This document shows positions 1 to 64,000 of a stretch of 64,000 bases of DNA, piece by piece. The stretch spans positions 26,214 to 90,213 of the forward strand of contig JABLXM010000003.1 of the NCBI GenBank assembly GCA_013177815.1. The letters run 5' to 3'. The notes below the pieces were generated by a model. That model ran no database searches. It saw only the letters and a program-made list of their open reading frames with translations, and was not told the DNA's origin. Within the stretch, counting starts at the first letter, position 1. The number at the start of each line of letters is the position of its first letter. Source of the stretch: Anaerolineae bacterium. GTDB lineage: Bacteria > Chloroflexota > Anaerolineae > Anaerolineales > Anaerolineaceae. Made by a program: the position numbers and the translations under genes.

Positions 1-240
1 GGCGGCATCCGCCAGGTATACATGGTCGAATTCGGTTCCCGCGGCGGCAACGTCTTTCCACTCACCCCCGATACGACCTCGGATGGTGACCCCACCTGGT
101 CACCGGATTCCCAATGGATTGCTTACACCTCCGAACGCGGCGGTAACCCGGATATCTTCGGCATGTCAAAGAACGGTAAATTACAATCCAACCTCACCAC
201 TGCGCCGGGGCGCGATCTGATGCCAGCCTGGCAGCCGTAG
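1..240 (+). CDS. TolB/PD40-type beta-propeller protein, C-terminal fragment
   Basis: The reading frame is open from base 1, so only the last 79 codons are present. Two propeller blades are visible: the pattern D-x-x-P-x-W-S-P-D-S-x-W-I-A-Y-x-S-x-R-x-G-x-x-D-I is the classic PD40/TolB blade, and the protein ends in the typical DLMPAWQP closing strand. Such C-termini occur in TolB-like proteins and in WD40-PD40 fusions of membrane kinases. Nothing upstream is visible, so the whole protein's role cannot be stated. The family call is good; the function is open. Confidence 0.75.
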   Translation, partial: GGIRQVYMVEFGSRGGNVFPLTPDTTSDGDPTWSPDSQWIAYTSERGGNPDIFGMSKNGKLQSNLTTAPGRDLMPAWQP

Positions 241-266
241 CTCTGATCGAACGTATTCGATTATGA

Positions 267-560
267 TCACTCCAGATTAGAAGAGGGTAACTGCACTTGA
301 TGATCTTGGGGTTGTTTGGGGTAGCGCCTGGGCGTTGGTCGACCGGAGGTTGGATTGAGCATCAGATGCAATTGATTGACCGCCACCTGGTCATACTCCC
401 GCCTCCCACACACATCACACACCCAGGATGGAAAATCCGGCACCGTGATCAGTTCATCCATCAACCAGGTGAAATAGGTCGTGTATTGCAACCGCATGAT
501 CCCTGCCTGGCAGTCACTGCAGGGAACGACTCTTTCGTTGTTTGATGGTTGACTATTCAC
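267..560 (-). CDS. YgiT-type zinc-finger protein
   Basis: A 97-residue protein with two CxxC pairs: CSDC at about residues 14-17 and CDVC near residues 48-51 in the context WVCDVCGRREYD. This spacing is that of the YgiT/MqsA-type zinc finger. The C-terminal HTH that makes MqsA a DNA-binding antitoxin is absent; the tail is Pro/Gln-rich. No MqsR-like or DUF4258-like toxin partner is adjacent. It lies 12 bp downstream of lepB on the same strand and is probably the last gene of that transcript. The zinc ribbon is clear; an antitoxin role is not supported here. Confidence 0.7.
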   Translation of the reverse strand: MNSQPSNNERVVPCSDCQAGIMRLQYTTYFTWLMDELITVPDFPSWVCDVCGRREYDQVAVNQLHLMLNPTSGRPTPRRYPKQPQDHQVQLPSSNLE

Positions 561-572
561 GATCGTGTGCTT

Positions 573-1205
573 TCAAGGACCCAAGCCTATTGTATCAGGT
601 ATTAAGGCTACCCCGTCAGGTTTATCACGGGTTATAGCGCGCAACTCGTTCAGGGGCCAATAGATGAAGATCGCCCTCCCGACCACATTCTCGAATGGAA
701 CGAAGCCCCAACTGTGCGAGTCATAGGATGAGTTGCGGTTATCGCCCAACACGAACAACATATCCTCCGGCACCACCCACTCGCCGGTATATGCCGGCGG
801 CGCAGAGATATACGATTCGACCAGATCCTGCCCGTTCACCGTCACCACACCGTTGGAGACCACAACCGTATCGCCGGGCAAGCCGATCAGCCGTTTGATG
901 TAATCCTCCGCCGGGTCCTGTGGGAAATGGAATACGATGATATCGCCGTGTGAATATTCTCCCAAGCGATAAGCCATGCGGTTCACCAGCAGCAACTCGC
1001 CCTCATAGAGCGTTGGCTGCATGCTGATATTCTTGACCTCCACCCGCGCCACGAACCCATCGATCAGGAAATACAGCACCACTGCCAGCAGGATAGTCTC
1101 CAGGGCTTCCCTGATAAATCCTTTGGTTCTGGGTATTGCCTGGTCTATCTGACCGGTATCGGCGCTCCCCTGTGCTTCCGCTACTTGCTGTGGTTTTTCG
1201 ATCAT
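573..1205 (-). CDS. lepB: Signal peptidase I
   Basis: A 210-residue type I signal peptidase that cleaves secretory signal peptides at the outer face of the cytoplasmic membrane. One membrane anchor spans about residues 33-52. Catalytic Ser61 sits in the motif NISMQPT and the general base Lys104 in DYIKRLIGLPGD. The later conserved box GDNRNSSYDSHSWG is at about 154-167. Length fits Gram-positive-like single-anchor enzymes. It follows der by 67 bp on the same strand, so it is probably cotranscribed. Family and active-site residues are unambiguous. Confidence 0.95.
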   Translation of the reverse strand: MIEKPQQVAEAQGSADTGQIDQAIPRTKGFIREALETILLAVVLYFLIDGFVARVEVKNISMQPTLYEGELLLVNRMAYRLGEYSHGDIIVFHFPQDPAEDYIKRLIGLPGDTVVVSNGVVTVNGQDLVESYISAPPAYTGEWVVPEDMLFVLGDNRNSSYDSHSWGFVPFENVVGRAIFIYWPLNELRAITRDKPDGVALIPDTIGLGP

Positions 1206-1272
1206 GCGTCTGATGAGTCTCCAGTATCGAGGCGGATTATACGCCGCTTATGGACGACCGGCAAGGTAATGT

Positions 1273-2634
1273 TCAACGTCGCGGCTTTAGCACGATCCGG
1301 ATCGGCGTCCCCAAAAACGGGTACTCTTTTCGGATGGTGTTTTCCAGGAAGCGAATATAGGTGAAGTGCGCCAACTTGGGGTCATTACAGTACATCATGA
1401 AGGTCGGCGGATCACTGCGCACCTGGGTGCCGTAATATATCCGCAGCGCACGCCCGGTGCGCGAGGTTGGCGCATGCAGATCTTGAGCGCGCTGGATCAA
1501 GCGGTTCAATTGACCGGTCGTCAGGCGCGCCAGCCGTTCCTCCTGTACCCGCAGCGCCATCGGTAAGACCTGATCCACCCGCTGACCGGTCAGCGCGGAA
1601 ACGTAAAGGATCGGAACGTATGGCAGGAAATTGAGATCACGCCGGATGACCTCGGTGAACTGCTCCGCCGTGTAAGTATCCTTCTGGATCGCATCCCATT
1701 TGTTGACCACCACCACCGTGCTCTTCCATGCCTCCAGGATGAATCCGGCGATGTGCGCATCCTGAGCGCTCATGCCGGCAGTCGCGTCCACCACCATCAA
1801 TGCCACCTCGCAGCGTTCGATCGCCCGCATGGCGCGCAGAACGCTGTACTTCTCCACCCCGGGTTCGATCCGTCCTCGCCGGCGCATCCCGGCAGTATCA
1901 ATCAGGGTGATCGGCACCCCCTCGTATTCGATCGCGGTATCGATCGCGTCACGTGTTGTGCCGGCGATCGGGCTGACGATGACCCGTTCCTCACCCACCA
2001 GGCGGTTGAGCAGGCTGGATTTGCCAACGTTGGGTTTGCCGACAATCGCAATCTTGACCGAATCATCCTCTTCACTCTGTTCGACGATGGGGAATGCCGC
2101 CACCAGCGCATCCAGCAGATCACCTGTGCCGGTGCCGTGTTGGGCAGAGATGGGGTACGGTTCGCCAATCCCCAGTTCATAGAATTGCGTCACACCCAGG
2201 CGGGTTTTGGCGTTATCGGCTTTGTTCGCGACCAGCAGGATGGGCGGTTTGAGATCCCCATCCACCTTGCGCTGGTTCCGTCGTAACATGTCAGCCACTT
2301 CGTGGTCGGCGGGTGTGATACCGCTGCCGGCATCCACCAGGAACAGCACCACGTCTGCTTCACGCACTGCCAGTTGCGCTTGCGCTTTGATCTGTTGAAT
2401 ATAATCGGCTGAACCGATCGAAAGAGGGTCTTTACTGCTACTGGATGGGTCGATGCCACCCGTATCGATGATATCGAATTGCACACCGTTCCACTCGCAC
2501 TGCGACAGCAAACGATCTCGCGTCGTACCGGGGACATCATCTACGATTGCCAGTTGCTCCCCCGATAGGCGATTGAACAGCGTGCTTTTACCCACGTTCG
2601 GTCTTCCGACGAGGGCTACTACGGGTTTGATCAT
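1273..2634 (-). CDS. der: Ribosome biogenesis GTPase Der (EngA)
   Basis: A 453-residue double GTPase needed for 50S ribosomal subunit assembly. Tandem G domains are visible: the first P-loop GRPNVGKST is at residues 10-18 with DTGG near 57-60 and NKAD near 137-140; the second P-loop GKPNVGKSS is at 199-207 with DTAG and NKWD following. The C-terminal KH-like domain ends in a basic RIVLKPRR tail. Full length for the family. It starts 7 bp after the ybbR/cdaR gene, indicating cotranscription. Confidence 0.97.
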   Translation of the reverse strand: MIKPVVALVGRPNVGKSTLFNRLSGEQLAIVDDVPGTTRDRLLSQCEWNGVQFDIIDTGGIDPSSSSKDPLSIGSADYIQQIKAQAQLAVREADVVLFLVDAGSGITPADHEVADMLRRNQRKVDGDLKPPILLVANKADNAKTRLGVTQFYELGIGEPYPISAQHGTGTGDLLDALVAAFPIVEQSEEDDSVKIAIVGKPNVGKSSLLNRLVGEERVIVSPIAGTTRDAIDTAIEYEGVPITLIDTAGMRRRGRIEPGVEKYSVLRAMRAIERCEVALMVVDATAGMSAQDAHIAGFILEAWKSTVVVVNKWDAIQKDTYTAEQFTEVIRRDLNFLPYVPILYVSALTGQRVDQVLPMALRVQEERLARLTTGQLNRLIQRAQDLHAPTSRTGRALRIYYGTQVRSDPPTFMMYCNDPKLAHFTYIRFLENTIRKEYPFLGTPIRIVLKPRR

Positions 2635-2641
2635 AATGCTC

Positions 2642-3883
2642 CTATGGACTCCCAGTCGAACGCGCGATGACCACCTCGATCGAGGCTGGTATGATCGATT
2701 CGACCCGCAGGTCGGGGTCCCCCACCTCGACCGTTGGTTCGATCTGGTAACTGCCAGGTTCGAGATCGGTCAGGTCGACAACAACCTGCACATCGTTCTT
2801 CAACAGCGCTTCCAGGTTGGGCAACGGACCGGAGACGATGACATCCACCGTTTGGGGGGATAGCGTGGCGTTGAAACCACTCCCGGTGCCGATCGCGCTG
2901 ACCTTCAGGTTCGGCAGCGTCAGGCTGCCCTCGATGGCGGCGATCCCGACCTGTACCTGCACCAGTTGCTCACCCACCAACGTCACACCTTCCGGAAGAG
3001 CCAGCGGCAACCCGATGTCGATATCATCTTTGGCGCCGGTCAGGTCCAAAACGGAAGTTTCCACATAACCGGGCAGATCGTCCACCAGTTTTGGATCCGC
3101 CGAAAACACCGTAACCGCCGGCGGGAACACCGAAATATTGGTCACCCGATACCCGGTTGCAATTTGCCCACTCGTGACGACTTTGACCACCACGTTGCGA
3201 AAACCGCCGCGCTGGGTGACGGTTACCGAGGCATCCACCCGGTCCGGTGCAATGGTCAACCCGGAGACGATCGTATCGTTCGCATCCACCGCCAGGATCG
3301 GCAAGCTGACGTCGATATCCTCGGTAGCGCGGTTGAGGTCCAGCACCACCCGCAATTCCTGAACCCGGTTGATCACCGATTCGGGTCCGCTGATGACCGT
3401 CTCCTCCGGATCGATTTCGGGCGATTCTGCCTGGTAACCAACAGCCGGCGCGCCCCGCTCCACCAGGACGATCGGCAGGCTGTGCACACTCAAATTCTCC
3501 AGCACAATATCGACGCTGCGCGGCGTGTACGAAACCACCTCCGCCGGGCGGACGCCCACCTGGATCTGTACAGGCAAGGAATGCGCGCCCGCCTCCAGGG
3601 CAGAAAGATCGACCAGCGCGCGGATCGGCATCTGCTCGTTGATCAGGCGATCCCAGATCGATTGAGGCGCTCGTAGCGTCAGGTTTACATTTTGCACATC
3701 GGAGGCGGTCAGGATCAGATCGGGGTCTTGTCCAATGAACTCGATTTGGATGGCGCGCGGGTATAGCCGTTCCTCGATCGGGTCAGTCTCGGTCACCGCC
3801 GAGATCCAAACAGCAAACGCCAGCACGATCGCCATGATCAGCGTGCCCAGGTTATTGATGAGCCAACGAAATGCTTTGATCAT
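2642..3883 (-). CDS. cdaR: YbbR-domain protein, CdaA regulator (CdaR-like)
   Basis: A 413-residue protein with one N-terminal membrane segment (about residues 10-29) followed by an extracytoplasmic part built of repeated YbbR domains. The recurrent pattern is xVDLxxLExGxxxLPVQ/QVDVxVxG. In Firmicutes, CdaR (YbbR) binds the membrane diadenylate cyclase CdaA and modulates c-di-AMP synthesis. Its ATG overlaps the cdaA stop by 4 bp, the usual coupled arrangement. The symbol is assigned from domain and context; the direction of regulation here is unknown. Confidence 0.88.
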   Translation of the reverse strand: MIKAFRWLINNLGTLIMAIVLAFAVWISAVTETDPIEERLYPRAIQIEFIGQDPDLILTASDVQNVNLTLRAPQSIWDRLINEQMPIRALVDLSALEAGAHSLPVQIQVGVRPAEVVSYTPRSVDIVLENLSVHSLPIVLVERGAPAVGYQAESPEIDPEETVISGPESVINRVQELRVVLDLNRATEDIDVSLPILAVDANDTIVSGLTIAPDRVDASVTVTQRGGFRNVVVKVVTSGQIATGYRVTNISVFPPAVTVFSADPKLVDDLPGYVETSVLDLTGAKDDIDIGLPLALPEGVTLVGEQLVQVQVGIAAIEGSLTLPNLKVSAIGTGSGFNATLSPQTVDVIVSGPLPNLEALLKNDVQVVVDLTDLEPGSYQIEPTVEVGDPDLRVESIIPASIEVVIARSTGSP

Positions 3884-4770
3884 TCCTTGTCACCATCTTC
3901 TCGCGGTCGGCGCACCAGGTTCAGCAGGCGGCGCAAGATGTTATCCTGTTCGCTCTCGGCTGTGGGTGCTTTGTAGAAAGCATTCAGGATATTCTCCAAT
4001 CGTTCCGGATCCAGTCGGCGGATCATGCGTCCGTTGTGCGCAATCGAGATCGAGCCGGTCTCTTCGGAGACAACCATCGCAATGGCATCGCTGGCTTCAG
4101 CGATGCCCAACGCAGCGCGGTGTCGCAAGCCCATCTGGCGGTCGGGCGTAACCGTGAGGATGCCGCTCGACGAAAGTGGCATGACGCAAGCCGCCGCCAC
4201 AATATCCCGTCCAGAGATGATCACGGCACCATCATGCAGTGGCGTATTCGGGTAAAAAATCTGCATCAATAACTCGGGCGTCACGGTCGCATCCAGACGG
4301 ACGCCGGTGCGAACATACTCCCGCAAGCTGTCGTTGCGTTGCAGCACGATCAGCGCACCATGCTGCCGGGCAGAGAGTCTCGCCGCAGCGCTCACGACCC
4401 CCCGAATCGTCTCCTCCATCACTTCCGGCGAAGTCGTCAAACGGCGAAAAATCTCCTGCCCGCTGCCCGCCCGACCCAATCGCTCCAAGGCGCGGCGGAT
4501 CTCCGGCGCGAAGATGACCGGTATCGTGACAACCAACGCCGGCAGCGTGTTGCGGATCAAGAACGAGAACGCCGGCAAGTTGACCAGGCTGACCAACAAA
4601 CTCAACGCGATTGCCACCAGGATCACCCCCCGCAGCAATACCATCGCCTGGGTATCTTTTACCAACATCATGATGGCGAAGAAAATGGCAGTCACCAACA
4701 ACAGGTCCAGAACGCTCAACCAGTTGAGACGTTGAAAAACAAAAAGGAACTGTCCAAGAGCTTCTTGCAT
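3880..4770 (-). CDS. cdaA: Diadenylate cyclase (CdaA type)
   Basis: A 296-residue membrane enzyme that condenses two ATP into cyclic di-AMP. The N-terminus carries three hydrophobic helices within residues 17-88. The DisA_N/DAC domain follows, with the nucleotide-binding DGA motif at 180-182 (LHDGAVII) and RHR at 216-218 (GLRHRAALG). Both catalytic signatures are intact. The C-terminal tail is charged. It overlaps cdaR by 4 bp and follows coaE by 20 bp. The familiar Firmicute partner glmM is not in this cluster. Confidence 0.95.
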   Translation of the reverse strand: MQEALGQFLFVFQRLNWLSVLDLLLVTAIFFAIMMLVKDTQAMVLLRGVILVAIALSLLVSLVNLPAFSFLIRNTLPALVVTIPVIFAPEIRRALERLGRAGSGQEIFRRLTTSPEVMEETIRGVVSAAARLSARQHGALIVLQRNDSLREYVRTGVRLDATVTPELLMQIFYPNTPLHDGAVIISGRDIVAAACVMPLSSSGILTVTPDRQMGLRHRAALGIAEASDAIAMVVSEETGSISIAHNGRMIRRLDPERLENILNAFYKAPTAESEQDNILRRLLNLVRRPREDGDKE

Positions 4771-4790
4771 AAGTGATCACCCGTCTGCGT

Positions 4791-5930
4791 TTAGATCGGT
4801 CGCAAGATCCTATCCTGCCGTAATTGCTTGAAGAATAATTGCGTATTCGGTATCCTGGACTCGCTCGCCGCTTCCTGCCATGCCAAAACACCCAGGCTGC
4901 CGGAATCGCGTTGCGAATAGCCCAGCTCACGCCAAATTGCCAATTCACCAGCCAGTTCTCGTTTCACGTAGATCAAGGAAACCTCGCACAACAATTCATT
5001 GGATGCCCGCTCCATTGCGGTAACCAGTTGCGTCAGGGATGGTTTCAGCGGCAGTTTTGGGTCGATCAGCAAGTCCGTCGTCCGCGCGATCAGGTTTTCC
5101 ACCTGCCAGCCAATCAAACCACTCACCACCCCATCCAGCATCAACACCAGGAAAGCCTTCTCGCCAAATTCCGCCAGGATATCCTCCGGGGTCACCTCCG
5201 CCGCGGGGTATCCAAGCCGGTTGATCAATGCCGCAATCGCGGCAGCGTGGCGCGCCGTCGCCCGTTCCGCTTTGAGCGCGGAGCCGATGGGCGCAGGTCT
5301 GGTCGCCTGGGTTGAGCGGACAGCATCCTTGACGGGCATCTTTTGCCACGCTTCGGTCACCTGTTTCCAGGTCTCGATAAGGCTGCCCGAATTATCGATA
5401 ACGACTTGGGCGGCAGCCATTTTCCGCTCCTGGGGTGGTTGCGCGTCGATGCGTTGCCGCGCATCAGCCGCATCCATTTTGCGTTTCTCGGCCAACCGCG
5501 CAAATTGTACTTCCGGCTTGGTATAAGTCACCCAGATGCCATCGCACCACGATTTCAAATTGCTCTCCAGTAGTTTGATCGCCTCAACGACGATCACCTG
5601 CCGGCTGGAGCGTTGCACCAACAAATCGACCGCCTGCAACACATAGGGGTGGACAATCTGCTCCAATTGCTGGAGCGCTGCGGCATCCGAGAAAACCAGT
5701 CTGCCCAATCGCTTTCGATCGATCTGCCCGCGTTCATCGAGGATATAATTGCCAAATGTTTGTACCACCGGCTGGTAACCCGGCGCCCCTTGTTCCAACA
5801 CCCGGCGCGCCAGGGCATCGGCATCGATCCCGTACGCCCCAAGATGCTCCAACATCTTGCGCACCACGCTCTTGCCCGTCCCGATATTGCCGGTCAATCC
5901 AATGACATACTTGCCCGTCCACTTGCCCAC
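4791..5930 (-). CDS. coaE: Dephospho-CoA kinase fused to a GNAT-like acetyltransferase domain
   Basis: A 379-residue protein. Residues 8-195 are dephospho-CoA kinase, the last step of CoA synthesis: P-loop GNIGTGKS at 14-21, then the DADALARRV box and HPYV. CoaE alone is usually about 200 residues. Residues about 212-365 add a second domain with the predicted fold pattern of a GNAT acyltransferase (ALKAERATARHAAAIAALINRLGYP opening, and VSGLIGWQVENL where the central strands are expected). The start is GTG with AAGGTGG four bases upstream. The kinase call is firm; the acetyltransferase assignment is from pattern only and its substrate is unknown. Confidence 0.88.
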   Translation of the reverse strand: MGKWTGKYVIGLTGNIGTGKSVVRKMLEHLGAYGIDADALARRVLEQGAPGYQPVVQTFGNYILDERGQIDRKRLGRLVFSDAAALQQLEQIVHPYVLQAVDLLVQRSSRQVIVVEAIKLLESNLKSWCDGIWVTYTKPEVQFARLAEKRKMDAADARQRIDAQPPQERKMAAAQVVIDNSGSLIETWKQVTEAWQKMPVKDAVRSTQATRPAPIGSALKAERATARHAAAIAALINRLGYPAAEVTPEDILAEFGEKAFLVLMLDGVVSGLIGWQVENLIARTTDLLIDPKLPLKPSLTQLVTAMERASNELLCEVSLIYVKRELAGELAIWRELGYSQRDSGSLGVLAWQEAASESRIPNTQLFFKQLRQDRILRPI

Positions 5931-6010
5931 AAGCCACCTTGATAGAATTATTAATGAACAAGTTGATTTTAGCCTTGCGAGGATAGATTGTCAAACCATT
6001 CGCTGTTAGC

Positions 6011-7289
6011 CAGGGCAATCGCAAAGTCAGGAATTTAATATTTCCAACAAGAAATTAGTGTCAACAGCGCAAAGCATCCTTTTAGTCTTCGCACCACATT
6101 TTTTGGATTTATTCAGCCTTAACAAATTGAGAGCCATTTTTCGAAGAAGAGCCAGGTTCTCAGGAGCATGACCGGTTCTGACTCGACTGCTATCTTCGTT
6201 GAATGAGACATCCAGGCTCCAATGAAGTTTATTCTCAACTTCCCAGTGCTGCCGAATAAATTTCATTATTTGGGTCGCACCAAATACAGCACTGGAGATA
6301 AAGTATCTGATTTGAACAGATGTTTCTCCATTTATTACTCTGGTCGCTTTGAGAATTATCAAACTGCTCAATTTTTGCCAATGGCCTTCAGGATCGATGT
6401 AATTAATATATTCGGGATCTGAAGTAATCCAACATTCTCTGGTTTCGATCCTGCCATGCCCTTTATTAACTTTTTTAGAATAATCATAGGGCGTATCTTT
6501 GAACTCGTTTTCGTAATCAACATTGAAGGCTGACGCAATTTGATCATATAAAGAGCCTTGATTCTGTTTCACGGTTAATAGGTAATCACCGCCTTGTTCT
6601 ATAATGGTTGAAACGATCTCTTTTTGCGTACCAATAGCATCAATACTGATAAGACAGCCATGGATATCCAGCATTTTTAGCAACTCTGGTATGGCTCTAA
6701 TCTCATTGCTTTTGTCATCAACTTTCACTTGACCTAGCACTAGACCATTTTGGCTGGCCCAGGCGCTCACTAAGTGGAGCGCTTCCCTCCCTTTGGATTG
6801 GTCATGTGACCGGCGTGCCGTCTTCCCATCAATCGCAATCAATTGACCCCTTGTGATTTCTGCTATTTCATGCACCCACCCCAGGAAACTTTCCTGAAAC
6901 TCTTGGGGATCAATCAGGGCAAATACTTTACCAAATGTGTCGTGTGATGGAATTCCATGTGGCAGCTCTAAAAATGTCTCAAACCATTCCCGCTTTGCAT
7001 TCCCAAAGTATTCAATCATGACCCAATCATCTCCACCACAGATTACTCCACAAATCGCTATTGCGATGATGTCGATTAGCTTGTGTCGAATTCCATTGGG
7101 TTTGCGTTTGTCTGATATCGTTGTGAAGTGGGTGATTAAGTCAGCCATGATACTCCTTTTTGACTTAATCTTAGCTATCGCTTCATTTTTGACGAGAATC
7201 TTACATCATGGGTTTGTTAGTACTTTTGACTCATTTTTGTATTGTGATAATCTAAATTTTTCACTTTTTCCGACTTTGCAATTGCCCTG
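6011..7289 (-). mobile_element. ISAs1-family insertion sequence
   Basis: A 1,279-bp element bounded by imperfect inverted repeats: the left end begins CAGGGCAATCGCAAAGTC at 6011 and the right end, read inward on the minus strand from 7289, begins CAGGGCAATTGCAAAGTC. CAGGG termini and this size fit ISAs1 (H-repeat) elements. It encodes one intact transposase and is clearly more AT-rich than the flanks, suggesting recent arrival. The bases directly outside the two ends do not match, so no target-site duplication is seen. Confidence 0.88.
6027..7148 (-). CDS. ISAs1-family DDE transposase
   Basis: A full-length 373-residue transposase. The N-terminal DDE_Tnp_1-associated region (DKRKPNGIRHKLIDIIAIAI) is followed by the catalytic core: first Asp at 107 in IAIDGKTARRS, second Asp at 170 in LISIDAIGTQ, and the Glu in the HWEVENKLHWSLDV box at about 303-305. 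No frameshift or stop interrupts it, so the element may still be active. Its AT-rich codon use differs from all neighbours. Confidence 0.95.
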   Translation of the reverse strand: MADLITHFTTISDKRKPNGIRHKLIDIIAIAICGVICGGDDWVMIEYFGNAKREWFETFLELPHGIPSHDTFGKVFALIDPQEFQESFLGWVHEIAEITRGQLIAIDGKTARRSHDQSKGREALHLVSAWASQNGLVLGQVKVDDKSNEIRAIPELLKMLDIHGCLISIDAIGTQKEIVSTIIEQGGDYLLTVKQNQGSLYDQIASAFNVDYENEFKDTPYDYSKKVNKGHGRIETRECWITSDPEYINYIDPEGHWQKLSSLIILKATRVINGETSVQIRYFISSAVFGATQIMKFIRQHWEVENKLHWSLDVSFNEDSSRVRTGHAPENLALLRKMALNLLRLNKSKKCGAKTKRMLCAVDTNFLLEILNS

Positions 7290-7391
7290 TCCCTGCAACG
7301 ACACGATTGTTGGGTAATGTTGTATCATATTACCGCCCTTTTTACTCCTCTCATTTTTCGGCATCCTCAGCGGCGGCGGACGATTTTCATC

Positions 7392-7420
7392 TGGCAAAAA
7401 AACACCATCCGTTGTATACT
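7392..7420 (+). promoter_or_regulatory. Possible dnaN promoter
   Basis: TGGCAA at 7392-7397 and TATACT at 7415-7420 are separated by 17 bp and lie 33 bp before the dnaN start. The -10 is good and the -35 is weak (4 of 6). The IS right end is 103 bp upstream of it, so the promoter appears to have survived the insertion. Confidence 0.4.
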
Positions 7421-7452
7421 GATTTACACACCAATCTAGCGAGGGATGAACC

Positions 7453-8583
7453 ATGAAAGTGACGGTTTCACAACAGAACCTGGCGCATGCGGTCAACACG
7501 GTCTCGCGGGCGGTTTCGCCGCGCACCACCCTGCCCGTGCTGGGCAATGTGCTGGTGGCGACCGATGAAGGTCGGCTGCGTCTTTCTGCTACCAACCTGG
7601 AATTGGGCATTTCCTGCTGGATTGGCGCGCAGATCGAAGAGGATGGCGCCATCACCGTGCCGGCGCGCACCTTCGCCGACCTGGTCAGTACACTGCCGTC
7701 GGATTCGGTCAAGCTCACGGTGGACCAGCGCACCCAATCGCTGAACGTGGTATGCAGCGCTTCCAATACCGATATCCGCGGCATCGATGCCCAGGAATAT
7801 CCCCCCATGGCAGTGCTCAGCCCGGATAGCGGCATCGAACTCAATTACGCTGACTTCAAAGAGATGATCCAGCAGGTGGCTTTCTCCGCCTCGGTGGATG
7901 ACGCCCGCCCGGTGTTGCAGGGCGTCCTGCTGACCATCAACGACCAGGAGATCTCGCTGGCTGCCACCGACGGCTACCGCATCTCGGTGCGGCACGCCGG
8001 GATCCCCAGCCCGGTGGAGAAAGAGATCAGCGCCATCATCCCGGCGCGCGCGCTGAACGAACTGGCGCGCTTAGCCAGCGATGGGGAGAAGACCGTGCGC
8101 CTGGTGCTGCCCAGCGGTCGCGGGCAGGCGATCTTCAGCCTGCAGGATGCCGAGCTTTCCACCCTGCTGATCGACGGCACCTTCCCGGATTACAAGGTCA
8201 TTATCCCGCGCAACTTCAAGACCACTTCCATTATCTCGACCGGCAGTTTCCTGAAAGCCTGCAAACAAGCCGAGATCATCGCCCGCGAAGGCAACAACGT
8301 CATCCGCCTCAACATTCAACCCGGTCAGCAGGATGCCCCCGGTCAGGTGGAGATCACCGCACAGAACGAGGAGACCGGCTCCAGCGAGATCCAGGTGGAT
8401 GCCAACATCGAAGGTCCTGCGCTGGTGATCGCCTTCAACGTCAAGTTCCTGCGCGAGGTACTGGATGTCATCAAGACTCCTTCAATCGCACTGGAAACCA
8501 ACGCCAACAACACCCCCGGGTGCATCCGCCCGGTCGGCGATGAGGATTACCAGCACGTCATCATGCCGATGCACCTGGGCTAG
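7453..8583 (+). CDS. dnaN: DNA polymerase III subunit beta (sliding clamp)
   Basis: A 376-residue beta clamp that tethers the replicative polymerase to DNA. The start MKVTVSQQNL, the first-domain motif TTLPVLGNVLV, the middle-domain LQGVLL...ATDGYRISV, and the C-terminal PVGDEDYQHVIMPMHLG are all family hallmarks. The ATG follows GAGGGATG. Neither dnaA nor recF is adjacent, and no DnaA boxes were seen in its upstream region, so this is probably not the classical oriC-linked dnaN arrangement. It is followed after 15 bp by a pyruvate/PEP-binding protein. Confidence 0.97.
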   Translation: MKVTVSQQNLAHAVNTVSRAVSPRTTLPVLGNVLVATDEGRLRLSATNLELGISCWIGAQIEEDGAITVPARTFADLVSTLPSDSVKLTVDQRTQSLNVVCSASNTDIRGIDAQEYPPMAVLSPDSGIELNYADFKEMIQQVAFSASVDDARPVLQGVLLTINDQEISLAATDGYRISVRHAGIPSPVEKEISAIIPARALNELARLASDGEKTVRLVLPSGRGQAIFSLQDAELSTLLIDGTFPDYKVIIPRNFKTTSIISTGSFLKACKQAEIIAREGNNVIRLNIQPGQQDAPGQVEITAQNEETGSSEIQVDANIEGPALVIAFNVKFLREVLDVIKTPSIALETNANNTPGCIRPVGDEDYQHVIMPMHLG

Positions 8584-8598
8584 GCAGGGAGCAGCGGC

Positions 8599-10992
8599 GT
8601 GGATTTCATCCCCGGCGCCAACGAACGCTATCTGAGTGTCGCCCTCTCGCTGGCGCAGTACCCGGTGCTCGCCAGCGCCATCCGCGAGCAAATGCGCTGC
8701 GTGCTGTTCGAACGCGGCTACATCCTGCCGCAGAAGTTCGAAGCGGAAGCGCGCGAAGCCGCCATCCAGACCCAACAGCGTGAAGGTCTGACCCACCCCT
8801 ACGAAGAAGAACCCGCCGAAACCTGGGAAATGCGCCTGGGCAAAGTGCGCGACCAACTGACCGACATCAAGTTCTCGATGTACCTGCCGTTCGAGGAGTT
8901 GGGACAGATCATCAACGATATCCTCGCCCAGCGCGGTGTGACGCTGCCGGATACCATGCTCTCGATGAACCCCGAACTGGCGCCCATCGAGATGGTTTTC
9001 GAGCAAGCGATGGCGCTGGAACGGATGCCGGCGGACCAGCAGATGAAATATGCCGCCCGCCTGCACGAATCCAAAGTGGTGCTGATCCGCACCCTCATCA
9101 GCGACCAACTGCCCTACATCAACGTCGCCAAGGAATGGTTCACCATCGCCGACCTGGTAGAGATCCGGCGGCGCAAGATCGGCTTGGGGCGCATCGGCGG
9201 CAAAGCCGCCGGGATGCTGCTGGCGCACCGCATCCTGATGGCGCCCGCCGACCCCCCCCTCTCTGCCCGCCTGGAAATACCGGAATCGTACTACGTCGGT
9301 TCGCACGAGTTCTATACCTTCATGACCATCAACAACCTGACGCACTGGATCGACCAGAAGTACAAGACCGAAGAAGAAATGCGCGCCGATTACCCCACCA
9401 TTGTCAACGAGTTCGAAGCCGGCAAGTTTCCGCCGGATATCGAACAAAAACTGGCCACCATGTTGACCAACCTGAACGGAAGCCCGTTGATCGTGCGTTC
9501 CTCCAGTCTGCTAGAGGACAACTTCGGCACCTCCTTCGCCGGCAAGTATGACAGCGTCTTCCTGCCCAACCAGGGCGCGGTGGAACACAGCCTGCACGAG
9601 CTGACGCGCGCCATCGCCCACATCTATGCCTCGGTGCTCAACCCCAACGCCCTGCTGTACCGCCGCGCTAAGCGACTGCTGGATTACGACGAGCGCATGG
9701 CGGTGATCATCCAGGTGGTGCGCGGCGAGCGCTTCGGGCGATATTACCTGCCGCACGCCGCCGGGGTGGCGTTCAGCCGCAACCAGTACCGCTGGGCGCC
9801 GCAGATCCGCGCCGGCGACGGTTTCATCCGGCTGGTGTGGGGGCTGGGTACCCGCGCGGTGGACCGGGTGGGCAACGATTACCCGCGCCTGGTGGCGCTC
9901 AGCCATCCGCTGCTGCGCCCATCCACCCAGCCCAAGTTCATCCGGCGCTACTCACAACAGTACGTCGACCTGCTCGACCTGGAGGACAATCAGTTCAAGT
10001 CGCTGCCGGTGCACCAGGTGCTCACCACCCGTTACCCGCCGTTGCGCTACCTGGCGCAGTTGGAACAGGACGGCTACTTCACCTCGCTGCGCGGCGGGGT
10101 CTTCGAGGGGGGGATGACCGACCTGGTGCTGACCTTCGACGAACTGTTGCGGCGCACCACCTTCGCCGATCAGATGCGGCGCATACTCAACCGCCTGGAG
10201 CGTTTCTACCGTGCGCCGGTGGATATGGAATTCGCGCTGGAACTGGAGAACTTCTCCGCCAGCACGCCAGACCTGCGCATCACCATCCTGCAATGCCGCC
10301 CGCAAAGCCACCTGGAGGCGGTGGAACAGGTGCAATTGCCCGGCAACCTGCCGCCGGAGAAGGTGGTCTTCTCGACTCATTTCGTGGTGCCCAGCGGCTT
10401 CATTCCGCGGGTCGATTATATGCTGTTCGTCCCACCCGAGGGGTACTTCGACATTGATTCGCACCTGGAACGCACCAACTTGGCACGCACCATCGGAAAA
10501 TTGAACGCCGCGCTGGCGGGCAGGAAATTCATCTGCATCGGTCCAGGGCGCTGGGGGTCTTCCAACTCCGACCTGGGCGTGCCGGTCGGCTTCGGCGATA
10601 TCTACAACGCCCGTTCGCTGGTGGAACTAGCGGGGCAGGGCTGCGGACCGGAACCGGAGCCCTCGCTGGGCACGCACTTCTTCCAGGACCTGTTGGAATC
10701 ACAGATCTATCCGCTGGCGATCACGCTGGATGACCCGCGCACGGTGTTCAACCGCGCCTTCTTCGATAATTGCCCCGATCACAGCGGGGAATTCATCCAG
10801 GTGAACAAGAAACTGCAAAGCGCGCTGCGGCTGATCAAGATCTCCGATTGCCTGCCGGGGCACCACCTGGAGGTGGTGATGGATGACGACCACGGGCAGG
10901 CGATGGCATACCTTTCGCCGGACGATCCGGAGGGGGTTGCGCCCACAGCCGAATCCGTGCAAACCGATCACAGCCAAAACCAAGCGACCTGA
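8599..10992 (+). CDS. PEP/pyruvate-binding domain protein (PEP synthase/PPDK N-terminal-like)
   Basis: A 797-residue protein. Its central part from about residue 188 carries the PPDK_N ATP/pyruvate-binding fold: RKIGLGRIGGKAAGM, then PLIVRSSSLLEDNFGTSFAGKYDSV near residue 297, and a later VRGERFGRYYLPHAAGVAFSRN block. The first about 185 residues are not recognised. The phosphohistidine swivelling domain (TGG-x-SHxA type) and the PEP-binding TIM barrel of true PEP synthases were not seen, so it probably does not catalyse the complete reaction. The start is GTG behind AGGCAGGGA; it is cotranscribed with dnaN. Confidence 0.75.
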   Translation: MDFIPGANERYLSVALSLAQYPVLASAIREQMRCVLFERGYILPQKFEAEAREAAIQTQQREGLTHPYEEEPAETWEMRLGKVRDQLTDIKFSMYLPFEELGQIINDILAQRGVTLPDTMLSMNPELAPIEMVFEQAMALERMPADQQMKYAARLHESKVVLIRTLISDQLPYINVAKEWFTIADLVEIRRRKIGLGRIGGKAAGMLLAHRILMAPADPPLSARLEIPESYYVGSHEFYTFMTINNLTHWIDQKYKTEEEMRADYPTIVNEFEAGKFPPDIEQKLATMLTNLNGSPLIVRSSSLLEDNFGTSFAGKYDSVFLPNQGAVEHSLHELTRAIAHIYASVLNPNALLYRRAKRLLDYDERMAVIIQVVRGERFGRYYLPHAAGVAFSRNQYRWAPQIRAGDGFIRLVWGLGTRAVDRVGNDYPRLVALSHPLLRPSTQPKFIRRYSQQYVDLLDLEDNQFKSLPVHQVLTTRYPPLRYLAQLEQDGYFTSLRGGVFEGGMTDLVLTFDELLRRTTFADQMRRILNRLERFYRAPVDMEFALELENFSASTPDLRITILQCRPQSHLEAVEQVQLPGNLPPEKVVFSTHFVVPSGFIPRVDYMLFVPPEGYFDIDSHLERTNLARTIGKLNAALAGRKFICIGPGRWGSSNSDLGVPVGFGDIYNARSLVELAGQGCGPEPEPSLGTHFFQDLLESQIYPLAITLDDPRTVFNRAFFDNCPDHSGEFIQVNKKLQSALRLIKISDCLPGHHLEVVMDDDHGQAMAYLSPDDPEGVAPTAESVQTDHSQNQAT

Positions 10993-11002
10993 AAAATCGG
11001 CT

Positions 11003-11698
11003 CTAAACCACTGTCCCGAACAGCGCCCCGATCGCGGCGGTGGCTGCCATTGCCAACAAACCCCAGAAGGTCACACGACCGGCGCCGCGCCAGATGCTGG
11101 CGCCGCCCGTGCGAGCCGCCAAGGCGCCCATCGCCGCCAGGAACACCAGCGAACTGGCGCCCACGATGGGTATCATAAGCGTGGTTGGGCTGATCAGCAC
11201 AACGATCAGCGGCAGCAGCGCGCCGCCCGCAAAGGTCGCCGCGGATGCCAGCGCAGCCTGGATCGGGCGGGCAGCGTGCGCCTCGGACATGCCTAACTCG
11301 TCGCGCGCATGGGCAGCCAGGGCATCATGCGCCATCAATTGTTGGGCAACCTTCTTTGCCAACGCTTTGTCCAAGCCGCGCGCTTCATATATGCCTGTCA
11401 GTTCTTCCAGTTCATTGTCACCATCGTTTTCCAACTCACTGCGTTCGCGCACCAGGTCCGCCTTTTCGGTATCCGCCTGTGAACTGACGGATACATATTC
11501 CCCGGCAGCCATCGACATGGCGCCCGCCACCAGCCCCGCAACGCCCGCGGTCAGCACCGCTCCGCGAGCCGCGCCGGCAGCCGCCACCCCGATGATCAGG
11601 CTGGCGGTCGAAACGATGCCGTCATTGGCGCCCAGAACCGCAGCGCGCAGCCAGCCGATGCGAGTGGTGTAATGTACTTCGATATGTTTTTGCTCCAA
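11003..11698 (-). CDS. VIT1/CCC1-family metal transporter
   Basis: A 231-residue membrane protein. The opening HYTTRIGWLRAAVLGANDGIVSTASLIIGVA and the MSMAAGEYVSVSSQADTEKADL block are signatures of VIT1/CCC1 iron/manganese transporters. A charged cytosolic insert (about 90-150) separates the first two from the last three membrane helices. The start chosen is TTG at 11698, preceded by GGAGG six bases upstream; the longer open frame upstream overlaps the phosphatase gene out of frame and is unlikely to be coding. It follows the phosphatase by 31 bp and converges with the gene on the other strand with only 10 bp between stops. Confidence 0.88.
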   Translation of the reverse strand: MEQKHIEVHYTTRIGWLRAAVLGANDGIVSTASLIIGVAAAGAARGAVLTAGVAGLVAGAMSMAAGEYVSVSSQADTEKADLVRERSELENDGDNELEELTGIYEARGLDKALAKKVAQQLMAHDALAAHARDELGMSEAHAARPIQAALASAATFAGGALLPLIVVLISPTTLMIPIVGASSLVFLAAMGALAARTGGASIWRGAGRVTFWGLLAMAATAAIGALFGTVV

Positions 11699-11729
11699 AT
11701 TGATCCTCCACGCTGCTTTCTTTTTTCTA

Positions 11730-12236
11730 TTACATCCCCGCCCGCCAGGAGCGCACCATTTCCACCTGCGCATCGCTCTCCGGCGAGCGTATCCACGCCG
11801 CGTTGACGCCCTGGCGCAGCCGGGCGATCTCCGCCAGCGCCTGGTCGCCGCTCGTGCCGTGGCGCGCCAGGTGACAGCCCACCACCAGCCCGGTGCGACC
11901 CACGCCGGCGTAACAGTGCACGAAGACCGGCTTCGCCTGCGCCAGGGACACATCGATGCGGTCCAGGATGCACACCATATCGTCCTGGCTGCACACGCCC
12001 ATGTCGCGGATCGGATGCCGATAGTGCTCGGCGGCATGACCGTACACCTGCGCCTGCTCCATCAGCAGCGCCCGGTAGGGGGTGACCTCGAAGTCCATCG
12101 TCAGGTCGATCATCACCCGCACACCCGCCAGCAGCAGTTGTGAGAGCGTGTCGCGCGTCATCTCGTCCGAGTGTCTTGTCGGGTTGCGCCCGGCGAGGAA
12201 CAGCCCGGGGCGCACCCAGTAGCAATGTTGGTTCAT
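11730..12236 (-). CDS. Dual-specificity/tyrosine phosphatase-like protein
   Basis: A 168-residue protein with the cysteine phosphatase P-loop VHCYAGVGRTG (HC-x5-R) at about residues 111-121, giving the catalytic Cys and Arg. A general-acid Asp upstream is plausible in the MGVCSQDD region. The opening WVRPGLFLAGRNPTR resembles small bacterial DSP/PTP proteins. It lies 31 bp upstream of the VIT-type transporter on the same strand, an apparent two-gene operon. The substrate is unknown: protein, inositol phosphate and other phosphoesters are all possible. Confidence 0.82.
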   Translation of the reverse strand: MNQHCYWVRPGLFLAGRNPTRHSDEMTRDTLSQLLLAGVRVMIDLTMDFEVTPYRALLMEQAQVYGHAAEHYRHPIRDMGVCSQDDMVCILDRIDVSLAQAKPVFVHCYAGVGRTGLVVGCHLARHGTSGDQALAEIARLRQGVNAAWIRSPESDAQVEMVRSWRAGM

Positions 12237-12238
12237 AA

Positions 12239-12253
12239 AACCTTCCGAAGGTT
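12239..12253. repeat. AACCTTC/GAAGGTT palindrome in the divergent intergenic region
   Basis: A 7-1-7 inverted repeat (AACCTTC, C, GAAGGTT) just upstream of the phosphatase start and within the 72-bp gap to the divergent lipoprotein gene. A near-identical palindrome occurs at about 57351. It could be an operator or a mobile hairpin remnant; no binding protein can be named. Confidence 0.4.
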
Positions 12254-12308
12254 ATTTCTTCCTTTTATTAGACTTCTTCCTCACTCCAAACAGCATTATA
12301 CTATTCGC

Positions 12309-13676
12309 ATGCGTTACGTGCGCCTCACCTTGCTGCTGGTGGTCCTGCTGGCTGCCTGTGTGCCCGCCAGCCCGAGCGATACCCCACCCCACCCCACACC
12401 TACAGTAGCGCTGGCGACCGTCAGCGCAGCCGCGCCGCCCTTGATGGCAACCCTGCCGCAGCCGCTGCCGGCTGACCTGGAACCGATGTGGCTGACCAAC
12501 TGGCGCGACTCCACCCTGTTGGCATACGACCCGGTGCTGTTGGAGCAGGTGGCTTCGCTGGCACTGGACGGCATGCCGCTGGACGCCGCAGTGGGCGAAG
12601 GCGGGTTGTGGGTGCTGGATAGCGCCCGTTCGCGGCTGCTGCGGCTGGATCCCGCCAACCTGGGTCTGGTGGCGGATATCCCCCTCGTACCTTACCAGGT
12701 GAGCGCGCTGGCGGTCGGGTTAGGCGGAGTATGGGTGGGCGTGCAGCAGCCAGGCATCGAAGCCGGTCGTCCGGCGGTGGCGGGGTTGCTGCGGGTGGAC
12801 CCATTGACCAACACGCCCGGCGAGTTGGTGCAGATCGGCGCGCCGGCGGTGGATTTCAGCATCGCGGATGGGCGGCTGTGGCTGGTCGCCAGCCGGGAGG
12901 GCTTCAGCGCGCTTGCCAGCCTGGATCCTGGCACGCTGGCGCTCGATTACCTGGACCGCTACGGCACCTGGTATGACCTGAGCGTGGCGACGGCGGACGC
13001 CGGCTCGCTGTGGGTCGCCAACACGTACAATGGCGCCAAACTCTATCGCCTGGACGCACAAAGCGGCGATCTGCTGGCGACCATAGAAATAGAAGGCGCT
13101 GCCGGCAAGCCCTACGACCTGGCAGTGGCTGCCGGGAGCGTCTGGCTGTTGTTCGACGACGGCATGCTGGCGCACATCGACCCGCAGCGCGAGGAGGTGC
13201 TGGCGCTCTTCCCGGTTTCCAACCGTGGGGGCAGCCTGCGCGTGGGTGAGGGTCAGTTGTGGGTGTTGAGCCAGTACGACGGCGCCATCTACCGCATCGA
13301 TCCGTACGACAACCGCGTCAGCATGCTGGTCGCCACCGGCGGGCGCGTGCCAACCCCCACCCCCGCGCCGACCGCCACCGCCTACGCGCTCGAACCACCG
13401 CGCCTGCCTTGCCAGGGCGCCTACGAGACGCGCCTCAAGGTTGGCATGACTGCCTCGGTGGTGCGCGAACCACCCATCCCCAACCGGATGCGCAGCGAAC
13501 CACGGGTCGGCGCGGACGCAGTGGGCTTGCTGCAACCCGGGGAGAAGATGACCATCCTCAAGGGACCGGAATGCGTGGATGATTGGATCTGGTGGCAGGT
13601 GCAGTCGCTTTCGACCGGGTTGGTGGGATGGACCGCCGAGGGCGACCAGGACGCCTACTGGCTGGAGCCGGAGTAG
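12309..13676 (+). CDS. Lipoprotein with beta-propeller and SH3-like domain
   Basis: A 455-residue predicted lipoprotein: signal peptide MRYVRLTLLLVVLLAAC with lipobox Cys17, then a short Pro/Thr linker. Residues about 50-345 form repeated propeller-like blades (GxLWVLDSxxxxLLRLDPxxL, GxVWLLFDDGMLAHIDP, GQLWVLSQYDGAIYRIDP), similar to virginiamycin B lyase/streptogramin lyase-type or NHL propellers. A PTPTPAPTAT linker leads to a C-terminal SH3b-like domain containing a Cys pair. ATG 12309 is chosen because it begins a canonical signal peptide; the longer frame would bury it. Probably an exported binding protein; its ligand is unknown. Confidence 0.75.
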   Translation: MRYVRLTLLLVVLLAACVPASPSDTPPHPTPTVALATVSAAAPPLMATLPQPLPADLEPMWLTNWRDSTLLAYDPVLLEQVASLALDGMPLDAAVGEGGLWVLDSARSRLLRLDPANLGLVADIPLVPYQVSALAVGLGGVWVGVQQPGIEAGRPAVAGLLRVDPLTNTPGELVQIGAPAVDFSIADGRLWLVASREGFSALASLDPGTLALDYLDRYGTWYDLSVATADAGSLWVANTYNGAKLYRLDAQSGDLLATIEIEGAAGKPYDLAVAAGSVWLLFDDGMLAHIDPQREEVLALFPVSNRGGSLRVGEGQLWVLSQYDGAIYRIDPYDNRVSMLVATGGRVPTPTPAPTATAYALEPPRLPCQGAYETRLKVGMTASVVREPPIPNRMRSEPRVGADAVGLLQPGEKMTILKGPECVDDWIWWQVQSLSTGLVGWTAEGDQDAYWLEPE

Positions 13677-13780
13677 GTGCACAAACGGATCTTATCTGAT
13701 GACGCCGATGCGCGACCGGGTTGGGGGCTATTTCATCGCAGAAGTCGCAAAGGGTACAGCGCACCCAATAACATCTGTGC

Positions 13781-16720
13781 TCAGGGGATATACTTCCACA
13801 GGGTGGTGGTCTGACCGGTGTAAGAGCCTGGCTGGTCGACGGCGAAGTACAGCGCGTTCCCGGCTGGCAACAAGTCGAAGGCGCGGTTGGGCGTCACCTG
13901 GCGCGTGCCGGACGGCGTGCCGTCGGTCCGCCACAACGACCAGCCGCTCTGCGCATCCGGGGCGGTGAAGAACAGCATCCGGTCGAGCAGCGCCAGTTGC
14001 CCGCTGCCGGGGTTGCGGGGCGCAGGCGGAAATTCCGTCACTGCCAACGGCGCCTCACCGGAGGCGTCGACACTGTAAAGCGCCGCTCCGCCATCCTCGG
14101 TCAGGATCATCCAGTACGCCCGCCCGTCCATGACGACCAGTGGCTGGGCGGTCGCCCCGGCTAGCGTGCCGGGCTGGTTGGCGAGCAGGCGCGCGCCGCC
14201 GGTGCCCCCAATGGCGTACAACAGCACTTTGCCCGCGGGGTCCGCCATCTGGAACAGCAAGTCATCCCCCAACACCGTCATAGCCGTCAACGGAAACGAA
14301 TCGGCATTGGAGAACAGCGGCGCTGCCTGTAATGTGCCTGCAGCAGTGCCATCGCTGCGCCACAGGGCGCTGCCGTTGGCGCTGAAGTGCAACACTGCCA
14401 GGCTGTTACCCCACAGCACCAGCCGGTCAGCAGGCAGGTCGGGTGAGCCTTGCGGCAGGTCCGCCAGTTTGAGCAGCCCGGCTGCGCTGCCATCGCTGCG
14501 CCACAGCGCGCGATGCGAGCGCGCGGCGTCCTCCAGCACCAGGTACCACTGATCCTGCCAGACAAGCGCATCGACGACAGCCGCCTGCCCGGCGATCTCA
14601 CTCACCAGCAGGGTACCGGTCGCCGTTCCATCCGTAGCATAAATGAAGACAGCCGGCGCGCTTGCGCTGGTGAGGGCAAAGACGGCTTGTCCACCCAGGC
14701 TGGCTGCGGCGGCTGGCTGGTGATCTGTCACATCGCCGCCGCGGAAAATGGTCAGCAAGCCGGCTTCATCCGCGCCGGGGTGAAGGTGGTACAGCCCGGT
14801 CTTGTGGATTTCGGGGTCGATCGCCGTAAAGAGCAGCCGGTCACCCAGGCTGACGGGCGTGGCGGGGTCATCGAGCGCGAAGGTATCCCCAAAGGCAGCC
14901 GAAGCGCCGGCAGCATCCACCCGGTTGGCAAGCGCGCCTTCGAGCGTATTGCTCAAATAGACCAAGCCATCATCCAGGGACGAGAGCAGGGTGGTGCCGT
15001 AACCGGCAGCCGGGGCAGACGCGATGCGCTCGAAATCATTGGTAAGTTGCAGCGGTTTACCGGTGATGAGCGGTGGCGATGCTCCCGGCGGCAGCACGCC
15101 CCACAACTGGTCTCCGTTGCGCAGCAGGCGCGCATCCGGCGAGAACTCCAGCGTGGAGACCGTGCCGGCAGGCAAAGTGTGCAGCAGCGCCCCGCTGGAA
15201 GCGTTCCAAATCAGGATCTTGCCTTCCGATCCACCGCCTGCCACCAGCGCACCATCCGGAGAGAATGCCACCCGGTCGATGGTATCGCGCAGACCGGTAA
15301 GCGAACGCAGGTACTGCTTGGTTCGCAGATCGAACAACGCCAGTTCGACCGTGTCCATGATGCCGTCCACTTCCACCGCCAGCAGGCTGCCATCCGGCGA
15401 AATGGCAAAACCGGGCGGAACCGGGAAGGACTTGCCGCGCCCCTCATAAGTCGATAGCACCTCACCGCTCTCCAGGTCTATCTGGGAAATGTAACCGGGG
15501 GCGCCATCCAGCAAATAATCGCCTCTGGGCGAGAAAGTGAGCATCTCGCCGCCCAGGTCGGCGGTGATGATGCCGGTGCGCTCGCCGGTATTGGCGTCCC
15601 ACAGGACGATGGCGTCGGTGAGCCCGCCAGCGAGAACAGAGCCATCCGGGGAAAAAGCCACATCGTAACCACGGGGTCCGTAATTACCGAGAAAATAATC
15701 CTCCTGCGCCAGCGCGCGTTCAAGCGTGAGCGCCAGGTAGAGTTCGTCCTCGACCAGGTCCCAGATGCGCACGCTGCGGTCGAGCGAACCGGAGGCAATG
15801 CGGGTGCCATCCTGAGAATACGCCAGGCTCCAGATGGTATCGGTGTGGTCGCTGAAGACGTGCAAGAGACGACCGCTTTCGACCTCCCAGATGTTGAGGC
15901 TGTTCTGGTTGGCGGCGGCGTAGGATTGCCAGTCCGGCGAGAAAACGCCGTAAGGAATGGACAGGGCAGCCACCTGGTTGAGCCGCTTGATATTGGCAGC
16001 GGTTATGGGTTCCAACGACTGCGGCAGTTGCACCGCAGTGAAGGACAGCGGCGTGGGGGTCGGCGCAGGGGTGGCAGCGGCCGGTACAACCGGGCTGGCA
16101 GTGGCTTCCTGCGGGTCGGGGATCATTGATTCACCTGGCGTGGGAGTGGCGGTGGCAGCAATGCGAGCCGTCAGCCGGACCCCCGCCGGCTGGAGCAGCA
16201 AGAAATAGACCGCAGCCACCGCCAGGATGATGACAGGGATCAGCGCCAGCCACAGGGCACGCCGTCGCACGTGCGGTCGGTGGGCTTCATCCACGTCTTC
16301 CAGCGCCGGCATCGCCCCCACAACCTCCGCACGCAGGACTTCGTCGGGCGTTGCCGGGGTTGGGGCAGGTTGCGGCGGCGCGGTGTCCTCCAATGCATCC
16401 ACCGGCGGCTCGAGCGGCAGGGTTGGATCCACAGCAGTAGCAGGAGGAACTGGTACCGGCTCTGCTGCCGGCGGTTTTGGCGGTTGGGATCGTATAACGG
16501 CGAGGGCTTGCGCCAGCATCTGGCTGTGCGGCAGCCGGCGCAGTCCCTCCTGCAGAACCTGCATGCGCTCGCCGGGCTTGCCGGCAGTATCCGCCAGCCA
16601 CAACCAGGCAGCTTCCTCCTGCGGGTTGGTCTGTAGTATCTCCAACAGCAATTGGCGGGCAGCGAACTTCTGTCCGGCGCGCGCCAGGGCAATGGCATCG
16701 GGTAGGCGGGGATCGCTCAT
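13781..16720 (-). CDS. TPR-like, single-pass membrane WD40 protein with DGT repeats
   Basis: A 979-residue multi-domain protein. Residues 1-75 look like TPR helices (ALARAGQKFAARQLLLEILQTNPQEEAAWLWLA). A Pro-rich stretch, one membrane helix at about 155-177 and a Thr/Pro linker follow. Residues about 225-560 are WD40 blades (SLAYSQDGTRIASGSLDRSVRIWD, VAFSPDGALVAGGGSEGKILIWN). Residues about 615-975 carry LWRSDGTxAGT repeats, typical of ELK/hyalin-like bacterial surface proteins. Topology suggests the repeats are extracytoplasmic. It is convergent with the lipoprotein gene and divergent from nuoA. The architecture is clear; the function is not known. Confidence 0.78.
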   Translation of the reverse strand: MSDPRLPDAIALARAGQKFAARQLLLEILQTNPQEEAAWLWLADTAGKPGERMQVLQEGLRRLPHSQMLAQALAVIRSQPPKPPAAEPVPVPPATAVDPTLPLEPPVDALEDTAPPQPAPTPATPDEVLRAEVVGAMPALEDVDEAHRPHVRRRALWLALIPVIILAVAAVYFLLLQPAGVRLTARIAATATPTPGESMIPDPQEATASPVVPAAATPAPTPTPLSFTAVQLPQSLEPITAANIKRLNQVAALSIPYGVFSPDWQSYAAANQNSLNIWEVESGRLLHVFSDHTDTIWSLAYSQDGTRIASGSLDRSVRIWDLVEDELYLALTLERALAQEDYFLGNYGPRGYDVAFSPDGSVLAGGLTDAIVLWDANTGERTGIITADLGGEMLTFSPRGDYLLDGAPGYISQIDLESGEVLSTYEGRGKSFPVPPGFAISPDGSLLAVEVDGIMDTVELALFDLRTKQYLRSLTGLRDTIDRVAFSPDGALVAGGGSEGKILIWNASSGALLHTLPAGTVSTLEFSPDARLLRNGDQLWGVLPPGASPPLITGKPLQLTNDFERIASAPAAGYGTTLLSSLDDGLVYLSNTLEGALANRVDAAGASAAFGDTFALDDPATPVSLGDRLLFTAIDPEIHKTGLYHLHPGADEAGLLTIFRGGDVTDHQPAAAASLGGQAVFALTSASAPAVFIYATDGTATGTLLVSEIAGQAAVVDALVWQDQWYLVLEDAARSHRALWRSDGSAAGLLKLADLPQGSPDLPADRLVLWGNSLAVLHFSANGSALWRSDGTAAGTLQAAPLFSNADSFPLTAMTVLGDDLLFQMADPAGKVLLYAIGGTGGARLLANQPGTLAGATAQPLVVMDGRAYWMILTEDGGAALYSVDASGEAPLAVTEFPPAPRNPGSGQLALLDRMLFFTAPDAQSGWSLWRTDGTPSGTRQVTPNRAFDLLPAGNALYFAVDQPGSYTGQTTTLWKYIP

Positions 16721-16915
16721 AGGTCGGTCAGGTTTAGTTTAATATGAAATAGGGGGATTGGCAAACAAGATGAGAGCGCCATGAAGGCATCCAGTATACA
16801 AAAACCATGTGTACAGCCAGGATAGTATAAAGTTCACCCATATGAGTAGGCGATTAAAAACAAGCTGTGATAAAATTGACCTGCCGAAATTCAGACTTCA
16901 TAGATAGGGATAGCC
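16721..16915. other. Divergent intergenic region upstream of nuoA
   Basis: A 195-bp AT-rich gap between the WD40 gene and nuoA. It must contain the nuo promoter, but no good -35/-10 pair stands out; TGTGATAAAAT around 16866-16876 is the best -10-like element. A GATAGGGATAG ribosome-binding stretch immediately precedes nuoA. Confidence 0.35.
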
Positions 16916-17272
16916 ATGTTAGTCGAGTATATTCCCCTGCTGATCATCTTTCTACTTGCATTTTTCGTGGCTCTGGTGGTACAAGGATTGGGAGCCGGCT
17001 TTGGTCCGCGCCGCCCCACCGAGCGCAAGGGGCAACCGTATGAATCGGGCATGGTGCCGTATGGACCGGGGACGCGGCGAATTTCGGTGCGCTACTACCT
17101 GGTGGCGGTGCTGTTCATCCTCTTCGATATCGAAGCCATTTTCATCCTGCCCTGGGCTGTGGTTTACCGCGACCTGGGGGTGAGCGGTCTGGTGCTCATG
17201 ATCGTATTCATCTTCATTCTGGAGGCTGCATTCGTTTACGCGTGGAAAAAAGGAGCGCTGGAATGGGAATAG
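16916..17272 (+). CDS. nuoA: NADH-quinone oxidoreductase subunit A
   Basis: A 118-residue, three-helix membrane subunit of complex I. The loop [40 protein letters not shown] contains the conserved YE(S/C)G and the FDIE acidic motif of the second helix. It is the first gene of a complete fourteen-subunit operon, and its end overlaps nuoB by 10 bp. Confidence 0.97.
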
Positions 17273-17745
17273 AGCAAAAAACTGGCAACATGGGTATCGT
17301 GACCACCACGCTGGAACAGGTGGTGAACTGGTCGCGTACCAACTCCATGTGGCCAATGCTGTTCGGTCTGGCATGTTGCGCCATCGAGATGATGGGCGCC
17401 CAGGCATCCAATTATGACATGAGCCGTTTCGGCATGGAATTGATGCGCGCCAGCCCGCGGCAGTCCGACTTGATGATCGTCGCCGGGCGCGTCAGCCGTA
17501 AGATGGCGCCGGTGCTGCGTCAGTTGTACGACCAGATGCCGGAACCCAAATGGGTGATCGCCATGGGCGATTGCGCCTCGTGCGGGGGCGTTTTCAACAA
17601 CTATGCCGTCGTGCAAGGCGTGGACGAAGTGGTGCCGGTCCACATCTATGTGGCAGGCTGCCCACCGCGCCCCGAAGGGTTGATCCACGGCATCATGACG
17701 CTGTACGAACAAGTGAAACAGGAAAAAATAACCACCTGGCGCTAG
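17263..17745 (+). CDS. nuoB: NADH-quinone oxidoreductase subunit B
   Basis: A 160-residue subunit carrying [4Fe-4S] cluster N2, the last iron-sulfur donor to quinone. Cluster ligands are visible: the tandem Cys in [11 protein letters not shown], a Cys in GDCASCGG, and a Cys in [13 protein letters not shown] 17263 is preferred over the upstream ATG at 17242 because AGGAG lies seven bases before it and MGIEQ leads straight into the conserved domain. It overlaps nuoA by 10 bp. Confidence 0.97.
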
Positions 17746-17768
17746 TCGCCATCCAGGATTGCAGATCC

Positions 17769-18281
17769 ATGAATGAAAAAATACAGGCAGCAGTGAATGG
17801 ATTAGCGGAGCGTTTTGGGCTGGAAGCCAGAGAGTTCCGCGGAGAAGCCAGCATTTACGTCCAGCCACGGCAAGTGGTGGAAGTGGCGCGGGTGTTGCGC
17901 GACGCGTATGGCTTCGACATGCTCGTGGATATCACCGCGGTAGACTACTGGCAGCAACGGTCGCCGCGCTTTCAGGTGGTGGTGCAACTCGTCTCCATGG
18001 TTCATCACCAGGTCATCCGTTTACGCGTCGGCGTCGAGGACAACGCGCCGGTCGTACCCACCCTGGAGCAGGTCTTCCCGAATGCCAACTGGTACGAGCG
18101 CGAGGTGTTCGATATGTTCGGCATTCGCTTCGAGGGTCATTCGGACCTGCGGCGCATTATCATGCCTTATGATTGGGAAGGGCACCCGTTGCGCAAGGAT
18201 TATCCGCTGGGATACGAAGAACCACAATTCAGCTTCAATAAAGACGAAGTCATGGTGCGCAAGCCGCACCCAAAGGAATAG
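17769..18281 (+). CDS. nuoC: NADH-quinone oxidoreductase subunit C
   Basis: A 170-residue 30-kDa-type peripheral subunit. The motif NANWYEREVFDMFGIRFEGHSDLRRIIMPYDWEGHPLRKDYPLGYEEPQF is the family signature (written here only as a location: residues about 100-155). nuoC and nuoD are separate genes, unlike the fused nuoCD of E. coli. ATG 17769 begins the conserved domain; upstream in-frame codons overlap nuoB out of frame. Confidence 0.96.
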   Translation: MNEKIQAAVNGLAERFGLEAREFRGEASIYVQPRQVVEVARVLRDAYGFDMLVDITAVDYWQQRSPRFQVVVQLVSMVHHQVIRLRVGVEDNAPVVPTLEQVFPNANWYEREVFDMFGIRFEGHSDLRRIIMPYDWEGHPLRKDYPLGYEEPQFSFNKDEVMVRKPHPKE

Positions 18282-18298
18282 GGGGAGGCGAGGACGAC

Positions 18299-19528
18299 AT
18301 GACAGAGATTCGCGAAGTAACCGTCGAAGAACTGCATCACCTGGTTTCGGACCGGGCGCAGAACGGCGAGACTATGCTGCTCAACATGGGACCGCAGCAC
18401 CCAGCCACCCACGGTGTGCTGCGCTTGTTGCTGGAACTGGACGGCGAGATCGTGGTCAACGCCGTCCCCGATATCGGCTTCCTGCATACCGGTGTCGAAA
18501 AGAACATGGAAGCCAAGACCTACCAGAAAGCCGAGGTCATGACCGACCGGTTGGATTATCTCAACCCGATCGGCAACAACCTGGTGTACTGCCTGGCGCT
18601 GGAGAAACTGCTGGAATTGGATGTGCCGCCGCGGGCGCAGGTGCTGCGCGTGCTGCTGGCAGAATTGACGCGGCTGGGTTCCCACTTGCTGTGGCTGGGA
18701 ACATCCGCGCTGGACCTGGGCGCCATGTCGGTTTTCCTGTATTCCATGCGGGAACGCGAGATCGTGCTGGATATCTTCGAGATGGTCTCCGGTCAGCGCA
18801 TGATGACCACCTATATCCGTCCGGGGGGGCTTTGGCGCGATACGCCGCCGGAATTCGAAGACGCCGTAACAAGTTTGCTTCGATTGACGCCGCGGCGTAT
18901 CGACGAGTATGAGTCGCTGTTGAACAAGAACCCGCTCTTCCTGGAACGCACCAAGGGGATCGGCGTCATCAACGTGGAGCAGTGCCGGCAGTGGGGCATC
19001 ACCGGTCCTGTGGTGCGCGCCGCCGGCTTACCTTACGACCTGCGCAAGGTGCGCCCATACAGCGGTTACGAACAATATGATTTCGACATCCCCACCGCCA
19101 CCGGCGGTGATGTCTTTTCGCGCTACCTGGTGCGGACGGCTGAGATGCGCCAGAGCCTGCGCATCGTGGAGCAGGCGTTGCGCAAGCTCCAACCCGGCGC
19201 AGTGCGCAGCAACAACCGTAAATACGTCCCACCGCCGCGCTCCGAACTCTCGACCAGCATGGAGGCGGTCATCCATCACTTCAAGCTGTGGACCGAGGGC
19301 TTCCCCGTGCCGGCAGAGGGCGTCTACCAGGCAATCGAATCCCCGCGCGGCGAACTGGGGGTCTACCTGGAAGGTGACGGTGGACCCAAACCCCTGCGCG
19401 TGCACTACCGCACCCCATCATTTTCCAATTTGCAGATCATGCCGCTGCTCAGCCGCGGACATTTCATCGCCGACCTGGTCGGCATCATCGCCAGTATCGA
19501 TATCGTGCTTGGAGATACAGACCGTTGA
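18299..19528 (+). CDS. nuoD: NADH-quinone oxidoreductase subunit D
   Basis: A 409-residue 49-kDa subunit forming the quinone-binding pocket with NuoB. Hallmarks include LNMGPQHPATHGVLRL near residue 30, HTGVEKNMEAKTYQ, and the C-terminal DLVGIIASIDIVLGDTDR. Full length. The stop codon overlaps the TTG start of nuoE by 4 bp, indicating translational coupling. Confidence 0.97.
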   Translation: MTEIREVTVEELHHLVSDRAQNGETMLLNMGPQHPATHGVLRLLLELDGEIVVNAVPDIGFLHTGVEKNMEAKTYQKAEVMTDRLDYLNPIGNNLVYCLALEKLLELDVPPRAQVLRVLLAELTRLGSHLLWLGTSALDLGAMSVFLYSMREREIVLDIFEMVSGQRMMTTYIRPGGLWRDTPPEFEDAVTSLLRLTPRRIDEYESLLNKNPLFLERTKGIGVINVEQCRQWGITGPVVRAAGLPYDLRKVRPYSGYEQYDFDIPTATGGDVFSRYLVRTAEMRQSLRIVEQALRKLQPGAVRSNNRKYVPPPRSELSTSMEAVIHHFKLWTEGFPVPAEGVYQAIESPRGELGVYLEGDGGPKPLRVHYRTPSFSNLQIMPLLSRGHFIADLVGIIASIDIVLGDTDR

Positions 19529-20046
19529 ACGAATTGCAGAAACGTTATCCTGAAGATGTGGCGGCGATCCTCAAGAAATACCCGCCGGAATTCCGCCGGT
19601 CGGCGATCATGCCGCTGTTGTACCTGGCGCAGCGCCAGGATGGACACGTCTCCGGGCGCTCGGTGACGGATATTGCCGAGTTGACCGGGCTTTCCACCAC
19701 TGATGTGACCTCGGTGGTCGGCTTCTACACCTTGTTCCACGCCGAAGCAGGCGGGCGCTATCGCATCCAGGTGTGCACCGACCTGCCATGCGCATTGCGC
19801 GGCGCGGATGACTTCCTGGCTTTACTGCAGAAGGAACTGGGGATCAGCGTGGGTGAAACGACGCCCGATGGCATGTTCACGATCGAAGAAGTGAAGTGCC
19901 TGGCAGCCTGCCACCGCGCGCCGATGTTCCAGGTGCAGGGCGATGGCGATATCACTTATCATGAACATCAAACCGTGGAGAGCGCCATGCAAGTGCTGAA
20001 AGGGCTGCGCCAACAGGCGCAAAAGAGCGGAAAGGAGGCAGCATGA
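19525..20046 (+). CDS. nuoE: NADH-quinone oxidoreductase subunit E
   Basis: A 173-residue thioredoxin-like subunit with the [2Fe-2S] N1a site: Cys in QVCTDLPCALRG and in VKCLAACHRAPMF. It starts with TTG, embedded in TTGA with the nuoD stop, and GGAGAT lies upstream. Together with NuoF and NuoG it forms the NADH-oxidising module, so this is a full, NADH-type complex I. It overlaps nuoF by ATGA. Confidence 0.95.
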   Translation: MNELQKRYPEDVAAILKKYPPEFRRSAIMPLLYLAQRQDGHVSGRSVTDIAELTGLSTTDVTSVVGFYTLFHAEAGGRYRIQVCTDLPCALRGADDFLALLQKELGISVGETTPDGMFTIEEVKCLAACHRAPMFQVQGDGDITYHEHQTVESAMQVLKGLRQQAQKSGKEAA

Positions 20047-21296
20047 GCCAATACCTGTTGCTGCGCCATCGCGAGTTGCCCGACCTGGATAAATTGAGCG
20101 GTTACCGCGCACAAGGCGGTTTCGAGACCTTCAAAAAGGCGGTCAACGATATGTCGCCCGCCGAGGTGCTGACGACGGTGAAAGAATCGGGGCTGCGCGG
20201 TCGCGGTGGGGCAGGTTTTCCCACCGGGCTCAAGTGGGGCTTCATCCCCAACAACCTGTGGCCCCACTATGTGGTCGCCAATGCGGATGAATCGGAGCCC
20301 GGCACCTTCAAGGACCGCGAGATTTTAGAGAATAATTCCTTCCAGTTCCTGGAGGGGTTGATGCTGGCATCATTCGCCATCCAGGCGAACGTCGCTTATA
20401 TCTACCTGCGCGGCGAGTACTGGCAACTGGCAAAACAACTGGACCGGCAGATCGCCGAGTTGGAAGAGGCGGGCTTGTTAGGGAAGGACCTGTTCGGCAG
20501 CGATTATTCCCTTAACCTCTATACGCACTTGGGCGCGGGCGCTTACATTTGCGGCGAGGAGACCGCTTTGCTGGAATCGATCGAGGGCAAACTGGGGCAG
20601 CCGCGCCTGCGACCGCCCTTCCCGGCGGTGGCGGGGTTATACGGCAAGCCGACCGTCATCAACAACGTGGAGACGCTGGCGAACGTGCCGCTCATCATCG
20701 CCAACGGCGCCGCCTGGTACCGCAGCTTCGGCACCGAAAAGTCGCCGGGCACCAAGGTATTCTCGCTTTCCGGTAATGTGGTCAACCCCGGCAACTACGA
20801 GCTGCCGCTCGGCACGACCTTCCGCGAGTTGATCTACACCCACGGCGGCGGCATCCCCCATGGGCGCAAGATCAAAGCCATCATGGCAGCCGGCGCCTCC
20901 TCCACCATCATCCCGGCGAGCGAGGAAGCGCTGGATACGCCGATGGATTACGAGGAGCCTCAGGCGCGCTTCAACGCGCCGCTGGGCTCTGCGTCGGTGA
21001 TCGTGATGGACGAGACGGTCAACATGGCGTGGCTGGTGAGCAAGACCGTCAATTTCTTCAAGCATGAATCCTGCGGCAAGTGCACTCCCTGCCGTGAAGG
21101 CACCTTCTGGATGAACCGTATCAGCCACCGTTTGGTCTCCGGCAACGGCAGCAGCGCGGATATCGACCTGCTCGATCACGTGGCGCACCAGATTCAGGGC
21201 AAGTGTCTGTGCGCGCTGGGTGAATTTTCCACCATGGCGGTCATCAGCGGCGTGGAGCACTTCCGCCCCGACTTCGAAACCTTGGTTGGGAATTAA
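20043..21296 (+). CDS. nuoF: NADH-quinone oxidoreductase subunit F
   Basis: A 417-residue NADH- and FMN-binding subunit. GLRGRGGAGFPTGLKWG is the NADH/FMN Rossmann glycine-rich loop, ANADESEPGTFKDR is the FMN-binding box, and the [4Fe-4S] N3 ligands are in SCGKCTPCREG plus a later Cys in GKCLCALGE. Complete at 417 residues. Its TAA stop lies inside the left arm of the GxxExxY cassette, so that insertion abuts the gene without breaking it. Confidence 0.97.
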   Translation: MSQYLLLRHRELPDLDKLSGYRAQGGFETFKKAVNDMSPAEVLTTVKESGLRGRGGAGFPTGLKWGFIPNNLWPHYVVANADESEPGTFKDREILENNSFQFLEGLMLASFAIQANVAYIYLRGEYWQLAKQLDRQIAELEEAGLLGKDLFGSDYSLNLYTHLGAGAYICGEETALLESIEGKLGQPRLRPPFPAVAGLYGKPTVINNVETLANVPLIIANGAAWYRSFGTEKSPGTKVFSLSGNVVNPGNYELPLGTTFRELIYTHGGGIPHGRKIKAIMAAGASSTIIPASEEALDTPMDYEEPQARFNAPLGSASVIVMDETVNMAWLVSKTVNFFKHESCGKCTPCREGTFWMNRISHRLVSGNGSSADIDLLDHVAHQIQGKCLCALGEFSTMAVISGVEHFRPDFETLVGN

Positions 21297-21321
21297 CCAC
21301 AGAGACACGGAGACACAGAGA
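21295..21321. repeat. Left inverted repeat of the GxxExxY cassette
   Basis: A 27-bp arm built from CACAGAG/CACGGAG units (begins AACCACAGAGACACGGAG). It matches the right arm at 21829-21855 in reverse complement at 25 of 27 positions. Its first two bases overlap the nuoF stop codon. Confidence 0.85.
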
Positions 21322-21406
21322 TTTTTCTCTAAACTAGAGGCGTATAGAGATCAAGAATTGGCAAATATCAGGTTATGTAATTATCAGGATTATTGAGTTG
21401 TCGAAG

Positions 21407-21820
21407 ATGCTCATAGATAGACCCAAAACAATGACCGCGGCTGACCTGGCGCTATTGAATCCCATCACCCACGATGTGATCGGCGCCGCCATCGAGGTGC
21501 ACCGTCAGCTTGGACCTGGTCTGCTCGAGTCGATCTATGAAACATGCCTGGCGGAAGAGTTAAAGCTCAGGGATATTCCTTTTGTCCGTCAAGTACGCCT
21601 GCCGGTCGTTTACAAAGGCATCGAACTGGATTCTGAATATCGTGTGGATATGGTTGTCGATCACAGTGTGGCGATCGAGATCAAGGCAATCGAATCGCTT
21701 CAACCAGTTCATGAGGCTCAAATGCTCACTTATTTAAAGTTGGGTAAATGGAAGCTGGGACTGTTGATGAACTTCAATGTGCCAGTCATGAAGGATGGTA
21801 TCAAGCGATTGGTTTCATAA
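21407..21820 (+). CDS. GxxExxY family protein
   Basis: A 137-residue protein of the GxxExxY family, named for the motif seen here as GPGLLESIYE; HRQLGPGLLESIYETCL and the later YRVDMVVD...VAIEIKAIESL are characteristic, the latter resembling a PD-(D/E)xK nuclease-like core (D, then ExK). Its molecular function is not established. The start is uncertain: TTG 21398, ATG 21407 and ATG 21431 are in frame. It sits between nuoF and nuoG inside 27-bp inverted repeats and has nothing evident to do with respiration. Confidence 0.85.
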   Translation: MLIDRPKTMTAADLALLNPITHDVIGAAIEVHRQLGPGLLESIYETCLAEELKLRDIPFVRQVRLPVVYKGIELDSEYRVDMVVDHSVAIEIKAIESLQPVHEAQMLTYLKLGKWKLGLLMNFNVPVMKDGIKRLVS

Positions 21821-21828
21821 AATTTGTT

Positions 21829-21855
21829 TCTCTGTGCCTCTGTGTCTCTGTGGTT
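21829..21855. repeat. Right inverted repeat of the GxxExxY cassette
   Basis: Reverse-complement partner of 21295-21321 (25/27 identity), reading TCTCTGTGCCTCTGTGTC onward. The two arms enclose 507 bp containing only the GxxExxY gene. It ends 33 bp before nuoG. Confidence 0.85.
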
Positions 21856-21888
21856 TTATCCTGGCACATAGCTGAGGAAATGGACTGA

Positions 21889-24381
21889 ATGACAATGAAG
21901 ATGGTGACGTTGCGGATCGATGAACATACCGTGGAAGTGCCGGCGGGAACCCGGGTGGTGGATGCCGCCAAGAAGGTGGGGGTGGATATTCCGGTGTTCT
22001 GCTACCACCCCAAATTGGAATCGGTGGGCATGTGCCGCATGTGCCTGGTGGAGATCGGGCGACCGGTGGTCGACCGCGCCAGCGGGAAAGTGGTACTCGA
22101 AGCGGACGGCTCGCCGAAAATCCAGATGGCGCCCAAGCTGGAGACCGCCTGCACCACCCCGGTCTCGGATGGCATGTTGGTGGTGACTACCAGCGAGAAA
22201 GTGGCAGCCGCCCGCCGCGAAGTGGTCGAGTTCATCTTGACCTCGCACCCGCTCGATTGCCCGATCTGTGACAAGGGCGGCGAATGCCCGTTGCAGAACC
22301 TCACCATGGCATACGGTTCCGGCACTTCGCGCTTCATATTCGACGAGAAAATGCGCTCTGCCAAGCACGTGCCGCTGGGCGAATTGATCTACCTCGACCG
22401 CGAACGCTGCATTCAATGCGGGCGCTGCGTGCGCTTCCAGCACGAAGTGGTCGACGACCCGGTACTGGATTTCTACCAGCGCGGGCGGGCATTGGAGATC
22501 ATCACCCGTTCCGAACCGGGTTTCGACTCGGTCTTCTCCGGCAACACCACCGATATCTGCCCGGTGGGTGCGCTGACGACGGCGGACTTCCGCTTTGGCG
22601 CCCGCCCCTGGGAGATGAAACCCGCTGCCTCGATCTGCGCGCAGTGCCCGGTGGGTTGCAACATCGTCTACGACGTGCGGCGCGAAGCCAAAAGCAGCGG
22701 CAAACCGGTCATCAAACGCGTCATGCCGCGCCAAAACGAATCTGTCAACGAGGTCTGGATATGCGACAAAGGGCGCTTCGTGCACCACTACAACGAAAGC
22801 GCCGAACGACTGACCCAGCCACTGATGCGCGTCGATGGCGAACTGACGCCCGTCTCATGGCAACAGGCGCTGGAAACAGCAGCCGCCAAATTGAAGGAAG
22901 CCGGCAAGGGTCTGGTGACCCTGGCGGGCGGCAGGTTGAGCAACGAGGATCTGTTCAACTTGCGCGAACTGACCCGCGCCCAGGGCGGCACGACGCTGCT
23001 GCACACCCACATGGGCGGCGGCGAATGGACCCGCCAGTTGGGGCTAAACCAGGGCAGCAATCTTGGCAGCCTGGGTAACGGCGACGCCATCGTGGTGATC
23101 GCCAGCGACCTGCACCAGGAAGCGCCGCTGTGGTGGCTGCGCGTCAAACAGGCAGCGCAGCGCGGCGCAACATTGATAGTGCTCAATGCCCGCCCAACCC
23201 GCCTGGATGCTTACGCTGCGCACGCGCTGCGTTACCAGCCGGGCGAGGCTGCACAGGCTGTCGCCGGGCTGATGGGCAACCACAAAACGCCGGCGGCTTT
23301 TCAAACTGCGCGCGAGGCCCTGGCGGGTGCAGCCAACCTGGTGGTCTTCTTTGGCAGCGATGGGTTGGGCTTGACCGGTACACGGGCGCTGGCGCAAACT
23401 TGTGCGGACCTGCTGATGCAATCCGGGCATTACGGGCGACCGAACAACGGTCTGGTGGGCGTGTGGCAGCACAGCAACGACCAGGGTGCTTGGGAGATGG
23501 GCTACGCGCCGGCAGCCGACCTGGTGGGCAGCCTGAAAAAAGCCAAAGTGGCGCTGCTGGCTGCCGCCGACCCGGTTGGTGATGAGCCGGCGCTCGCCAA
23601 AGCCCTGGCAGGCGCGGATTTCGTCATCGTACAGGAAATGTTCCTGACCGCCAGCGCAGAAAAAGCCGACCTGGTGCTGCCGGTGGCTGCCATCCCTGAA
23701 CGCGAGGGCAGCCTGACCAGCGGCGAGCGCCGGGCGCAGCGTTTCTACCCGGCGGTGCCCGCGCCGGACGGCGTGCGACCCGATTACACCATCGCGGCGC
23801 AATTAGGGCAACGATTGGGCTTGGAATTGGAAGGGCGTGCCGCCGGGCTGGTGTTCCTGCGCCTGGCGCAGAGCGAGCCTGCCTTCGCTGGTCTGTCCTA
23901 CCAGGCGTTATCAACTGCCGAGGAACAATGGCCCATCGTCGGTCGGCGCGACCTGTACTTCGGCGGCACGACATATGACAACAACCAGGGCATGGGAACG
24001 CACTTGCAGCCGGTGCTCAAAGCCGGTGAAAGACCTGCCGCGGTTGCAGCAGCTCTCGATACTGAACTGATGGACGCCGGGGACAACCTGCTGGTGCTGC
24101 CGCACACCCGCCTCTTCGACCAGGGCAGCCTGGTGCGCTTCAGCCGACTGCTGGTGGAACGGGTGGCAACGGCGGAACTGCGGTTGAACCCCGCCACTGC
24201 CAAACACTTCGGTCTGGCAGAGGGCGTTGCGGCAAGCCTGAACCTGAACGGCGCGGATGCCAGCGTCATCGTCCGGATGGATGATGCGCTGCCGCCGGGC
24301 GCCGCCTGGCTGCCGCGCCGGGTGGGCGTGCCGCTGTGGGCGCCGGCTGCGGCGCAAGTCAAGGTTATGGAAAGGGATTAA
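21889..24381 (+). CDS. nuoG: NADH-quinone oxidoreductase subunit G
   Basis: An 830-residue iron-sulfur subunit. The N-terminal [2Fe-2S] ferredoxin domain has Cys in CYHPKLESVGMCRMCLVE; next come the His/Cys cluster region (HPLDCPICDKGGECPLQN) and the two-cluster part with CIQCGRCVRFQ and CPVGALT. From about residue 245 a molybdopterin-oxidoreductase-like domain begins with CAQCPVGCN; in complex I it does not bind molybdenum catalytically. It continues the operon after the 592-bp interruption, so transcription must pass through or restart after the cassette. Confidence 0.96.
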   Translation: MTMKMVTLRIDEHTVEVPAGTRVVDAAKKVGVDIPVFCYHPKLESVGMCRMCLVEIGRPVVDRASGKVVLEADGSPKIQMAPKLETACTTPVSDGMLVVTTSEKVAAARREVVEFILTSHPLDCPICDKGGECPLQNLTMAYGSGTSRFIFDEKMRSAKHVPLGELIYLDRERCIQCGRCVRFQHEVVDDPVLDFYQRGRALEIITRSEPGFDSVFSGNTTDICPVGALTTADFRFGARPWEMKPAASICAQCPVGCNIVYDVRREAKSSGKPVIKRVMPRQNESVNEVWICDKGRFVHHYNESAERLTQPLMRVDGELTPVSWQQALETAAAKLKEAGKGLVTLAGGRLSNEDLFNLRELTRAQGGTTLLHTHMGGGEWTRQLGLNQGSNLGSLGNGDAIVVIASDLHQEAPLWWLRVKQAAQRGATLIVLNARPTRLDAYAAHALRYQPGEAAQAVAGLMGNHKTPAAFQTAREALAGAANLVVFFGSDGLGLTGTRALAQTCADLLMQSGHYGRPNNGLVGVWQHSNDQGAWEMGYAPAADLVGSLKKAKVALLAAADPVGDEPALAKALAGADFVIVQEMFLTASAEKADLVLPVAAIPEREGSLTSGERRAQRFYPAVPAPDGVRPDYTIAAQLGQRLGLELEGRAAGLVFLRLAQSEPAFAGLSYQALSTAEEQWPIVGRRDLYFGGTTYDNNQGMGTHLQPVLKAGERPAAVAAALDTELMDAGDNLLVLPHTRLFDQGSLVRFSRLLVERVATAELRLNPATAKHFGLAEGVAASLNLNGADASVIVRMDDALPPGAAWLPRRVGVPLWAPAAAQVKVMERD

Positions 24382-24385
24382 AGGC

Positions 24386-25387
24386 ATGGACCTTGGAATG
24401 ATCATCGAATGGAGCGTCAAAGCCCTGGTCATCATCCTGACCCTGACGGCGGGCTTCGCCTATACCACCCTCTATGAGCGCAAGCTGCTCGCCCGCATGC
24501 AGGTGCGCATCGGACCCAACCGCGCCGGACCTGCCGGTCTTTTGCAGCCGATAGCCGACGCCGTCAAGTTGATCTTCAAAGAGGAACTCATCCCTGCCAA
24601 AGCCGATAGGTTCATCTTCATACTGGCGCCCATCATCACTGTCATCCCGGCGCTGATCATCACCGCAGTGGTGCCGTGGGGACGCAGCATCACCCTGTTC
24701 GGGCGCGAGATTCCGCTCTACCTGGCGGACGTCAACGTGGGGGTGCTGTATATCATGGCGATCACCTCCATCTCCGTTTACGGCATCACGTTGGCAGGCT
24801 GGTCATCCAACAACAAATATGCCACGCTGGGCGGGGTGCGCGCCACTGCGCAGATGATCAGCTATGAACTGGCGCTGGGTTTCGCCATGATCGCCCCGGT
24901 GATGATGGCAAGCTCGATGCGTATGATCGATATCGTCGAAGGTCAAAAAACGATGTGGTACGCCGTGCTTCAACCGGTGGCGTTCGTGATCTATTTTGCC
25001 GCCAGCCTGGCGGAGATCAACCGGGCGCCCTTCGATATGCCCGAAGCCGAGCAGGAACTGGTTGCCGGCTATCATACCGAATACTCCAGCATGAAGTTCG
25101 CTACCTTCTTCATGGCGGAATATATCAAAATGATCGCGATCGCGATGATCGGGTCATCCTTGTTCCTGGGCGGCTACCTGGGACCCTTCGTGGACCAGGT
25201 GCCCATTCTGGGACCCATTTACCTGGCGATCAAGGTGGTGGCATGGCTGTTCGTCACCATCTGGATTCGCGCCACCCTGCCCCGCATCCGCTATGACCGG
25301 CTGATGCAACTGGGATGGAAAGTGCTCTTCCCGGTGGCGCTGTTGAACGTCCTGGTCACCGCCATCGTGGTGGTGCTTATCGGTTAG
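24386..25387 (+). CDS. nuoH: NADH-quinone oxidoreductase subunit H
   Basis: A 333-residue, eight-helix membrane subunit linking the quinone site to the proton pumps. ERKLLARMQVRIGPNRAGPAGLLQPIADAVKL and EINRAPFDMPEAEQELVAGYHTEYS are the conserved boxes. ATG 24386 is chosen (MDLGMIIEW); longer in-frame starts lie inside nuoG. It begins 4 bp after the nuoG stop. Confidence 0.97.
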   Translation: MDLGMIIEWSVKALVIILTLTAGFAYTTLYERKLLARMQVRIGPNRAGPAGLLQPIADAVKLIFKEELIPAKADRFIFILAPIITVIPALIITAVVPWGRSITLFGREIPLYLADVNVGVLYIMAITSISVYGITLAGWSSNNKYATLGGVRATAQMISYELALGFAMIAPVMMASSMRMIDIVEGQKTMWYAVLQPVAFVIYFAASLAEINRAPFDMPEAEQELVAGYHTEYSSMKFATFFMAEYIKMIAIAMIGSSLFLGGYLGPFVDQVPILGPIYLAIKVVAWLFVTIWIRATLPRIRYDRLMQLGWKVLFPVALLNVLVTAIVVVLIG

Positions 25388-25403
25388 CGTAGGAGTTTAG
25401 ACC

Positions 25404-25895
25404 ATGCTTCAGGGATTCATGACCACACTCAAATCGATACTGGAAAAGCCGGTCACCATCCAGTATCCGGAACAAAAACGACCGGTGCGCAGCCGCTTCA
25501 AAGGGCGGCATGTGCTGAAGCGTTACGACAATGGGCTGGAAAAGTGCATCGGCTGCGCGCTGTGCGCCGCCGCCTGTCCGGCGGACGCCATTTTTGTAGA
25601 AGCCTCCGAGAATAGCGATGAAAACCGTTATTCGCCCGGTGAACGCTACGCCAGCACTTACGAGATCAACATGATGCGCTGTATCTTCTGCGGTTTTTGC
25701 GAGGACGCCTGCCCAACCGAAGCCATCGTGCTGGGTGATAACTATGAACTCTCTTTCACCAGCCGGACGGACGCGATCTATCCCAAGGACATGTTGCTGG
25801 AGCCGGTGCCGGAAGACGGGTCGCCCACACCACAAAAAGTGCCCGCCGGCGCGTTCGACCGCGCCATCCCGCTGATGCAGGATGCAACCGACTGA
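25404..25895 (+). CDS. nuoI: NADH-quinone oxidoreductase subunit I
   Basis: A 163-residue ferredoxin-type subunit with two [4Fe-4S] clusters (N6a/N6b): CIGCALCAAACPADAI and CIFCGFCEDACPTEAI are complete CxxCxxCxxxCP motifs. An amphipathic N-terminal helix (about 1-25) is typical. Spacing to nuoH is 16 bp. Confidence 0.97.
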   Translation: MLQGFMTTLKSILEKPVTIQYPEQKRPVRSRFKGRHVLKRYDNGLEKCIGCALCAAACPADAIFVEASENSDENRYSPGERYASTYEINMMRCIFCGFCEDACPTEAIVLGDNYELSFTSRTDAIYPKDMLLEPVPEDGSPTPQKVPAGAFDRAIPLMQDATD

Positions 25896-25913
25896 TATGG
25901 GGAGGCGTAAGGA

Positions 25914-26474
25914 ATGACAACGGCTTTATATATTATCCTGGCAGTGGTGATCGTCGGCAGCGCCCTGGGCACCATCATGAGCCGCAACGCGGTCTACGCC
26001 GCGCTCTACCTGGCGCTCAACTTCATGTCGGTGGCACTGCTCTACCTGTTTCTGGGCGCGCCGTTCATTGCGCTGGTGCAGGTGACGGTCTATGCCGGCT
26101 CGATCATGGTCTTGTTCATCTTCGTGATCATGCTGCTGGGCGCGGAACGCCTGGCAGCCAGCGAGAACCTGCGCGGTCAGCGTTTTTTGGCGATCGCCCT
26201 TGGCGTGGTGCTGCTCGCCATCCTGGGAACGGTCTTCATCTCCCGCGCCGAACTGACCGGTATCGTCACCCCGCCCACCGCAGTGGATTTCGGTTCGCCG
26301 CGTCAGATCGGCACCGCACTGTACACCCAGTACTGGCTGCCGGTCATGATCACCTCGATGCTGCTGCTGGTCGCCACCGTGGGCGCCATCTTGCTGACGC
26401 GCGGGGAAGGGACATCCATCCGCGACAACCTGAAGCGAGTGGACGAGAAGGAACAAGCAGACCAGGAAGAATGA
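25914..26474 (+). CDS. nuoJ: NADH-quinone oxidoreductase subunit J
   Basis: A 186-residue membrane subunit with five predicted helices. The segment FIALVQVTVYAGSIMVLFIFVIMLLG, which includes the pi-bulge helix, is diagnostic. The hydrophilic tail (RVDEKEQADQEE) is cytoplasmic. 18 bp after nuoI. Confidence 0.95.
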   Translation: MTTALYIILAVVIVGSALGTIMSRNAVYAALYLALNFMSVALLYLFLGAPFIALVQVTVYAGSIMVLFIFVIMLLGAERLAASENLRGQRFLAIALGVVLLAILGTVFISRAELTGIVTPPTAVDFGSPRQIGTALYTQYWLPVMITSMLLLVATVGAILLTRGEGTSIRDNLKRVDEKEQADQEE

Positions 26475-26502
26475 CCGCGGTTTTTCGCGGGAGGAGAAGG
26501 AT

Positions 26503-26802
26503 ATGCCATTAGCCTATTACATCGGACTATCAGCGGTCATGTTCATTTTGGGGATCATGGGCGTGCTGCTGCGCCGAAACGCCCTGGTGGTCTTCATGTC
26601 GCTGGAATTGATCTTCAATTCGGCAAATTTGCTGTTCATCACGTTCGCGTCCTATTATCAACTGCTGGCGGGGCAGATCATGGTCTTTTTTGTCATGACC
26701 GTGGCGGCGGCTGAAGTGGCGGTGGGATTGGCATTGATGGTGGAGATCTTCCGCACCAAAAATACCATCAACATCGACCAGATGAGCCAGATGAAGGGTT
26801 AG
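26503..26802 (+). CDS. nuoK: NADH-quinone oxidoreductase subunit K
   Basis: A 99-residue, three-helix subunit. The MSLELIFNSANLLFI motif contains the conserved membrane Glu, and a second acidic residue lies in the VAAAEVAVGLALMVEIFR helix. GGAGGAGAAGG precedes the ATG closely. Length is exactly that of the family. Confidence 0.96.
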   Translation: MPLAYYIGLSAVMFILGIMGVLLRRNALVVFMSLELIFNSANLLFITFASYYQLLAGQIMVFFVMTVAAAEVAVGLALMVEIFRTKNTINIDQMSQMKG

Positions 26803-26812
26803 GAACGGAATA

Positions 26813-28816
26813 ATGGCGACGATATTGGCAAATGAAGCGAATTGGGCAGCGACGCTGGCGCCGTGGGTCATCTTCTCACCACTGATCGGGCTGCTGCTTA
26901 ACCTGTTGTTCGGGCTGCGTTGGGGTGAACGGGTGACGGGGTTCGTTGCCAGCCTGGCGAGCGTGGCGTCGTTCGCCCTGGCAGTGGCGTTAGGGATCGC
27001 CATCCGGGGTCAGCACGAGGCACTGATCGTGCCGCTGGCGGACTGGATCAGCGTGGGTTCGTTCGATGTCCAGTGGGCGCTGCGGGTGGATAGCCTTTCG
27101 GTGATGATGATGCTGGTCGTCGCCGGCGTGGGTGCCATCATCCATGTCTACGCCACCGGCTACATGCACAGCGATGTGCGTCACAACGGCGACCCGGGTC
27201 GCTACCGGCGCTTCTTCGTCTACTTCAACCTGTTCATCCTTGCGATGCTGGTGCTGGTCTCGGCGGATAACTACCTGATGCTGTTCGTCGGCTGGGAGGG
27301 GGTCGGTCTGTGCTCATATCTGCTGATCGGGTTCTGGTTCGAGGGCGGCGCGGGCGGCATTGCCAACGCCAAGGCTGCCAAGAAGGCATTCGTGGTCAAC
27401 CGCATCGGCGATTTCGGTCTGCTGCTGGCGATCTTCATCATGTTCTGGTCGTTCGGCACGTTGCAGTTCGACGCGGTCTTTGCCCAGGCGGGGCAGGTTT
27501 TCCCCGGCATCATCCTGGCGATCACGCTGTTCATGCTGCTGGGTGTGAGCGGTAAGAGCGCCCAACTGCCACTTTACGTCTGGCTGCCGGACGCCATGGC
27601 AGGTCCAACCCCGGTTTCGGCGTTGATCCATGCCGCCACCATGGTGACCGCAGGCGTCTACCTGATCGCGCGTTCCAGCGCCCTATTCCTGGCTGCGCCT
27701 GCCGCCCAGGCGGCGGTGATGTGGGTGGGCGCGCTGACCGCCCTGTTGGCAGCCACCATCGCGGTCGGTCAGTTCGATATCAAGAAAGTGCTGGCTTATT
27801 CGACCATCAGCCAGTTGGGCTTCATGGTGGCGGCGGTGGGCATGGGTGCCTTCTCGGCTGGCATGTTCCACCTCACCACTCACGCCTTCTTCAAGGCGCT
27901 GCTCTTCCTGGCTGCCGGTTCGGTCATCTTGGGGATGGAACGCGGGCATGAGGATGCCGGCGATCACGAGCTGGCGACGGCGGGCGGCGGTCATGAAGAT
28001 GCGCACGCCTTCGATCCACAGGATATGCGCAACATGGGCGGGCTACAACGCCGTATGCCCTGGACGATGGGCGTCTACCTGGTGGGCGCGCTGGCGCTTT
28101 CCGGCATTGCGCCGCTGGCGGGCTTCTTCTCCAAGGACGAGATCCTGGGCGCTGCCCGCGAGGTTTCGCTGCCGGTCTTCATCATCCTGGTGATTTCCGC
28201 CTTCCTGACGGCGTTCTACATGGGGCGGCAGATCTTCATGGTCTTCTTCGGCAAGCCGCGCAGCGCGGCGGCGGATCATAGCAGCGAGAGCAAGCCCATC
28301 ATCGTCGCGCCATTGGTAATCCTGGCGATCCTCTCGGTGTTGGGCGGTGTGCTGAACCTGCCCGGCGTCTACTGGCTGGAGCACTGGCTGGAACCGGTAC
28401 TGGCTGGCAACCTGGCGGTCGAGTTCGAGCTGCCGGTGGCGCTGCTTTCGCTGGCGGTGGCATTGACCGGCTTGCTGCTGGCATGGGGCGTATATGGCAA
28501 GCGCTCGCTTGGCAGCCCGGAGAACCCCGACCCCCTGGCAAAGCCGATGGGGGGGCTTTTCACCGCTGCACAGCACAAGTGGTGGGTGGACGAGCTTTAC
28601 CAGGCTGTTTTCGTGCACCCCTTCGAACGCATTTCGCTCTGGCTGGCAGGCACGTTCGACCAGGGCGGCATCGACGGCGTGGCGAACGGACTGGGTGCGC
28701 TCACGCGCACCCTCTCGAACTGGTGGAGCAAATTCCAGAACGGCTTCGTGCGCTCGTACGCGCTGGCGGTGGTTTTCGGAATGGTCGCCATCCTGGCATT
28801 CCTGGTGCTGCGCTAA
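26813..28816 (+). CDS. nuoL: NADH-quinone oxidoreductase subunit L
   Basis: A 667-residue antiporter-like proton-pumping subunit with about 16 membrane helices and the long lateral C-terminal helix. FVGWEGVGLCSYLLIGFW, LYVWLPDAMAGPTPVSALIHAATMVTAGVYL and VLAYSTISQLGFM are conserved. A His/Asp/Glu-rich hydrophilic insert (GHEDAGDHELATAGGGHEDA) lies near residues 380-400 and differs from compact homologues, a lineage-level loop extension. No break in frame. Confidence 0.96.
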   Translation: MATILANEANWAATLAPWVIFSPLIGLLLNLLFGLRWGERVTGFVASLASVASFALAVALGIAIRGQHEALIVPLADWISVGSFDVQWALRVDSLSVMMMLVVAGVGAIIHVYATGYMHSDVRHNGDPGRYRRFFVYFNLFILAMLVLVSADNYLMLFVGWEGVGLCSYLLIGFWFEGGAGGIANAKAAKKAFVVNRIGDFGLLLAIFIMFWSFGTLQFDAVFAQAGQVFPGIILAITLFMLLGVSGKSAQLPLYVWLPDAMAGPTPVSALIHAATMVTAGVYLIARSSALFLAAPAAQAAVMWVGALTALLAATIAVGQFDIKKVLAYSTISQLGFMVAAVGMGAFSAGMFHLTTHAFFKALLFLAAGSVILGMERGHEDAGDHELATAGGGHEDAHAFDPQDMRNMGGLQRRMPWTMGVYLVGALALSGIAPLAGFFSKDEILGAAREVSLPVFIILVISAFLTAFYMGRQIFMVFFGKPRSAAADHSSESKPIIVAPLVILAILSVLGGVLNLPGVYWLEHWLEPVLAGNLAVEFELPVALLSLAVALTGLLLAWGVYGKRSLGSPENPDPLAKPMGGLFTAAQHKWWVDELYQAVFVHPFERISLWLAGTFDQGGIDGVANGLGALTRTLSNWWSKFQNGFVRSYALAVVFGMVAILAFLVLR

Positions 28817-28843
28817 AGCGGCTGCCGGGTGAAGGAATCGTTT

Positions 28844-30346
28844 ATGGACTATTTGAGCAATCCTTTGGTAATCTTGTTGCTGATGCCCCTGCTGGGATGC
28901 GTTGTGTTGGCAGCCCTGCCAGCAGGGCGCAAGAACGCCCTGCGTTGGACGGCGCTGCTGGCATCGCTGGCGACCTTTGCGGTCTCCCTTTGGATGCTGG
29001 CGGGGTTCCGCAGCGGTGAAGCCGGGCTGCAGTGGGTCATCCGCCAACAATGGGTGCAGGTCGCCTCGCTGCCGGTCAGCTTCTACCTGGGGGTGGACGG
29101 CATCAGCGTGCTGATGGTGCTGCTGACCACCTTCCTGACGCCGATCGCCATCCTCTCCTCCTGGGAGGCGGTGCAGGACAAGGTCAAAGGCTTCATGATG
29201 CTCTTCCTGCTGCTGGAAACCGGTATGTTGGGGGTCTTCCTGTCGCTGGACCTGGTGTTGTTCTATATCTTCTGGGAATTTACGCTCATCCCGATGTATT
29301 TCCTGATCGGCGTGTGGGGCGGCGAAAGGCGCATCTACGCGGCGGTCAAATTTTTCCTGTTCACCATGGCAGGCTCGGTGCTGATGCTGCTGGCGATCCT
29401 GTTCATCGGCTGGCAGGGCGGAACCTTTGCGCTGCCCGACCTGGTCGCTGCCCGTGAGAGCTTCGCTGCGGCGCAGACCTGGCTGTTCCTGGCTTTTGGG
29501 CTGGCTTTCGCCATCAAAGTGCCGCTCTTCCCGCTGCACACCTGGCTGCCGGATGCGCACGTGGAGGCGCCCACCGCCGGCTCGGTCATCCTGGCAGGCG
29601 TGCTGCTCAAGATGGGCACCTACGGCTTCCTGCGCTTCAACCTGCCGCTCTTTCCGGAAGCTTCGGTCAAGTTTGCGCCCTGGGTGGGCGCGCTGGCGGT
29701 GATCGGTATCATCTACGGCGCGGCGGTCGCCTTCGCGCAAAAGGACGTCAAGAAACTGGTGGCTTATTCCTCGGTCAGCCATCTGGGCTTTGTGATGTTG
29801 GGGCTGTTCGCCCTCAACCAGCAGGGGGTTTCCGGCGGCATCATCCAGATGGTCAACCACGGGCTGAGCACCGGCGCGCTCTTCCTCATCGTCGGCATGC
29901 TTTATGAACGCCGGCACACCCGCGAGATGTCTGACTACGGCGGCATCTGGAAAGTGGTGCCGGTGATGGGCGCGATGATGCTGTTCATCAGCCTTTCATC
30001 CGCCGGGCTGCCGGGTTTGAACGGCTTCGTGGGCGAATTCACCATCCTGCTGGGGTCGTTCGGTTCGACAGCGTTGGGCAGCCCGTGGTTCGCCGGGGTC
30101 GCCACCGTGGGCGTCATCCTGGCGGCGGTCTATTTGCTGACCATGTTCGAGAAGGTCTTCCTGGGCAGGGTGACCCGGGATGAAAACCTGGGTTTGAAGG
30201 ACGTCAGCCTGCGTGAGGTGCTGGTGCTGGCGCCGATCATGATCCTGATCGTTTGGATCGGCGTCTACCCCAAGCCATTCTTCGACCTGATCAATCCAAG
30301 CGTGCAGAGCCTGCTTTCGGTATTCTCTGCCACGCTGGTGCCATAG
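28844..30346 (+). CDS. nuoM: NADH-quinone oxidoreductase subunit M
   Basis: A 500-residue antiporter-like subunit with about 14 helices. Diagnostic motifs: FWEFTLIPMYFLIGVWGG, PLFPLHTWLPDAHVEAPTAGSVILAGVLLKMGTYGFLR (second box) and VAYSSVSHLGFVMLGLF. ATG 28844 with GAAGGA upstream is preferred over GTG 28829. Confidence 0.96.
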   Translation: MDYLSNPLVILLLMPLLGCVVLAALPAGRKNALRWTALLASLATFAVSLWMLAGFRSGEAGLQWVIRQQWVQVASLPVSFYLGVDGISVLMVLLTTFLTPIAILSSWEAVQDKVKGFMMLFLLLETGMLGVFLSLDLVLFYIFWEFTLIPMYFLIGVWGGERRIYAAVKFFLFTMAGSVLMLLAILFIGWQGGTFALPDLVAARESFAAAQTWLFLAFGLAFAIKVPLFPLHTWLPDAHVEAPTAGSVILAGVLLKMGTYGFLRFNLPLFPEASVKFAPWVGALAVIGIIYGAAVAFAQKDVKKLVAYSSVSHLGFVMLGLFALNQQGVSGGIIQMVNHGLSTGALFLIVGMLYERRHTREMSDYGGIWKVVPVMGAMMLFISLSSAGLPGLNGFVGEFTILLGSFGSTALGSPWFAGVATVGVILAAVYLLTMFEKVFLGRVTRDENLGLKDVSLREVLVLAPIMILIVWIGVYPKPFFDLINPSVQSLLSVFSATLVP

Positions 30347-30361
30347 AAGGGGCGCTGCTGA

Positions 30362-31807
30362 ATGACGATAAATGACCTGAACACGATCTTACCCCTGGTT
30401 GTGCTGGCTGGCTGGTCGGTAGTGGTGCTGCTGGCAGACCTGTGGATTCCCAAGGACCGCAAGGGGTGGACGGCGGCGCTCTCAGCAGTTGGGCTGGTGG
30501 TGGTATTGGGGTTGACGCTGGCGCGCGGCGGTACCGTTCAGAAAGCCTTCTTCGGCACCGTGCTGGTGGATGGCTTTGCCCTCTACCTGGATATCATCTT
30601 CCTGGTGGGCGGGCTGGCGGGCATCGCGCTGGCTTACGATTACCTCAAACGCATGGAGCTGGAGCGCGGCGAGTACTACCCGCTGTTGCTGATCGCCATT
30701 TCCGGCATGATGCTGATGACCTATGCCAATGACCTGATCATCGTCTTCCTGGCGCTGGAATTGCTCTCGCTGCCGCTCTACATCATGGCTGGTTTCGCAC
30801 GCTTCAACCTGCAATCGGAGGAAGCGGCGCTCAAGTACTTCCTGCTCGGATCTTTTGCCTCCGGGCTCGTGCTCTACGGTGTGGCGCTGCTGTTCGGCGC
30901 CAGCGGTCACACCGACCTGCCCGGGTTGGTCAACACCATGCGGGCTGGCACCGGCAACCAGGCGTTGTTCCTCTTCGGCGCTGCGTTGCTGCTGGTGGGC
31001 TTCAGCTTCAAGACCGGCATCGTGCCGTTCCATATGTGGATGCCGGATGTCTACCAGGGCGCGCCTTCGCCGGCGACGGCTTTCATGTCGGTCGGCGCCA
31101 AAGCCGCCGGCTTCGCCGCGTTGATGCGCGTCTTCGTCACCGTCTTCCCATCCCTGAGCGATGACCTGACACCCATTCTGTGGGCACTGGCAGCCATCAC
31201 CATGGTGGTGGGCAACGTCCTCGCCATCTCGCAAAAGAACATCAAACGCCTGCTGGCGTATTCCAGCATCGCCCAGTCGGGCTACCTGCTGATGGCGTTC
31301 GTGCCGTACGCCAACGCCGAGGTCTCCAGCGATTCGATCGCCGCCATGCTGTTCTATCTGCTGGCTTATACGCTGACCACCTTCGGCGCATGGGCAGTCA
31401 TCATCCAGATGGAGCAGCAGGAACGCCGCGGTTTAGAAGTGGCGGATTACGCCGGGCTGGGCAAGCGCCACCCCTGGCTCGGGCTGGCGATGACGATCTT
31501 CATGCTCTCGTTCACCGGCGTGCCGCTGACGTTGGGCTTCTGGGGCAAGTTCTACCTGTTCAGCACGGCGGTGGAAGGCGGCTTCGTGGGGCTGGCGCTG
31601 ATCGGTCTGCTGACCTCGGTGGTCTCGGCGTTCTACTACCTGCGGGTGGTGGTGGTGATGTACATGCAGCCCGGCGACCCGCCGGTGAAGCAAAACCGGT
31701 GGGTCAACCTGACCGCACTGCTGGCAGCGGCGGTGGTGGTGGGGCTGGCATTCATCCCCGGCAGCGTGCTGGACTTGGCGTTGCAGGCGGTGCTGCAATT
31801 GCAGTAA
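30362..31807 (+). CDS. nuoN: NADH-quinone oxidoreductase subunit N
   Basis: A 481-residue antiporter-like subunit. LLSLPLYIMAGFARFNLQSEEAALKYFLLGSFASG and PFHMWMPDVYQGAPSPATAFMSVGAKAAGFA are NuoN-specific blocks, followed by LLAYSSIAQSGYLLM. It is the last gene of the operon and is followed within 50 bp by a strong intrinsic terminator. Confidence 0.96.
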   Translation: MTINDLNTILPLVVLAGWSVVVLLADLWIPKDRKGWTAALSAVGLVVVLGLTLARGGTVQKAFFGTVLVDGFALYLDIIFLVGGLAGIALAYDYLKRMELERGEYYPLLLIAISGMMLMTYANDLIIVFLALELLSLPLYIMAGFARFNLQSEEAALKYFLLGSFASGLVLYGVALLFGASGHTDLPGLVNTMRAGTGNQALFLFGAALLLVGFSFKTGIVPFHMWMPDVYQGAPSPATAFMSVGAKAAGFAALMRVFVTVFPSLSDDLTPILWALAAITMVVGNVLAISQKNIKRLLAYSSIAQSGYLLMAFVPYANAEVSSDSIAAMLFYLLAYTLTTFGAWAVIIQMEQQERRGLEVADYAGLGKRHPWLGLAMTIFMLSFTGVPLTLGFWGKFYLFSTAVEGGFVGLALIGLLTSVVSAFYYLRVVVVMYMQPGDPPVKQNRWVNLTALLAAAVVVGLAFIPGSVLDLALQAVLQLQ

Positions 31808-31853
31808 CGCCGCGCTCACGTAAAAAACGAATACAGATCACACGAACAGAGAC

Positions 31854-31900
31854 AAACGTCCACGGGCGAACCGATCAAATAGCCCGTGGACGTTTTCGTT
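31854..31900 (+). terminator. Terminator of the nuo operon
   Basis: AAACGTCCACGGGC (31854-31867) pairs perfectly with GCCCGTGGACGTTT (31882-31895), a 14-bp stem with a 14-nt loop, followed by a short T-rich stretch. It lies between the convergent nuoN and kinase genes and may serve both strands. Confidence 0.8.
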
Positions 31901-31923
31901 CCCGCAAAGCCAACCCGTTGTTT

Positions 31924-34860
31924 TTAGCGGACCCCCCACAAGCGCACGGTGCCGTCAGCGGAGGAACTGATCAGCAGTGAGCCATCCGGTGAAAACTGCA
32001 AAGCATGGACCCAACCACGGTGACCTTCCAGCAATCGCAGCACCTCGCCGCTTTCAACGTCCCATAACGCAATCGCGCCCTCATATGAGGCGCTCGCCAG
32101 GATGCTGCCATCCGGTGAATACGCCACATTGGATACGGAAGATGTGGCGCCCCACAGCGTTTTGACCACCTCACCCGTGGATGGGTCGATCACGTTGATC
32201 GACCCATCCACATATCCGGCTGCCAGGTAGTTGTTTGCAGGAGAGAACGCAATAGCGTCCGCATTGGAGACGCTCTTTAAGTTCTTCGAGAAATTGAACT
32301 CCGGGACCGACCAAAGTATCAGACTGCCATCATAATCACTGCTGGCAAACCAACGCCCATCCGAAGAGAACGCCAGTCCGGATATCTCGGCGGTATTCCC
32401 GGCGAGCTGCCATTCCAATTGGCTGTTGTAATAATCATCCGGCGGCTGATAAGTCTCCCAGGAAAATTCGGGGTCCAGCAATTCCACGAAAAGCCGCGAA
32501 GACAAAACCGACAGGTTCCCTTCCCAATCTCCTATCGCCAGCCAGTCGCCATCGGGGGAAAACTGCATGATATTGGGGGTCATACTACCATAGTAGTACA
32601 TATCGCTGTTCTTGAGGTCATTGGTGACGGGATCCCAGGAGCTGATGTTGTCATAATCGGCAGTGATCAATAAATCCCTCAGCGGGTATTGCGCCATGGT
32701 CGAATTGTTCTCCAAGGTAGTCATTGATTGCACCGCACCGTTCCTCGGGTCGATGAGGTTGAGTTGGGTCGGGTATCCCCCACCGTACACCAGAAGCGGC
32801 TGGTCGTGGAGCATGTAGACAAATACAGGGGCAGCGTTGAAGCCGGTCACCTGGATGATCTTCTCCCCTTCCGGCATGCGCCAGGCGGTGAGCGAGCCAT
32901 CCTCCGAGGCAGTCACGAGGATGGCGCCATCCACCGAGAAAGACAGGCTGTTGATGATTCCATCGTGGGCGGATAACAATTGCCGCGAGTAAGGCTCACC
33001 GGTTTTGGCATTGAAGAGGGCAACCTTGCCGGCAGTGGTGCCAACCGCCAACACATTCCCGTCAGGCGCATATGCCAGCCTGGTAGCGTCGGAGGGAACA
33101 TTGATGGCGCGCACCAACGCCCAATCGCCCACCGAGTAAATGTTGACCACACCCGATTGCGTGAACGCAGCCAGAAAATTGTCGTCTGGTGAAAAAGCGC
33201 AGTAAGTGGTCAATTGGTGCAAGGTCTTAACTTCATTAAAGTGCCCATCTTCCAGACTGAATATCGTCATTTGATCATCGTCTATGACTGTCACCCATTT
33301 ACCGTCTGAGGATACGACTGCGGAATATGCCCAACCATAACCCATATCGGAGTGATATTCCGAAATACGTTCTCCGCTTTCGATATCCCAGAGGTATAAC
33401 GCCTCGGTACCGTGGATGCTGATGAGGCGATTCTCACCAGGGATAAAACCCAGCCCCGCGACTTCCTCATAGCGACCAGCCTGCATTGTCTGGAGCAGCC
33501 CGCCCTGATTGTTCCACACACGGATGACGGCATCATCCGAACCGCCTGCAAGGAGGCTGCCATCCGCCGAGTAAGCCAATGCTCTAACGCCCCCTTGCAC
33601 CTCGTGCGACCACAACAAATAGTTCATCTGTGAGTCATAAACATAAAAACCGAGCGTTGTAGCGGCTGCCAACTGGCTTTCATCGGGAGAGAACTTCACC
33701 TGGTTCAATACACCATTTCCATAACGCGCGATGGGCACCACACCGGCTGCGTTAGCGGCGGTAATGGGCGTGGTGGGAATATCTGCCGGGGTATTCATTT
33801 GCACAGGTGTGGGCGATGGCGTTACATAAATCGTGGGCGTGGGGGATACGCTTGGCGCGCGTATAGCCGTGGATAAGAACGGCTTCACAACGGCTGGGGG
33901 GGTGATGCCAACTGCCGGAAGCTCACCGGAATCAGAAGATAACAGGCGGTAAATACCAAAAACGCCGCCCAAAACGATTACCAGCATCAGCACGCCGCCG
34001 GCAACCGCCAACCAACCCCAACCCGGCATACGACGCTTGCCCGCCGGTATCTCGGTTATGGGCGCCCTGCTCAAAGCCGACTTGAATTCCTTGATCGTCA
34101 TGAAGCGATCGCCCGGAGCAGGCTGCATGGCTTTGAGGATCGCTGCTTCGACCTGGGGGGATATTTGGGGATTGAACTGACGCGGCGCCGTGAGGGGTGA
34201 TCCGATGGTGCGCTGAATGGACTCGACCGGCACCCGCCCGGTGAGCAGATTATAGAGCGTTGCGCCCAACGCGTAGATATCCGAACGGTGATCGGTTATA
34301 CCAAAACCGTATTGCTCCTGGGGTGAAAAGCCGGGGGTCACCGCGCGGGCGCCGGCAGTGGTGCGCACCTCGGGGTCATAGAGCTTGGCAACCCCAAAAT
34401 CGACCAGCATTGCCCGACCATCAGAACCAATGATGATATTTTGGGGCTTGATATCGCGGTGGATGACCGGCTTGGGTTGACCGTGCAGGTACGCCAGTGC
34501 GTCACAGATTTGATCGATCCATTCCAGCACTTCCCCTTCTGACAGGGGGGCGCCGGCTTTTTGAAGCTTGGCTGCAAGGTCTTCGCCCTCGACGAAATCC
34601 ATCACCAAGTACTGACCCTGTCCCGGGATGATGAAATAGTCCGTCACACGCGGTAGATTCGCATGGTGCATATTCGCCATAATGCTGGCTTCGTGAATGA
34701 ACTGACGCTGGGCATCTTCTGAGACTTCAAAATTCTCTTTGACAGCGCAGGGGCGCATCAGGTTAAGGTCGGTGGCTTTATAGACAGCGCCAAAGCCCCC
34801 CTGACCCAGAAGGGCAATGATCTGGTAACGATTATTGAGAATGTCGCCGTTCGAGTGCAT
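31924..34860 (-). CDS. Membrane Ser/Thr protein kinase with WD40 sensor domain
   Basis: A 978-residue receptor-like kinase. Residues 11-265 form a Hanks-type kinase: glycine loop GQGGFGAVYK, Lys41 in CAVKE, HRDIKPQN at 134-141 and DFG at 154-156, all catalytic residues present. One membrane helix spans about 281-304. After a Thr/Pro linker, residues about 370-978 are WD40 blades (LAYSADGSLLAGGSDDAVIRVWN, LQFSPDGSLLISSSADGTVRLWG), probably extracytoplasmic. GGAGG precedes the ATG. Its target is unknown; the nearby phosphatase is too distant to pair with confidence. Confidence 0.9.
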   Translation of the reverse strand: MHSNGDILNNRYQIIALLGQGGFGAVYKATDLNLMRPCAVKENFEVSEDAQRQFIHEASIMANMHHANLPRVTDYFIIPGQGQYLVMDFVEGEDLAAKLQKAGAPLSEGEVLEWIDQICDALAYLHGQPKPVIHRDIKPQNIIIGSDGRAMLVDFGVAKLYDPEVRTTAGARAVTPGFSPQEQYGFGITDHRSDIYALGATLYNLLTGRVPVESIQRTIGSPLTAPRQFNPQISPQVEAAILKAMQPAPGDRFMTIKEFKSALSRAPITEIPAGKRRMPGWGWLAVAGGVLMLVIVLGGVFGIYRLLSSDSGELPAVGITPPAVVKPFLSTAIRAPSVSPTPTIYVTPSPTPVQMNTPADIPTTPITAANAAGVVPIARYGNGVLNQVKFSPDESQLAAATTLGFYVYDSQMNYLLWSHEVQGGVRALAYSADGSLLAGGSDDAVIRVWNNQGGLLQTMQAGRYEEVAGLGFIPGENRLISIHGTEALYLWDIESGERISEYHSDMGYGWAYSAVVSSDGKWVTVIDDDQMTIFSLEDGHFNEVKTLHQLTTYCAFSPDDNFLAAFTQSGVVNIYSVGDWALVRAINVPSDATRLAYAPDGNVLAVGTTAGKVALFNAKTGEPYSRQLLSAHDGIINSLSFSVDGAILVTASEDGSLTAWRMPEGEKIIQVTGFNAAPVFVYMLHDQPLLVYGGGYPTQLNLIDPRNGAVQSMTTLENNSTMAQYPLRDLLITADYDNISSWDPVTNDLKNSDMYYYGSMTPNIMQFSPDGDWLAIGDWEGNLSVLSSRLFVELLDPEFSWETYQPPDDYYNSQLEWQLAGNTAEISGLAFSSDGRWFASSDYDGSLILWSVPEFNFSKNLKSVSNADAIAFSPANNYLAAGYVDGSINVIDPSTGEVVKTLWGATSSVSNVAYSPDGSILASASYEGAIALWDVESGEVLRLLEGHRGWVHALQFSPDGSLLISSSADGTVRLWGVR

Positions 34861-34988
34861 GGGGATTTACCTCCACATAATACCAATTCAGTCAGGCATC
34901 AATGACTGCAATGCCAACCATCAGGTTGGATATTACATGGCACTATCGATGTTAAAATTATATAACTTATGTATAAATCAAGGCAACT

Positions 34989-35513
34989 ATGGAACGCAAA
35001 CCGATCGATTTGACGTCGTTCACCGCCCACCCGCACGCATTATGGGATTGGACCTGGTTCCTGCTGGCAAGCGGCGACCTGGCTGCCGGCAAGTACAACG
35101 CCATGACTGTCTCGTGGGGCGCGCTGGGGTTCATCTGGAATAAACCGCTGGCGATGGTGGTGGTGCGCCCAACGCGCTACACCTTCGGCTTCATGAATGA
35201 CTTTGCCTCGTTCACGCTCTCGGCATTCGACCAATCCCACCGCAAAGCGCTGGAATACCTGGGCAGCCGTTCAGGGCGGAACGAAGACAAGATCAAGGCT
35301 TCCGGGCTAACTCTCCAGTCCGCCACCCAGGTGGCGGCGCCAGGCTTCGCCGAAGCCGAACTGGTGCTGGAATGCCGCAAGGTCTATTGGCAGGATATAG
35401 ATCCCAGCCACTTCCTCGATACCCGCATCGACCAGCTCTATAACAAAGACTATCACCGCATTTTCTTCGGCGAGGTGGTCGCCATCACCGGCACCGACAA
35501 GTACACTGGGTAA
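34989..35513 (+). CDS. Flavin reductase-like domain protein
   Basis: A 174-residue FMN-binding split-barrel protein. NAMTVSWGALGFIWNKPLAMVVVRPTRYTFGFMNDFASFTLSAF matches the flavin reductase-like family, where such proteins bind FMN and reduce it or act as flavoredoxins. Length is family-typical. No monooxygenase partner is adjacent, so the physiological role is open. The AT-rich 128-bp gap upstream contains TATA-rich -10-like sequences (TATAAC, TATAAA). Confidence 0.82.
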   Translation: MERKPIDLTSFTAHPHALWDWTWFLLASGDLAAGKYNAMTVSWGALGFIWNKPLAMVVVRPTRYTFGFMNDFASFTLSAFDQSHRKALEYLGSRSGRNEDKIKASGLTLQSATQVAAPGFAEAELVLECRKVYWQDIDPSHFLDTRIDQLYNKDYHRIFFGEVVAITGTDKYTG

Positions 35514-35518
35514 CAAAA

Positions 35519-35885
35519 AAACCTCAGAGGCACAGAGGATGATATTCACCGCAGAGGACGGAGAGAACGCGGAGATATTTATCAGGAGCGCCGATAGAGA
35601 TAGACCAGCGCGCCGGCGATACAGTCCGATGAAGCCTTCTTCAGCCAGGGCAGTCTAACATTCGATGCTCACACCAATGCGGTTTTTTTGGGAACATAGC
35701 AATCCAAGCTCTATGACGGTCTCCGGCGACCTCGGCACGAACGGTCTGCCGTATCTGCATGAGAATATACCAAGCACTGGGGAAGAAAAGGCAACCAATT
35801 TACTTTTTACTTTTTCTCCGTGTCTCCGTGCCTCTGTGGTTAGTAAATAACAATCTCTGCCATCTCTCCGCTCTCTGCGGTGAGT
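35519..35885. repeat. Non-coding inverted-repeat element (CACAGAG type)
   Basis: A 367-bp stretch whose ends are composite inverted repeats: the left end has AACCTCAGAGGCACAGAGG and ACCGCAGAGGACGGAGAG, and the right end carries the reverse complements (CTCCGTGCCTCTGTGGTT and CTCTCCGCTCTCTGCGGT). The units resemble the arms around the GxxExxY gene at 21.3-21.9 kb. The interior (about 35580-35815) has no convincing gene; short open frames lack ribosome-binding sites and family similarity. Confidence 0.7.
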
Positions 35886-35895
35886 TACCCCCTGA

Positions 35896-36921
35896 TCAAG
35901 CCACCTGGAAGAGCAGCGGTTCGCCAGCCATCCAACGGCGGATATTTGTGTAATCTACAAATCGCTCGGGCAAGCCGGCAGCTTCCAGCGAGCCGGAGGC
36001 GGTATGCCCGGTGAGCAGCATGTTGCTATCCGGAACACGCGCCAGGTCCAGCAATGGGTTATCCTGTCGGATCGGCTCCCAGACGAAGGTATCGCTGGCA
36101 ACGCCCCCCAACCGCCCGGACGCCAGCGCATCCCGCACATCCGCTTCATTGAGTAATGGACTTCCACCGCAATTGACGATGCAAGCGCCCGCTTTCATCA
36201 TTGCGATGAAATCCTTGTCGATGAACTCCTCCGTCTCAGGCGAATACGGCAGCAGGATGCACAAGTAATCGCTGGCACGCGCCAGGTCATCCTGGCTGGC
36301 GAAGTGGATCGCAAGGTCGCGTTCGGCAGTCTCAGGGAGTCGGCTGCGCTTGTTGTACAGCACGGTGCATTCGAAACCCTTCAGCCGGCGCGCCAGTTCG
36401 ATGCCAATCTCGCCAAAACCCAGGATGCCAACGGTCTGATGGTAAAGCGTGCCGATGCCCTGGCGGTGGGTGAAGTCAACGACGAAGTGATCCTCGGTGC
36501 AGCGTTTGGGCGGCATGCCCCAATCCTGGTCGAGCGTGACGGCGTGCATGGCTTCGCGCAGCCGCTTCGCCAGCGCCAGCAGTTGCAGCAGCATATGTTC
36601 CGCCACCATGATGGTCGTCCCGATGGGCTGGTAGCATACCGGGATGCCGGCAGCGCGTGCCGCCGCCAGGTCGATATCGTAGGTCTGCGAGCCCAGGCGC
36701 TGCACCAATTCGAGTTCGTCCCCAGCGGCAATGATCTGAGCATCGATGGGCTGCGCGCGTTCGGTGATCAGGATGCGCTTGCCCGGCAGATGCTGGACGA
36801 TATCCTCTTTGGATGGATCGCGCAGCATGGTGATCTCTAGTTCAGGCGGCGCTCCCTGCAGCGCGGCTTGCTGGTGGCGCGCGCCGCGGTGGGTGATGAA
36901 CAACGTAGGATAGGTGGTCAT
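35896..36921 (-). CDS. D-2-hydroxyacid dehydrogenase-family protein
   Basis: A 341-residue protein with the NAD-binding motif GILGFGEIGIELARRL (GxGxxG) at about 165-180 and the family layout ILLPYSPETEEFID, IVNCGGSPLLNEADV, DTFVWEP and LTGHTASGS. The Glu (WEP) and His (GHTAS) of the catalytic triad are present, but the usual N-x-x-RG arginine is replaced in NCGGSP. It may be a non-canonical reductase or have lost ordinary activity. The substrate is unknown. It stands alone, with repeats on one side and the phn operon terminator on the other. Confidence 0.8.
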   Translation of the reverse strand: MTTYPTLFITHRGARHQQAALQGAPPELEITMLRDPSKEDIVQHLPGKRILITERAQPIDAQIIAAGDELELVQRLGSQTYDIDLAAARAAGIPVCYQPIGTTIMVAEHMLLQLLALAKRLREAMHAVTLDQDWGMPPKRCTEDHFVVDFTHRQGIGTLYHQTVGILGFGEIGIELARRLKGFECTVLYNKRSRLPETAERDLAIHFASQDDLARASDYLCILLPYSPETEEFIDKDFIAMMKAGACIVNCGGSPLLNEADVRDALASGRLGGVASDTFVWEPIRQDNPLLDLARVPDSNMLLTGHTASGSLEAAGLPERFVDYTNIRRWMAGEPLLFQVA

Positions 36922-37072
36922 GGAATTCCTCCGGTGGGTGGCATGCGGTCTGGCTGCTGGAACGCAATCCCGATGGCGCTCTTTATTATGGAGCGTGTGA
37001 TCAGCGACCCCATCGCGTGACCGGTGGATGATGCAATAATTATATGACAGAATGGCGGCTGATCATTAAACA

Positions 37073-37102
37073 GCAAAGGGATGGTTTTTTCCATCCCTTT
37101 GC
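37073..37102 (-). terminator. Terminator of the phn-type transporter operon
   Basis: GCAAAGGGATGG (37073-37084), a six-T loop, and CCATCCCTTTGC (37091-37102) form a perfect 12-bp stem 21 bp beyond the phnE stop. On the minus strand the loop reads AAAAAA and the following tract is TGTTTAATG, a weak U-run. Confidence 0.65.
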
Positions 37103-37122
37103 GCTCAGTTCAAGTCAGTCGA

Positions 37123-38961
37123 TCAGACGTAGCGCTCACGCAGCATCGACGAGATGTAATCCATGCTGGCGACCACCACCGCGATGGCAAGCATTTGCGC
37201 GCTGGCGGCGCGGTAGTTGAGCAGGTTGATATTCTGCTGCAACAGAAAGCCAATGCCGCCGCCGCCGACAAAGCCGATGATAGTGGACATACGCACGTTG
37301 ATATCCCAACGGTACATGGTGTAAGAGATATAGGGCGGGACGATCTGCGGCACCACGCCGTAGATGATGGTCTGCAAACGGTTGGCGCCGGTGGCTTCGA
37401 TTGCCTCCAGCGGACCGGGCATGATGCTCTCCACCTGCTCAGAATACAGTTTGCCCAGGCTGACGATGGTGTGCAGCCCCAACGCCAGCACGCCCGCAAA
37501 CGGACCGATGCCGACCGCGATGACGAACACGATTGCCATCACCAGGGCTTCGATCGAGCGCAGCCCGTTCAGCAGCGTGCGTGTGATGGTGTAGATCACC
37601 ATGCCGGTCGGCAATGTATCCCTGGCTTTGGTAGTGATCGCCAGGAACAATCCCAACCCGCCACCGACTGCCATCGGGATCCACAAAGTGTATAACGGGC
37701 GGTCGATCTGGTACAACCACTCCACCAACGCGCCCAGCAGACCCAACACCAGCGCGCCGGCTACCGACATCAGGAGTAAATTCAGGATCTTGACCGTGGT
37801 CACCGGCAGGCGCTCGGAGGAACGCTGCCCGATGCCTCCAAAGAAACTACCCAACGCGCCGCCCGCCGCCAGTGCACCCAGCGCCGGCGTCAGCACCCGC
37901 AGAATCTCGCTGATCTGGAACAGGAAGTTGCCCAAGAAAGCGAACGGACCCAACACGCCGGAAAGCGCGTTGCCAATGTTGGCAACCAGCGCCGCCAGTT
38001 GCAGCAGACCGAAGATGCTCGCCAACACCACCAGGATCATCACCACCCCGCGCACCAGGCGCAGCCACAACGGCGGCGTCCGGATATCGCGTTCAGGCAG
38101 CGCCCAGCGCACACCGTAAACGACGATGAAGGGCGTAACCACCACGCTGGCGATGATGACCGCCAGGTTGGCTGCGATCGGCGCTGTGACGTTCGAAACG
38201 AACTGCACCGCCAGGTAGCCGATCGCCATGCCCACAGGCCAGCCGATGACCGTGAGTGCGATGTTGGTAACGGAATTGCGGACTGGTTTCATCAAGTTGC
38301 GCGCCGCCAAAAAACTAAGCGGAACCGCAAATATCGTACCAGCAATCGTCGCCAGCAAAGCCAGGAAGACCGTCTCGACGATCTTATCCCATGTATCTTT
38401 GGCGGTTTGAGTAAGGTGAGGGCTGCCAACATTGCGGCGTAGGGTGGCACGGATATATTGATTATCATCACTAAGCCGGTCAGGCAGAACCAAATTGGCA
38501 ATGAAATGCCCGGTCTGGTCCGTTTCGACGATATCGCGCCCAAGCGATACAGTATTGCCAGGGTCGTTTCCGGGGATGAACCGCAATGGACCCTCAGTAT
38601 TGGGGGAAAAATTATATCCTTCCACTTGAATGGTATCGCCAGGGTTGCCACAGGATGGCGTTAGCACCAAGTATGGTTGCTGGGTGTTTGGAACTTCCCC
38701 TTTGACTTGCCCACCGCCCACTGGGCAGGGCACATGGATTGGGGCGTTGATGATTTCTTCTTGCTGGTCGTATTCTATCAATTCTGGTCTTGCCAAAGCA
38801 CGCGTAACTCGGACAAGACTGTTGATACGGGTTTCGCTGCGGAGTTCTGTAAGATCCACCTGAGTGATTTCAAAACCATAGGCGAGTACAACCATCACCA
38901 GCAAGACGATGGCGCCAAGCCGTAAGGATTTTAAGATAGATGGTTTATTGTTTTTCTGCAT
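37123..38961 (-). CDS. phnE: Phosphonate-type ABC transporter permease, enlarged
   Basis: A 612-residue permease; ordinary PhnE is about 260-280. After a membrane helix (about 12-30), residues about 31-190 form an extracytoplasmic segment with an Ig/IPT-like part (LTPSCGNPGDTIQVEGYNFSP). The transport core begins at VFLALLATIAGTIFAVPLSFLAARNL, is split by about 200 residues with extra helices, and resumes at LLNGLRSIEALVMAIVFVIAVGIGPFAG, including the EAA-like loop EAIEATGANRLQTIIYGVVPQ that contacts the ATPase. It is 14 bp downstream of phnC. Substrate could be phosphonate, phosphite or phosphate. Confidence 0.88.
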   Translation of the reverse strand: MQKNNKPSILKSLRLGAIVLLVMVVLAYGFEITQVDLTELRSETRINSLVRVTRALARPELIEYDQQEEIINAPIHVPCPVGGGQVKGEVPNTQQPYLVLTPSCGNPGDTIQVEGYNFSPNTEGPLRFIPGNDPGNTVSLGRDIVETDQTGHFIANLVLPDRLSDDNQYIRATLRRNVGSPHLTQTAKDTWDKIVETVFLALLATIAGTIFAVPLSFLAARNLMKPVRNSVTNIALTVIGWPVGMAIGYLAVQFVSNVTAPIAANLAVIIASVVVTPFIVVYGVRWALPERDIRTPPLWLRLVRGVVMILVVLASIFGLLQLAALVANIGNALSGVLGPFAFLGNFLFQISEILRVLTPALGALAAGGALGSFFGGIGQRSSERLPVTTVKILNLLLMSVAGALVLGLLGALVEWLYQIDRPLYTLWIPMAVGGGLGLFLAITTKARDTLPTGMVIYTITRTLLNGLRSIEALVMAIVFVIAVGIGPFAGVLALGLHTIVSLGKLYSEQVESIMPGPLEAIEATGANRLQTIIYGVVPQIVPPYISYTMYRWDINVRMSTIIGFVGGGGIGFLLQQNINLLNYRAASAQMLAIAVVVASMDYISSMLRERYV

Positions 38962-38975
38962 GGGTTCACCGCCAA

Positions 38976-39728
38976 CTAACCTACGCGCTCAGCATCGCGA
39001 CCGTAGATATCTTTGAACTTCTTATCGTCGATCTCTTTCGGAGAGCCTTCGAACACCACCCGCCCCTCGTTGAGAGCAATGACCCGGTCGGCGTAGCGAT
39101 GCACCAGATCCAGGAAGTGCAGGCTGCACAGCACGGTCACCTTGTCGGTCTTGTTGATCTCCTCCAGGTGCTTCATGATGCTGTGCGCCAGCACGGGGTC
39201 CAGACTGGCGACCGGCTCGTCCGCCAGGATCATCTGGGGGTCCTGCATCAGGGCGCGGGCGATGCCAACCCGTTGCTGCTGACCGCCGCTCAGTTCGTCG
39301 GCGCGGTTCTCGGCTTTGTCGGCGATGCCCACCCGCTCCAATTGCTGAATGGCTTTATCGACATCCTCTTTGGGGAAGCGGTTCATCAGGCTCCAGGCGG
39401 GGTTGGTGTAACCCAGCCGCCCTGCCAGCACGTTGGTGATCACCTTGGAGCGGTGCACCAGGTTGAAGTGCTGGAACACCATCCCGATCCGGCGGCGGAT
39501 GCGGCGCATCTCATCCGGTGTGGCGGCGGTGATGTCCTCGCCGTTCCACAGGATCTGTCCGGAGGTGGGGTCGACCAGCCGGTTGATGCAACGCAGCAGG
39601 GTGGACTTGCCCGAACCGGACAGTCCGATTACCGCCAGGAACTGCCCTTCCGGCACCTCAAAGCTGACATCCGTGAGTGCCTGAACGCCCCCTTCGTACA
39701 CTTTGGTTAGATTTTTGATCTGGAGCAT
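38976..39728 (-). CDS. phnC: Phosphonate-type ABC transporter ATP-binding protein
   Basis: A 250-residue ATPase. Walker A GLSGSGKS is at 35-42, the signature ELSGGQQQRVGIARAL follows, and Walker B is MILADEPVASLDP. RIGMVFQHFNLV is the Q-loop. The overall pattern matches PhnC. It lies between the solute-binding protein gene and the permease gene, completing a DCE transporter. A stem-loop in the 140-bp gap upstream may lower its expression relative to phnD. Confidence 0.93.
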   Translation of the reverse strand: MLQIKNLTKVYEGGVQALTDVSFEVPEGQFLAVIGLSGSGKSTLLRCINRLVDPTSGQILWNGEDITAATPDEMRRIRRRIGMVFQHFNLVHRSKVITNVLAGRLGYTNPAWSLMNRFPKEDVDKAIQQLERVGIADKAENRADELSGGQQQRVGIARALMQDPQMILADEPVASLDPVLAHSIMKHLEEINKTDKVTVLCSLHFLDLVHRYADRVIALNEGRVVFEGSPKEIDDKKFKDIYGRDAERVG

Positions 39729-39812
39729 TTATATTCCCACGTTTTCCATTATTTTTATATCCACATATATTATATAGAAAAACAAAATATATGAAAGGAC
39801 AAAATATATACA

Positions 39813-39845
39813 ATCAAGGGCAGGGAGAAAAGACCTGCCCTTGAT
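39813..39845 (-). terminator. Stem-loop between phnD and phnC
   Basis: ATCAAGGGCAGG (39813-39824) pairs with CCTGCCCTTGAT (39834-39845) around a 9-nt loop, a perfect 12-bp stem 24 bp past the phnD stop. On the minus strand it is followed by TGTATATATTTTG. It probably acts as a partial terminator or mRNA-stabilising hairpin favouring the binding protein. Confidence 0.6.
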
Positions 39846-39868
39846 CATTGCCTAAAGCGTAGGAACCA

Positions 39869-40999
39869 CTACTCTTCGATTGTATATCCGGTCGCAACGA
39901 CCATGGAACGCACCATGTCGTATTCCGCATCGGTAGCGGTTTCGATACCGGTCCATCCGTAGAAATCATTGTTGCCGATGGATTCACTCCATGCGTCGGT
40001 CTGCGAGAAAGCAACCAGGGCTGCTTCGATCTCGGCGCGCAGGTCAGCCGGGAATTCGGGGCTGAAAGACATTGTATCGTTGGGAACTGCTTGAGAAATT
40101 GCCAGGATGCGCACCTTTTGCATCACATCTGGGGCTTCCGTCCGGATATTGGCACGGGCATCCAGCACACGCCAACCATCGCACAGGAGTTTCTTGCCTT
40201 CTTCATCGGGGGCGCAGTTCGGGATGGCTTCATCGGGGATTTCATACATGTCTTCAGTAACTTTGCCTTCTTGATAGTCAGCCCAAGAGAAGACAGGTGA
40301 GCCATCTGGCGTCAACGGCACACTGTAGAAGACGGTACCAAAATCCACTTCGCCGTTGTAGACGGCTGTAACGGTCTGGTTGTGTCCACCCGTTTGAACC
40401 TGTTCGCCGGGGGTGATGCCTGCATCAGCCAATTCAACAAACGGGACCATGTAGCCTGAGGTTGAGCCTTGATCACCATAACCCCAGGTGGCACCTTCGA
40501 GGTCCGCCAGGGTTTGGAATTCACTGTCGCGAGCAACAATGTATTCAGCCCAATAAACCGGATAACCGTAACGGATGGCTTTGAAGGCGACATCGACGCC
40601 GCATAGCTGGCTGGCAATGGCATAACCCAACCCGGGAATGAACGCGATGGTATCGGTGGGTGAGGCGCACATTTCTTCGATCGTGGCGGCGTAGGAGGTC
40701 GGAACCACAACTTCGAAGGTATAGCCGGTCGCCTCGTTGAGCGCGTCCGCCATCACCTGACCACCGGTGACGATGATGTTGGCGTCAACCGAGGGCACGA
40801 ACAGCACCTTGATGGGGTGCTCGGGGGTGCCGATTTCCGGCATGGGCGGCGGCGCTTCAGTCGGCTGCGCCGGGACGGCGGTTGGGATGACCTCGGTCGG
40901 GACCTCAGGCGCCTCGGTGGGCGCGGCTGGTCCACAGGCAGAGAGCAACAGGACCACAACAGCCATCAGGGAAAACAACAACATGCTCTTGCGTTTCAT
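39869..40999 (-). CDS. phnD: Phosphate/phosphonate ABC transporter substrate-binding lipoprotein
   Basis: A 376-residue lipoprotein: signal MKRKSMLLFSLMAVVVLLLSAC with lipobox Cys22, then an Ala/Pro/Thr-rich spacer. The PhnD-type periplasmic fold begins at HPIKVLFVPSVDANIIVTGGQVMADALNEATGY and contains the ATWGYGDQGSTSGYMVP ligand-loop typical of the family. ATG 40999 is chosen because it starts the signal peptide and follows GAGAGGAGAATCAAG. First gene of the phnDCE operon. Confidence 0.92.
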   Translation of the reverse strand: MKRKSMLLFSLMAVVVLLLSACGPAAPTEAPEVPTEVIPTAVPAQPTEAPPPMPEIGTPEHPIKVLFVPSVDANIIVTGGQVMADALNEATGYTFEVVVPTSYAATIEEMCASPTDTIAFIPGLGYAIASQLCGVDVAFKAIRYGYPVYWAEYIVARDSEFQTLADLEGATWGYGDQGSTSGYMVPFVELADAGITPGEQVQTGGHNQTVTAVYNGEVDFGTVFYSVPLTPDGSPVFSWADYQEGKVTEDMYEIPDEAIPNCAPDEEGKKLLCDGWRVLDARANIRTEAPDVMQKVRILAISQAVPNDTMSFSPEFPADLRAEIEAALVAFSQTDAWSESIGNNDFYGWTGIETATDAEYDMVRSMVVATGYTIEE

Positions 41000-41362
41000 C
41001 TTGATTCTCCTCTCAGCAGGATAGAATTTGAGTGTGGGGTATTCCCCACATGTAAAAATAGTACTACAAAAACTAAGCGGGTGCAAGTTGATACGACAGA
41101 GAAGTTGATTAACAAGGCTTTATGATACGTTTAAGCGTTATCGGAATCCATGCCGGGCAAAAGACCCGCAAAGGAATGGGCAATCCAAGAAGTCGGATGC
41201 ACCTGACTGAATAAAGCAAAGCATCTCACTCGATAATGAGGGATCATTCGCTGTGCTGCCTGGCATGGCTACCGCATCGTCCCGGTGCCCTGCAAACAGG
41301 CTGGCAGCGTGGCGGACAGCTTTCAAGATAACCCGTTCATCAAGATAAGATCATGCGCCAGG
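41000..41362. other. Intergenic region upstream of phnD
   Basis: 363 bp without a convincing gene. Near phnD it holds the hairpin TGTGGGG-TATT-CCCCACA (41033-41050), within the likely leader or promoter, a possible operator. The rest (41051-41362) separates the phnD start from the end of the convergent-side TadG-like gene; a 62-codon open frame at 41138-41326 lacks a recognisable family or ribosome-binding site. Confidence 0.5.
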
Positions 41363-43540
41363 TTACTGGCAGCCTCCCATATCGATGGGCGTCTTGCACT
41401 TGGTGGGCGTGGCGCTGGGCGCCTGCGTCAGGGTGCGGGTGGGCGTATTGGTCACGGTTGGTGTCTGCGTTATGGTGCGGGTTTGGGTGCGCGTGCCGGT
41501 GCGGGTGGGCGTGCGCGTAATGGTTGGCGTTCGTGTGATGGTCGGCGTTTGTGTAATGGTGGGCGTTTGTGTGATGGTGCCGGTGCGGGTTTGGGTGCGC
41601 GTCACCGTGATTGTGCGCGTTATTGTCGAGGTCGGCGCAACCACATCCGTGATTTGGAACTGAAATGTTTCCAAGGTGGAATAGCTCAACGGGTTGTTGT
41701 TGACCCCAATGACATAGACGTCATAGGTGCCGTTGGTGATCAGCGTACCGGTGCTCCAGTAATCCTGCATCGGCATGCGGGTGTAGCAATTTCTGCCGTT
41801 GTCACCGAAGATGCAGTAAGGGGCGCTGCTCTCGGTTTGGTCGTGCACCTTGACGCCGGATGAGTCATAGACCAGGAAGCGCACCTGTTTAATTCCGTGT
41901 TGGGGATCGGTCACATTGGCGGCGATGTAGAACGCTCCCGAGACGACGCTGTCGTAGATCGGCTCCACCACCGGACCGTTCAGACCGCGCGCAGTCTTGC
42001 TGCACGATAGACCGCCAACGGTGTAGCGGATGGTGGTCTCGAAATCCGAGCCATGATAGTAGTTATAGGACGTGCCGCTGTGGGGCCACAGGTTGACGTA
42101 AAAGTTGCTGGTGAACCCCTGCGAAAATTCCCGGTACTGCCCGGGCTCCAGGCTGGGCGGGGTCGGAAAATCATAATCCCAATTGGTGCCGACGCTGGTA
42201 AGCGGGACCCGCGCGGCAGTGGGCGGCGAGTAGAACCAGGACGGGCTGCCACCCTCCGGCGCCAGTCCAAAGCGGCGCGTCGAGATGATGGGTCTGGTCA
42301 CACCGGATTCATTATGCCAGTCGTGCAGCCATATGCCGTGAACGCCGGTCAGCACCACATCCCAAGCCGGGCTGGTGTTGAGCATCCCCAGATAGATGAC
42401 CGACCCCTGCACGGTCAGCAAATCCGGAATGCCGCCGTCACGCACCGGCACGATCTGCAGGTCATCACACGAGGGGACAGGGGTGTTGGTGACCGTCCGC
42501 GTCAGGGTAACGGTGCGCGTGATGGTGGGGGTGCGGGTGACGGTGGGCGTCTGCGTGATGGTCACCGTGGTGGTGGTGGTGGGCGTCTGCGTTTCGGTGG
42601 GGGTGAGCGTCTCGGTCGGCGGGAGGGGGGTGTAGGTATGGGTGGCAGCGATGGCAATGCCGCCGGTCAGACCGGTGACGCGCGAATTCCGGAACTTTTC
42701 CACCAGTCCCTCGCGCTCAGAGGTCAACCGCAGGGTGGGCCACCAACTGCTGAGGAAAGGCGTGATGAGCGTGTGGCGGTAGGTCAACACCACCCGCACA
42801 CGGTCACCGGGACCGCCGGCATCATCCACATAGCGCAAAATGCCGCTGTTATCGCCAGCGGAAAACTCGCAATAGACCGGATATTTATACATATCCTTGG
42901 TGCCCGGGTCATAGGGGTTGTAATACTCCGGATTTGGATTGAAGCGGAAATAATCGCCATCCGGCGCTGTGATGCGGTTGGAGCACATGGTAACGTTGAA
43001 ATAACCCGGCAGGCTGGGGTTGCCGCGATAATCCTGCATAAAGCCGCTGCTGACATAGGCGTTACCCAGATAACCCAGGTAATCCCCGGAGGTGGTGCTA
43101 TCCGGTTCCCAGGCGATGCCGGTGGCGCCGGATAGTGCTGCCTCGCGGATCGATGGCATGCGGGCGTAGTCCTGCAACGCGGCGTTCCATATTTCTGTCA
43201 CTTCCTCACCACTGACGATGAGATTAGGCGGCACTTCGCAGTCATAGCCGCCGCCTGTGGCGTCCGCCGCCTGGATGCCGGGGTACAGGTTCTCCAGTGC
43301 AGCCGCCGCCTCATCACAATAGTCCGGGTTGTAAGAGCCAGTCACGGCGTAACGCACGCCAAAGCGCGCGCCATTCTCCAACGCCAGCCAGGCTTGCATC
43401 AAGCGACCGAACTCGATGATGCCGAAGATCATCATCAGCAGGATGGGCAGCGCCAGAGCGAACTCCAACATGCTTTGCGCCGGGTGTTGCGCGCGCAAGC
43501 GGGAAACGACTTGAGAACGAAATCGCCGGATGGTGTTCAT
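41363..43540 (-). CDS. TadE/TadG-like secreted protein with Thr-rich repeat linkers
   Basis: A 725-residue protein. The N-terminus AQSMLEFALALPILLMMIFGIIEFGRLMQAWLALENGARFGVRYAV is the TadE-type pseudopilin segment (hydrophobic core about 24-46; location only). The large exported part has two low-complexity linkers of TPTITRT type: one central (DNA 42480-42640) and one C-terminal (41410-41640). Between them lies a beta-rich domain with Cys. ATG 43540 is chosen over an upstream 32-codon extension. It starts 2 bp after the VWA gene. Likely a surface or Tad-pilus accessory protein. Confidence 0.75.
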   Translation of the reverse strand: MNTIRRFRSQVVSRLRAQHPAQSMLEFALALPILLMMIFGIIEFGRLMQAWLALENGARFGVRYAVTGSYNPDYCDEAAAALENLYPGIQAADATGGGYDCEVPPNLIVSGEEVTEIWNAALQDYARMPSIREAALSGATGIAWEPDSTTSGDYLGYLGNAYVSSGFMQDYRGNPSLPGYFNVTMCSNRITAPDGDYFRFNPNPEYYNPYDPGTKDMYKYPVYCEFSAGDNSGILRYVDDAGGPGDRVRVVLTYRHTLITPFLSSWWPTLRLTSEREGLVEKFRNSRVTGLTGGIAIAATHTYTPLPPTETLTPTETQTPTTTTTVTITQTPTVTRTPTITRTVTLTRTVTNTPVPSCDDLQIVPVRDGGIPDLLTVQGSVIYLGMLNTSPAWDVVLTGVHGIWLHDWHNESGVTRPIISTRRFGLAPEGGSPSWFYSPPTAARVPLTSVGTNWDYDFPTPPSLEPGQYREFSQGFTSNFYVNLWPHSGTSYNYYHGSDFETTIRYTVGGLSCSKTARGLNGPVVEPIYDSVVSGAFYIAANVTDPQHGIKQVRFLVYDSSGVKVHDQTESSAPYCIFGDNGRNCYTRMPMQDYWSTGTLITNGTYDVYVIGVNNNPLSYSTLETFQFQITDVVAPTSTITRTITVTRTQTRTGTITQTPTITQTPTITRTPTITRTPTRTGTRTQTRTITQTPTVTNTPTRTLTQAPSATPTKCKTPIDMGGCQ
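41410..41640. repeat. Tandem repeats encoding TPTITRT linker (C-terminal)
   Basis: Degenerate short repeats (GGTGGGCGTK, TGCGGGTNNGGGTG) that encode (T-P-T-I-T-R/Q-T)n near the end of the TadG-like protein. They are coding, in frame, and not a CRISPR. Such Thr/Pro stretches are common in Chloroflexota surface proteins. Confidence 0.75.
42480..42640. repeat. Tandem repeats encoding TPT linker (central)
   Basis: Second low-complexity stretch in the same gene, encoding PTETLTPTETQTPTTTTTV and then TRTPTITRTVTLTRTVTNTP; it separates the TadE-like N-terminal part from the Cys-containing C-terminal domain. Confidence 0.7.
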
Positions 43541-43542
43541 GG

Positions 43543-45462
43543 TCACTCTGCAATCCTGGTATAAATGCGGGTGGCGATGTCTTCGAAGATGGGCAACAGG
43601 TCCAAACCGGATGCGGCGTAATAATATTGCCCACAATCCTCACGGTGAGGGGTCAGTTGGCACGGGTCGGTGGTGCGGTCCCCATCATCCCCCACCGCTG
43701 CCATATAGCGCAGCAAATCCTCGCCGACGGTGCCGGCGCCCAGACCGATGCCGCCGCCCACCCCAATCGAATAGATCGCCAGGTCGTTGCCGGGGGGTTC
43801 GTTCAGGTTGGTGGAGTGGGTCAGCGCGGCTTCGTCCGTCATATCCAGAGCGTAATCCAGCACGCTGTAAGAAAGGTTGGGCACCGAACCATCCCAGGTG
43901 GTGCCACTTGGGCAAGTGGTCGCCGTATCATCGATGCAGTAGCGGTCTGGGAAATCGTAATCGATACAGGCGGTGGTCCAAAAACTCTGCCCGAGCGGAC
44001 CGGTACAAAAGCCATTGGGATATTGCACCGGGATGTTGCCGCTGGTGGAAGGCGTATCGCTCAGGTTGACGATGCCATCGGAGAGGAACACGATCACCCA
44101 CACTGCACCCGGTCGCCCATTCTGCTTGAGGATGTTGGAGGCGGTGCGTATGCCGCAGCCGGTGCAGGTCGAAAGCAGCGAAGGCACGGCAAAGGCGGTT
44201 TGCGGTCCGGCGCCGTCCGGGTCGCGCGTATTCTTGGTGATCCAGGCGCTGCCCACCACATTATCGTTCTCGCTATAGCTGCCATCGCCATCCCAATCCA
44301 CCGCATCGAACTTGAAATCGTCATCACACGGGAAACCCCCATAACCCAGGTAGTTGAACTTGACGTTCTCGTCCCAGCGGTCGGAATCGAGCGTGCAGCA
44401 CATGGGGTGAAAGGGGTTGATGTAACAGGGCGGCAGATTGGGGTCGGCATCCGCCCCATCGCCGTCGCGGTCCTCCGGGTTGGCAGGGTTGAACATAGGG
44501 GTGTTGCCAATACGCGACGAGATCCAATAGGGCCATAAGTAGTTGTAAGGCGGATCATCGTGCAGCAGGATGGTATCCACGGCGTTGCTGGCAGCATCCA
44601 GGTCATCGCTCAACGCCACATTCGTGCCCAGCATGTTGGGGATCGAGTGGGTTACACCGATGCTGTCAAAGGTGACCAACCCCACCTGGTCGTAGCCCTC
44701 ATACAATGTAGCGATCAGCGCCTTGGCGGCTTCCTTGGCTTCGTACAGCGGATGGCAGGAATTATCCACGTTGCAACCCACCGGATGGCTGGCGTCTGCG
44801 GTGGTGCGGTCGGGGTCATAATAGCCGGCGATGTCCGGGTAACTCGGATCCAGGGTACCGATGGTATCGCTAGCCATCGATTCCGAAACATCGATCACGA
44901 TCACCAGGTCCACCGGCGCAGCCTCCGCAATCGAATTGGTGCGCAGCGTGATCGAATTGAAACCCAGCAGGTGAAGGAAGTACAGTGGCGCTTGCTGCTG
45001 CGCCGCCAGCCACACCAGTTTACGCGGCGCTTCCATATTTTCGGTATCCGGGCAGCGCTGGTAGAATTGCGGCGCGCTGGTTTGCAGGTCCGTATCGCGG
45101 ATGCCATCGCCGTTCAGGTCGCATACGAACACATCCAGGTCCACCGTGGTCATATCGACGTTGTGCAACGCCAGCACCTCTTCCGAAGCCTCGCTCATCA
45201 GCGCCACCCGTTCCACCATCGTCATGCCCTCGGTGCCGCGTTTGAAGTCGTTGGCAGCCGCCACCGCGGCGGAATCGACCGCGCGTTTCAGTTGTCCATA
45301 GGTGACGTAAACCGCGCCGGCATCCACTGCCAGTCCCACGAAGAAGAGCAGGACGAACAGCGAGACCGCGAAGATCACCACCACTTGCCCGCGCGGGGCA
45401 GGTTCATGGCTTGGGCGTCGCAGACGGTTGAGCAGCGGGGAGAGGCATGAGGGTATATGCAT
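43543..45462 (-). CDS. TadG-like VWA-domain protein
   Basis: A 639-residue protein with an N-terminal anchor GQVVVIFAVSLFVLLFFVGLAVDAGAVY (about 25-50) and the TadG-like Flp-pilus segment RAVDSAAVAAAND. A von Willebrand A domain begins near residue 185 with the MIDAS motif VIVIDVSESMASD (DxSxS). Three Ca-loop-like inserts are visible: DLNGDGIRDTD, DRDGDGADADP and DWDGDGSYSEND. ATG 45462 starts MHIPSCLSPL and overlaps the upstream TadE gene by 59 bp; the longer frame is out-of-frame TadE sequence. Probably a cell-surface adhesion or pilus accessory protein. Confidence 0.82.
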   Translation of the reverse strand: MHIPSCLSPLLNRLRRPSHEPAPRGQVVVIFAVSLFVLLFFVGLAVDAGAVYVTYGQLKRAVDSAAVAAANDFKRGTEGMTMVERVALMSEASEEVLALHNVDMTTVDLDVFVCDLNGDGIRDTDLQTSAPQFYQRCPDTENMEAPRKLVWLAAQQQAPLYFLHLLGFNSITLRTNSIAEAAPVDLVIVIDVSESMASDTIGTLDPSYPDIAGYYDPDRTTADASHPVGCNVDNSCHPLYEAKEAAKALIATLYEGYDQVGLVTFDSIGVTHSIPNMLGTNVALSDDLDAASNAVDTILLHDDPPYNYLWPYWISSRIGNTPMFNPANPEDRDGDGADADPNLPPCYINPFHPMCCTLDSDRWDENVKFNYLGYGGFPCDDDFKFDAVDWDGDGSYSENDNVVGSAWITKNTRDPDGAGPQTAFAVPSLLSTCTGCGIRTASNILKQNGRPGAVWVIVFLSDGIVNLSDTPSTSGNIPVQYPNGFCTGPLGQSFWTTACIDYDFPDRYCIDDTATTCPSGTTWDGSVPNLSYSVLDYALDMTDEAALTHSTNLNEPPGNDLAIYSIGVGGGIGLGAGTVGEDLLRYMAAVGDDGDRTTDPCQLTPHREDCGQYYYAASGLDLLPIFEDIATRIYTRIAE

Positions 45463-46159
45463 GGATTTGGATGGGGTTGGGTAAGAAGTCAGACATGATG
45501 GGAATTCCCAGTACCTGGGAGTAACAATAATAGAACTCCACCGCCACGAAACCTTTGTTGTTGGTGGAATTGAGGGACATATCGAGGTCGATGCGATCCT
45601 TGGTGTAATAAGGCTGTGTTCGCACAGGTTCACCCGCGCAATTGCGTTTGAAATTGCTGTTGTGCGCCAGGTCGGCGTCATGGTCGGAGTACGCCCAGTA
45701 GCCATCCGGCTGGGGCCAGACCGGATCCTGTACTGAGTGATCCATCACGGTATAAACGGATATTACGATATCGTCGGTCTCGGGATCGAAGACCATGTAA
45801 GGATTCAATCCGTTGCACCAATCGGTATCGGTGCAATTGGGCGACCCTGTGGGCGGCGAAAAGATGCAAGAGGTGTGGAAGTAAAAATGAAAGGGATCCG
45901 GCTGCGAACAGGAGACCGTATCCAACCCTGCCAGCGTGTACGGGTCGCGCACCGAGGCGAAGCGCGCCGCCTCGCGCGTCAGGTCCAGTACATCCAGGTA
46001 TCGTCCAATGAAGATGACCACTTCCACCATGCCCAACAGCATGATCAACAGGATCGGCAACACCAACGCCAGTTCAATGAAGGATTGCGCCTTCTGCAAC
46101 CGGTTCTTCCCCGCAACGGGCTGGGTTGGAGACGTGTTGATGAATGATTTGCCATCCAT
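45404..46159 (-). CDS. TadE-family protein
   Basis: A 251-residue pseudopilin-like protein. AQSFIELALVLPILLIMLLGMVEVVIFIGRYLDVLDLTREAARFASVRD is the TadE segment (residues about 24-70; location only), followed by an exported domain. TadE proteins are minor pilins processed by a prepilin peptidase in Tad/Flp systems. ATG 46159 with AGGA nine bases upstream is preferred; TTG 46207 is an in-frame alternative. First gene of a three-gene operon. No TadA/B/C/Z or Flp gene is in the window, so the secretion machinery would be elsewhere. Confidence 0.8.
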   Translation of the reverse strand: MDGKSFINTSPTQPVAGKNRLQKAQSFIELALVLPILLIMLLGMVEVVIFIGRYLDVLDLTREAARFASVRDPYTLAGLDTVSCSQPDPFHFYFHTSCIFSPPTGSPNCTDTDWCNGLNPYMVFDPETDDIVISVYTVMDHSVQDPVWPQPDGYWAYSDHDADLAHNSNFKRNCAGEPVRTQPYYTKDRIDLDMSLNSTNNKGFVAVEFYYCYSQVLGIPIMSDFLPNPIQIHAYTLMPLPAAQPSATPKP

Positions 46160-46311
46160 AGAGTCAAATCCTGATTTTACAATACCGTAGCGGAGGGTTA
46201 AAGTCAATAACCTGGCTTCAAACCTGACAAAACTGTAGTCTCGGTGAGACTTAATTTCAACAAATTCAGGACAATTGGTCCAGACAACCTGTATTTTTAA
46301 TCTTTAAGCGG

Positions 46312-46340
46312 CAAAATCGGCAATGGCATTGCCGATTTTG
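46312..46340. terminator. Perfect 13-bp stem-loop upstream of the phage-like cassette
   Basis: CAAAATCGGCAAT - GGC - ATTGCCGATTTTG, immediately before the -35 of the cassette promoter. No long T-run follows on either strand, so it may insulate the cassette from divergent transcription or be an operator rather than a simple terminator. Confidence 0.5.
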
Positions 46341-46345
46341 GGGGC

Positions 46346-46376
46346 TTGACACATGCACTTCCATATTTATTATAAT
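46346..46376 (+). promoter_or_regulatory. Near-consensus sigma-70 type promoter of the phage-like cassette
   Basis: TTGACA (46346-46351) and TATAAT (46371-46376) both match consensus exactly, with a rather long 19-bp spacer. The region is AT-rich against a GC-rich background. It lies 52 bp before the ATG of the first cassette gene and would transcribe the whole cassette rightward. Confidence 0.65.
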
Positions 46377-46428
46377 AATTAGAACATAATTTCGAAATCG
46401 TTATTACCAGGTGAAAGCACGGCAAGAA

Positions 46429-46725
46429 ATGCACTCAACCCCCAAACGGTCCCGCAAGACCACCCGCGACAGCCAACGCCTGGATGTGGAGATCGCCATG
46501 ATCCGGAATCTGATCGAGCGGCTGGCGCTGGAAGCCGGTCAATCCGATAACCTGCCCGACCTGGTGCGTGTCCTCAACGCCATCAGCCAGGCGAGCACCC
46601 GCCTGGCGGCGCTGCTCAAAGACAACCGCCAACTGGCGGAAGATCAGGACCTGTCTGGCGCATTGCAGTCCGCCATCAGCGAGGTGGCAGAGGAATTACG
46701 CCAGACAACGTTGCTGGAGCCTTAG
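46429..46725 (+). CDS. Small helical protein, possible small terminase subunit
   Basis: A 98-residue, Lys/Arg-rich N-terminus (HSTPKRSRKTTRDSQRLDVEI) followed by predicted helices (AMIRNLIERLALEAG, LVRVLNAISQASTRLAALLKDNRQLAED). It is the first gene behind the cassette promoter and precedes the large terminase by two genes, the usual place for a small terminase (TerS)-like protein; no motif proves this. ATG 46429 is assumed; GTG 46411 is in frame. Ribosome-binding sites for both are weak. Confidence 0.5.
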   Translation: MHSTPKRSRKTTRDSQRLDVEIAMIRNLIERLALEAGQSDNLPDLVRVLNAISQASTRLAALLKDNRQLAEDQDLSGALQSAISEVAEELRQTTLLEP

Positions 46726-46907
46726 ACCGGATGGGGACGGGGTTTTTGCTGGCTGGCAGTGCCTGCCCCGCCTGCCGCCAACCGCTGGCAGGCTCAGTGG
46801 GATAAACCATCACTGCCCGAGCGCCGCGCCCTTGTGGCTTTCAAGACGCCGGACTCCCTGAGCCGCGCCAGACTGCCAGCCAGCACATCACAAGGAGAAC
46901 GAAAGGA

Positions 46908-47171
46908 ATGCCAACCCAATCCGAGATCAATCTGATCGCCGAACAACTGCGCCAGGCGGAGGTCAACAGCCTGCGGGCGGAGCTGCGCCACCTGCGTGAG
47001 ATGACCGATGCCCGCCTCAAGCTGTTGGAGCACGCCAGCCTGGATCATGAAACCCGCCTGCGCGCCGCCACCGACGGCGTGACCAGCTTCAAGACCTGGT
47101 CCGGGCTGGCGAACGGCGGCTCGTCCATCCTGGCGCTGCTGGCGCTGGTCAAGTCCTTCTTCCTGCCATGA
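46908..47171 (+). CDS. XhlA-like small protein with C-terminal membrane segment
   Basis: An 87-residue protein: a coiled-coil-prone N-terminal two-thirds (INLIAEQLRQAEVNSLRAELRHLREMTDARLKLLEH) and a hydrophobic C-terminus GGSSILALLALVKSFFLP. This topology resembles hemolysin XhlA/holin-associated proteins of prophages. AAGGAGAACGAAAGGA precedes the ATG. It ends 6 bp before the terminase gene. A membrane role in lysis or anchoring is plausible but not shown. Confidence 0.55.
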   Translation: MPTQSEINLIAEQLRQAEVNSLRAELRHLREMTDARLKLLEHASLDHETRLRAATDGVTSFKTWSGLANGGSSILALLALVKSFFLP

Positions 47172-47177
47172 AAACGC

Positions 47178-48683
47178 ATGCCCCTGACGCAACAGCAACT
47201 CTTAAAAACCGCACTGCGCGATGTGGCGCTCTTCTCGTCGCGTCTGACCGGCATCCGGCTGCGCAGCTACCAGCAAGTGGTGGCGCAGGCGGTGCTGGCG
47301 TCGGTGTTCGGCGAGCGCGGGCGCTCCTTCGTGATCATGTTCCCGCGCCAATCCGGCAAGAACGAACTGCAAGCGGGCATCGAAGCCTACCTGCTGCTGG
47401 TGCTCTCGCAGCAACCCGCCGAGATCGTCAAGGTCTCGCCCACCTGGAAGCCCCAATCGCAGAACGCCATGCGCCGGCTGGAGCGGGTGCTGCAAGCCAA
47501 CCATTTGACACGCCAGTTGTGGCGCAAGGAGAACGGTTACATCTACCGCATCGGGCAGGCACGCGCCACCTTCCTTTCCGGCGCGCCGGAATCCAACATC
47601 GTCGGCGCCACCGCCTCCACCCTGCTGGAAGTGGACGAAGCCCAAGATGTACTGGTGAGCAAGTTCGACCGCGAGATTGCGCCGATGGCTGCCAGCACCA
47701 ATGCCACGCGCGTCTTTTGGGGCACCGCCTGGACGGCAGCCACCCTGCTGGGGCGCGAGCTGCGGCTGGCGCGCCTGGCGCAGCAGAGCGATGGCATCCG
47801 GCGGGTCTTCACGCTCTCCGCCGAACAGGTGGCGGCGGAAGTGCCCGCCTATGGCGACTACGTGCGCGCCCAGGTGGCAATGCACGGCAGGGATAACCCC
47901 ATGGTGCGCTCGCAGTACTTCTCGGAAGAGGTGGATGGCGCCGGCGGCATGTTCAACCCCGGGCGGGTGGCGCTGTTGCTGGGCGACCACCCCCGCCTGG
48001 AGCAGCCGCGCGCCGGGCACATCTACGCCGGGCTGCTGGACGTGGCTGGCGAGGACGAAAACCAGGGCAGCGTGCACACCATGCTGACGAACCCGCGGCG
48101 CGATTCCACTGCCCTGACGGTGGTGGAGGTCGACACCGCCACCCTGGCGGACGACCTGATCCGCCGCCCCACCTACCGCGTGGTGCACCGCCGCACCTGG
48201 CAGGGCGTGCGCCATGCCAGCCTGTACAGCCAACTGCGCGCCCTGGCGGATCACTGGCGCATGGCGCACCTGGTGGTGGATGCCACCGGCGTGGGGGCGG
48301 GGCTATCCGCCTTTCTCTCGCAGGCGCTGCCCGGGCGGGTCATCCCGTTCAACTTCTCCCTGCGCAGCAAATCGCAATTGGGCTGGCAGATGCTGGATCT
48401 GGTGGAACAGGGGCGCTTCAAGGAATATCACCCCCCGGATGACCTGTTCCTGCGGCAGTTGCGAGCGGTCGAATACGAGATCCTGCCCGGCGTCGGTCAG
48501 GTGATGCGCTGGGCGGTGCCCGAAGGTGCCCGCGACCCGGTCGATGGGGCGTTGCTGCACGATGACCTGGTGCTTTCGGCAGCGTTGGTGGGCGTGCTGG
48601 ATTCACTGGAGTGGCACACCAGCCGTCCGGCGACTGTGCTGCCCGGCGACGACCCGCTGCGCGAGCTTGACCGCGGTTTCTAG
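47178..48683 (+). CDS. Phage-type terminase large subunit
   Basis: A 501-residue DNA-packaging motor. The ATPase domain has the Walker A variant FPRQSGKN at 55-62 and Walker B with catalytic acid LLEVDEA at 148-154. The C-terminal RNase H-like nuclease shows acidic residues in GLLDVAGEDE, LVVDATGVGAG and HDDLVLSAAL. Complete length, with both halves intact. Codon use and GC resemble the host genes. Spacing to the next gene is 28 bp. Confidence 0.9.
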   Translation: MPLTQQQLLKTALRDVALFSSRLTGIRLRSYQQVVAQAVLASVFGERGRSFVIMFPRQSGKNELQAGIEAYLLLVLSQQPAEIVKVSPTWKPQSQNAMRRLERVLQANHLTRQLWRKENGYIYRIGQARATFLSGAPESNIVGATASTLLEVDEAQDVLVSKFDREIAPMAASTNATRVFWGTAWTAATLLGRELRLARLAQQSDGIRRVFTLSAEQVAAEVPAYGDYVRAQVAMHGRDNPMVRSQYFSEEVDGAGGMFNPGRVALLLGDHPRLEQPRAGHIYAGLLDVAGEDENQGSVHTMLTNPRRDSTALTVVEVDTATLADDLIRRPTYRVVHRRTWQGVRHASLYSQLRALADHWRMAHLVVDATGVGAGLSAFLSQALPGRVIPFNFSLRSKSQLGWQMLDLVEQGRFKEYHPPDDLFLRQLRAVEYEILPGVGQVMRWAVPEGARDPVDGALLHDDLVLSAALVGVLDSLEWHTSRPATVLPGDDPLRELDRGF

Positions 48684-48711
48684 CACCCACGAGCACAAGA
48701 AAGGAGACCTT

Positions 48712-49398
48712 ATGATCACCCCCACACAGGGAAGCATCACCCAACATTTTGGCGAGAACCCGCAAGTCTACGCCCGCTGGGACTACCCCGGTCACAACGG
48801 GTTGGACCTTGCCGGGCAGCTTGGTCAGCCAGTGCTGGCGGTCGCCGCCGGGCGGGTCGCCAACGGTTACGAACCGGCAGGGTACGGCACCTATATCGAA
48901 GTCGATCACGGCGGCTTCTCCACCCTCTATGCCCACCTGGCATTCCGCCTGGTGAACGACGGGCAGCCAGCGGCGGCAGGCGAGGTGTTGGGCGGCTTGG
49001 GTTCCACCGGTTTTTCCAGCGGTCCACACCTGCACTTCGAAGTGCGCATCCCAGGACAGGGCGCGCCCGGCTATCGCCGGCACCAGGTGGACCCGCTGCC
49101 CTACCTGCAGGGCGAAAAGTCCCTGCCGGCGCTTGGCAGCCCAGAGGGGGAAGCGCCAGAGGTGGTGACCGGGCGGGTGCTGTGTCGCTCCTTGCTGGTG
49201 CGCTCGCGCCCCAGCACCCAGGGCGCCGTCGTCAGCCGGCTGGCTCATGGCGACGAGATTGCCCTGCACGCACTGACCGCCGTGTGGGCGCAGATCGGGC
49301 GCGGGCGCTATGTGGCGCTGCGCTATGACGGCGAAGAGCTGGTCGCGCTGGACGCGGACGGGCTGCAACGGCTATCCGCCGCCGGGAGGGGCGCATGA
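48712..49398 (+). CDS. M23-family peptidase with SH3-like domain (endolysin-like)
   Basis: A 228-residue protein. Residues about 1-130 form a LytM/M23 metallopeptidase: zinc ligands in GHNGLDLA (HxxxD) and the second His pair in PHLHFEVR, plus YAHL. Residues about 150-225 look like an SH3b domain (RSLLVRSRPSTQGAVVSRLAHGDEI). No signal peptide is seen, which fits a phage lysin released by a holin. AAGGAGA precedes ATG 48712. It lies between terminase and portal, an unusual position, and overlaps portal by ATGA. Confidence 0.85.
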   Translation: MITPTQGSITQHFGENPQVYARWDYPGHNGLDLAGQLGQPVLAVAAGRVANGYEPAGYGTYIEVDHGGFSTLYAHLAFRLVNDGQPAAAGEVLGGLGSTGFSSGPHLHFEVRIPGQGAPGYRRHQVDPLPYLQGEKSLPALGSPEGEAPEVVTGRVLCRSLLVRSRPSTQGAVVSRLAHGDEIALHALTAVWAQIGRGRYVALRYDGEELVALDADGLQRLSAAGRGA

Positions 49399-50756
49399 CG
49401 CTCTGGAGCCGCATCTTCAAACCCGAACGTGCCGCGCCAGCCCAACGCGCCCGCTTCTCGCAACCGGAGGAGACCGAAGCCACCCTGGCGCTGGGCGCTT
49501 CGCTCTTCGGCGGCTCGCCGCGCGACCGTCTGAGCTACAGCCGCCAGGAGATGCTGGCGGAATGCCTGCTGGCGTGGCGCATCAACCCGCTGGCGCGCCG
49601 CCTGGTGACGCTGACCTCGCAATATGTCATCGGCGACGGACTCAAGATCACCTGCAAACACCCCGCCACCAACAACTTCATCCACCAGGTCTGGCAGCAC
49701 CCGCTCAACCGCCTGGCAACCCGCACGGTGGACTGGTGCGACGAACTGACCCGCAGCGGCAACCTGTTCATCCTGGTCAGCACCGACGGCGGCGGCATGT
49801 CCTACCTGCGGGCGGTGCCGGCGGCGGAGATCGATTCCATCACCAGCCGCCCCAACGACATCGAGCAGCCGCTGCTGTTCCAGCCCAGGGCGGGTGCGGG
49901 CGAGCCGCTGATGTTGAAACCGCCCCCCTACCGTGCTTACGACCCAGCTAACGACCCGCAGCCTTTTGCGCCGGTCATGCTGCATTACACCATCAACCGA
50001 CCGGTAGGCGCGCAGTGGGGCGAATCGGACCTGGCGCCGGTGCTACGCTGGCTGAGCCGTTACGCCAACTGGCTGGAAGACCGCGCCCGCCTGAACCGCT
50101 TCCGCAATACCTTCGTGTATGTCGTCAGCGGGCGCTTCACCAGCGAACGCGAGCGCCAGGAGCGCCAGCGCGCGTTGCACCAGGCGCCGCCCACCCCCGG
50201 CGCCATCCTGGTGAAGGACGATTCGGAACACTGGGAGGTGCTGGCGCCCAAGCTGGAAAGCGACGAAGCCGCCGCCGATGGGCTGGCGCTCAAAAAGATG
50301 ATCGCTGCCGGCTGCGGTGTGCCGCTGCACTTCCTGGCGGAGCCGGAAAGCGCCACCCGCACCACCGCCGAGGCGGCGGGCGGTCCCGCCTACCGCGCCT
50401 TCGAGCAGCGCCAGCAGTACTTCACCTGGTTGGTGGCGGATATTTTGAACGTCTGCATCCGCCGGCGCCGGCTGGTGTTGGGGGCAGTCCGGGGCAGCCC
50501 TTCGCCCGAAGCCGATGTGCACGTGCACGGCGCCGATATCTCGGCGCGCGACAATGCCTCATTGGCAGGCGCGGCGGCGGACATGGCGCCGGTGCTGTGC
50601 ATGCTGCGCGACCGCTGCCTGATCGACGATGAGGAGTTCCTGCGGCTGCTTTACCGCTTCAGCGGCGAGGCGCTCGACCCCGCCGAGATGCTGGCGCGCG
50701 CCGCCGCCCCGCCGACGCCAGCCACCCCGGCTGTCAGCCCGGAGGCATCCCGATGA
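49395..50756 (+). CDS. Phage portal protein
   Basis: A 453-residue protein matching the portal family: LLAWRINPLARRLVTLTSQYVIGDGLKI near the N-terminus, then the wing/stem with DRARLNRFRNTFVYVVSGRFT and the helical ALKKMIAAGCGVPLHFLAEPESATRTTAEA. Portals form the dodecameric ring at one capsid vertex through which terminase threads DNA. The order terminase-portal-protease-capsid is the typical head gene order. 4-bp overlaps on both sides show translational coupling. Confidence 0.85.
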   Translation: MTLWSRIFKPERAAPAQRARFSQPEETEATLALGASLFGGSPRDRLSYSRQEMLAECLLAWRINPLARRLVTLTSQYVIGDGLKITCKHPATNNFIHQVWQHPLNRLATRTVDWCDELTRSGNLFILVSTDGGGMSYLRAVPAAEIDSITSRPNDIEQPLLFQPRAGAGEPLMLKPPPYRAYDPANDPQPFAPVMLHYTINRPVGAQWGESDLAPVLRWLSRYANWLEDRARLNRFRNTFVYVVSGRFTSERERQERQRALHQAPPTPGAILVKDDSEHWEVLAPKLESDEAAADGLALKKMIAAGCGVPLHFLAEPESATRTTAEAAGGPAYRAFEQRQQYFTWLVADILNVCIRRRRLVLGAVRGSPSPEADVHVHGADISARDNASLAGAAADMAPVLCMLRDRCLIDDEEFLRLLYRFSGEALDPAEMLARAAAPPTPATPAVSPEASR

Positions 50757-52723
50757 CCGCCACCAACCTCACACCTGCGTTCAAGGAGGGCAGCATGCAG
50801 ACCCATCAAGCGCGCATCCGCTTGCAGCAGGCGCTGCCCACCGGCGAGCCGCCCATCGCCGGGCAGCCAGGGGGCGCCTTCGAGATCCTCGCCATCACCG
50901 CCGGCGAAGGCAACGGCTGGCATTTCCCCGCCGCGGTGCTGCAGGAATCGCTGCCGTTGTGGCAAGGCGCAGAGTGCTTCATCGATCACGCCTGGCGCGG
51001 GCATTCGCTGCGCGACCTGGCGGGCGTGCTGACTGAAGTCCACTACGACCCGCAGGCGCAGGGCATCCAGGCGCACTTGCAGCCCTTCGGTCCCGCCGCC
51101 GCCCTGCTGGAGGAAATGGGGCGCGCCATGTTGAATGCGCCAGTCGCCCCGGCGGTTGGTTTTTCCGCCGATATCTTGTTCAGCGCCGAAGGACAGCGAG
51201 TGGCGCGCATCCTGCGGGTTTTCTCGGTCGACCTGGTGATCGACCCGGCTCGCGGCGGCACCTTCATGCGGGCGCTCAATTCACAGTGGGCGGGCAGCCC
51301 GCCCGCCCTACGAAAGGAGAATACCATGCCACACGAAACGCCCACCCAAAGCCCCGACCCCGGGGCGCTGCAACAGGCGGTCAACGCGGAACTGGAAAGC
51401 GCCCAAAGCCTGCGGCAGCAACTGTGCGCCAGCCTGCTGGAAAGCGCGCTGGCGGTCTCCAACCTGCCGGCGCCCGCCGCCAACCAGGTGCGCCAGCGCT
51501 TCAGCGGGCGAGCCTTCGACCCGGCTGATCTGAACAGCGCCATCGAGGAGACGCGCGACCTGGTGAGCGCCCTGACCGCCGGCGCGGTGGTGCAGGGTCC
51601 CGGGCGCCTCTCCGCCATGCACAGCAGCGAGGAGCAGTTCACCTCCGCCGTGCACGACCTGCTGGGCGCGCCGCGCCCACAGGGGCTGGAAGGCGTGCAG
51701 CCGCACCGCCTGGGCGGCATCCGCGAACTCTATACCCTCATGACCGGCGACATCGAGTTCCGCGGCACGCTCGACCCCCAACGCGCCCTGTTTGCCACCC
51801 CCAACACCAGCGCCAACCTGCCGGGCGTGCTCAAGAACGCCCTCAACAAGCTGGTGCTGCTGCATTGGGAGGAACTGGGGCGCGCCGGCTACCGCTGGTG
51901 GGAGCCGGTGGTGCAGGTGGAGCACTTCAACTCGCTGCAAGCGCTCACCGGCGTGCTGGTGGGCGAGGTGACCGTGCTGCCCACCATCGCCGAGGGCGCC
52001 GCCTACACCGAACTGGAGGTCAGCGATTCGCCCGAGACCGCCGCCTGGACCAAGTACGGCGGCTATATCGGGCTGACGCTGGAGATGTTCGAGCGTGACG
52101 AGACCCACAAACTGCGCCAGTACCCGCGCAAACTGGCGTCCGCCGGCTTGCGTCGCATCTCCAGCCTGGTGAGCGCGGTCTTCACCGCCAACGGCGCGGT
52201 GGGTCCGGTCATGGCGGATACTTACAACGTCTTCGACGCCTCCCATCACGCCAACCTGGGCACCGCCGCGCTCTCCGGCGCAGCCTGGGAAGCCGCCTCG
52301 CAAGCCATCTATGAACAACCCATGGTGGTCGCCGCGGGCGGAGAGGCGCCCGTGCTGGCGCTGGACGCGCGCTACCTGCTGGTGCCGCGCGAGCTGCGCC
52401 TGACCGCCATGCGCATCCTCTACCCCACCTGGGAGCGTGAAGCCAACATCGTCTCGGAGAACTTGCAGCGCGGGCAGTTCGGCGATGTCATCACCGTGCC
52501 CGAATGGAGCGACGCCAACAACTGGGCGGCGGTCGCCGACCCGCGCCTGGCACCGGGCATCATCCTGGCGGAGCGCTTCGGCGTAATGCCGGAAGTCTTC
52601 ATCGCCGATAACGAACTGAACGGCGCGCTCTTCACCAACGACCAGTTGCGCATCAAAGCGCGCCACTGGCTGGCGGTGCTGGTGGCAGACCACCGCCCGC
52701 TCTACAAAGCCAACGTGGCTTGA
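50753..52723 (+). CDS. Prohead protease fused to phage major capsid protein
   Basis: A 656-residue single frame. Residues about 15-175 resemble a prohead (U35/herpes-fold) protease with likely catalytic His79 (CFIDHAW) and Ser138 (VGFSAD). Residues about 192-290 are a scaffold-like Gln/Glu/Ala-rich region, and from about 310 on is a capsid-type domain (GIRELYTLMTGDIEFRGTL, LVPRELRLTAMRIL, HWLAVLVADHRP) similar to Mu gpT-like/HK97-fold coat proteins. Three ATGs carry strong ribosome-binding sites: 50753, 50795 (AAGGAGG) and the internal 51326 (AAAGGAGA). The family assignment of the coat part is from pattern. Confidence 0.8.
   Translation: MTATNLTPAFKEGSMQTHQARIRLQQALPTGEPPIAGQPGGAFEILAITAGEGNGWHFPAAVLQESLPLWQGAECFIDHAWRGHSLRDLAGVLTEVHYDPQAQGIQAHLQPFGPAAALLEEMGRAMLNAPVAPAVGFSADILFSAEGQRVARILRVFSVDLVIDPARGGTFMRALNSQWAGSPPALRKENTMPHETPTQSPDPGALQQAVNAELESAQSLRQQLCASLLESALAVSNLPAPAANQVRQRFSGRAFDPADLNSAIEETRDLVSALTAGAVVQGPGRLSAMHSSEEQFTSAVHDLLGAPRPQGLEGVQPHRLGGIRELYTLMTGDIEFRGTLDPQRALFATPNTSANLPGVLKNALNKLVLLHWEELGRAGYRWWEPVVQVEHFNSLQALTGVLVGEVTVLPTIAEGAAYTELEVSDSPETAAWTKYGGYIGLTLEMFERDETHKLRQYPRKLASAGLRRISSLVSAVFTANGAVGPVMADTYNVFDASHHANLGTAALSGAAWEAASQAIYEQPMVVAAGGEAPVLALDARYLLVPRELRLTAMRILYPTWEREANIVSENLQRGQFGDVITVPEWSDANNWAAVADPRLAPGIILAERFGVMPEVFIADNELNGALFTNDQLRIKARHWLAVLVADHRPLYKANVA
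51313..51328 (+). promoter_or_regulatory. Internal ribosome-binding site and ATG inside the protease-capsid frame
   Basis: AAAGGAGA at 51313-51320 with ATG at 51326, in the same frame as the long gene. Initiation here would give a separate 465-residue scaffold-plus-capsid product ending at 52723, starting MPHETPTQS, exactly at the protease/scaffold junction. Confidence 0.7.
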
Positions 52724-52760
52724 TCGACCCGCATCGAACAACGAGAAAAGGAGAAAAATC

Positions 52761-53132
52761 GTGAACACCCTCTTGACTTCCCGCAAATTCTGGTTCACCG
52801 CCCTGGCGCTGCTGGTGGTGGTGATGCAGGCATTCATCCCCACCTTCGAGATCGATCAGGAGAACGCCGCCGCCCTGTTGGTGGTGATCGTCTCCTACCT
52901 GGTGGGCGTTTCGGTCGACCCCGGACCGGGCGGCTGGCGCGGTGTGCTGCGCTCGCGCAAGTTCTGGAGCGCCGTGGTTGGGCTGCTGATCATCCTGCTG
53001 GATGGCTTCGGTCTGGCGCTGCCCTTCGAACTGACCGCGGAGCAGTTGATCGCATTGGCGGTCACCATCGGCGGCTATATCACCGCGGTCGCGCTGGAAA
53101 AGCCCAAAGGGCTGCCCCAGCCGGCGCGCTGA
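52761..53132 (+). CDS. Holin-like membrane protein with internal duplication
   Basis: A 123-residue protein made of two similar halves, each opening with SRKFW followed by a hydrophobic helix (LTSRKFWFTALALLVVVMQAF and LRSRKFWSAVVGLLIILLDGF) and then a polar stretch plus a second hydrophobic helix (LLVVIVSYLVGVSV and LIALAVTIGGYITAVAL). Four membrane helices are predicted. Phage holins and holin-like LydA/phage_holin proteins have this size and location near a lysin. ATG follows AAAAGGAGAAAA. Confidence 0.6.
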   Translation: MNTLLTSRKFWFTALALLVVVMQAFIPTFEIDQENAAALLVVIVSYLVGVSVDPGPGGWRGVLRSRKFWSAVVGLLIILLDGFGLALPFELTAEQLIALAVTIGGYITAVALEKPKGLPQPAR

Positions 53133-53218
53133 ACCGGCGCCCGCGTTGATCTTGGTGAGCGAAGCGACTCCAAACCATCCCGCGCCTGCCTTCGCTTCGC
53201 TCACCGCCCTGCACAACC

Positions 53219-53290
53219 TGTGGATAACCCGCCGTTTTCTGTGGATAACCCGGCATTCCCTGTTGATAACTGTCGATATTTTCTGGATAA
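53219..53290 (-). repeat. Array of four DnaA-box-like 9-mers at exact 21-bp spacing
   Basis: Read on the minus strand: TTATCCACA at 53219-53227 and 53240-53248 (both perfect), TTATCAACA at 53261-53269 and TTATCCAGA at 53282-53290 (one mismatch each). Starts are 21 bp apart, two helical turns. The array fills the 173-bp gap between the holin-like gene and the next small gene. It could bind DnaA or act as iterons. Confidence 0.75.
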
Positions 53291-53305
53291 AAGTGAGGAA
53301 AACCC

Positions 53306-53506
53306 ATGAACATCTTCGAGATTGCGCGCGGGCTGGCTGGCGAGGGGGTGCTTTCCTGCCGGCGGCGCGCCGATGGCAGCCTGGTCGTCATCAACGCCCG
53401 CGGGCAGAAGGTGATCTACCCCGCCGATGTGGTGGCGGCGCTGGCGGAAAAACTGGCTGCCGTCTCACCCCGGCGCCGCAAAACCGGCAAGCGCGCCGGG
53501 CGCTGA
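53306..53506 (+). CDS. Small basic phage-cassette protein
   Basis: A 66-residue protein, MNIFEIARGLAGEGVLSC then a basic, beta-rich middle (DGSLVVINARGQKVIYPADVV) and an Arg/Lys-rich tail (SPRRRKTGKRAGR). GTGAGG lies ahead of the ATG. It follows the DnaA-box array and is 10 bp before the next gene. Not recognised; the tail suggests nucleic acid contact. Confidence 0.6.
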   Translation: MNIFEIARGLAGEGVLSCRRRADGSLVVINARGQKVIYPADVVAALAEKLAAVSPRRRKTGKRAGR

Positions 53507-53516
53507 GGAGCACGTT

Positions 53517-54023
53517 ATGCCCACCCCCGGAAAGGACTGCGACATCACCCTGGCACACCCGCTGGTCAACGGCGGCGAGCCGGTCGGCTTCATGCTGCAC
53601 CCCGCCAACCAACTGATCGGACCGGAGGTGCGCATCCATCACGAGGTCTACACCGACGCGCTGGCGCAGCACTTCGACGTGCGCCACCTGTGGTTCGACG
53701 TGCTGATCGCCGACGAGTTGTTGGCGCCGGATGGCAGCCGCCTGGCGGGCGCCGCCAGCCAAATGCTGGCGCACCTGACAGCCATCGCTGCCGCGCACAC
53801 CAACATCGCTCTCGATACCCGCCTGGGCGTCATTTCGGGGCTTTCTGCCCTGCAACATGCCCTCATCTATTCCATCCGCCACGACCACACCGTCATCACC
53901 GTGCACCTCACCACCCACTCGGCGAACTTCCAGCCTGCCAACCCTGCCTACTACTTCGCTTCGGTCTGGCAGGCGGCGGATTACAGCGGCGAGATGGATT
54001 GGAATAATTCCTATTGGAGGTAG
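53517..54023 (+). CDS. Uncharacterised phage-cassette protein
   Basis: A 168-residue protein beginning MPTPGKDCDITLAHPLVNGG. The middle is helical (ASQMLAHLTAIAAAHTN) and the C-terminus is aromatic and acidic (YYFASVWQAADYSGEMDW). No family recognised. Position between head genes and a tail-fibre-like gene suggests a structural or completion protein. TGAGGAGCACGTT precedes ATG 53517, and it is 4 bp from the next gene. Confidence 0.65.
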   Translation: MPTPGKDCDITLAHPLVNGGEPVGFMLHPANQLIGPEVRIHHEVYTDALAQHFDVRHLWFDVLIADELLAPDGSRLAGAASQMLAHLTAIAAAHTNIALDTRLGVISGLSALQHALIYSIRHDHTVITVHLTTHSANFQPANPAYYFASVWQAADYSGEMDWNNSYWR

Positions 54024-54027
54024 GAGC

Positions 54028-55341
54028 ATGAACTACCCTTTGTCTTCCGATGTCAGCGCCGGGCAGCCCACCGCCGCCAGCCACTATAACAACCTGCGCG
54101 CCGATGCCCTGCGCCTGGGTCAATCCGCCGGCGATGCGGTCAACCTGGGCGACCTGCTTTCAGATTATCAAAGCCATCTGTCGATCGAATACCTTGCCAC
54201 CAACCGCCTGCGTGTGCCGGCATCCGCCGCCGAGCCAGTGGCGTTGGTGATCGGCGGGGCGCCGCTGCGAGCCACCGCCAATGTGGACCTGCCCGCCGGG
54301 CGATTCTCCGGCGCGCCCGCCACCTGGTACATCTTCGCCGTGCAAACCGCCGGCAGTCACGCCTTCAGCCTGGAGGTCAACACTTCGCCGGAGGGCGCTG
54401 CCAACAAGCGCCTGATCGGTTCGGTCTACTTCGACGGCGATGATCTGATCCAGGACAGCATCCGCACCCGCCAGGCGGCGCATATCGCCGACCTGCTGGC
54501 GCTGGCGTACGCCCAGCGCTGCGATGGTCGCCTGACGTTCGCCAGCGGCGCGCCCGTGCCGGGCACGGATATCACCGCCGCCGGCACGCTGTATTTCACG
54601 CCCTATCACGGCAACCGCGTCAGCCTGTACAACCCGCTCACCGGCTGGGGCTTGCGCACCTTCGACGAACTATCGATCTCGCTCGCCGCCCTCTCCGCTG
54701 GCGAGATGGCAGACGTGTTCATCCATGATGAAGGCGGCGCGCTGGCGCTGCAATTGGAAGCGTGGTCCACCCCCAACGCCCGCGCCGCTGCGCTCACCCG
54801 CCAGGACGGGGTGCTGGTCAAGTCGGGCGCGGCGGGCTGCCGCTACCTGGGCACGCTCTACGCCAACGGCAGCGGCACCGGCGAGGACAGCCAAGCCAAC
54901 CGCCTGCTATGGAACTGCCGCAACCGCGTGGCGCGCAAACTGCTGCGGCAGGAGACGACCGATTCCTGGAGTCACACCGCCGCCACCTGGCGTCCGTTCA
55001 ACAACGATGTCGCCAACCGCTTCATGTTCGTCGCCGGGCTGGTGGAGGACGCCTTCAGCATCAGCGCCGTGGGCATGTCCTCCAACGCATCCTCCACCAA
55101 TCGCTACCTGGGCATCTGCGACAAGGACGGCTCGGATTACGTCCTGCGCCCGGCTGCGCTTTCTGCCATCGGCGCCACCCAGAACCGCATCAGCATGGTC
55201 GCGCAGTGCGTCGACCTGCCGGCGCTGGGTCTGAACACCCTCTACCTGGGCGAATACGGCGCCTCCGGCACCACTTTCTACGGCGATTACAGTGTTCCCG
55301 GTCAGTTGCAATGCGGCGGGAGCGGTCTATGGTACGCCTAG
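54028..55341 (+). CDS. Tail-fibre-like structural protein
   Basis: A 437-residue, Gly/Ala/Thr/Ser-rich, beta-rich protein. MNYPLSSDVSAGQPTAASHYNNLRADALRLG is the kind of N-terminus found in phage tail or fibre proteins that tile a receptor-binding shaft. The rest shows repeated strands (TPYHGNRVSLYNPLTGWGLRTFDELSISLAALSAGEMADVF). GGAGGTAGGAGC precedes ATG 54028. A surface-exposed particle protein is likely, but no enzymatic motif is seen. Confidence 0.6.
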   Translation: MNYPLSSDVSAGQPTAASHYNNLRADALRLGQSAGDAVNLGDLLSDYQSHLSIEYLATNRLRVPASAAEPVALVIGGAPLRATANVDLPAGRFSGAPATWYIFAVQTAGSHAFSLEVNTSPEGAANKRLIGSVYFDGDDLIQDSIRTRQAAHIADLLALAYAQRCDGRLTFASGAPVPGTDITAAGTLYFTPYHGNRVSLYNPLTGWGLRTFDELSISLAALSAGEMADVFIHDEGGALALQLEAWSTPNARAAALTRQDGVLVKSGAAGCRYLGTLYANGSGTGEDSQANRLLWNCRNRVARKLLRQETTDSWSHTAATWRPFNNDVANRFMFVAGLVEDAFSISAVGMSSNASSTNRYLGICDKDGSDYVLRPAALSAIGATQNRISMVAQCVDLPALGLNTLYLGEYGASGTTFYGDYSVPGQLQCGGSGLWYA

Positions 55342-55354
55342 GGGAGGAGGAACG

Positions 55355-56005
55355 ATGAGCGACCTGGCTGAATTCATCACCCGCCTGCGCCAGACCCTGG
55401 GCGACCCGGCTGGCGAACGCTACGGCGAGAGCCTGCTGGCGGAGGCGCTGCGCAAGGCGCTGGCAGGCTACGACCAGGCGGCGCCGCTGGTGCGCATCCA
55501 GGATGTGATCTTCGCCGGCGATGGGCGGCAGCAAGCGCTGGCGGGGCTGGGCGGTCTGCTCAGCCTGCAACAGGTGGTCTATCCATACGTCGACGAAAAC
55601 TCCCCAGCCACCCACGCCTACACCTGGTACTGGCTGGACGGGGTGGCAGTGTTGGACCTGAGCACCCGCGCCGCCCCACGGGCTGGCGAAACGGCGCGGC
55701 TGACCTTCAGCGCCCGCAACACCATCGCCGGGCTGGATGGCGCCGCCGAAACCAGCCTGCCGGCAGAACACGACACCGCCCTGGTGGAGGGCGCCGCGGC
55801 TTTTGCGCAAATGATGCGCGCCCTCAGCATCAACGAAGCCTACAACAACCGCAACACGCAACTGGACCTGTTGGCAGAATCGCGCCGGCGGCTGGAGTCG
55901 TACGAGGAGATGCTGCGCCGCATCGGTCGCCTGGCGTTCACCCCGCCCGGCGCGTTCGCCGCCGGCGGCTGGCGCCTGGACCGCTGGGATGGCATCCGGT
56001 CATAG
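55355..56005 (+). CDS. Head-tail connector/adaptor-like phage protein
   Basis: A 216-residue protein, MSDLAEFITRLRQTLGDPAGERYGESLLAEALRKALAGYDQ, an all-helical start seen in phage adaptor or neck proteins, with a beta middle and a helical end (QLDLLAESRRRLESYEEMLRRIGRL). GGGGAGGAGG precedes ATG 55355. It is the last gene of the cassette; repeats begin directly after it. Classification by position and general pattern only. Confidence 0.55.
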   Translation: MSDLAEFITRLRQTLGDPAGERYGESLLAEALRKALAGYDQAAPLVRIQDVIFAGDGRQQALAGLGGLLSLQQVVYPYVDENSPATHAYTWYWLDGVAVLDLSTRAAPRAGETARLTFSARNTIAGLDGAAETSLPAEHDTALVEGAAAFAQMMRALSINEAYNNRNTQLDLLAESRRRLESYEEMLRRIGRLAFTPPGAFAAGGWRLDRWDGIRS

Positions 56006-56010
56006 ACGCC

Positions 56011-56201
56011 CCGTCATCCTGAGGCTACTGCCCTCCGACATCCTGAGGCTGCGTATCACAATCACCGTCATCCTCAGGCTGCTGCCCCCAGTCATCCTGA
56101 GGCTGCGTATCACAATCACCGTCATCCTGAGGCTGCGTAGCAGCCGAAGGATCTCCCAGGTCGAGGCGGGGAAGCCAGCCCGTCCGTCATTCTGAGGACG
56201 G
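56011..56201. repeat. REP/MITE-like repeat cluster, first part
   Basis: Contains five copies of (C/A)GTCATCCTGAGGCTGC or close variants. A 54-bp unit (CATCCTGAGGCTGCGTATCA...) is tandemly duplicated, starting at 56039 and 56093, and the last copy extends into CGAAGGATCTCCCAGGTCGAGG. It starts right after the last cassette gene. The whole gap 56006-56411 holds only such repeats. Confidence 0.8.
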
Positions 56202-56270
56202 GCTGGCTTCTGAGAATAAGTCAACAACACCCCACACCCCATCATCTTGACGGCTACTGTGCCCCACCTC

Positions 56271-56390
56271 CCGTCATCCTGAGGCTGCGTATCACAATCA
56301 CCGTCATCCTGAGGCTGCGCAGCAGCCGAAGGATCTCCCAGGTCGAGGCGGGGAATATCCTTCGCGCACTGCCCGCCCTCAGAATGACGG
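56271..56390. repeat. Complete REP/MITE-like unit with inverted ends
   Basis: Begins CCGTCATCCTGAGG and ends CCCTCAGAATGACGG, imperfect inverted termini around GCAGCCGAAGGATCTCCCAGG and GGGGAATATCCTTCGCGC. An inner CCGTCATCCTGAGG shows that a second, truncated copy is nested in it. Confidence 0.8.
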
Positions 56391-56411
56391 ATTGGTAAAC
56401 TCCCAAGCGTA

Positions 56412-56699
56412 TCAATCCCAATCCAGACTCAAATCTCTCCACCGGGGATTAGTAGTCGTTATCAATGCAATCTTCTTTTCCCTCCTCCAACCCTTGATCT
56501 GTTTTTCACGAATGATTGCATCTTCTATGGACTCGAATTGCTCAAAATACACCAAATATTTGATGTTATATTTTGCCGTAAAGCCCGGAATCAATTTCTC
56601 CTTATGTTGTTGAACACGTCCATATAGATCTGATGTGACTCCTGTGTATAGGATCTTCGTCCTGCTGGACATGATATAGGTATATCCGCCTTTATTCAT
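56412..56699 (-). CDS. GIY-YIG nuclease-family protein
   Basis: A 95-residue protein with GYTYIMSSRTKILYTGVTSDLYGRVQQHKEK, the GIY-YIG core (Y-x-Y ... Y-T-G-V-T-x-x-L-x-x-R), and the catalytic Glu in IIREKQIKGWRREKK. ATG 56699 is preferred; GTG 56702 adds one residue. It is AT-richer than its neighbours and lies between repeat clusters, which suggests that the repeat region carries it as cargo. Members of this small group (YhbQ-like) have uncertain function. Confidence 0.88.
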   Translation of the reverse strand: MNKGGYTYIMSSRTKILYTGVTSDLYGRVQQHKEKLIPGFTAKYNIKYLVYFEQFESIEDAIIREKQIKGWRREKKIALITTTNPRWRDLSLDWD

Positions 56700-56775
56700 C
56701 ACTGATAATCATATCCGCAATGTCTATAATAGACATAATTGAAACGCGATGCTTAAGACACTTGGCTCTACACAC

Positions 56776-56865
56776 CCGTCATCCTGAGGCTGCGTAGCAG
56801 CCGAAGGATCTCCCAAGCCAAGGCGGGGAATATTCTTTGCGCACCGCCTGCCCTCAGAATAACAG
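56776..56865. repeat. REP/MITE-like unit
   Basis: Same unit as at 56271-56390: CCGTCATCCTGAGGCTGCGT at the left and CCCTCAGAATAACAG at the right, with GCAGCCGAAGGATCTCCCAA inside. Confidence 0.8.
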
Positions 56866-56936
56866 ATAGGCTGGCTGATCAGACGGCAACCAACACCCCA
56901 CACCCTGTCATCTTGACAGCTACTGTGCCCCACCTC

Positions 56937-57025
56937 CCGTCATCCTGAGGCTGCACAGCAGCCGAAGGATCTCCCAGTTTGAGGTGGGGGAAATTCTTCG
57001 CGCACTGCCCATCCTCAGAATGACG
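56937..57025. repeat. REP/MITE-like unit
   Basis: A further copy: left CCGTCATCCTGAGGCTGCAC, right CATCCTCAGAATGACG. The 50 bp before it (56888-56937, CAACACCCCACACCC...) also recur at 56222-56271 and partly at 57053-57072, so longer blocks have been duplicated here. Confidence 0.8.
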
Positions 57026-57115
57026 AATAGGGCTGGCTTCTGAGAATAAGTCAACAACACCCCACACCCCGTCATGGTTGAGGTGGAGGAGATCCTTCGG
57101 GCACCGCGTGCCCTC

Positions 57116-57144
57116 TTGACAAATTAGAACTTTTGTACTATATT
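57116..57144 (+). promoter_or_regulatory. Near-consensus promoter upstream of the site-2 protease gene
   Basis: TTGACA (57116-57121), 17 bp, TATATT (57139-57144), in an AT-rich patch. The next plus-strand gene starts about 400 bp downstream, so the transcript would have a long leader containing two related hairpins. Confidence 0.6.
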
Positions 57145-57221
57145 ATATTAAGGGCTTCCTCCCAAATCCATCCTCACCCTCGCACCTTGACATCCCTCAT
57201 ACCCTCCTGCCGCCCAGGTCT

Positions 57222-57305
57222 ATTCGTTTCATTCGTTCCTTAATCCGGCACCCCGAAACGAATACCGCGAATTGTTTCTCAATACCGGCGCCCCAAAAAC
57301 AATTC
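57222..57305 (+). other. Two tandem related hairpins in a long leader
   Basis: Hairpin 1: ATTCGTTTC (57222-57230) pairs with GAAACGAAT (57255-57263). Hairpin 2: GAATTGTTT (57269-57277) pairs with AAACAATTC (57297-57305). Their loops share CCGGC(A/G)CCCC. The stems differ but stay paired, as in duplicated structured elements. The rest of 57145-57547 shows no gene; a GACCTTC-G-GAAGGTTC hairpin lies near 57350. Confidence 0.45.
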
Positions 57306-57547
57306 CCGCAGCGCGCCACCTCACCAATCCGTCATTCTGAAATGCCAGGACCTTCGGAAGGTTCAAGAGCATTCGCCACCCGTCCCTATGATCTCTCCGC
57401 GCCTCTCCGATCTCTTTGTGAAATCCCCCTTTCCAAAGGAGATCGCCACACCGCCTGCGCTCCTCGCGAAGAAACATAATCCGTGGAAGTGTGAACCTGC
57501 CCAATTACCCCGCATGTTATAATCCCCAACACACCCAACGAGGAAAA

Positions 57548-58189
57548 ATGCTCAATCTCTCCCCCGCCACACTCATCACCCGCATCATCACACTGGTCAT
57601 CGCCTTTTCGGTGCACGAATTCGCCCACGCCTGGAGCGCTACCCAACTCGGCGACGACACCCCGCGCCTGAACGGGCGCCTGACGCTCAACCCGCTGGCG
57701 CACCTGGACGTGATGGGCTCGCTGATGCTGCTGGTGGCGGGCTTCGGCTGGGCAAAGCCGGTGCCGGTCAACGCCTACGCGCTGATGCGGCGCTCGCCCG
57801 CGGGATTGATGCTGGTTTCGCTGGCGGGACCGCTCGCCAATCTGTTGATGGCGATCCTCGCCGCCGTACCGCTGCGCCTGAACCTGTTCCCCGCCAGCTA
57901 TAGCAGCGGGCTGCTGCCCACCCCCTACAGCTTCCTGTTGGAGTTCATGGTCATCAACCTGCTATTGATGCTGTTCAACCTGATCCCACTGGCGCCGTTG
58001 GACGGCGAAAAGGTTGCCACCTACTTCCTGCCCGCCCGCTGGGCGCGCAGTTGGGATAGCATCCGCCCATACAGCCCGCTCATCCTGATGGCGCTGATCT
58101 TCGTGCTGCCGATGGTGGGCGTCGATGTCATCGGCTGGATCATGCGCCCTGCCATGAACAGCCTGATCACCCTGTTGATAGGAGCCTGA
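57548..58189 (+). CDS. Site-2 protease family (M50) membrane metalloprotease
   Basis: A 213-residue integral membrane protein. The zinc-binding HEFAH (HExxH) is at about residues 24-28 inside the first helix, and the third ligand region is LFNLIPLAPLDGEKV (the (N/L)xPLDG motif). GWAKPVPVN is typical of the short FbpC/RseP-like bacterial group. ATG 57548 with CGAGGA upstream is chosen; the longer frame adds 19 residues without a ribosome-binding site. Substrate unknown. It is 1 bp before the next gene. Confidence 0.88.
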   Translation: MLNLSPATLITRIITLVIAFSVHEFAHAWSATQLGDDTPRLNGRLTLNPLAHLDVMGSLMLLVAGFGWAKPVPVNAYALMRRSPAGLMLVSLAGPLANLLMAILAAVPLRLNLFPASYSSGLLPTPYSFLLEFMVINLLLMLFNLIPLAPLDGEKVATYFLPARWARSWDSIRPYSPLILMALIFVLPMVGVDVIGWIMRPAMNSLITLLIGA

Positions 58190-58190
58190 C

Positions 58191-59171
58191 ATGACCGTTC
58201 AATTGACCGTCATCGGTTGCAACCGGCTGGGCACCTCGGTCGGGCTGGCGCTGGCTGGCGAAACCGCCCAACTAAAGCGCGTCGCGCACGACCCCAACCC
58301 CACCCTGGCGCGCGCCGCCGAGAAGATGGGCGCCTTCGACAAAGTGACGCTCAACCTGCACAACGCCGTCGCAGATGCCGATATCGTCCTGCTGGCGCTG
58401 CCGCTGGCGCAGGCATGGGAAACGCTGGAAACGATCGCGCCAACCCTGAAGGAAGGCTGCCTGGTGCTGGATACTGCCCCCGCCCGTGTTGCTTCGTTGG
58501 CTGCCGCCGCCCGGGTGCTGCCCGCGGGACGGCACTTCGTCACCTTCACCCCCACCCTCAGCCCCGATACGCTGATGTCACCCGACCTGGACCAAAAAGC
58601 CGCCTCGGCGGAACTATTCAAGAACAGTCAGGTGTTCCTCTCCGGCGCGCCCGGCACCGAAGGTGAAGCGATCAAACTGGCTTACGACCTGGCGGTACTG
58701 TTGGGCGCGCGTCCCTTCTTCGCCGACCCCTACGAGACGGATGGTTTGTGGGCTGGCACCCACCTGCTGCCACAGTTGACAGCAGCCGCCCTGGTGGATA
58801 CCGCCACCACACAGCCCGGCTGGTCCGACGCCCGCCGCGTTGCCGGCGCCGAATTCGCCATCGCTTCTGCGCCGCTGCTCTTCATGGAAGCAGAGCAACC
58901 CGCCGATGTCCCCTGGGAGCAGCGCGAGAACCTGACCCGCCTGCTGGATGACTACATTGCCTCGCTGCATGACCTGCGCAAGGCACTGAGCGCCGGCGAC
59001 CCGCAAGCGCTGGGAGAATGGCTCGCCAATGCCGCCGCCGCCCGTGAGACATGGCTGGCGCAACGCCACACATCCGATTGGGACCCCAAATTCTCCCAGA
59101 CCGAAATCCCATCGAGCGGCGAGATGCTGGGCAGATTGGTTGGCATCCGTCCCAAGAAGAAGAAAGCATGA
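58191..59171 (+). CDS. Prephenate/arogenate dehydrogenase-like protein
   Basis: A 326-residue NAD(P)-binding protein. The Rossmann opening VIGCNRLGTSVGLALA (GxxxxGxxxG-like) is followed by ADIVLLALPLAQAWETLETIAPTLKEGCLVLDT, a pattern of TyrA-type dehydrogenases. The catalytic His region may be RHFVTFTPTLS, where the usual H-P-M-x-G is altered. It could be a divergent TyrA or another dehydrogenase. Other tyrosine-pathway genes are not adjacent. It overlaps the next gene by ATGA. Confidence 0.72.
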   Translation: MTVQLTVIGCNRLGTSVGLALAGETAQLKRVAHDPNPTLARAAEKMGAFDKVTLNLHNAVADADIVLLALPLAQAWETLETIAPTLKEGCLVLDTAPARVASLAAAARVLPAGRHFVTFTPTLSPDTLMSPDLDQKAASAELFKNSQVFLSGAPGTEGEAIKLAYDLAVLLGARPFFADPYETDGLWAGTHLLPQLTAAALVDTATTQPGWSDARRVAGAEFAIASAPLLFMEAEQPADVPWEQRENLTRLLDDYIASLHDLRKALSAGDPQALGEWLANAAAARETWLAQRHTSDWDPKFSQTEIPSSGEMLGRLVGIRPKKKKA

Positions 59172-59443
59172 GCGTCTTCTGCTACATCGTCGAGTGCGCC
59201 GATGGCACCTACTACACCGGCTGGAGCACCGACCCCGACCGCCGTGCGCGGCAGCACAACCGCGGCGCCGGCGCGCGCTACACCCGCACCCGCCGCCCGG
59301 TGCGCCTGATCTACGTGGAGCCCCAGCCGGACCGCGCCGCCGCCCTGAAACGCGAACGCCGGCTGAAGCAGATGACCCACCAGCAGAAATCCGACCTGGC
59401 ACACTGCCAGCCGAGCGCCAGCTCACCCACCGACCCGGCATGA
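59168..59443 (+). CDS. GIY-YIG family protein (YhbQ-like)
   Basis: A 91-residue protein, FCYIVECADGTYYTGWSTDPDRRARQHNRGAGARYTRTRRPVRLIYVE, with the GIY-YIG core and catalytic Arg, and RERRLKQM containing the expected Glu upstream. It differs clearly from the other GIY-YIG protein (56412-56699) and has host-like GC. ATG 59168 is nested in the previous stop. Members resemble UvrC/YhbQ-type small nucleases; function is uncertain. Confidence 0.86.
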   Translation: MSVFCYIVECADGTYYTGWSTDPDRRARQHNRGAGARYTRTRRPVRLIYVEPQPDRAAALKRERRLKQMTHQQKSDLAHCQPSASSPTDPA

Positions 59444-59465
59444 CCGCCCGCAGGGGGCATATCGT

Positions 59466-60599
59466 ATGAGCGCGACCAAGATCCTCACCATCCACTCGCC
59501 CGGGCGGGTCAACCTTTTGGGCGAACACGTCGATTACAACGACGGCATGGTGCTGCCTGCCGCCATCGACCGGCGCGTCACGCTGCGGGCGCGCGCCATC
59601 GGCAGACGCATTGTGCGTCTGCGCGCCGAGGACCTCAACGCCGAGACCGCCTTCGACCTCGATCACCTGGACGACAAAGTGGACGTCAACGGGCTGCCGT
59701 TGCCCGCCTGGGCGCGTTACCCTGCCGGGGTGGCATGGGCGGCGCGCCGGGACGGGTTGGAAGTGCGCGCGGTCGAGGCGACCTTCACCTCCCAGATCCC
59801 GATGGGCGCCGGGGTAAGCTCCTCCGCCGCGGTGGAAGTGGCATTCGCCCTGCTGTGGGACAAGCTGGCTTGCTGGGGGCTGGCGCGCATGGCGCTGGCG
59901 CAACTGTGCCTGCGCGCCGAACAGGATTACGTCGGTGTGCGCTGCGGCATCATGGATCAGTTCGCTTGCGCCTGCGGCGTGGCAGAGCATGCTCTGTACC
60001 TCGACACGCGCAGCCTGGAATGGCAGCCGCTGCCGCTGCCATCCGGGGCTACCATCATCATCGCCGATTCGGGCGTGCGGCGCGCGCTGGCGGATTCCGC
60101 CTACAACCAGCGCCGGCAAGCGTGCGAGCAGGCGGTGCACCTGCTACGAGCCAGCCTGCCGGGTCTGCGCGCCCTGCGGGATGTTTCCCCGGCGCAACTG
60201 GACCAACTGCACTCCCTGCTGCCGCCCATAGTCGCCCGGCGTGCCCGCCATGTGGTGACGGAATGCGAGCGCGTGCGCCAGGCGCTGAACTGCCTGCAGC
60301 GGGGCGATGCGGCAGGCTTCGGCGCGTTGATGTTCGCAGGGCACGCCTCGCTGCGCGACCTGTACGAGGTCAGCACGCCGGAACTGGACACGCTGGTGGC
60401 AATCGCCGGCGCGTTGCCGGGCTGCTGGGGTGCGCGCCTGAGCGGCGCTGGCTTTGGGGGCTGCACCGTCAACCTGGTGGCAGAGGCAGCGCCGGCGGAA
60501 TTCATGGAAAGATTATGCGCGGGGTACGCGCGCCAGACCGGGCGCGAGGCGACGGTGTACCTGTGTCACGCCAGCGCCGGCGCGCAGGTGGTGGATTGA
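59466..60599 (+). CDS. galK: Galactokinase
   Basis: A 377-residue GHMP kinase phosphorylating galactose at C1 in the Leloir pathway. The galactokinase signature GRVNLLGEHVDYNDGMVLPAAI is at about 14-35, the ATP-binding motif PMGAGVSSSAAVEVA near 115, and DQFACACG near 165 with the catalytic Asp. MSGAGFGGC-like LSGAGFGGCTVN closes the domain. Other gal genes are not adjacent. Full length. Confidence 0.95.
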   Translation: MSATKILTIHSPGRVNLLGEHVDYNDGMVLPAAIDRRVTLRARAIGRRIVRLRAEDLNAETAFDLDHLDDKVDVNGLPLPAWARYPAGVAWAARRDGLEVRAVEATFTSQIPMGAGVSSSAAVEVAFALLWDKLACWGLARMALAQLCLRAEQDYVGVRCGIMDQFACACGVAEHALYLDTRSLEWQPLPLPSGATIIIADSGVRRALADSAYNQRRQACEQAVHLLRASLPGLRALRDVSPAQLDQLHSLLPPIVARRARHVVTECERVRQALNCLQRGDAAGFGALMFAGHASLRDLYEVSTPELDTLVAIAGALPGCWGARLSGAGFGGCTVNLVAEAAPAEFMERLCAGYARQTGREATVYLCHASAGAQVVD

Positions 60600-60705
60600 T
60601 TTCACGAGATGCTTCCCCCTGTAAGGACTTCACACTTCGTTCAGTATGACGAAATCGACGATGGTAGAGATACCCCCATGCTCTGCGGGGGGAGGAATCC
60701 AAACC

Positions 60706-60724
60706 CTTGGACTCCAAGTCCAAG
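60706..60724. terminator. Stem-loop between convergent galK and phosphoribosyltransferase genes
   Basis: CTTGGACT - CCA - AGTCCAAG, a perfect 8-bp stem. A GGAGGAATC/ACCCCC pair also lies at 60672-60697. The T-runs are weak, so bidirectional terminator is only a candidate. Confidence 0.45.
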
Positions 60725-60758
60725 TTTGATTACATCAGAAATTGATGCTTCCCGGAGA

Positions 60759-61310
60759 TCAATCGGTGAAGACCGGCAGGTGACCCAGCGAGATGATCTG
60801 CGCCCATTTGGCGCGCTCGCCCTCGGTGAAGATGGCGGCTTCGGCTGCCACTTCTGCACCGGCTTTCTGCAACAGCATCTGCATGCCCTGCAGGGTCGAA
60901 CCGGTGCTGATGACATCATCGACGATGATCACCTTGCGCCCCTTCATCATCACGCGGTCCTTCTCGTCCAGGTAGAGGGTTTGCGGCTCACCCGTGGTGA
61001 TCGAGAGCGTCTCGGCGCTCAACGCTTCGCCCATATAGGGTTTATAGGTCTTGCGCAACACCACGTAGGGTTTCTTGGTCTCCACTGCCAGCATGTGCGC
61101 CAGCGGCACCGATTTGGTCTCGGCAGTGACGATGACGTCAAAATCAATGCCTTGCAGTTTCTCCGCCAGCCCGCCGGAACAGGCTGCCACCAGTTCGGTA
61201 TCCCCCAGAATATTGAGGATGGCAATGCGCAGCCCGGGTTTGATCTCGAACAGCGGCAGTTCGCGCTTTACTCCGTAGAGTTCCACCGGATACGTTTCCC
61301 GATTGACCAT
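60759..61310 (-). CDS. Phosphoribosyltransferase family protein
   Basis: A 183-residue type I PRTase. The PRPP-binding loop VIIVDDVISTGSTL is at about 123-136, preceded by VLRKTYKPYMGEALS and TAETKSVPLAHMLA. The pattern resembles adenine or xanthine/orotate PRTases; the hood that decides the base is not diagnostic. ATG 61310 with GGAG eight bases upstream is preferred over ATG 61340. Confidence 0.85.
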   Translation of the reverse strand: MVNRETYPVELYGVKRELPLFEIKPGLRIAILNILGDTELVAACSGGLAEKLQGIDFDVIVTAETKSVPLAHMLAVETKKPYVVLRKTYKPYMGEALSAETLSITTGEPQTLYLDEKDRVMMKGRKVIIVDDVISTGSTLQGMQMLLQKAGAEVAAEAAIFTEGERAKWAQIISLGHLPVFTD

Positions 61311-61386
61311 GTTCGCTTCTCCAGACCGAAAAATGTTCAAGTTACAAGGACAAGTTTATCACAAGATGACGCACGGGCATCACGTC

Positions 61387-64000
61387 TTACTCATCAAACG
61401 CCTGACGCTTCGCCAAACGCTGCTGGGCGGTGCGCAGGCAGGCTGCCAGCATATCCACCTTCACCGGCTTGCTGATATAGTCATCCATCCCCATCGCCAG
61501 GCAGCGCTCACGGTCACCCTCCAGCGCGTTGGCGGTCATGGCGATGATCCACGGCTGCCGCTCGGGCGCAAAGGTGCGCCGGATGTGTTGCACGGTCTCT
61601 TCGCCGTCCATCCCCGGCATCTGGAGGTCCATGAAGATGATAGGGTAATCCCGCTGTTCGAGCGCCGCCAGGACTTCGTTGCCGTTCACCACCACGTCCA
61701 CGGCGTAACCCAGTTTCTCCAGCATACGCTGCGCCACCCGCTGGTTGACCAAATTGTCCTCCGCCAGCAGCAAGGTGACCGGGCTGCCCGGCGCATTCAA
61801 CGAGTCCGGCTGGCTGACCAACCCGGGTTCTGCTTGCTCCAACTCCAACAGCGGACGAACCGGGATCAGGCTGGAGATGGCATCGAACAGGGCGGAAGCT
61901 TTGACCGGTTTGGACAGCATCACACACGGCTGCAACGCCGCGGGCGCCGCCGCGCGGTTGCCCAGCGACGAAAGCAGGATGATGGGAAACTTCAGCGGCG
62001 GGCGTTGATTGCGGATCTCGTGCACCAGTGCGTACCCATCCATACCCGGCATGTGTACATCCACGATCGCCAGGTCGAAGGTGCGCCGGCGCAGCACCTG
62101 CAACGCCTCGGCGCCGGAAGCAGCCTGTTCCACCACGATGCCCCACTTTTGCGCCAGGTTCACCAGCACCTGGCGGTTGGTCTTGTGATCATCCACCACC
62201 AGCAAGCGCTTGCCTTCCAGTTGATCGCTGGTCGCCCAGATCGGCAGCGTGTCAACCCCCACTGGCAGCACACGGATGGTGAAGTGGAAGGTAGAGCCTT
62301 TCCCGGGCACGCCCTCGCTCTCCACCCACATGCGCCCGCCCATCATCACGGTGAGGCGATGACTGATGGCTAACCCCAAGCCGGTGCCACCGTACTTGCG
62401 CGCGGTAGAAACATCCGCCTGGCTGAAGGATTGGAACAAGCGACTCATATGACTGCGCTGAATGCCGATGCCGGTATCCTGCACCCAGAAATGCAAGGTG
62501 GTCAGACCGCTATCCGAATCCAACCCATCGGATGTCAGGCGGATCGAGACTTCTCCCGCATCGGTGAACTTGATGGCATTGGAGACCAGGTTGACCAGAA
62601 TCTGCCGCAGGCGGGTGACATCGCCGATGACCGCCGGCGGAACGGAGTCATCCACCAGGTATGACACTTCCAGGTTCTTGCGGTTGGCGCTGGGGGTCAT
62701 CATATCCAGCACGTCCTCAATGCAGGCGACCGGTTGGAAGGGATTCTCCTCCAGCTCCAGTTTGCCCGCCTCCATCTTGGAAAAATCGAGGATGTCGTTG
62801 ATGATCGCCAGTAACAAGTCGCCGCTGGTGCGAATGGTCTCCAGGTATTCGCGCTGCTCGCGCGTGAGGGGCGTATCCAGCAACAGGCTGGTCATACCAA
62901 TGACGCCGTTCATGGGAGTGCGTATCTCGTGGCTCATGTTCGCCAGGAACTCGGTCTTGGCTTTGGCAGCGGCTTCCGCCTCACGGCGGGCTTTCTGCGC
63001 TTCCTCCAAGAGCCAGATCTTCTGCAGCGCGATCGCCATGTGGTCGACGAAGGTGGATGCCAGCGCAGCGTGCTCCTCGGTGAACTGGTTGGGGCGCCGG
63101 TGGTCCAACGTGACCACACCGACCACCCGCCCGAAGATACGGATGGGTACACCCATCCAGGCGCGGGTGCCGCGGTGCGGCGGGCGTTTGAAGGCGGCAT
63201 ATTCCTTGGGCGCATCGGTGAGGATGAGGGATTTCGCTTCACGGATGACGCGATAGTTGGGCGAATCAGCGTCCCTCGAGACCGGTATACGAACATGCAG
63301 CAGTTCATCGGGATGTTTGAAACCGCGCACCGCCACGATATGCAGGTCCTGCTCACGGATCAATTGAACCGAAGCGGTGGTTGCCGGCAGAACTTTCATC
63401 ATCTCCGCCAGGATGCGTTCGCCGGCGTCCTGCAGATCGAGCGCCATCGTCACCACCTCGGCAGCGTTGCGCAGGGTGTCCGCTTTCTGAATGGCGCGGT
63501 TCAGCTCGGTAATATCTACGAAGGTCCAAACCGCGAAGCCATCCAATTGCAGGAAGTGCAGTTCGATATCACGGTGGCTGCCGTCCTTGCGGACGAACGG
63601 CAGAAGTGCACCGCCGCTATCGCGGCACGATTCGCGCCCGGAACGCGTCAAGCTGCGCAGGGTATCCACGGCGCGCCGGTGCACCTCTGCGCCGGGGAAA
63701 ACGCGTTTCTGCCAGGCTTTCAGGTCGCGCACTTCCTCCAGGGTATAGCCGGTCATTTCGATGAAGGTATGGTTGATATAGTCCGCTCGCGCTGGGTCAG
63801 CACTGGTAACCAGGGTCGCCAGGGGAATCTCCTCGACGATCTGGCGGAAGCGCTCCTGACTGGAGCGCAAGGCTTCCTCCGCCAGCACTTTTTCAGTCAC
63901 ATCGATGCTGAGGATGATGGTCAGGTTATGCTCACCTCGCTCGTCACGCAGTGGCACGAGCAGCGTATTGAGCAGCCGGGTTTCGCCATCCGGACGCAGG
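61387..64000 (-). CDS. Hybrid sensor histidine kinase/response regulator, N-terminus outside window
   Basis: At least 870 residues, open at the window edge. Order from the visible N-terminus: end of a PAS domain ([21 protein letters not shown]), a second PAS ([15 protein letters not shown]), a GAF domain (about residues 165-310 from 63957), a coiled coil, HisKA with the phospho-His in [16 protein letters not shown], HATPase ([29 protein letters not shown]), and two receiver domains with phosphoacceptor Asp in [11 protein letters not shown] and [12 protein letters not shown] BarA/ArcB-type phosphorelay kinase. No HPt domain is in the visible part. It converges on no other gene here. Confidence 0.93.

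Follow-up and report, generated by a model that had tools for sequence, protein, structure and literature searches.

Clusters of DnaA boxes situated away from the replication origin (oriC) have been described in Bacillus subtilis, where six such clusters together affect the timing of initiation, and in Escherichia coli, where they are represented by datA and DARS (PMC5295017, PMC4585315). The B. subtilis clusters can bind DnaA and delay initiation. datA, DARS1, and DARS2 are non-coding clusters of 3–6 DnaA boxes that keep a conserved chromosomal place; datA requires an IHF site together with set box spacings. Among phages, the Lactococcus phage LW81 group carries three boxes at exact 21-bp steps. 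Finally, the gene transfer agent (GTA) of Bartonella has been tied to a phage-derived origin and run-off replication (PMC2697382). That origin adjoins a phage helicase, and the term DnaA is absent from the text of PMC2697382. The literature searched contained nothing direct on DnaA boxes associated with gene transfer agents or on 21-bp arrays in prophages.

The window analyzed here comprises 64,000 nucleotides of DNA from an Anaerolineae bacterium. It belongs to contig C185 of a MAG of 3.24 Mb that is 89% complete and whose nearest relatives in our comparison set are Anaerolineaceae (Longilinea, Ornatilinea, Bellilinea). A reading of the sequence alone had pointed to four DnaA boxes on the minus strand, arranged in exact 21-bp steps within a phage-like cassette. 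Both the positions and the spacing of the boxes were reproduced in the sequence. The cassette contains the following features in this order:

47178–48683, plus strand: terminase large subunit (PHROG 5909, E=6e-10; Terminase_6C)
48586–49398, plus strand: M23 peptidase with an SH3-like end (Peptidase_M23, E=3e-24)
49395–50756, plus strand: portal protein (PHROG 10963, E=1e-32)
50753–52723, plus strand: fused head-maturation protease and major capsid protein (Phage_capsid_4, E=2e-26; PHROG 4523/133)
52761–53132, plus strand: holin-like gene, upstream of the hairpin (PHROG holin, E=5e-4)
53154–53205, plus strand: GC-rich hairpin just 5' of the array, with perfect 14-bp arms (53154–53167 and 53192–53205) and no T-run
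53219–53227, minus strand: DnaA box 1, perfect TTATCCACA
53240–53248, minus strand: DnaA box 2, perfect TTATCCACA
53261–53269, minus strand: DnaA box 3, one mismatch, TTATCAACA
53282–53290, minus strand: DnaA box 4, one mismatch, TTATCCAGA; about 15 bp 5' of the o66 start codon
53295–53305, plus strand: GAGG ribosome-binding-site-like stretch and spacer to o66, directly after the array, as read from the sequence
53306–53506, plus strand: o66, small conserved gene downstream of the array, with tblastn relatives in this frame only
53517–54023, plus strand: o168, conserved cassette gene, no function assigned
54031–55341, plus strand: o436, conserved cassette gene, no function assigned
55292–56005, plus strand: o237, conserved cassette gene with a very weak structural-protein match

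The array resembles the B. subtilis clusters in having several DnaA boxes away from oriC, but differs from them in its location within a phage-derived head cassette, its regular 21-bp steps, and the recurrence of clusters in that cassette. With datA and the DARS loci it shares the non-coding character and the grouping of several boxes at a distance from oriC. The LW81 boxes share the exact 21-bp steps, but these reside on phage genomes, whereas the present array lies in a chromosomal cassette with no recognized replication gene. As in Bartonella, domesticated phage head genes are found near a replication signal; however, no tail genes were recognized in the present cassette.

The expected number of occurrences of four such boxes within 72 bp of the window is approximately 4e-7 under a Poisson model, which bears out the proposal that their equal spacing is unlikely to arise by chance. 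TRF reported a period-21 repeat at 53217–53270. The 64-kb window contains 11 DnaA-box matches with at most one mismatch, compared with 7.1 expected, and those outside the array are scattered singles. In the 3.24-Mb genome we found 27 exact TTATCCACA boxes. Exact pairs separated by 19–23 bp occur solely in the array and in oriC (contig C208), a statement that applies to the sequenced part of the MAG owing to its 89% completeness. The array stands out from this genomic background, which refutes the notion that boxes occur at equal density throughout the genome. Neither a second copy of the array in the genome nor a match to the flanks of oriC was detected; the possibility that the array is a copy of oriC or a dispersed repeat was rejected for want of a second copy. 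A search of phages for DNA directly related to the array found none. The array occurs in a single genome, which is the sole member of its genus among the genomes compared.

The identity of the boxes was approached through the oriC of the family. Contig C208 carries three boxes at 20–21 bp beside an NTase gene, with dNK and SpoVS genes nearby; the names NTase and SpoVS are candidate assignments from our own reading of the sequence, and among the ORFs tested a Pfam match was obtained for dNK only. An exact box pair at 19–23 bp steps is present in 105 of 147 family genomes (0 in a reversed control), the steps being nearly always 20–22 bp, and an NTase neighbor lies beside the pair at most checked loci. 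In two complete genomes, the sign of GC skew flips around this gene: between 640 and 690 kb in G069 (NTase gene at 681.6 kb) and between 250 and 300 kb in G038 (NTase gene at 291.5 kb). Synteny and these flips identify the NTase locus as oriC and its boxes as the DnaA boxes of the family; the oriC of the array genome was placed on C208 by synteny. In three genomes belonging to two genera, a second exact box pair lies about 29 kb from the oriC pair (C2 of G005, 16848; C15 of G024, 82984; C9 of G026, 182758).

The DnaA of the array genome keeps GGRDHTTAMHA, the canonical signature of DNA binding and box recognition in DnaA. Measured against the host's own DnaA box, where at least two near matches were sought, two of the four boxes are perfect and two carry one mismatch; their 21-bp spacing, as in the family oriC, is compatible with cooperative binding. 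The array boxes are most likely real DnaA boxes. The suggestion that host DnaA would be the reader gains weight from the occurrence of the same 9-mer at 20–21 bp spacing in oriC and from the intact recognition signature. Because the family oriC has the same box and spacing, the array can be classed, on sequence grounds, as an oriC-style DnaA-binding cluster that is not itself a copy of oriC, and we consider it quite probable that DnaA truly binds there. The resemblance to the Anaerolineaceae oriC extends to the orientation of TTATCCACA boxes on one strand. In contrast to oriC, the array has no oriC gene neighbors, no clearly distinct AT-rich unwinding region, and no related flanking DNA, and it is present at its site in one genome only. 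Neither a GC-skew switch nor the gene neighbors of oriC mark the array as the chromosomal origin, which is the NTase locus.

The array is placed between the hairpin and the ribosome-binding site of o66. In relatives with a gap between holin and o66, this gap carries a GC-rich hairpin, whose sequence varies, and then a ribosome-binding site; the array has no counterpart there. Hairpins that are GC-rich, free of T-runs, and dissimilar in sequence occupy the same position after the holin gene in L141, L143, L144, L147, L153, L155, L156, L158, L160, and L161. Retention of the position despite dissimilar sequence suggests that an RNA structure is conserved at the junction of the two cassette halves. 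In several other relatives (e.g., L013, L014, L017, L020), the holin gene abuts the next gene with no gap. Just after the cassette, imperfect tandem repeats of the motif CATCCTGAGGCTGCGTATCACAATCA extend over 56009–56139.

Long open frames run through the array and its 21-bp period corresponds to seven codons, features that would be expected if the boxes encoded a 7-residue repeat of a hidden gene; in genus g23 a box-like repeat does fall in coding sequence, at the 3' end of the portal gene. However, neither overlapping frame through the array has relatives, whereas o66 has them in its own frame. We therefore regard the array as non-coding and rejected the hidden gene, a caveat attached to the sequence-only reading; that the repeat is coding strikes us as extremely improbable. 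No sigma-70 promoter was found in or near the array at the threshold of the tool used, and a TTGATA/GATAAA pair with a 17-bp spacer inside boxes 3 and 4 is merely suggestive of a promoter.

The cassette itself is widespread in the family. A capsid relative was found in 100 of 147 genomes and in 50 of the 64 good ones, with the cassette near single copy; Tad-type genes lie upstream of it in many genera. Records of phages and plasmids contain hardly any capsid relatives: one in a phage, with 28% identity, and two in plasmids. Of the 13 genera represented more than once in the capsid tree, 12 are monophyletic, barring viral contigs that fall inside two of them; the exception is g3. These IMG/VR "viral" relatives, which are mostly short contigs, may be pieces of the same chromosomal cassettes. 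Its presence in 100 of 147 genomes and its adherence to host genera indicate that the cassette behaves as a domesticated element. The cassette has the look of vertical inheritance and not of a live phage. The recognized genes are those of head and lysis; tail genes are represented by one very weak match in a relative, and the downstream genes have no assignment. A full-text literature search for the cassette in Anaerolineae returned no relevant paper. We regard the cassette (47178–56005 and relatives) as a candidate for a gene transfer agent, or for another kind of domesticated particle, in Anaerolineaceae. Vertical inheritance with co-diversification alongside the host, one criterion for such agents, is seen here; another criterion is the packaging of random host DNA into particles and its delivery by them (PMC9662315).

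The sequence-only reading had also likened the array to plasmid or phage iterons. This interpretation as an origin was not supported: no initiator is recognized in the cassette, no clearly distinct AT-rich unwinding region adjoins the array, and the array is absent from the homologous gap of relatives. An ancestral phage origin was rejected because the homologous holin–o66 gap of relatives holds the hairpin only. A related possibility is that the array serves as a small origin, driven by DnaA, from which the cassette or the DNA around it is amplified, in the manner of the phage-derived origin near the Bartonella GTA, whose run-off replication provides a precedent (PMC2697382). The layout of the boxes is oriC-like, and the cluster of G105 is more origin-like still, with four perfect boxes beside an AT-rich stretch right after the terminase gene. 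Against this, searches of PHROGs and Pfam recognized no initiator, as had been claimed, and no helicase or loader gene in the cassette, several of whose genes are without assignment. The weakest 50-mer, which spans boxes 3 and 4 and the o66 leader, falls in the top 0.8% of the window versus 0.13% at oriC; the GC-rich hairpin occupies the other side of the array, and cluster positions are non-homologous between lineages. A functional local origin has weak support, the least of the mechanisms considered here, and we judge it improbable.

Recurrence of box clusters was assessed by scanning 113 dereplicated cassettes for stretches of 50 bp with at least two boxes, one or more of them exact. The script identified 8 clusters in cassettes compared with 0.05 in dinucleotide shuffles, and a further two, in L075 and L145, fall within cassette gaps shortly past the script boundary. 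By our own count the clusters are spread over about seven lineages, and most cassettes have none. Their sites differ: after the terminase gene (G105); inside an 18-residue in-frame insertion of the terminase, as two palindromic DnaA-box pairs (G134; L047:4620–4680); in the coding portal 3' end of three species of genus g23; after the capsid gene in the sister sequences L075 and L076; and after the holin gene in the array genome, G040, and G028. Both flank clusters listed by the script, in L184, lie at the oriC of G111, and the flanks (0.78 Mb) therefore hold none outside oriC. Exact pairs number 3 in 0.62 Mb of cassette, compared with 16–60 non-oriC loci elsewhere in a total of 422 Mb (Poisson P 2e-6 to 1e-4), where 16 is our own tally of classified non-oriC pair loci and the range reflects single-pair genomes left unchecked; exclusion of the discovery locus gives P 3e-4 to 4e-3. 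Comparison of cassette with flank by lineage is weaker, with 7 of 8 including the oriC locus (P 0.025) and 6 of 7 without this window (P 0.047). Triple boxes in viral contigs also favor particular steps (59 at 21 bp and 53 at 22 bp versus 7 at 20 bp and 17 at 19 bp). Exact 21- or 22-bp triples occur in over 100 viral contigs, including L253 (Lactococcus phage LW81), and phages may use helically phased DnaA arrays more widely.

Enrichment in cassettes, together with persistence over three g23 species and the sister viral contigs L075 and L076, argues against a neutral accident in which short box repeats of no effect would multiply, through spreading or slippage, wherever a gap tolerates them. 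Such an accident would account for the degraded boxes 3 and 4, for an array private to one genome, for the other intergenic repeats in other cassette gaps, and for the non-oriC pairs in ordinary gaps; we consider it unlikely on balance.

The positions of the clusters bear on their role. Clusters at differing places across lineages suggest a position-independent effect such as titration. The array could be a pure sink for DnaA, like the B. subtilis non-oriC clusters or E. coli datA, and the cassette merely a tolerant gap. Such clusters are already known (PMC5295017), and their variable position is what a sink predicts. In G111, G069, and G010, which belong to different genera, the distance between cassette and oriC is 11, 31, and 53 kb, respectively; in five other genomes it is 124–601 kb, and in the array genome the two occupy separate contigs. 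An ancestral location of the cassette near oriC is possible. Titration alone leaves the enrichment of clusters in cassettes over other gaps unexplained, and we view it as a doubtful account, if a serious one.

The explanation we favor, tentatively and at somewhat less than an even chance, combines control of downstream genes with the holding of DnaA from oriC. A host-DnaA binding cluster of the oriC type would have been gained in the holin–o66 gap of a vertically inherited phage-head cassette. With DnaA on all four boxes, which share a helical face, a small cooperative assembly would cover the o66 leader; o66, o168, o436, and o237 would respond to the level of DnaA or to its ATP-bound state, and the array would concurrently keep DnaA from oriC. 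We infer DnaA occupancy, a regulatory or titration effect, and any benefit in this scheme. The position of the array at the o66 leader, flanked by a conserved hairpin and gene, suggests control of downstream genes in this genome. The other cluster sites (in the terminase, downstream of the capsid gene, at the 3' end of the portal gene) are easier to reconcile with a role that does not depend on position than with control of a single promoter; moreover, no promoter was recognized near the array and most cassettes lack a cluster.

It is tempting to speculate that a domesticated cassette repeatedly recruits oriC-type arrays across the family, and that DnaA drives its expression or local amplification, tying particles or gene transfer to the replication cycle, although we give this broader scheme a rather slim chance. 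If DnaA does read the array, binding sites by themselves would have linked a phage-derived module to the host initiator, without any initiator of phage origin. Clusters gained repeatedly at different cassette sites across the family form a natural series in which the role of the boxes can be explored.
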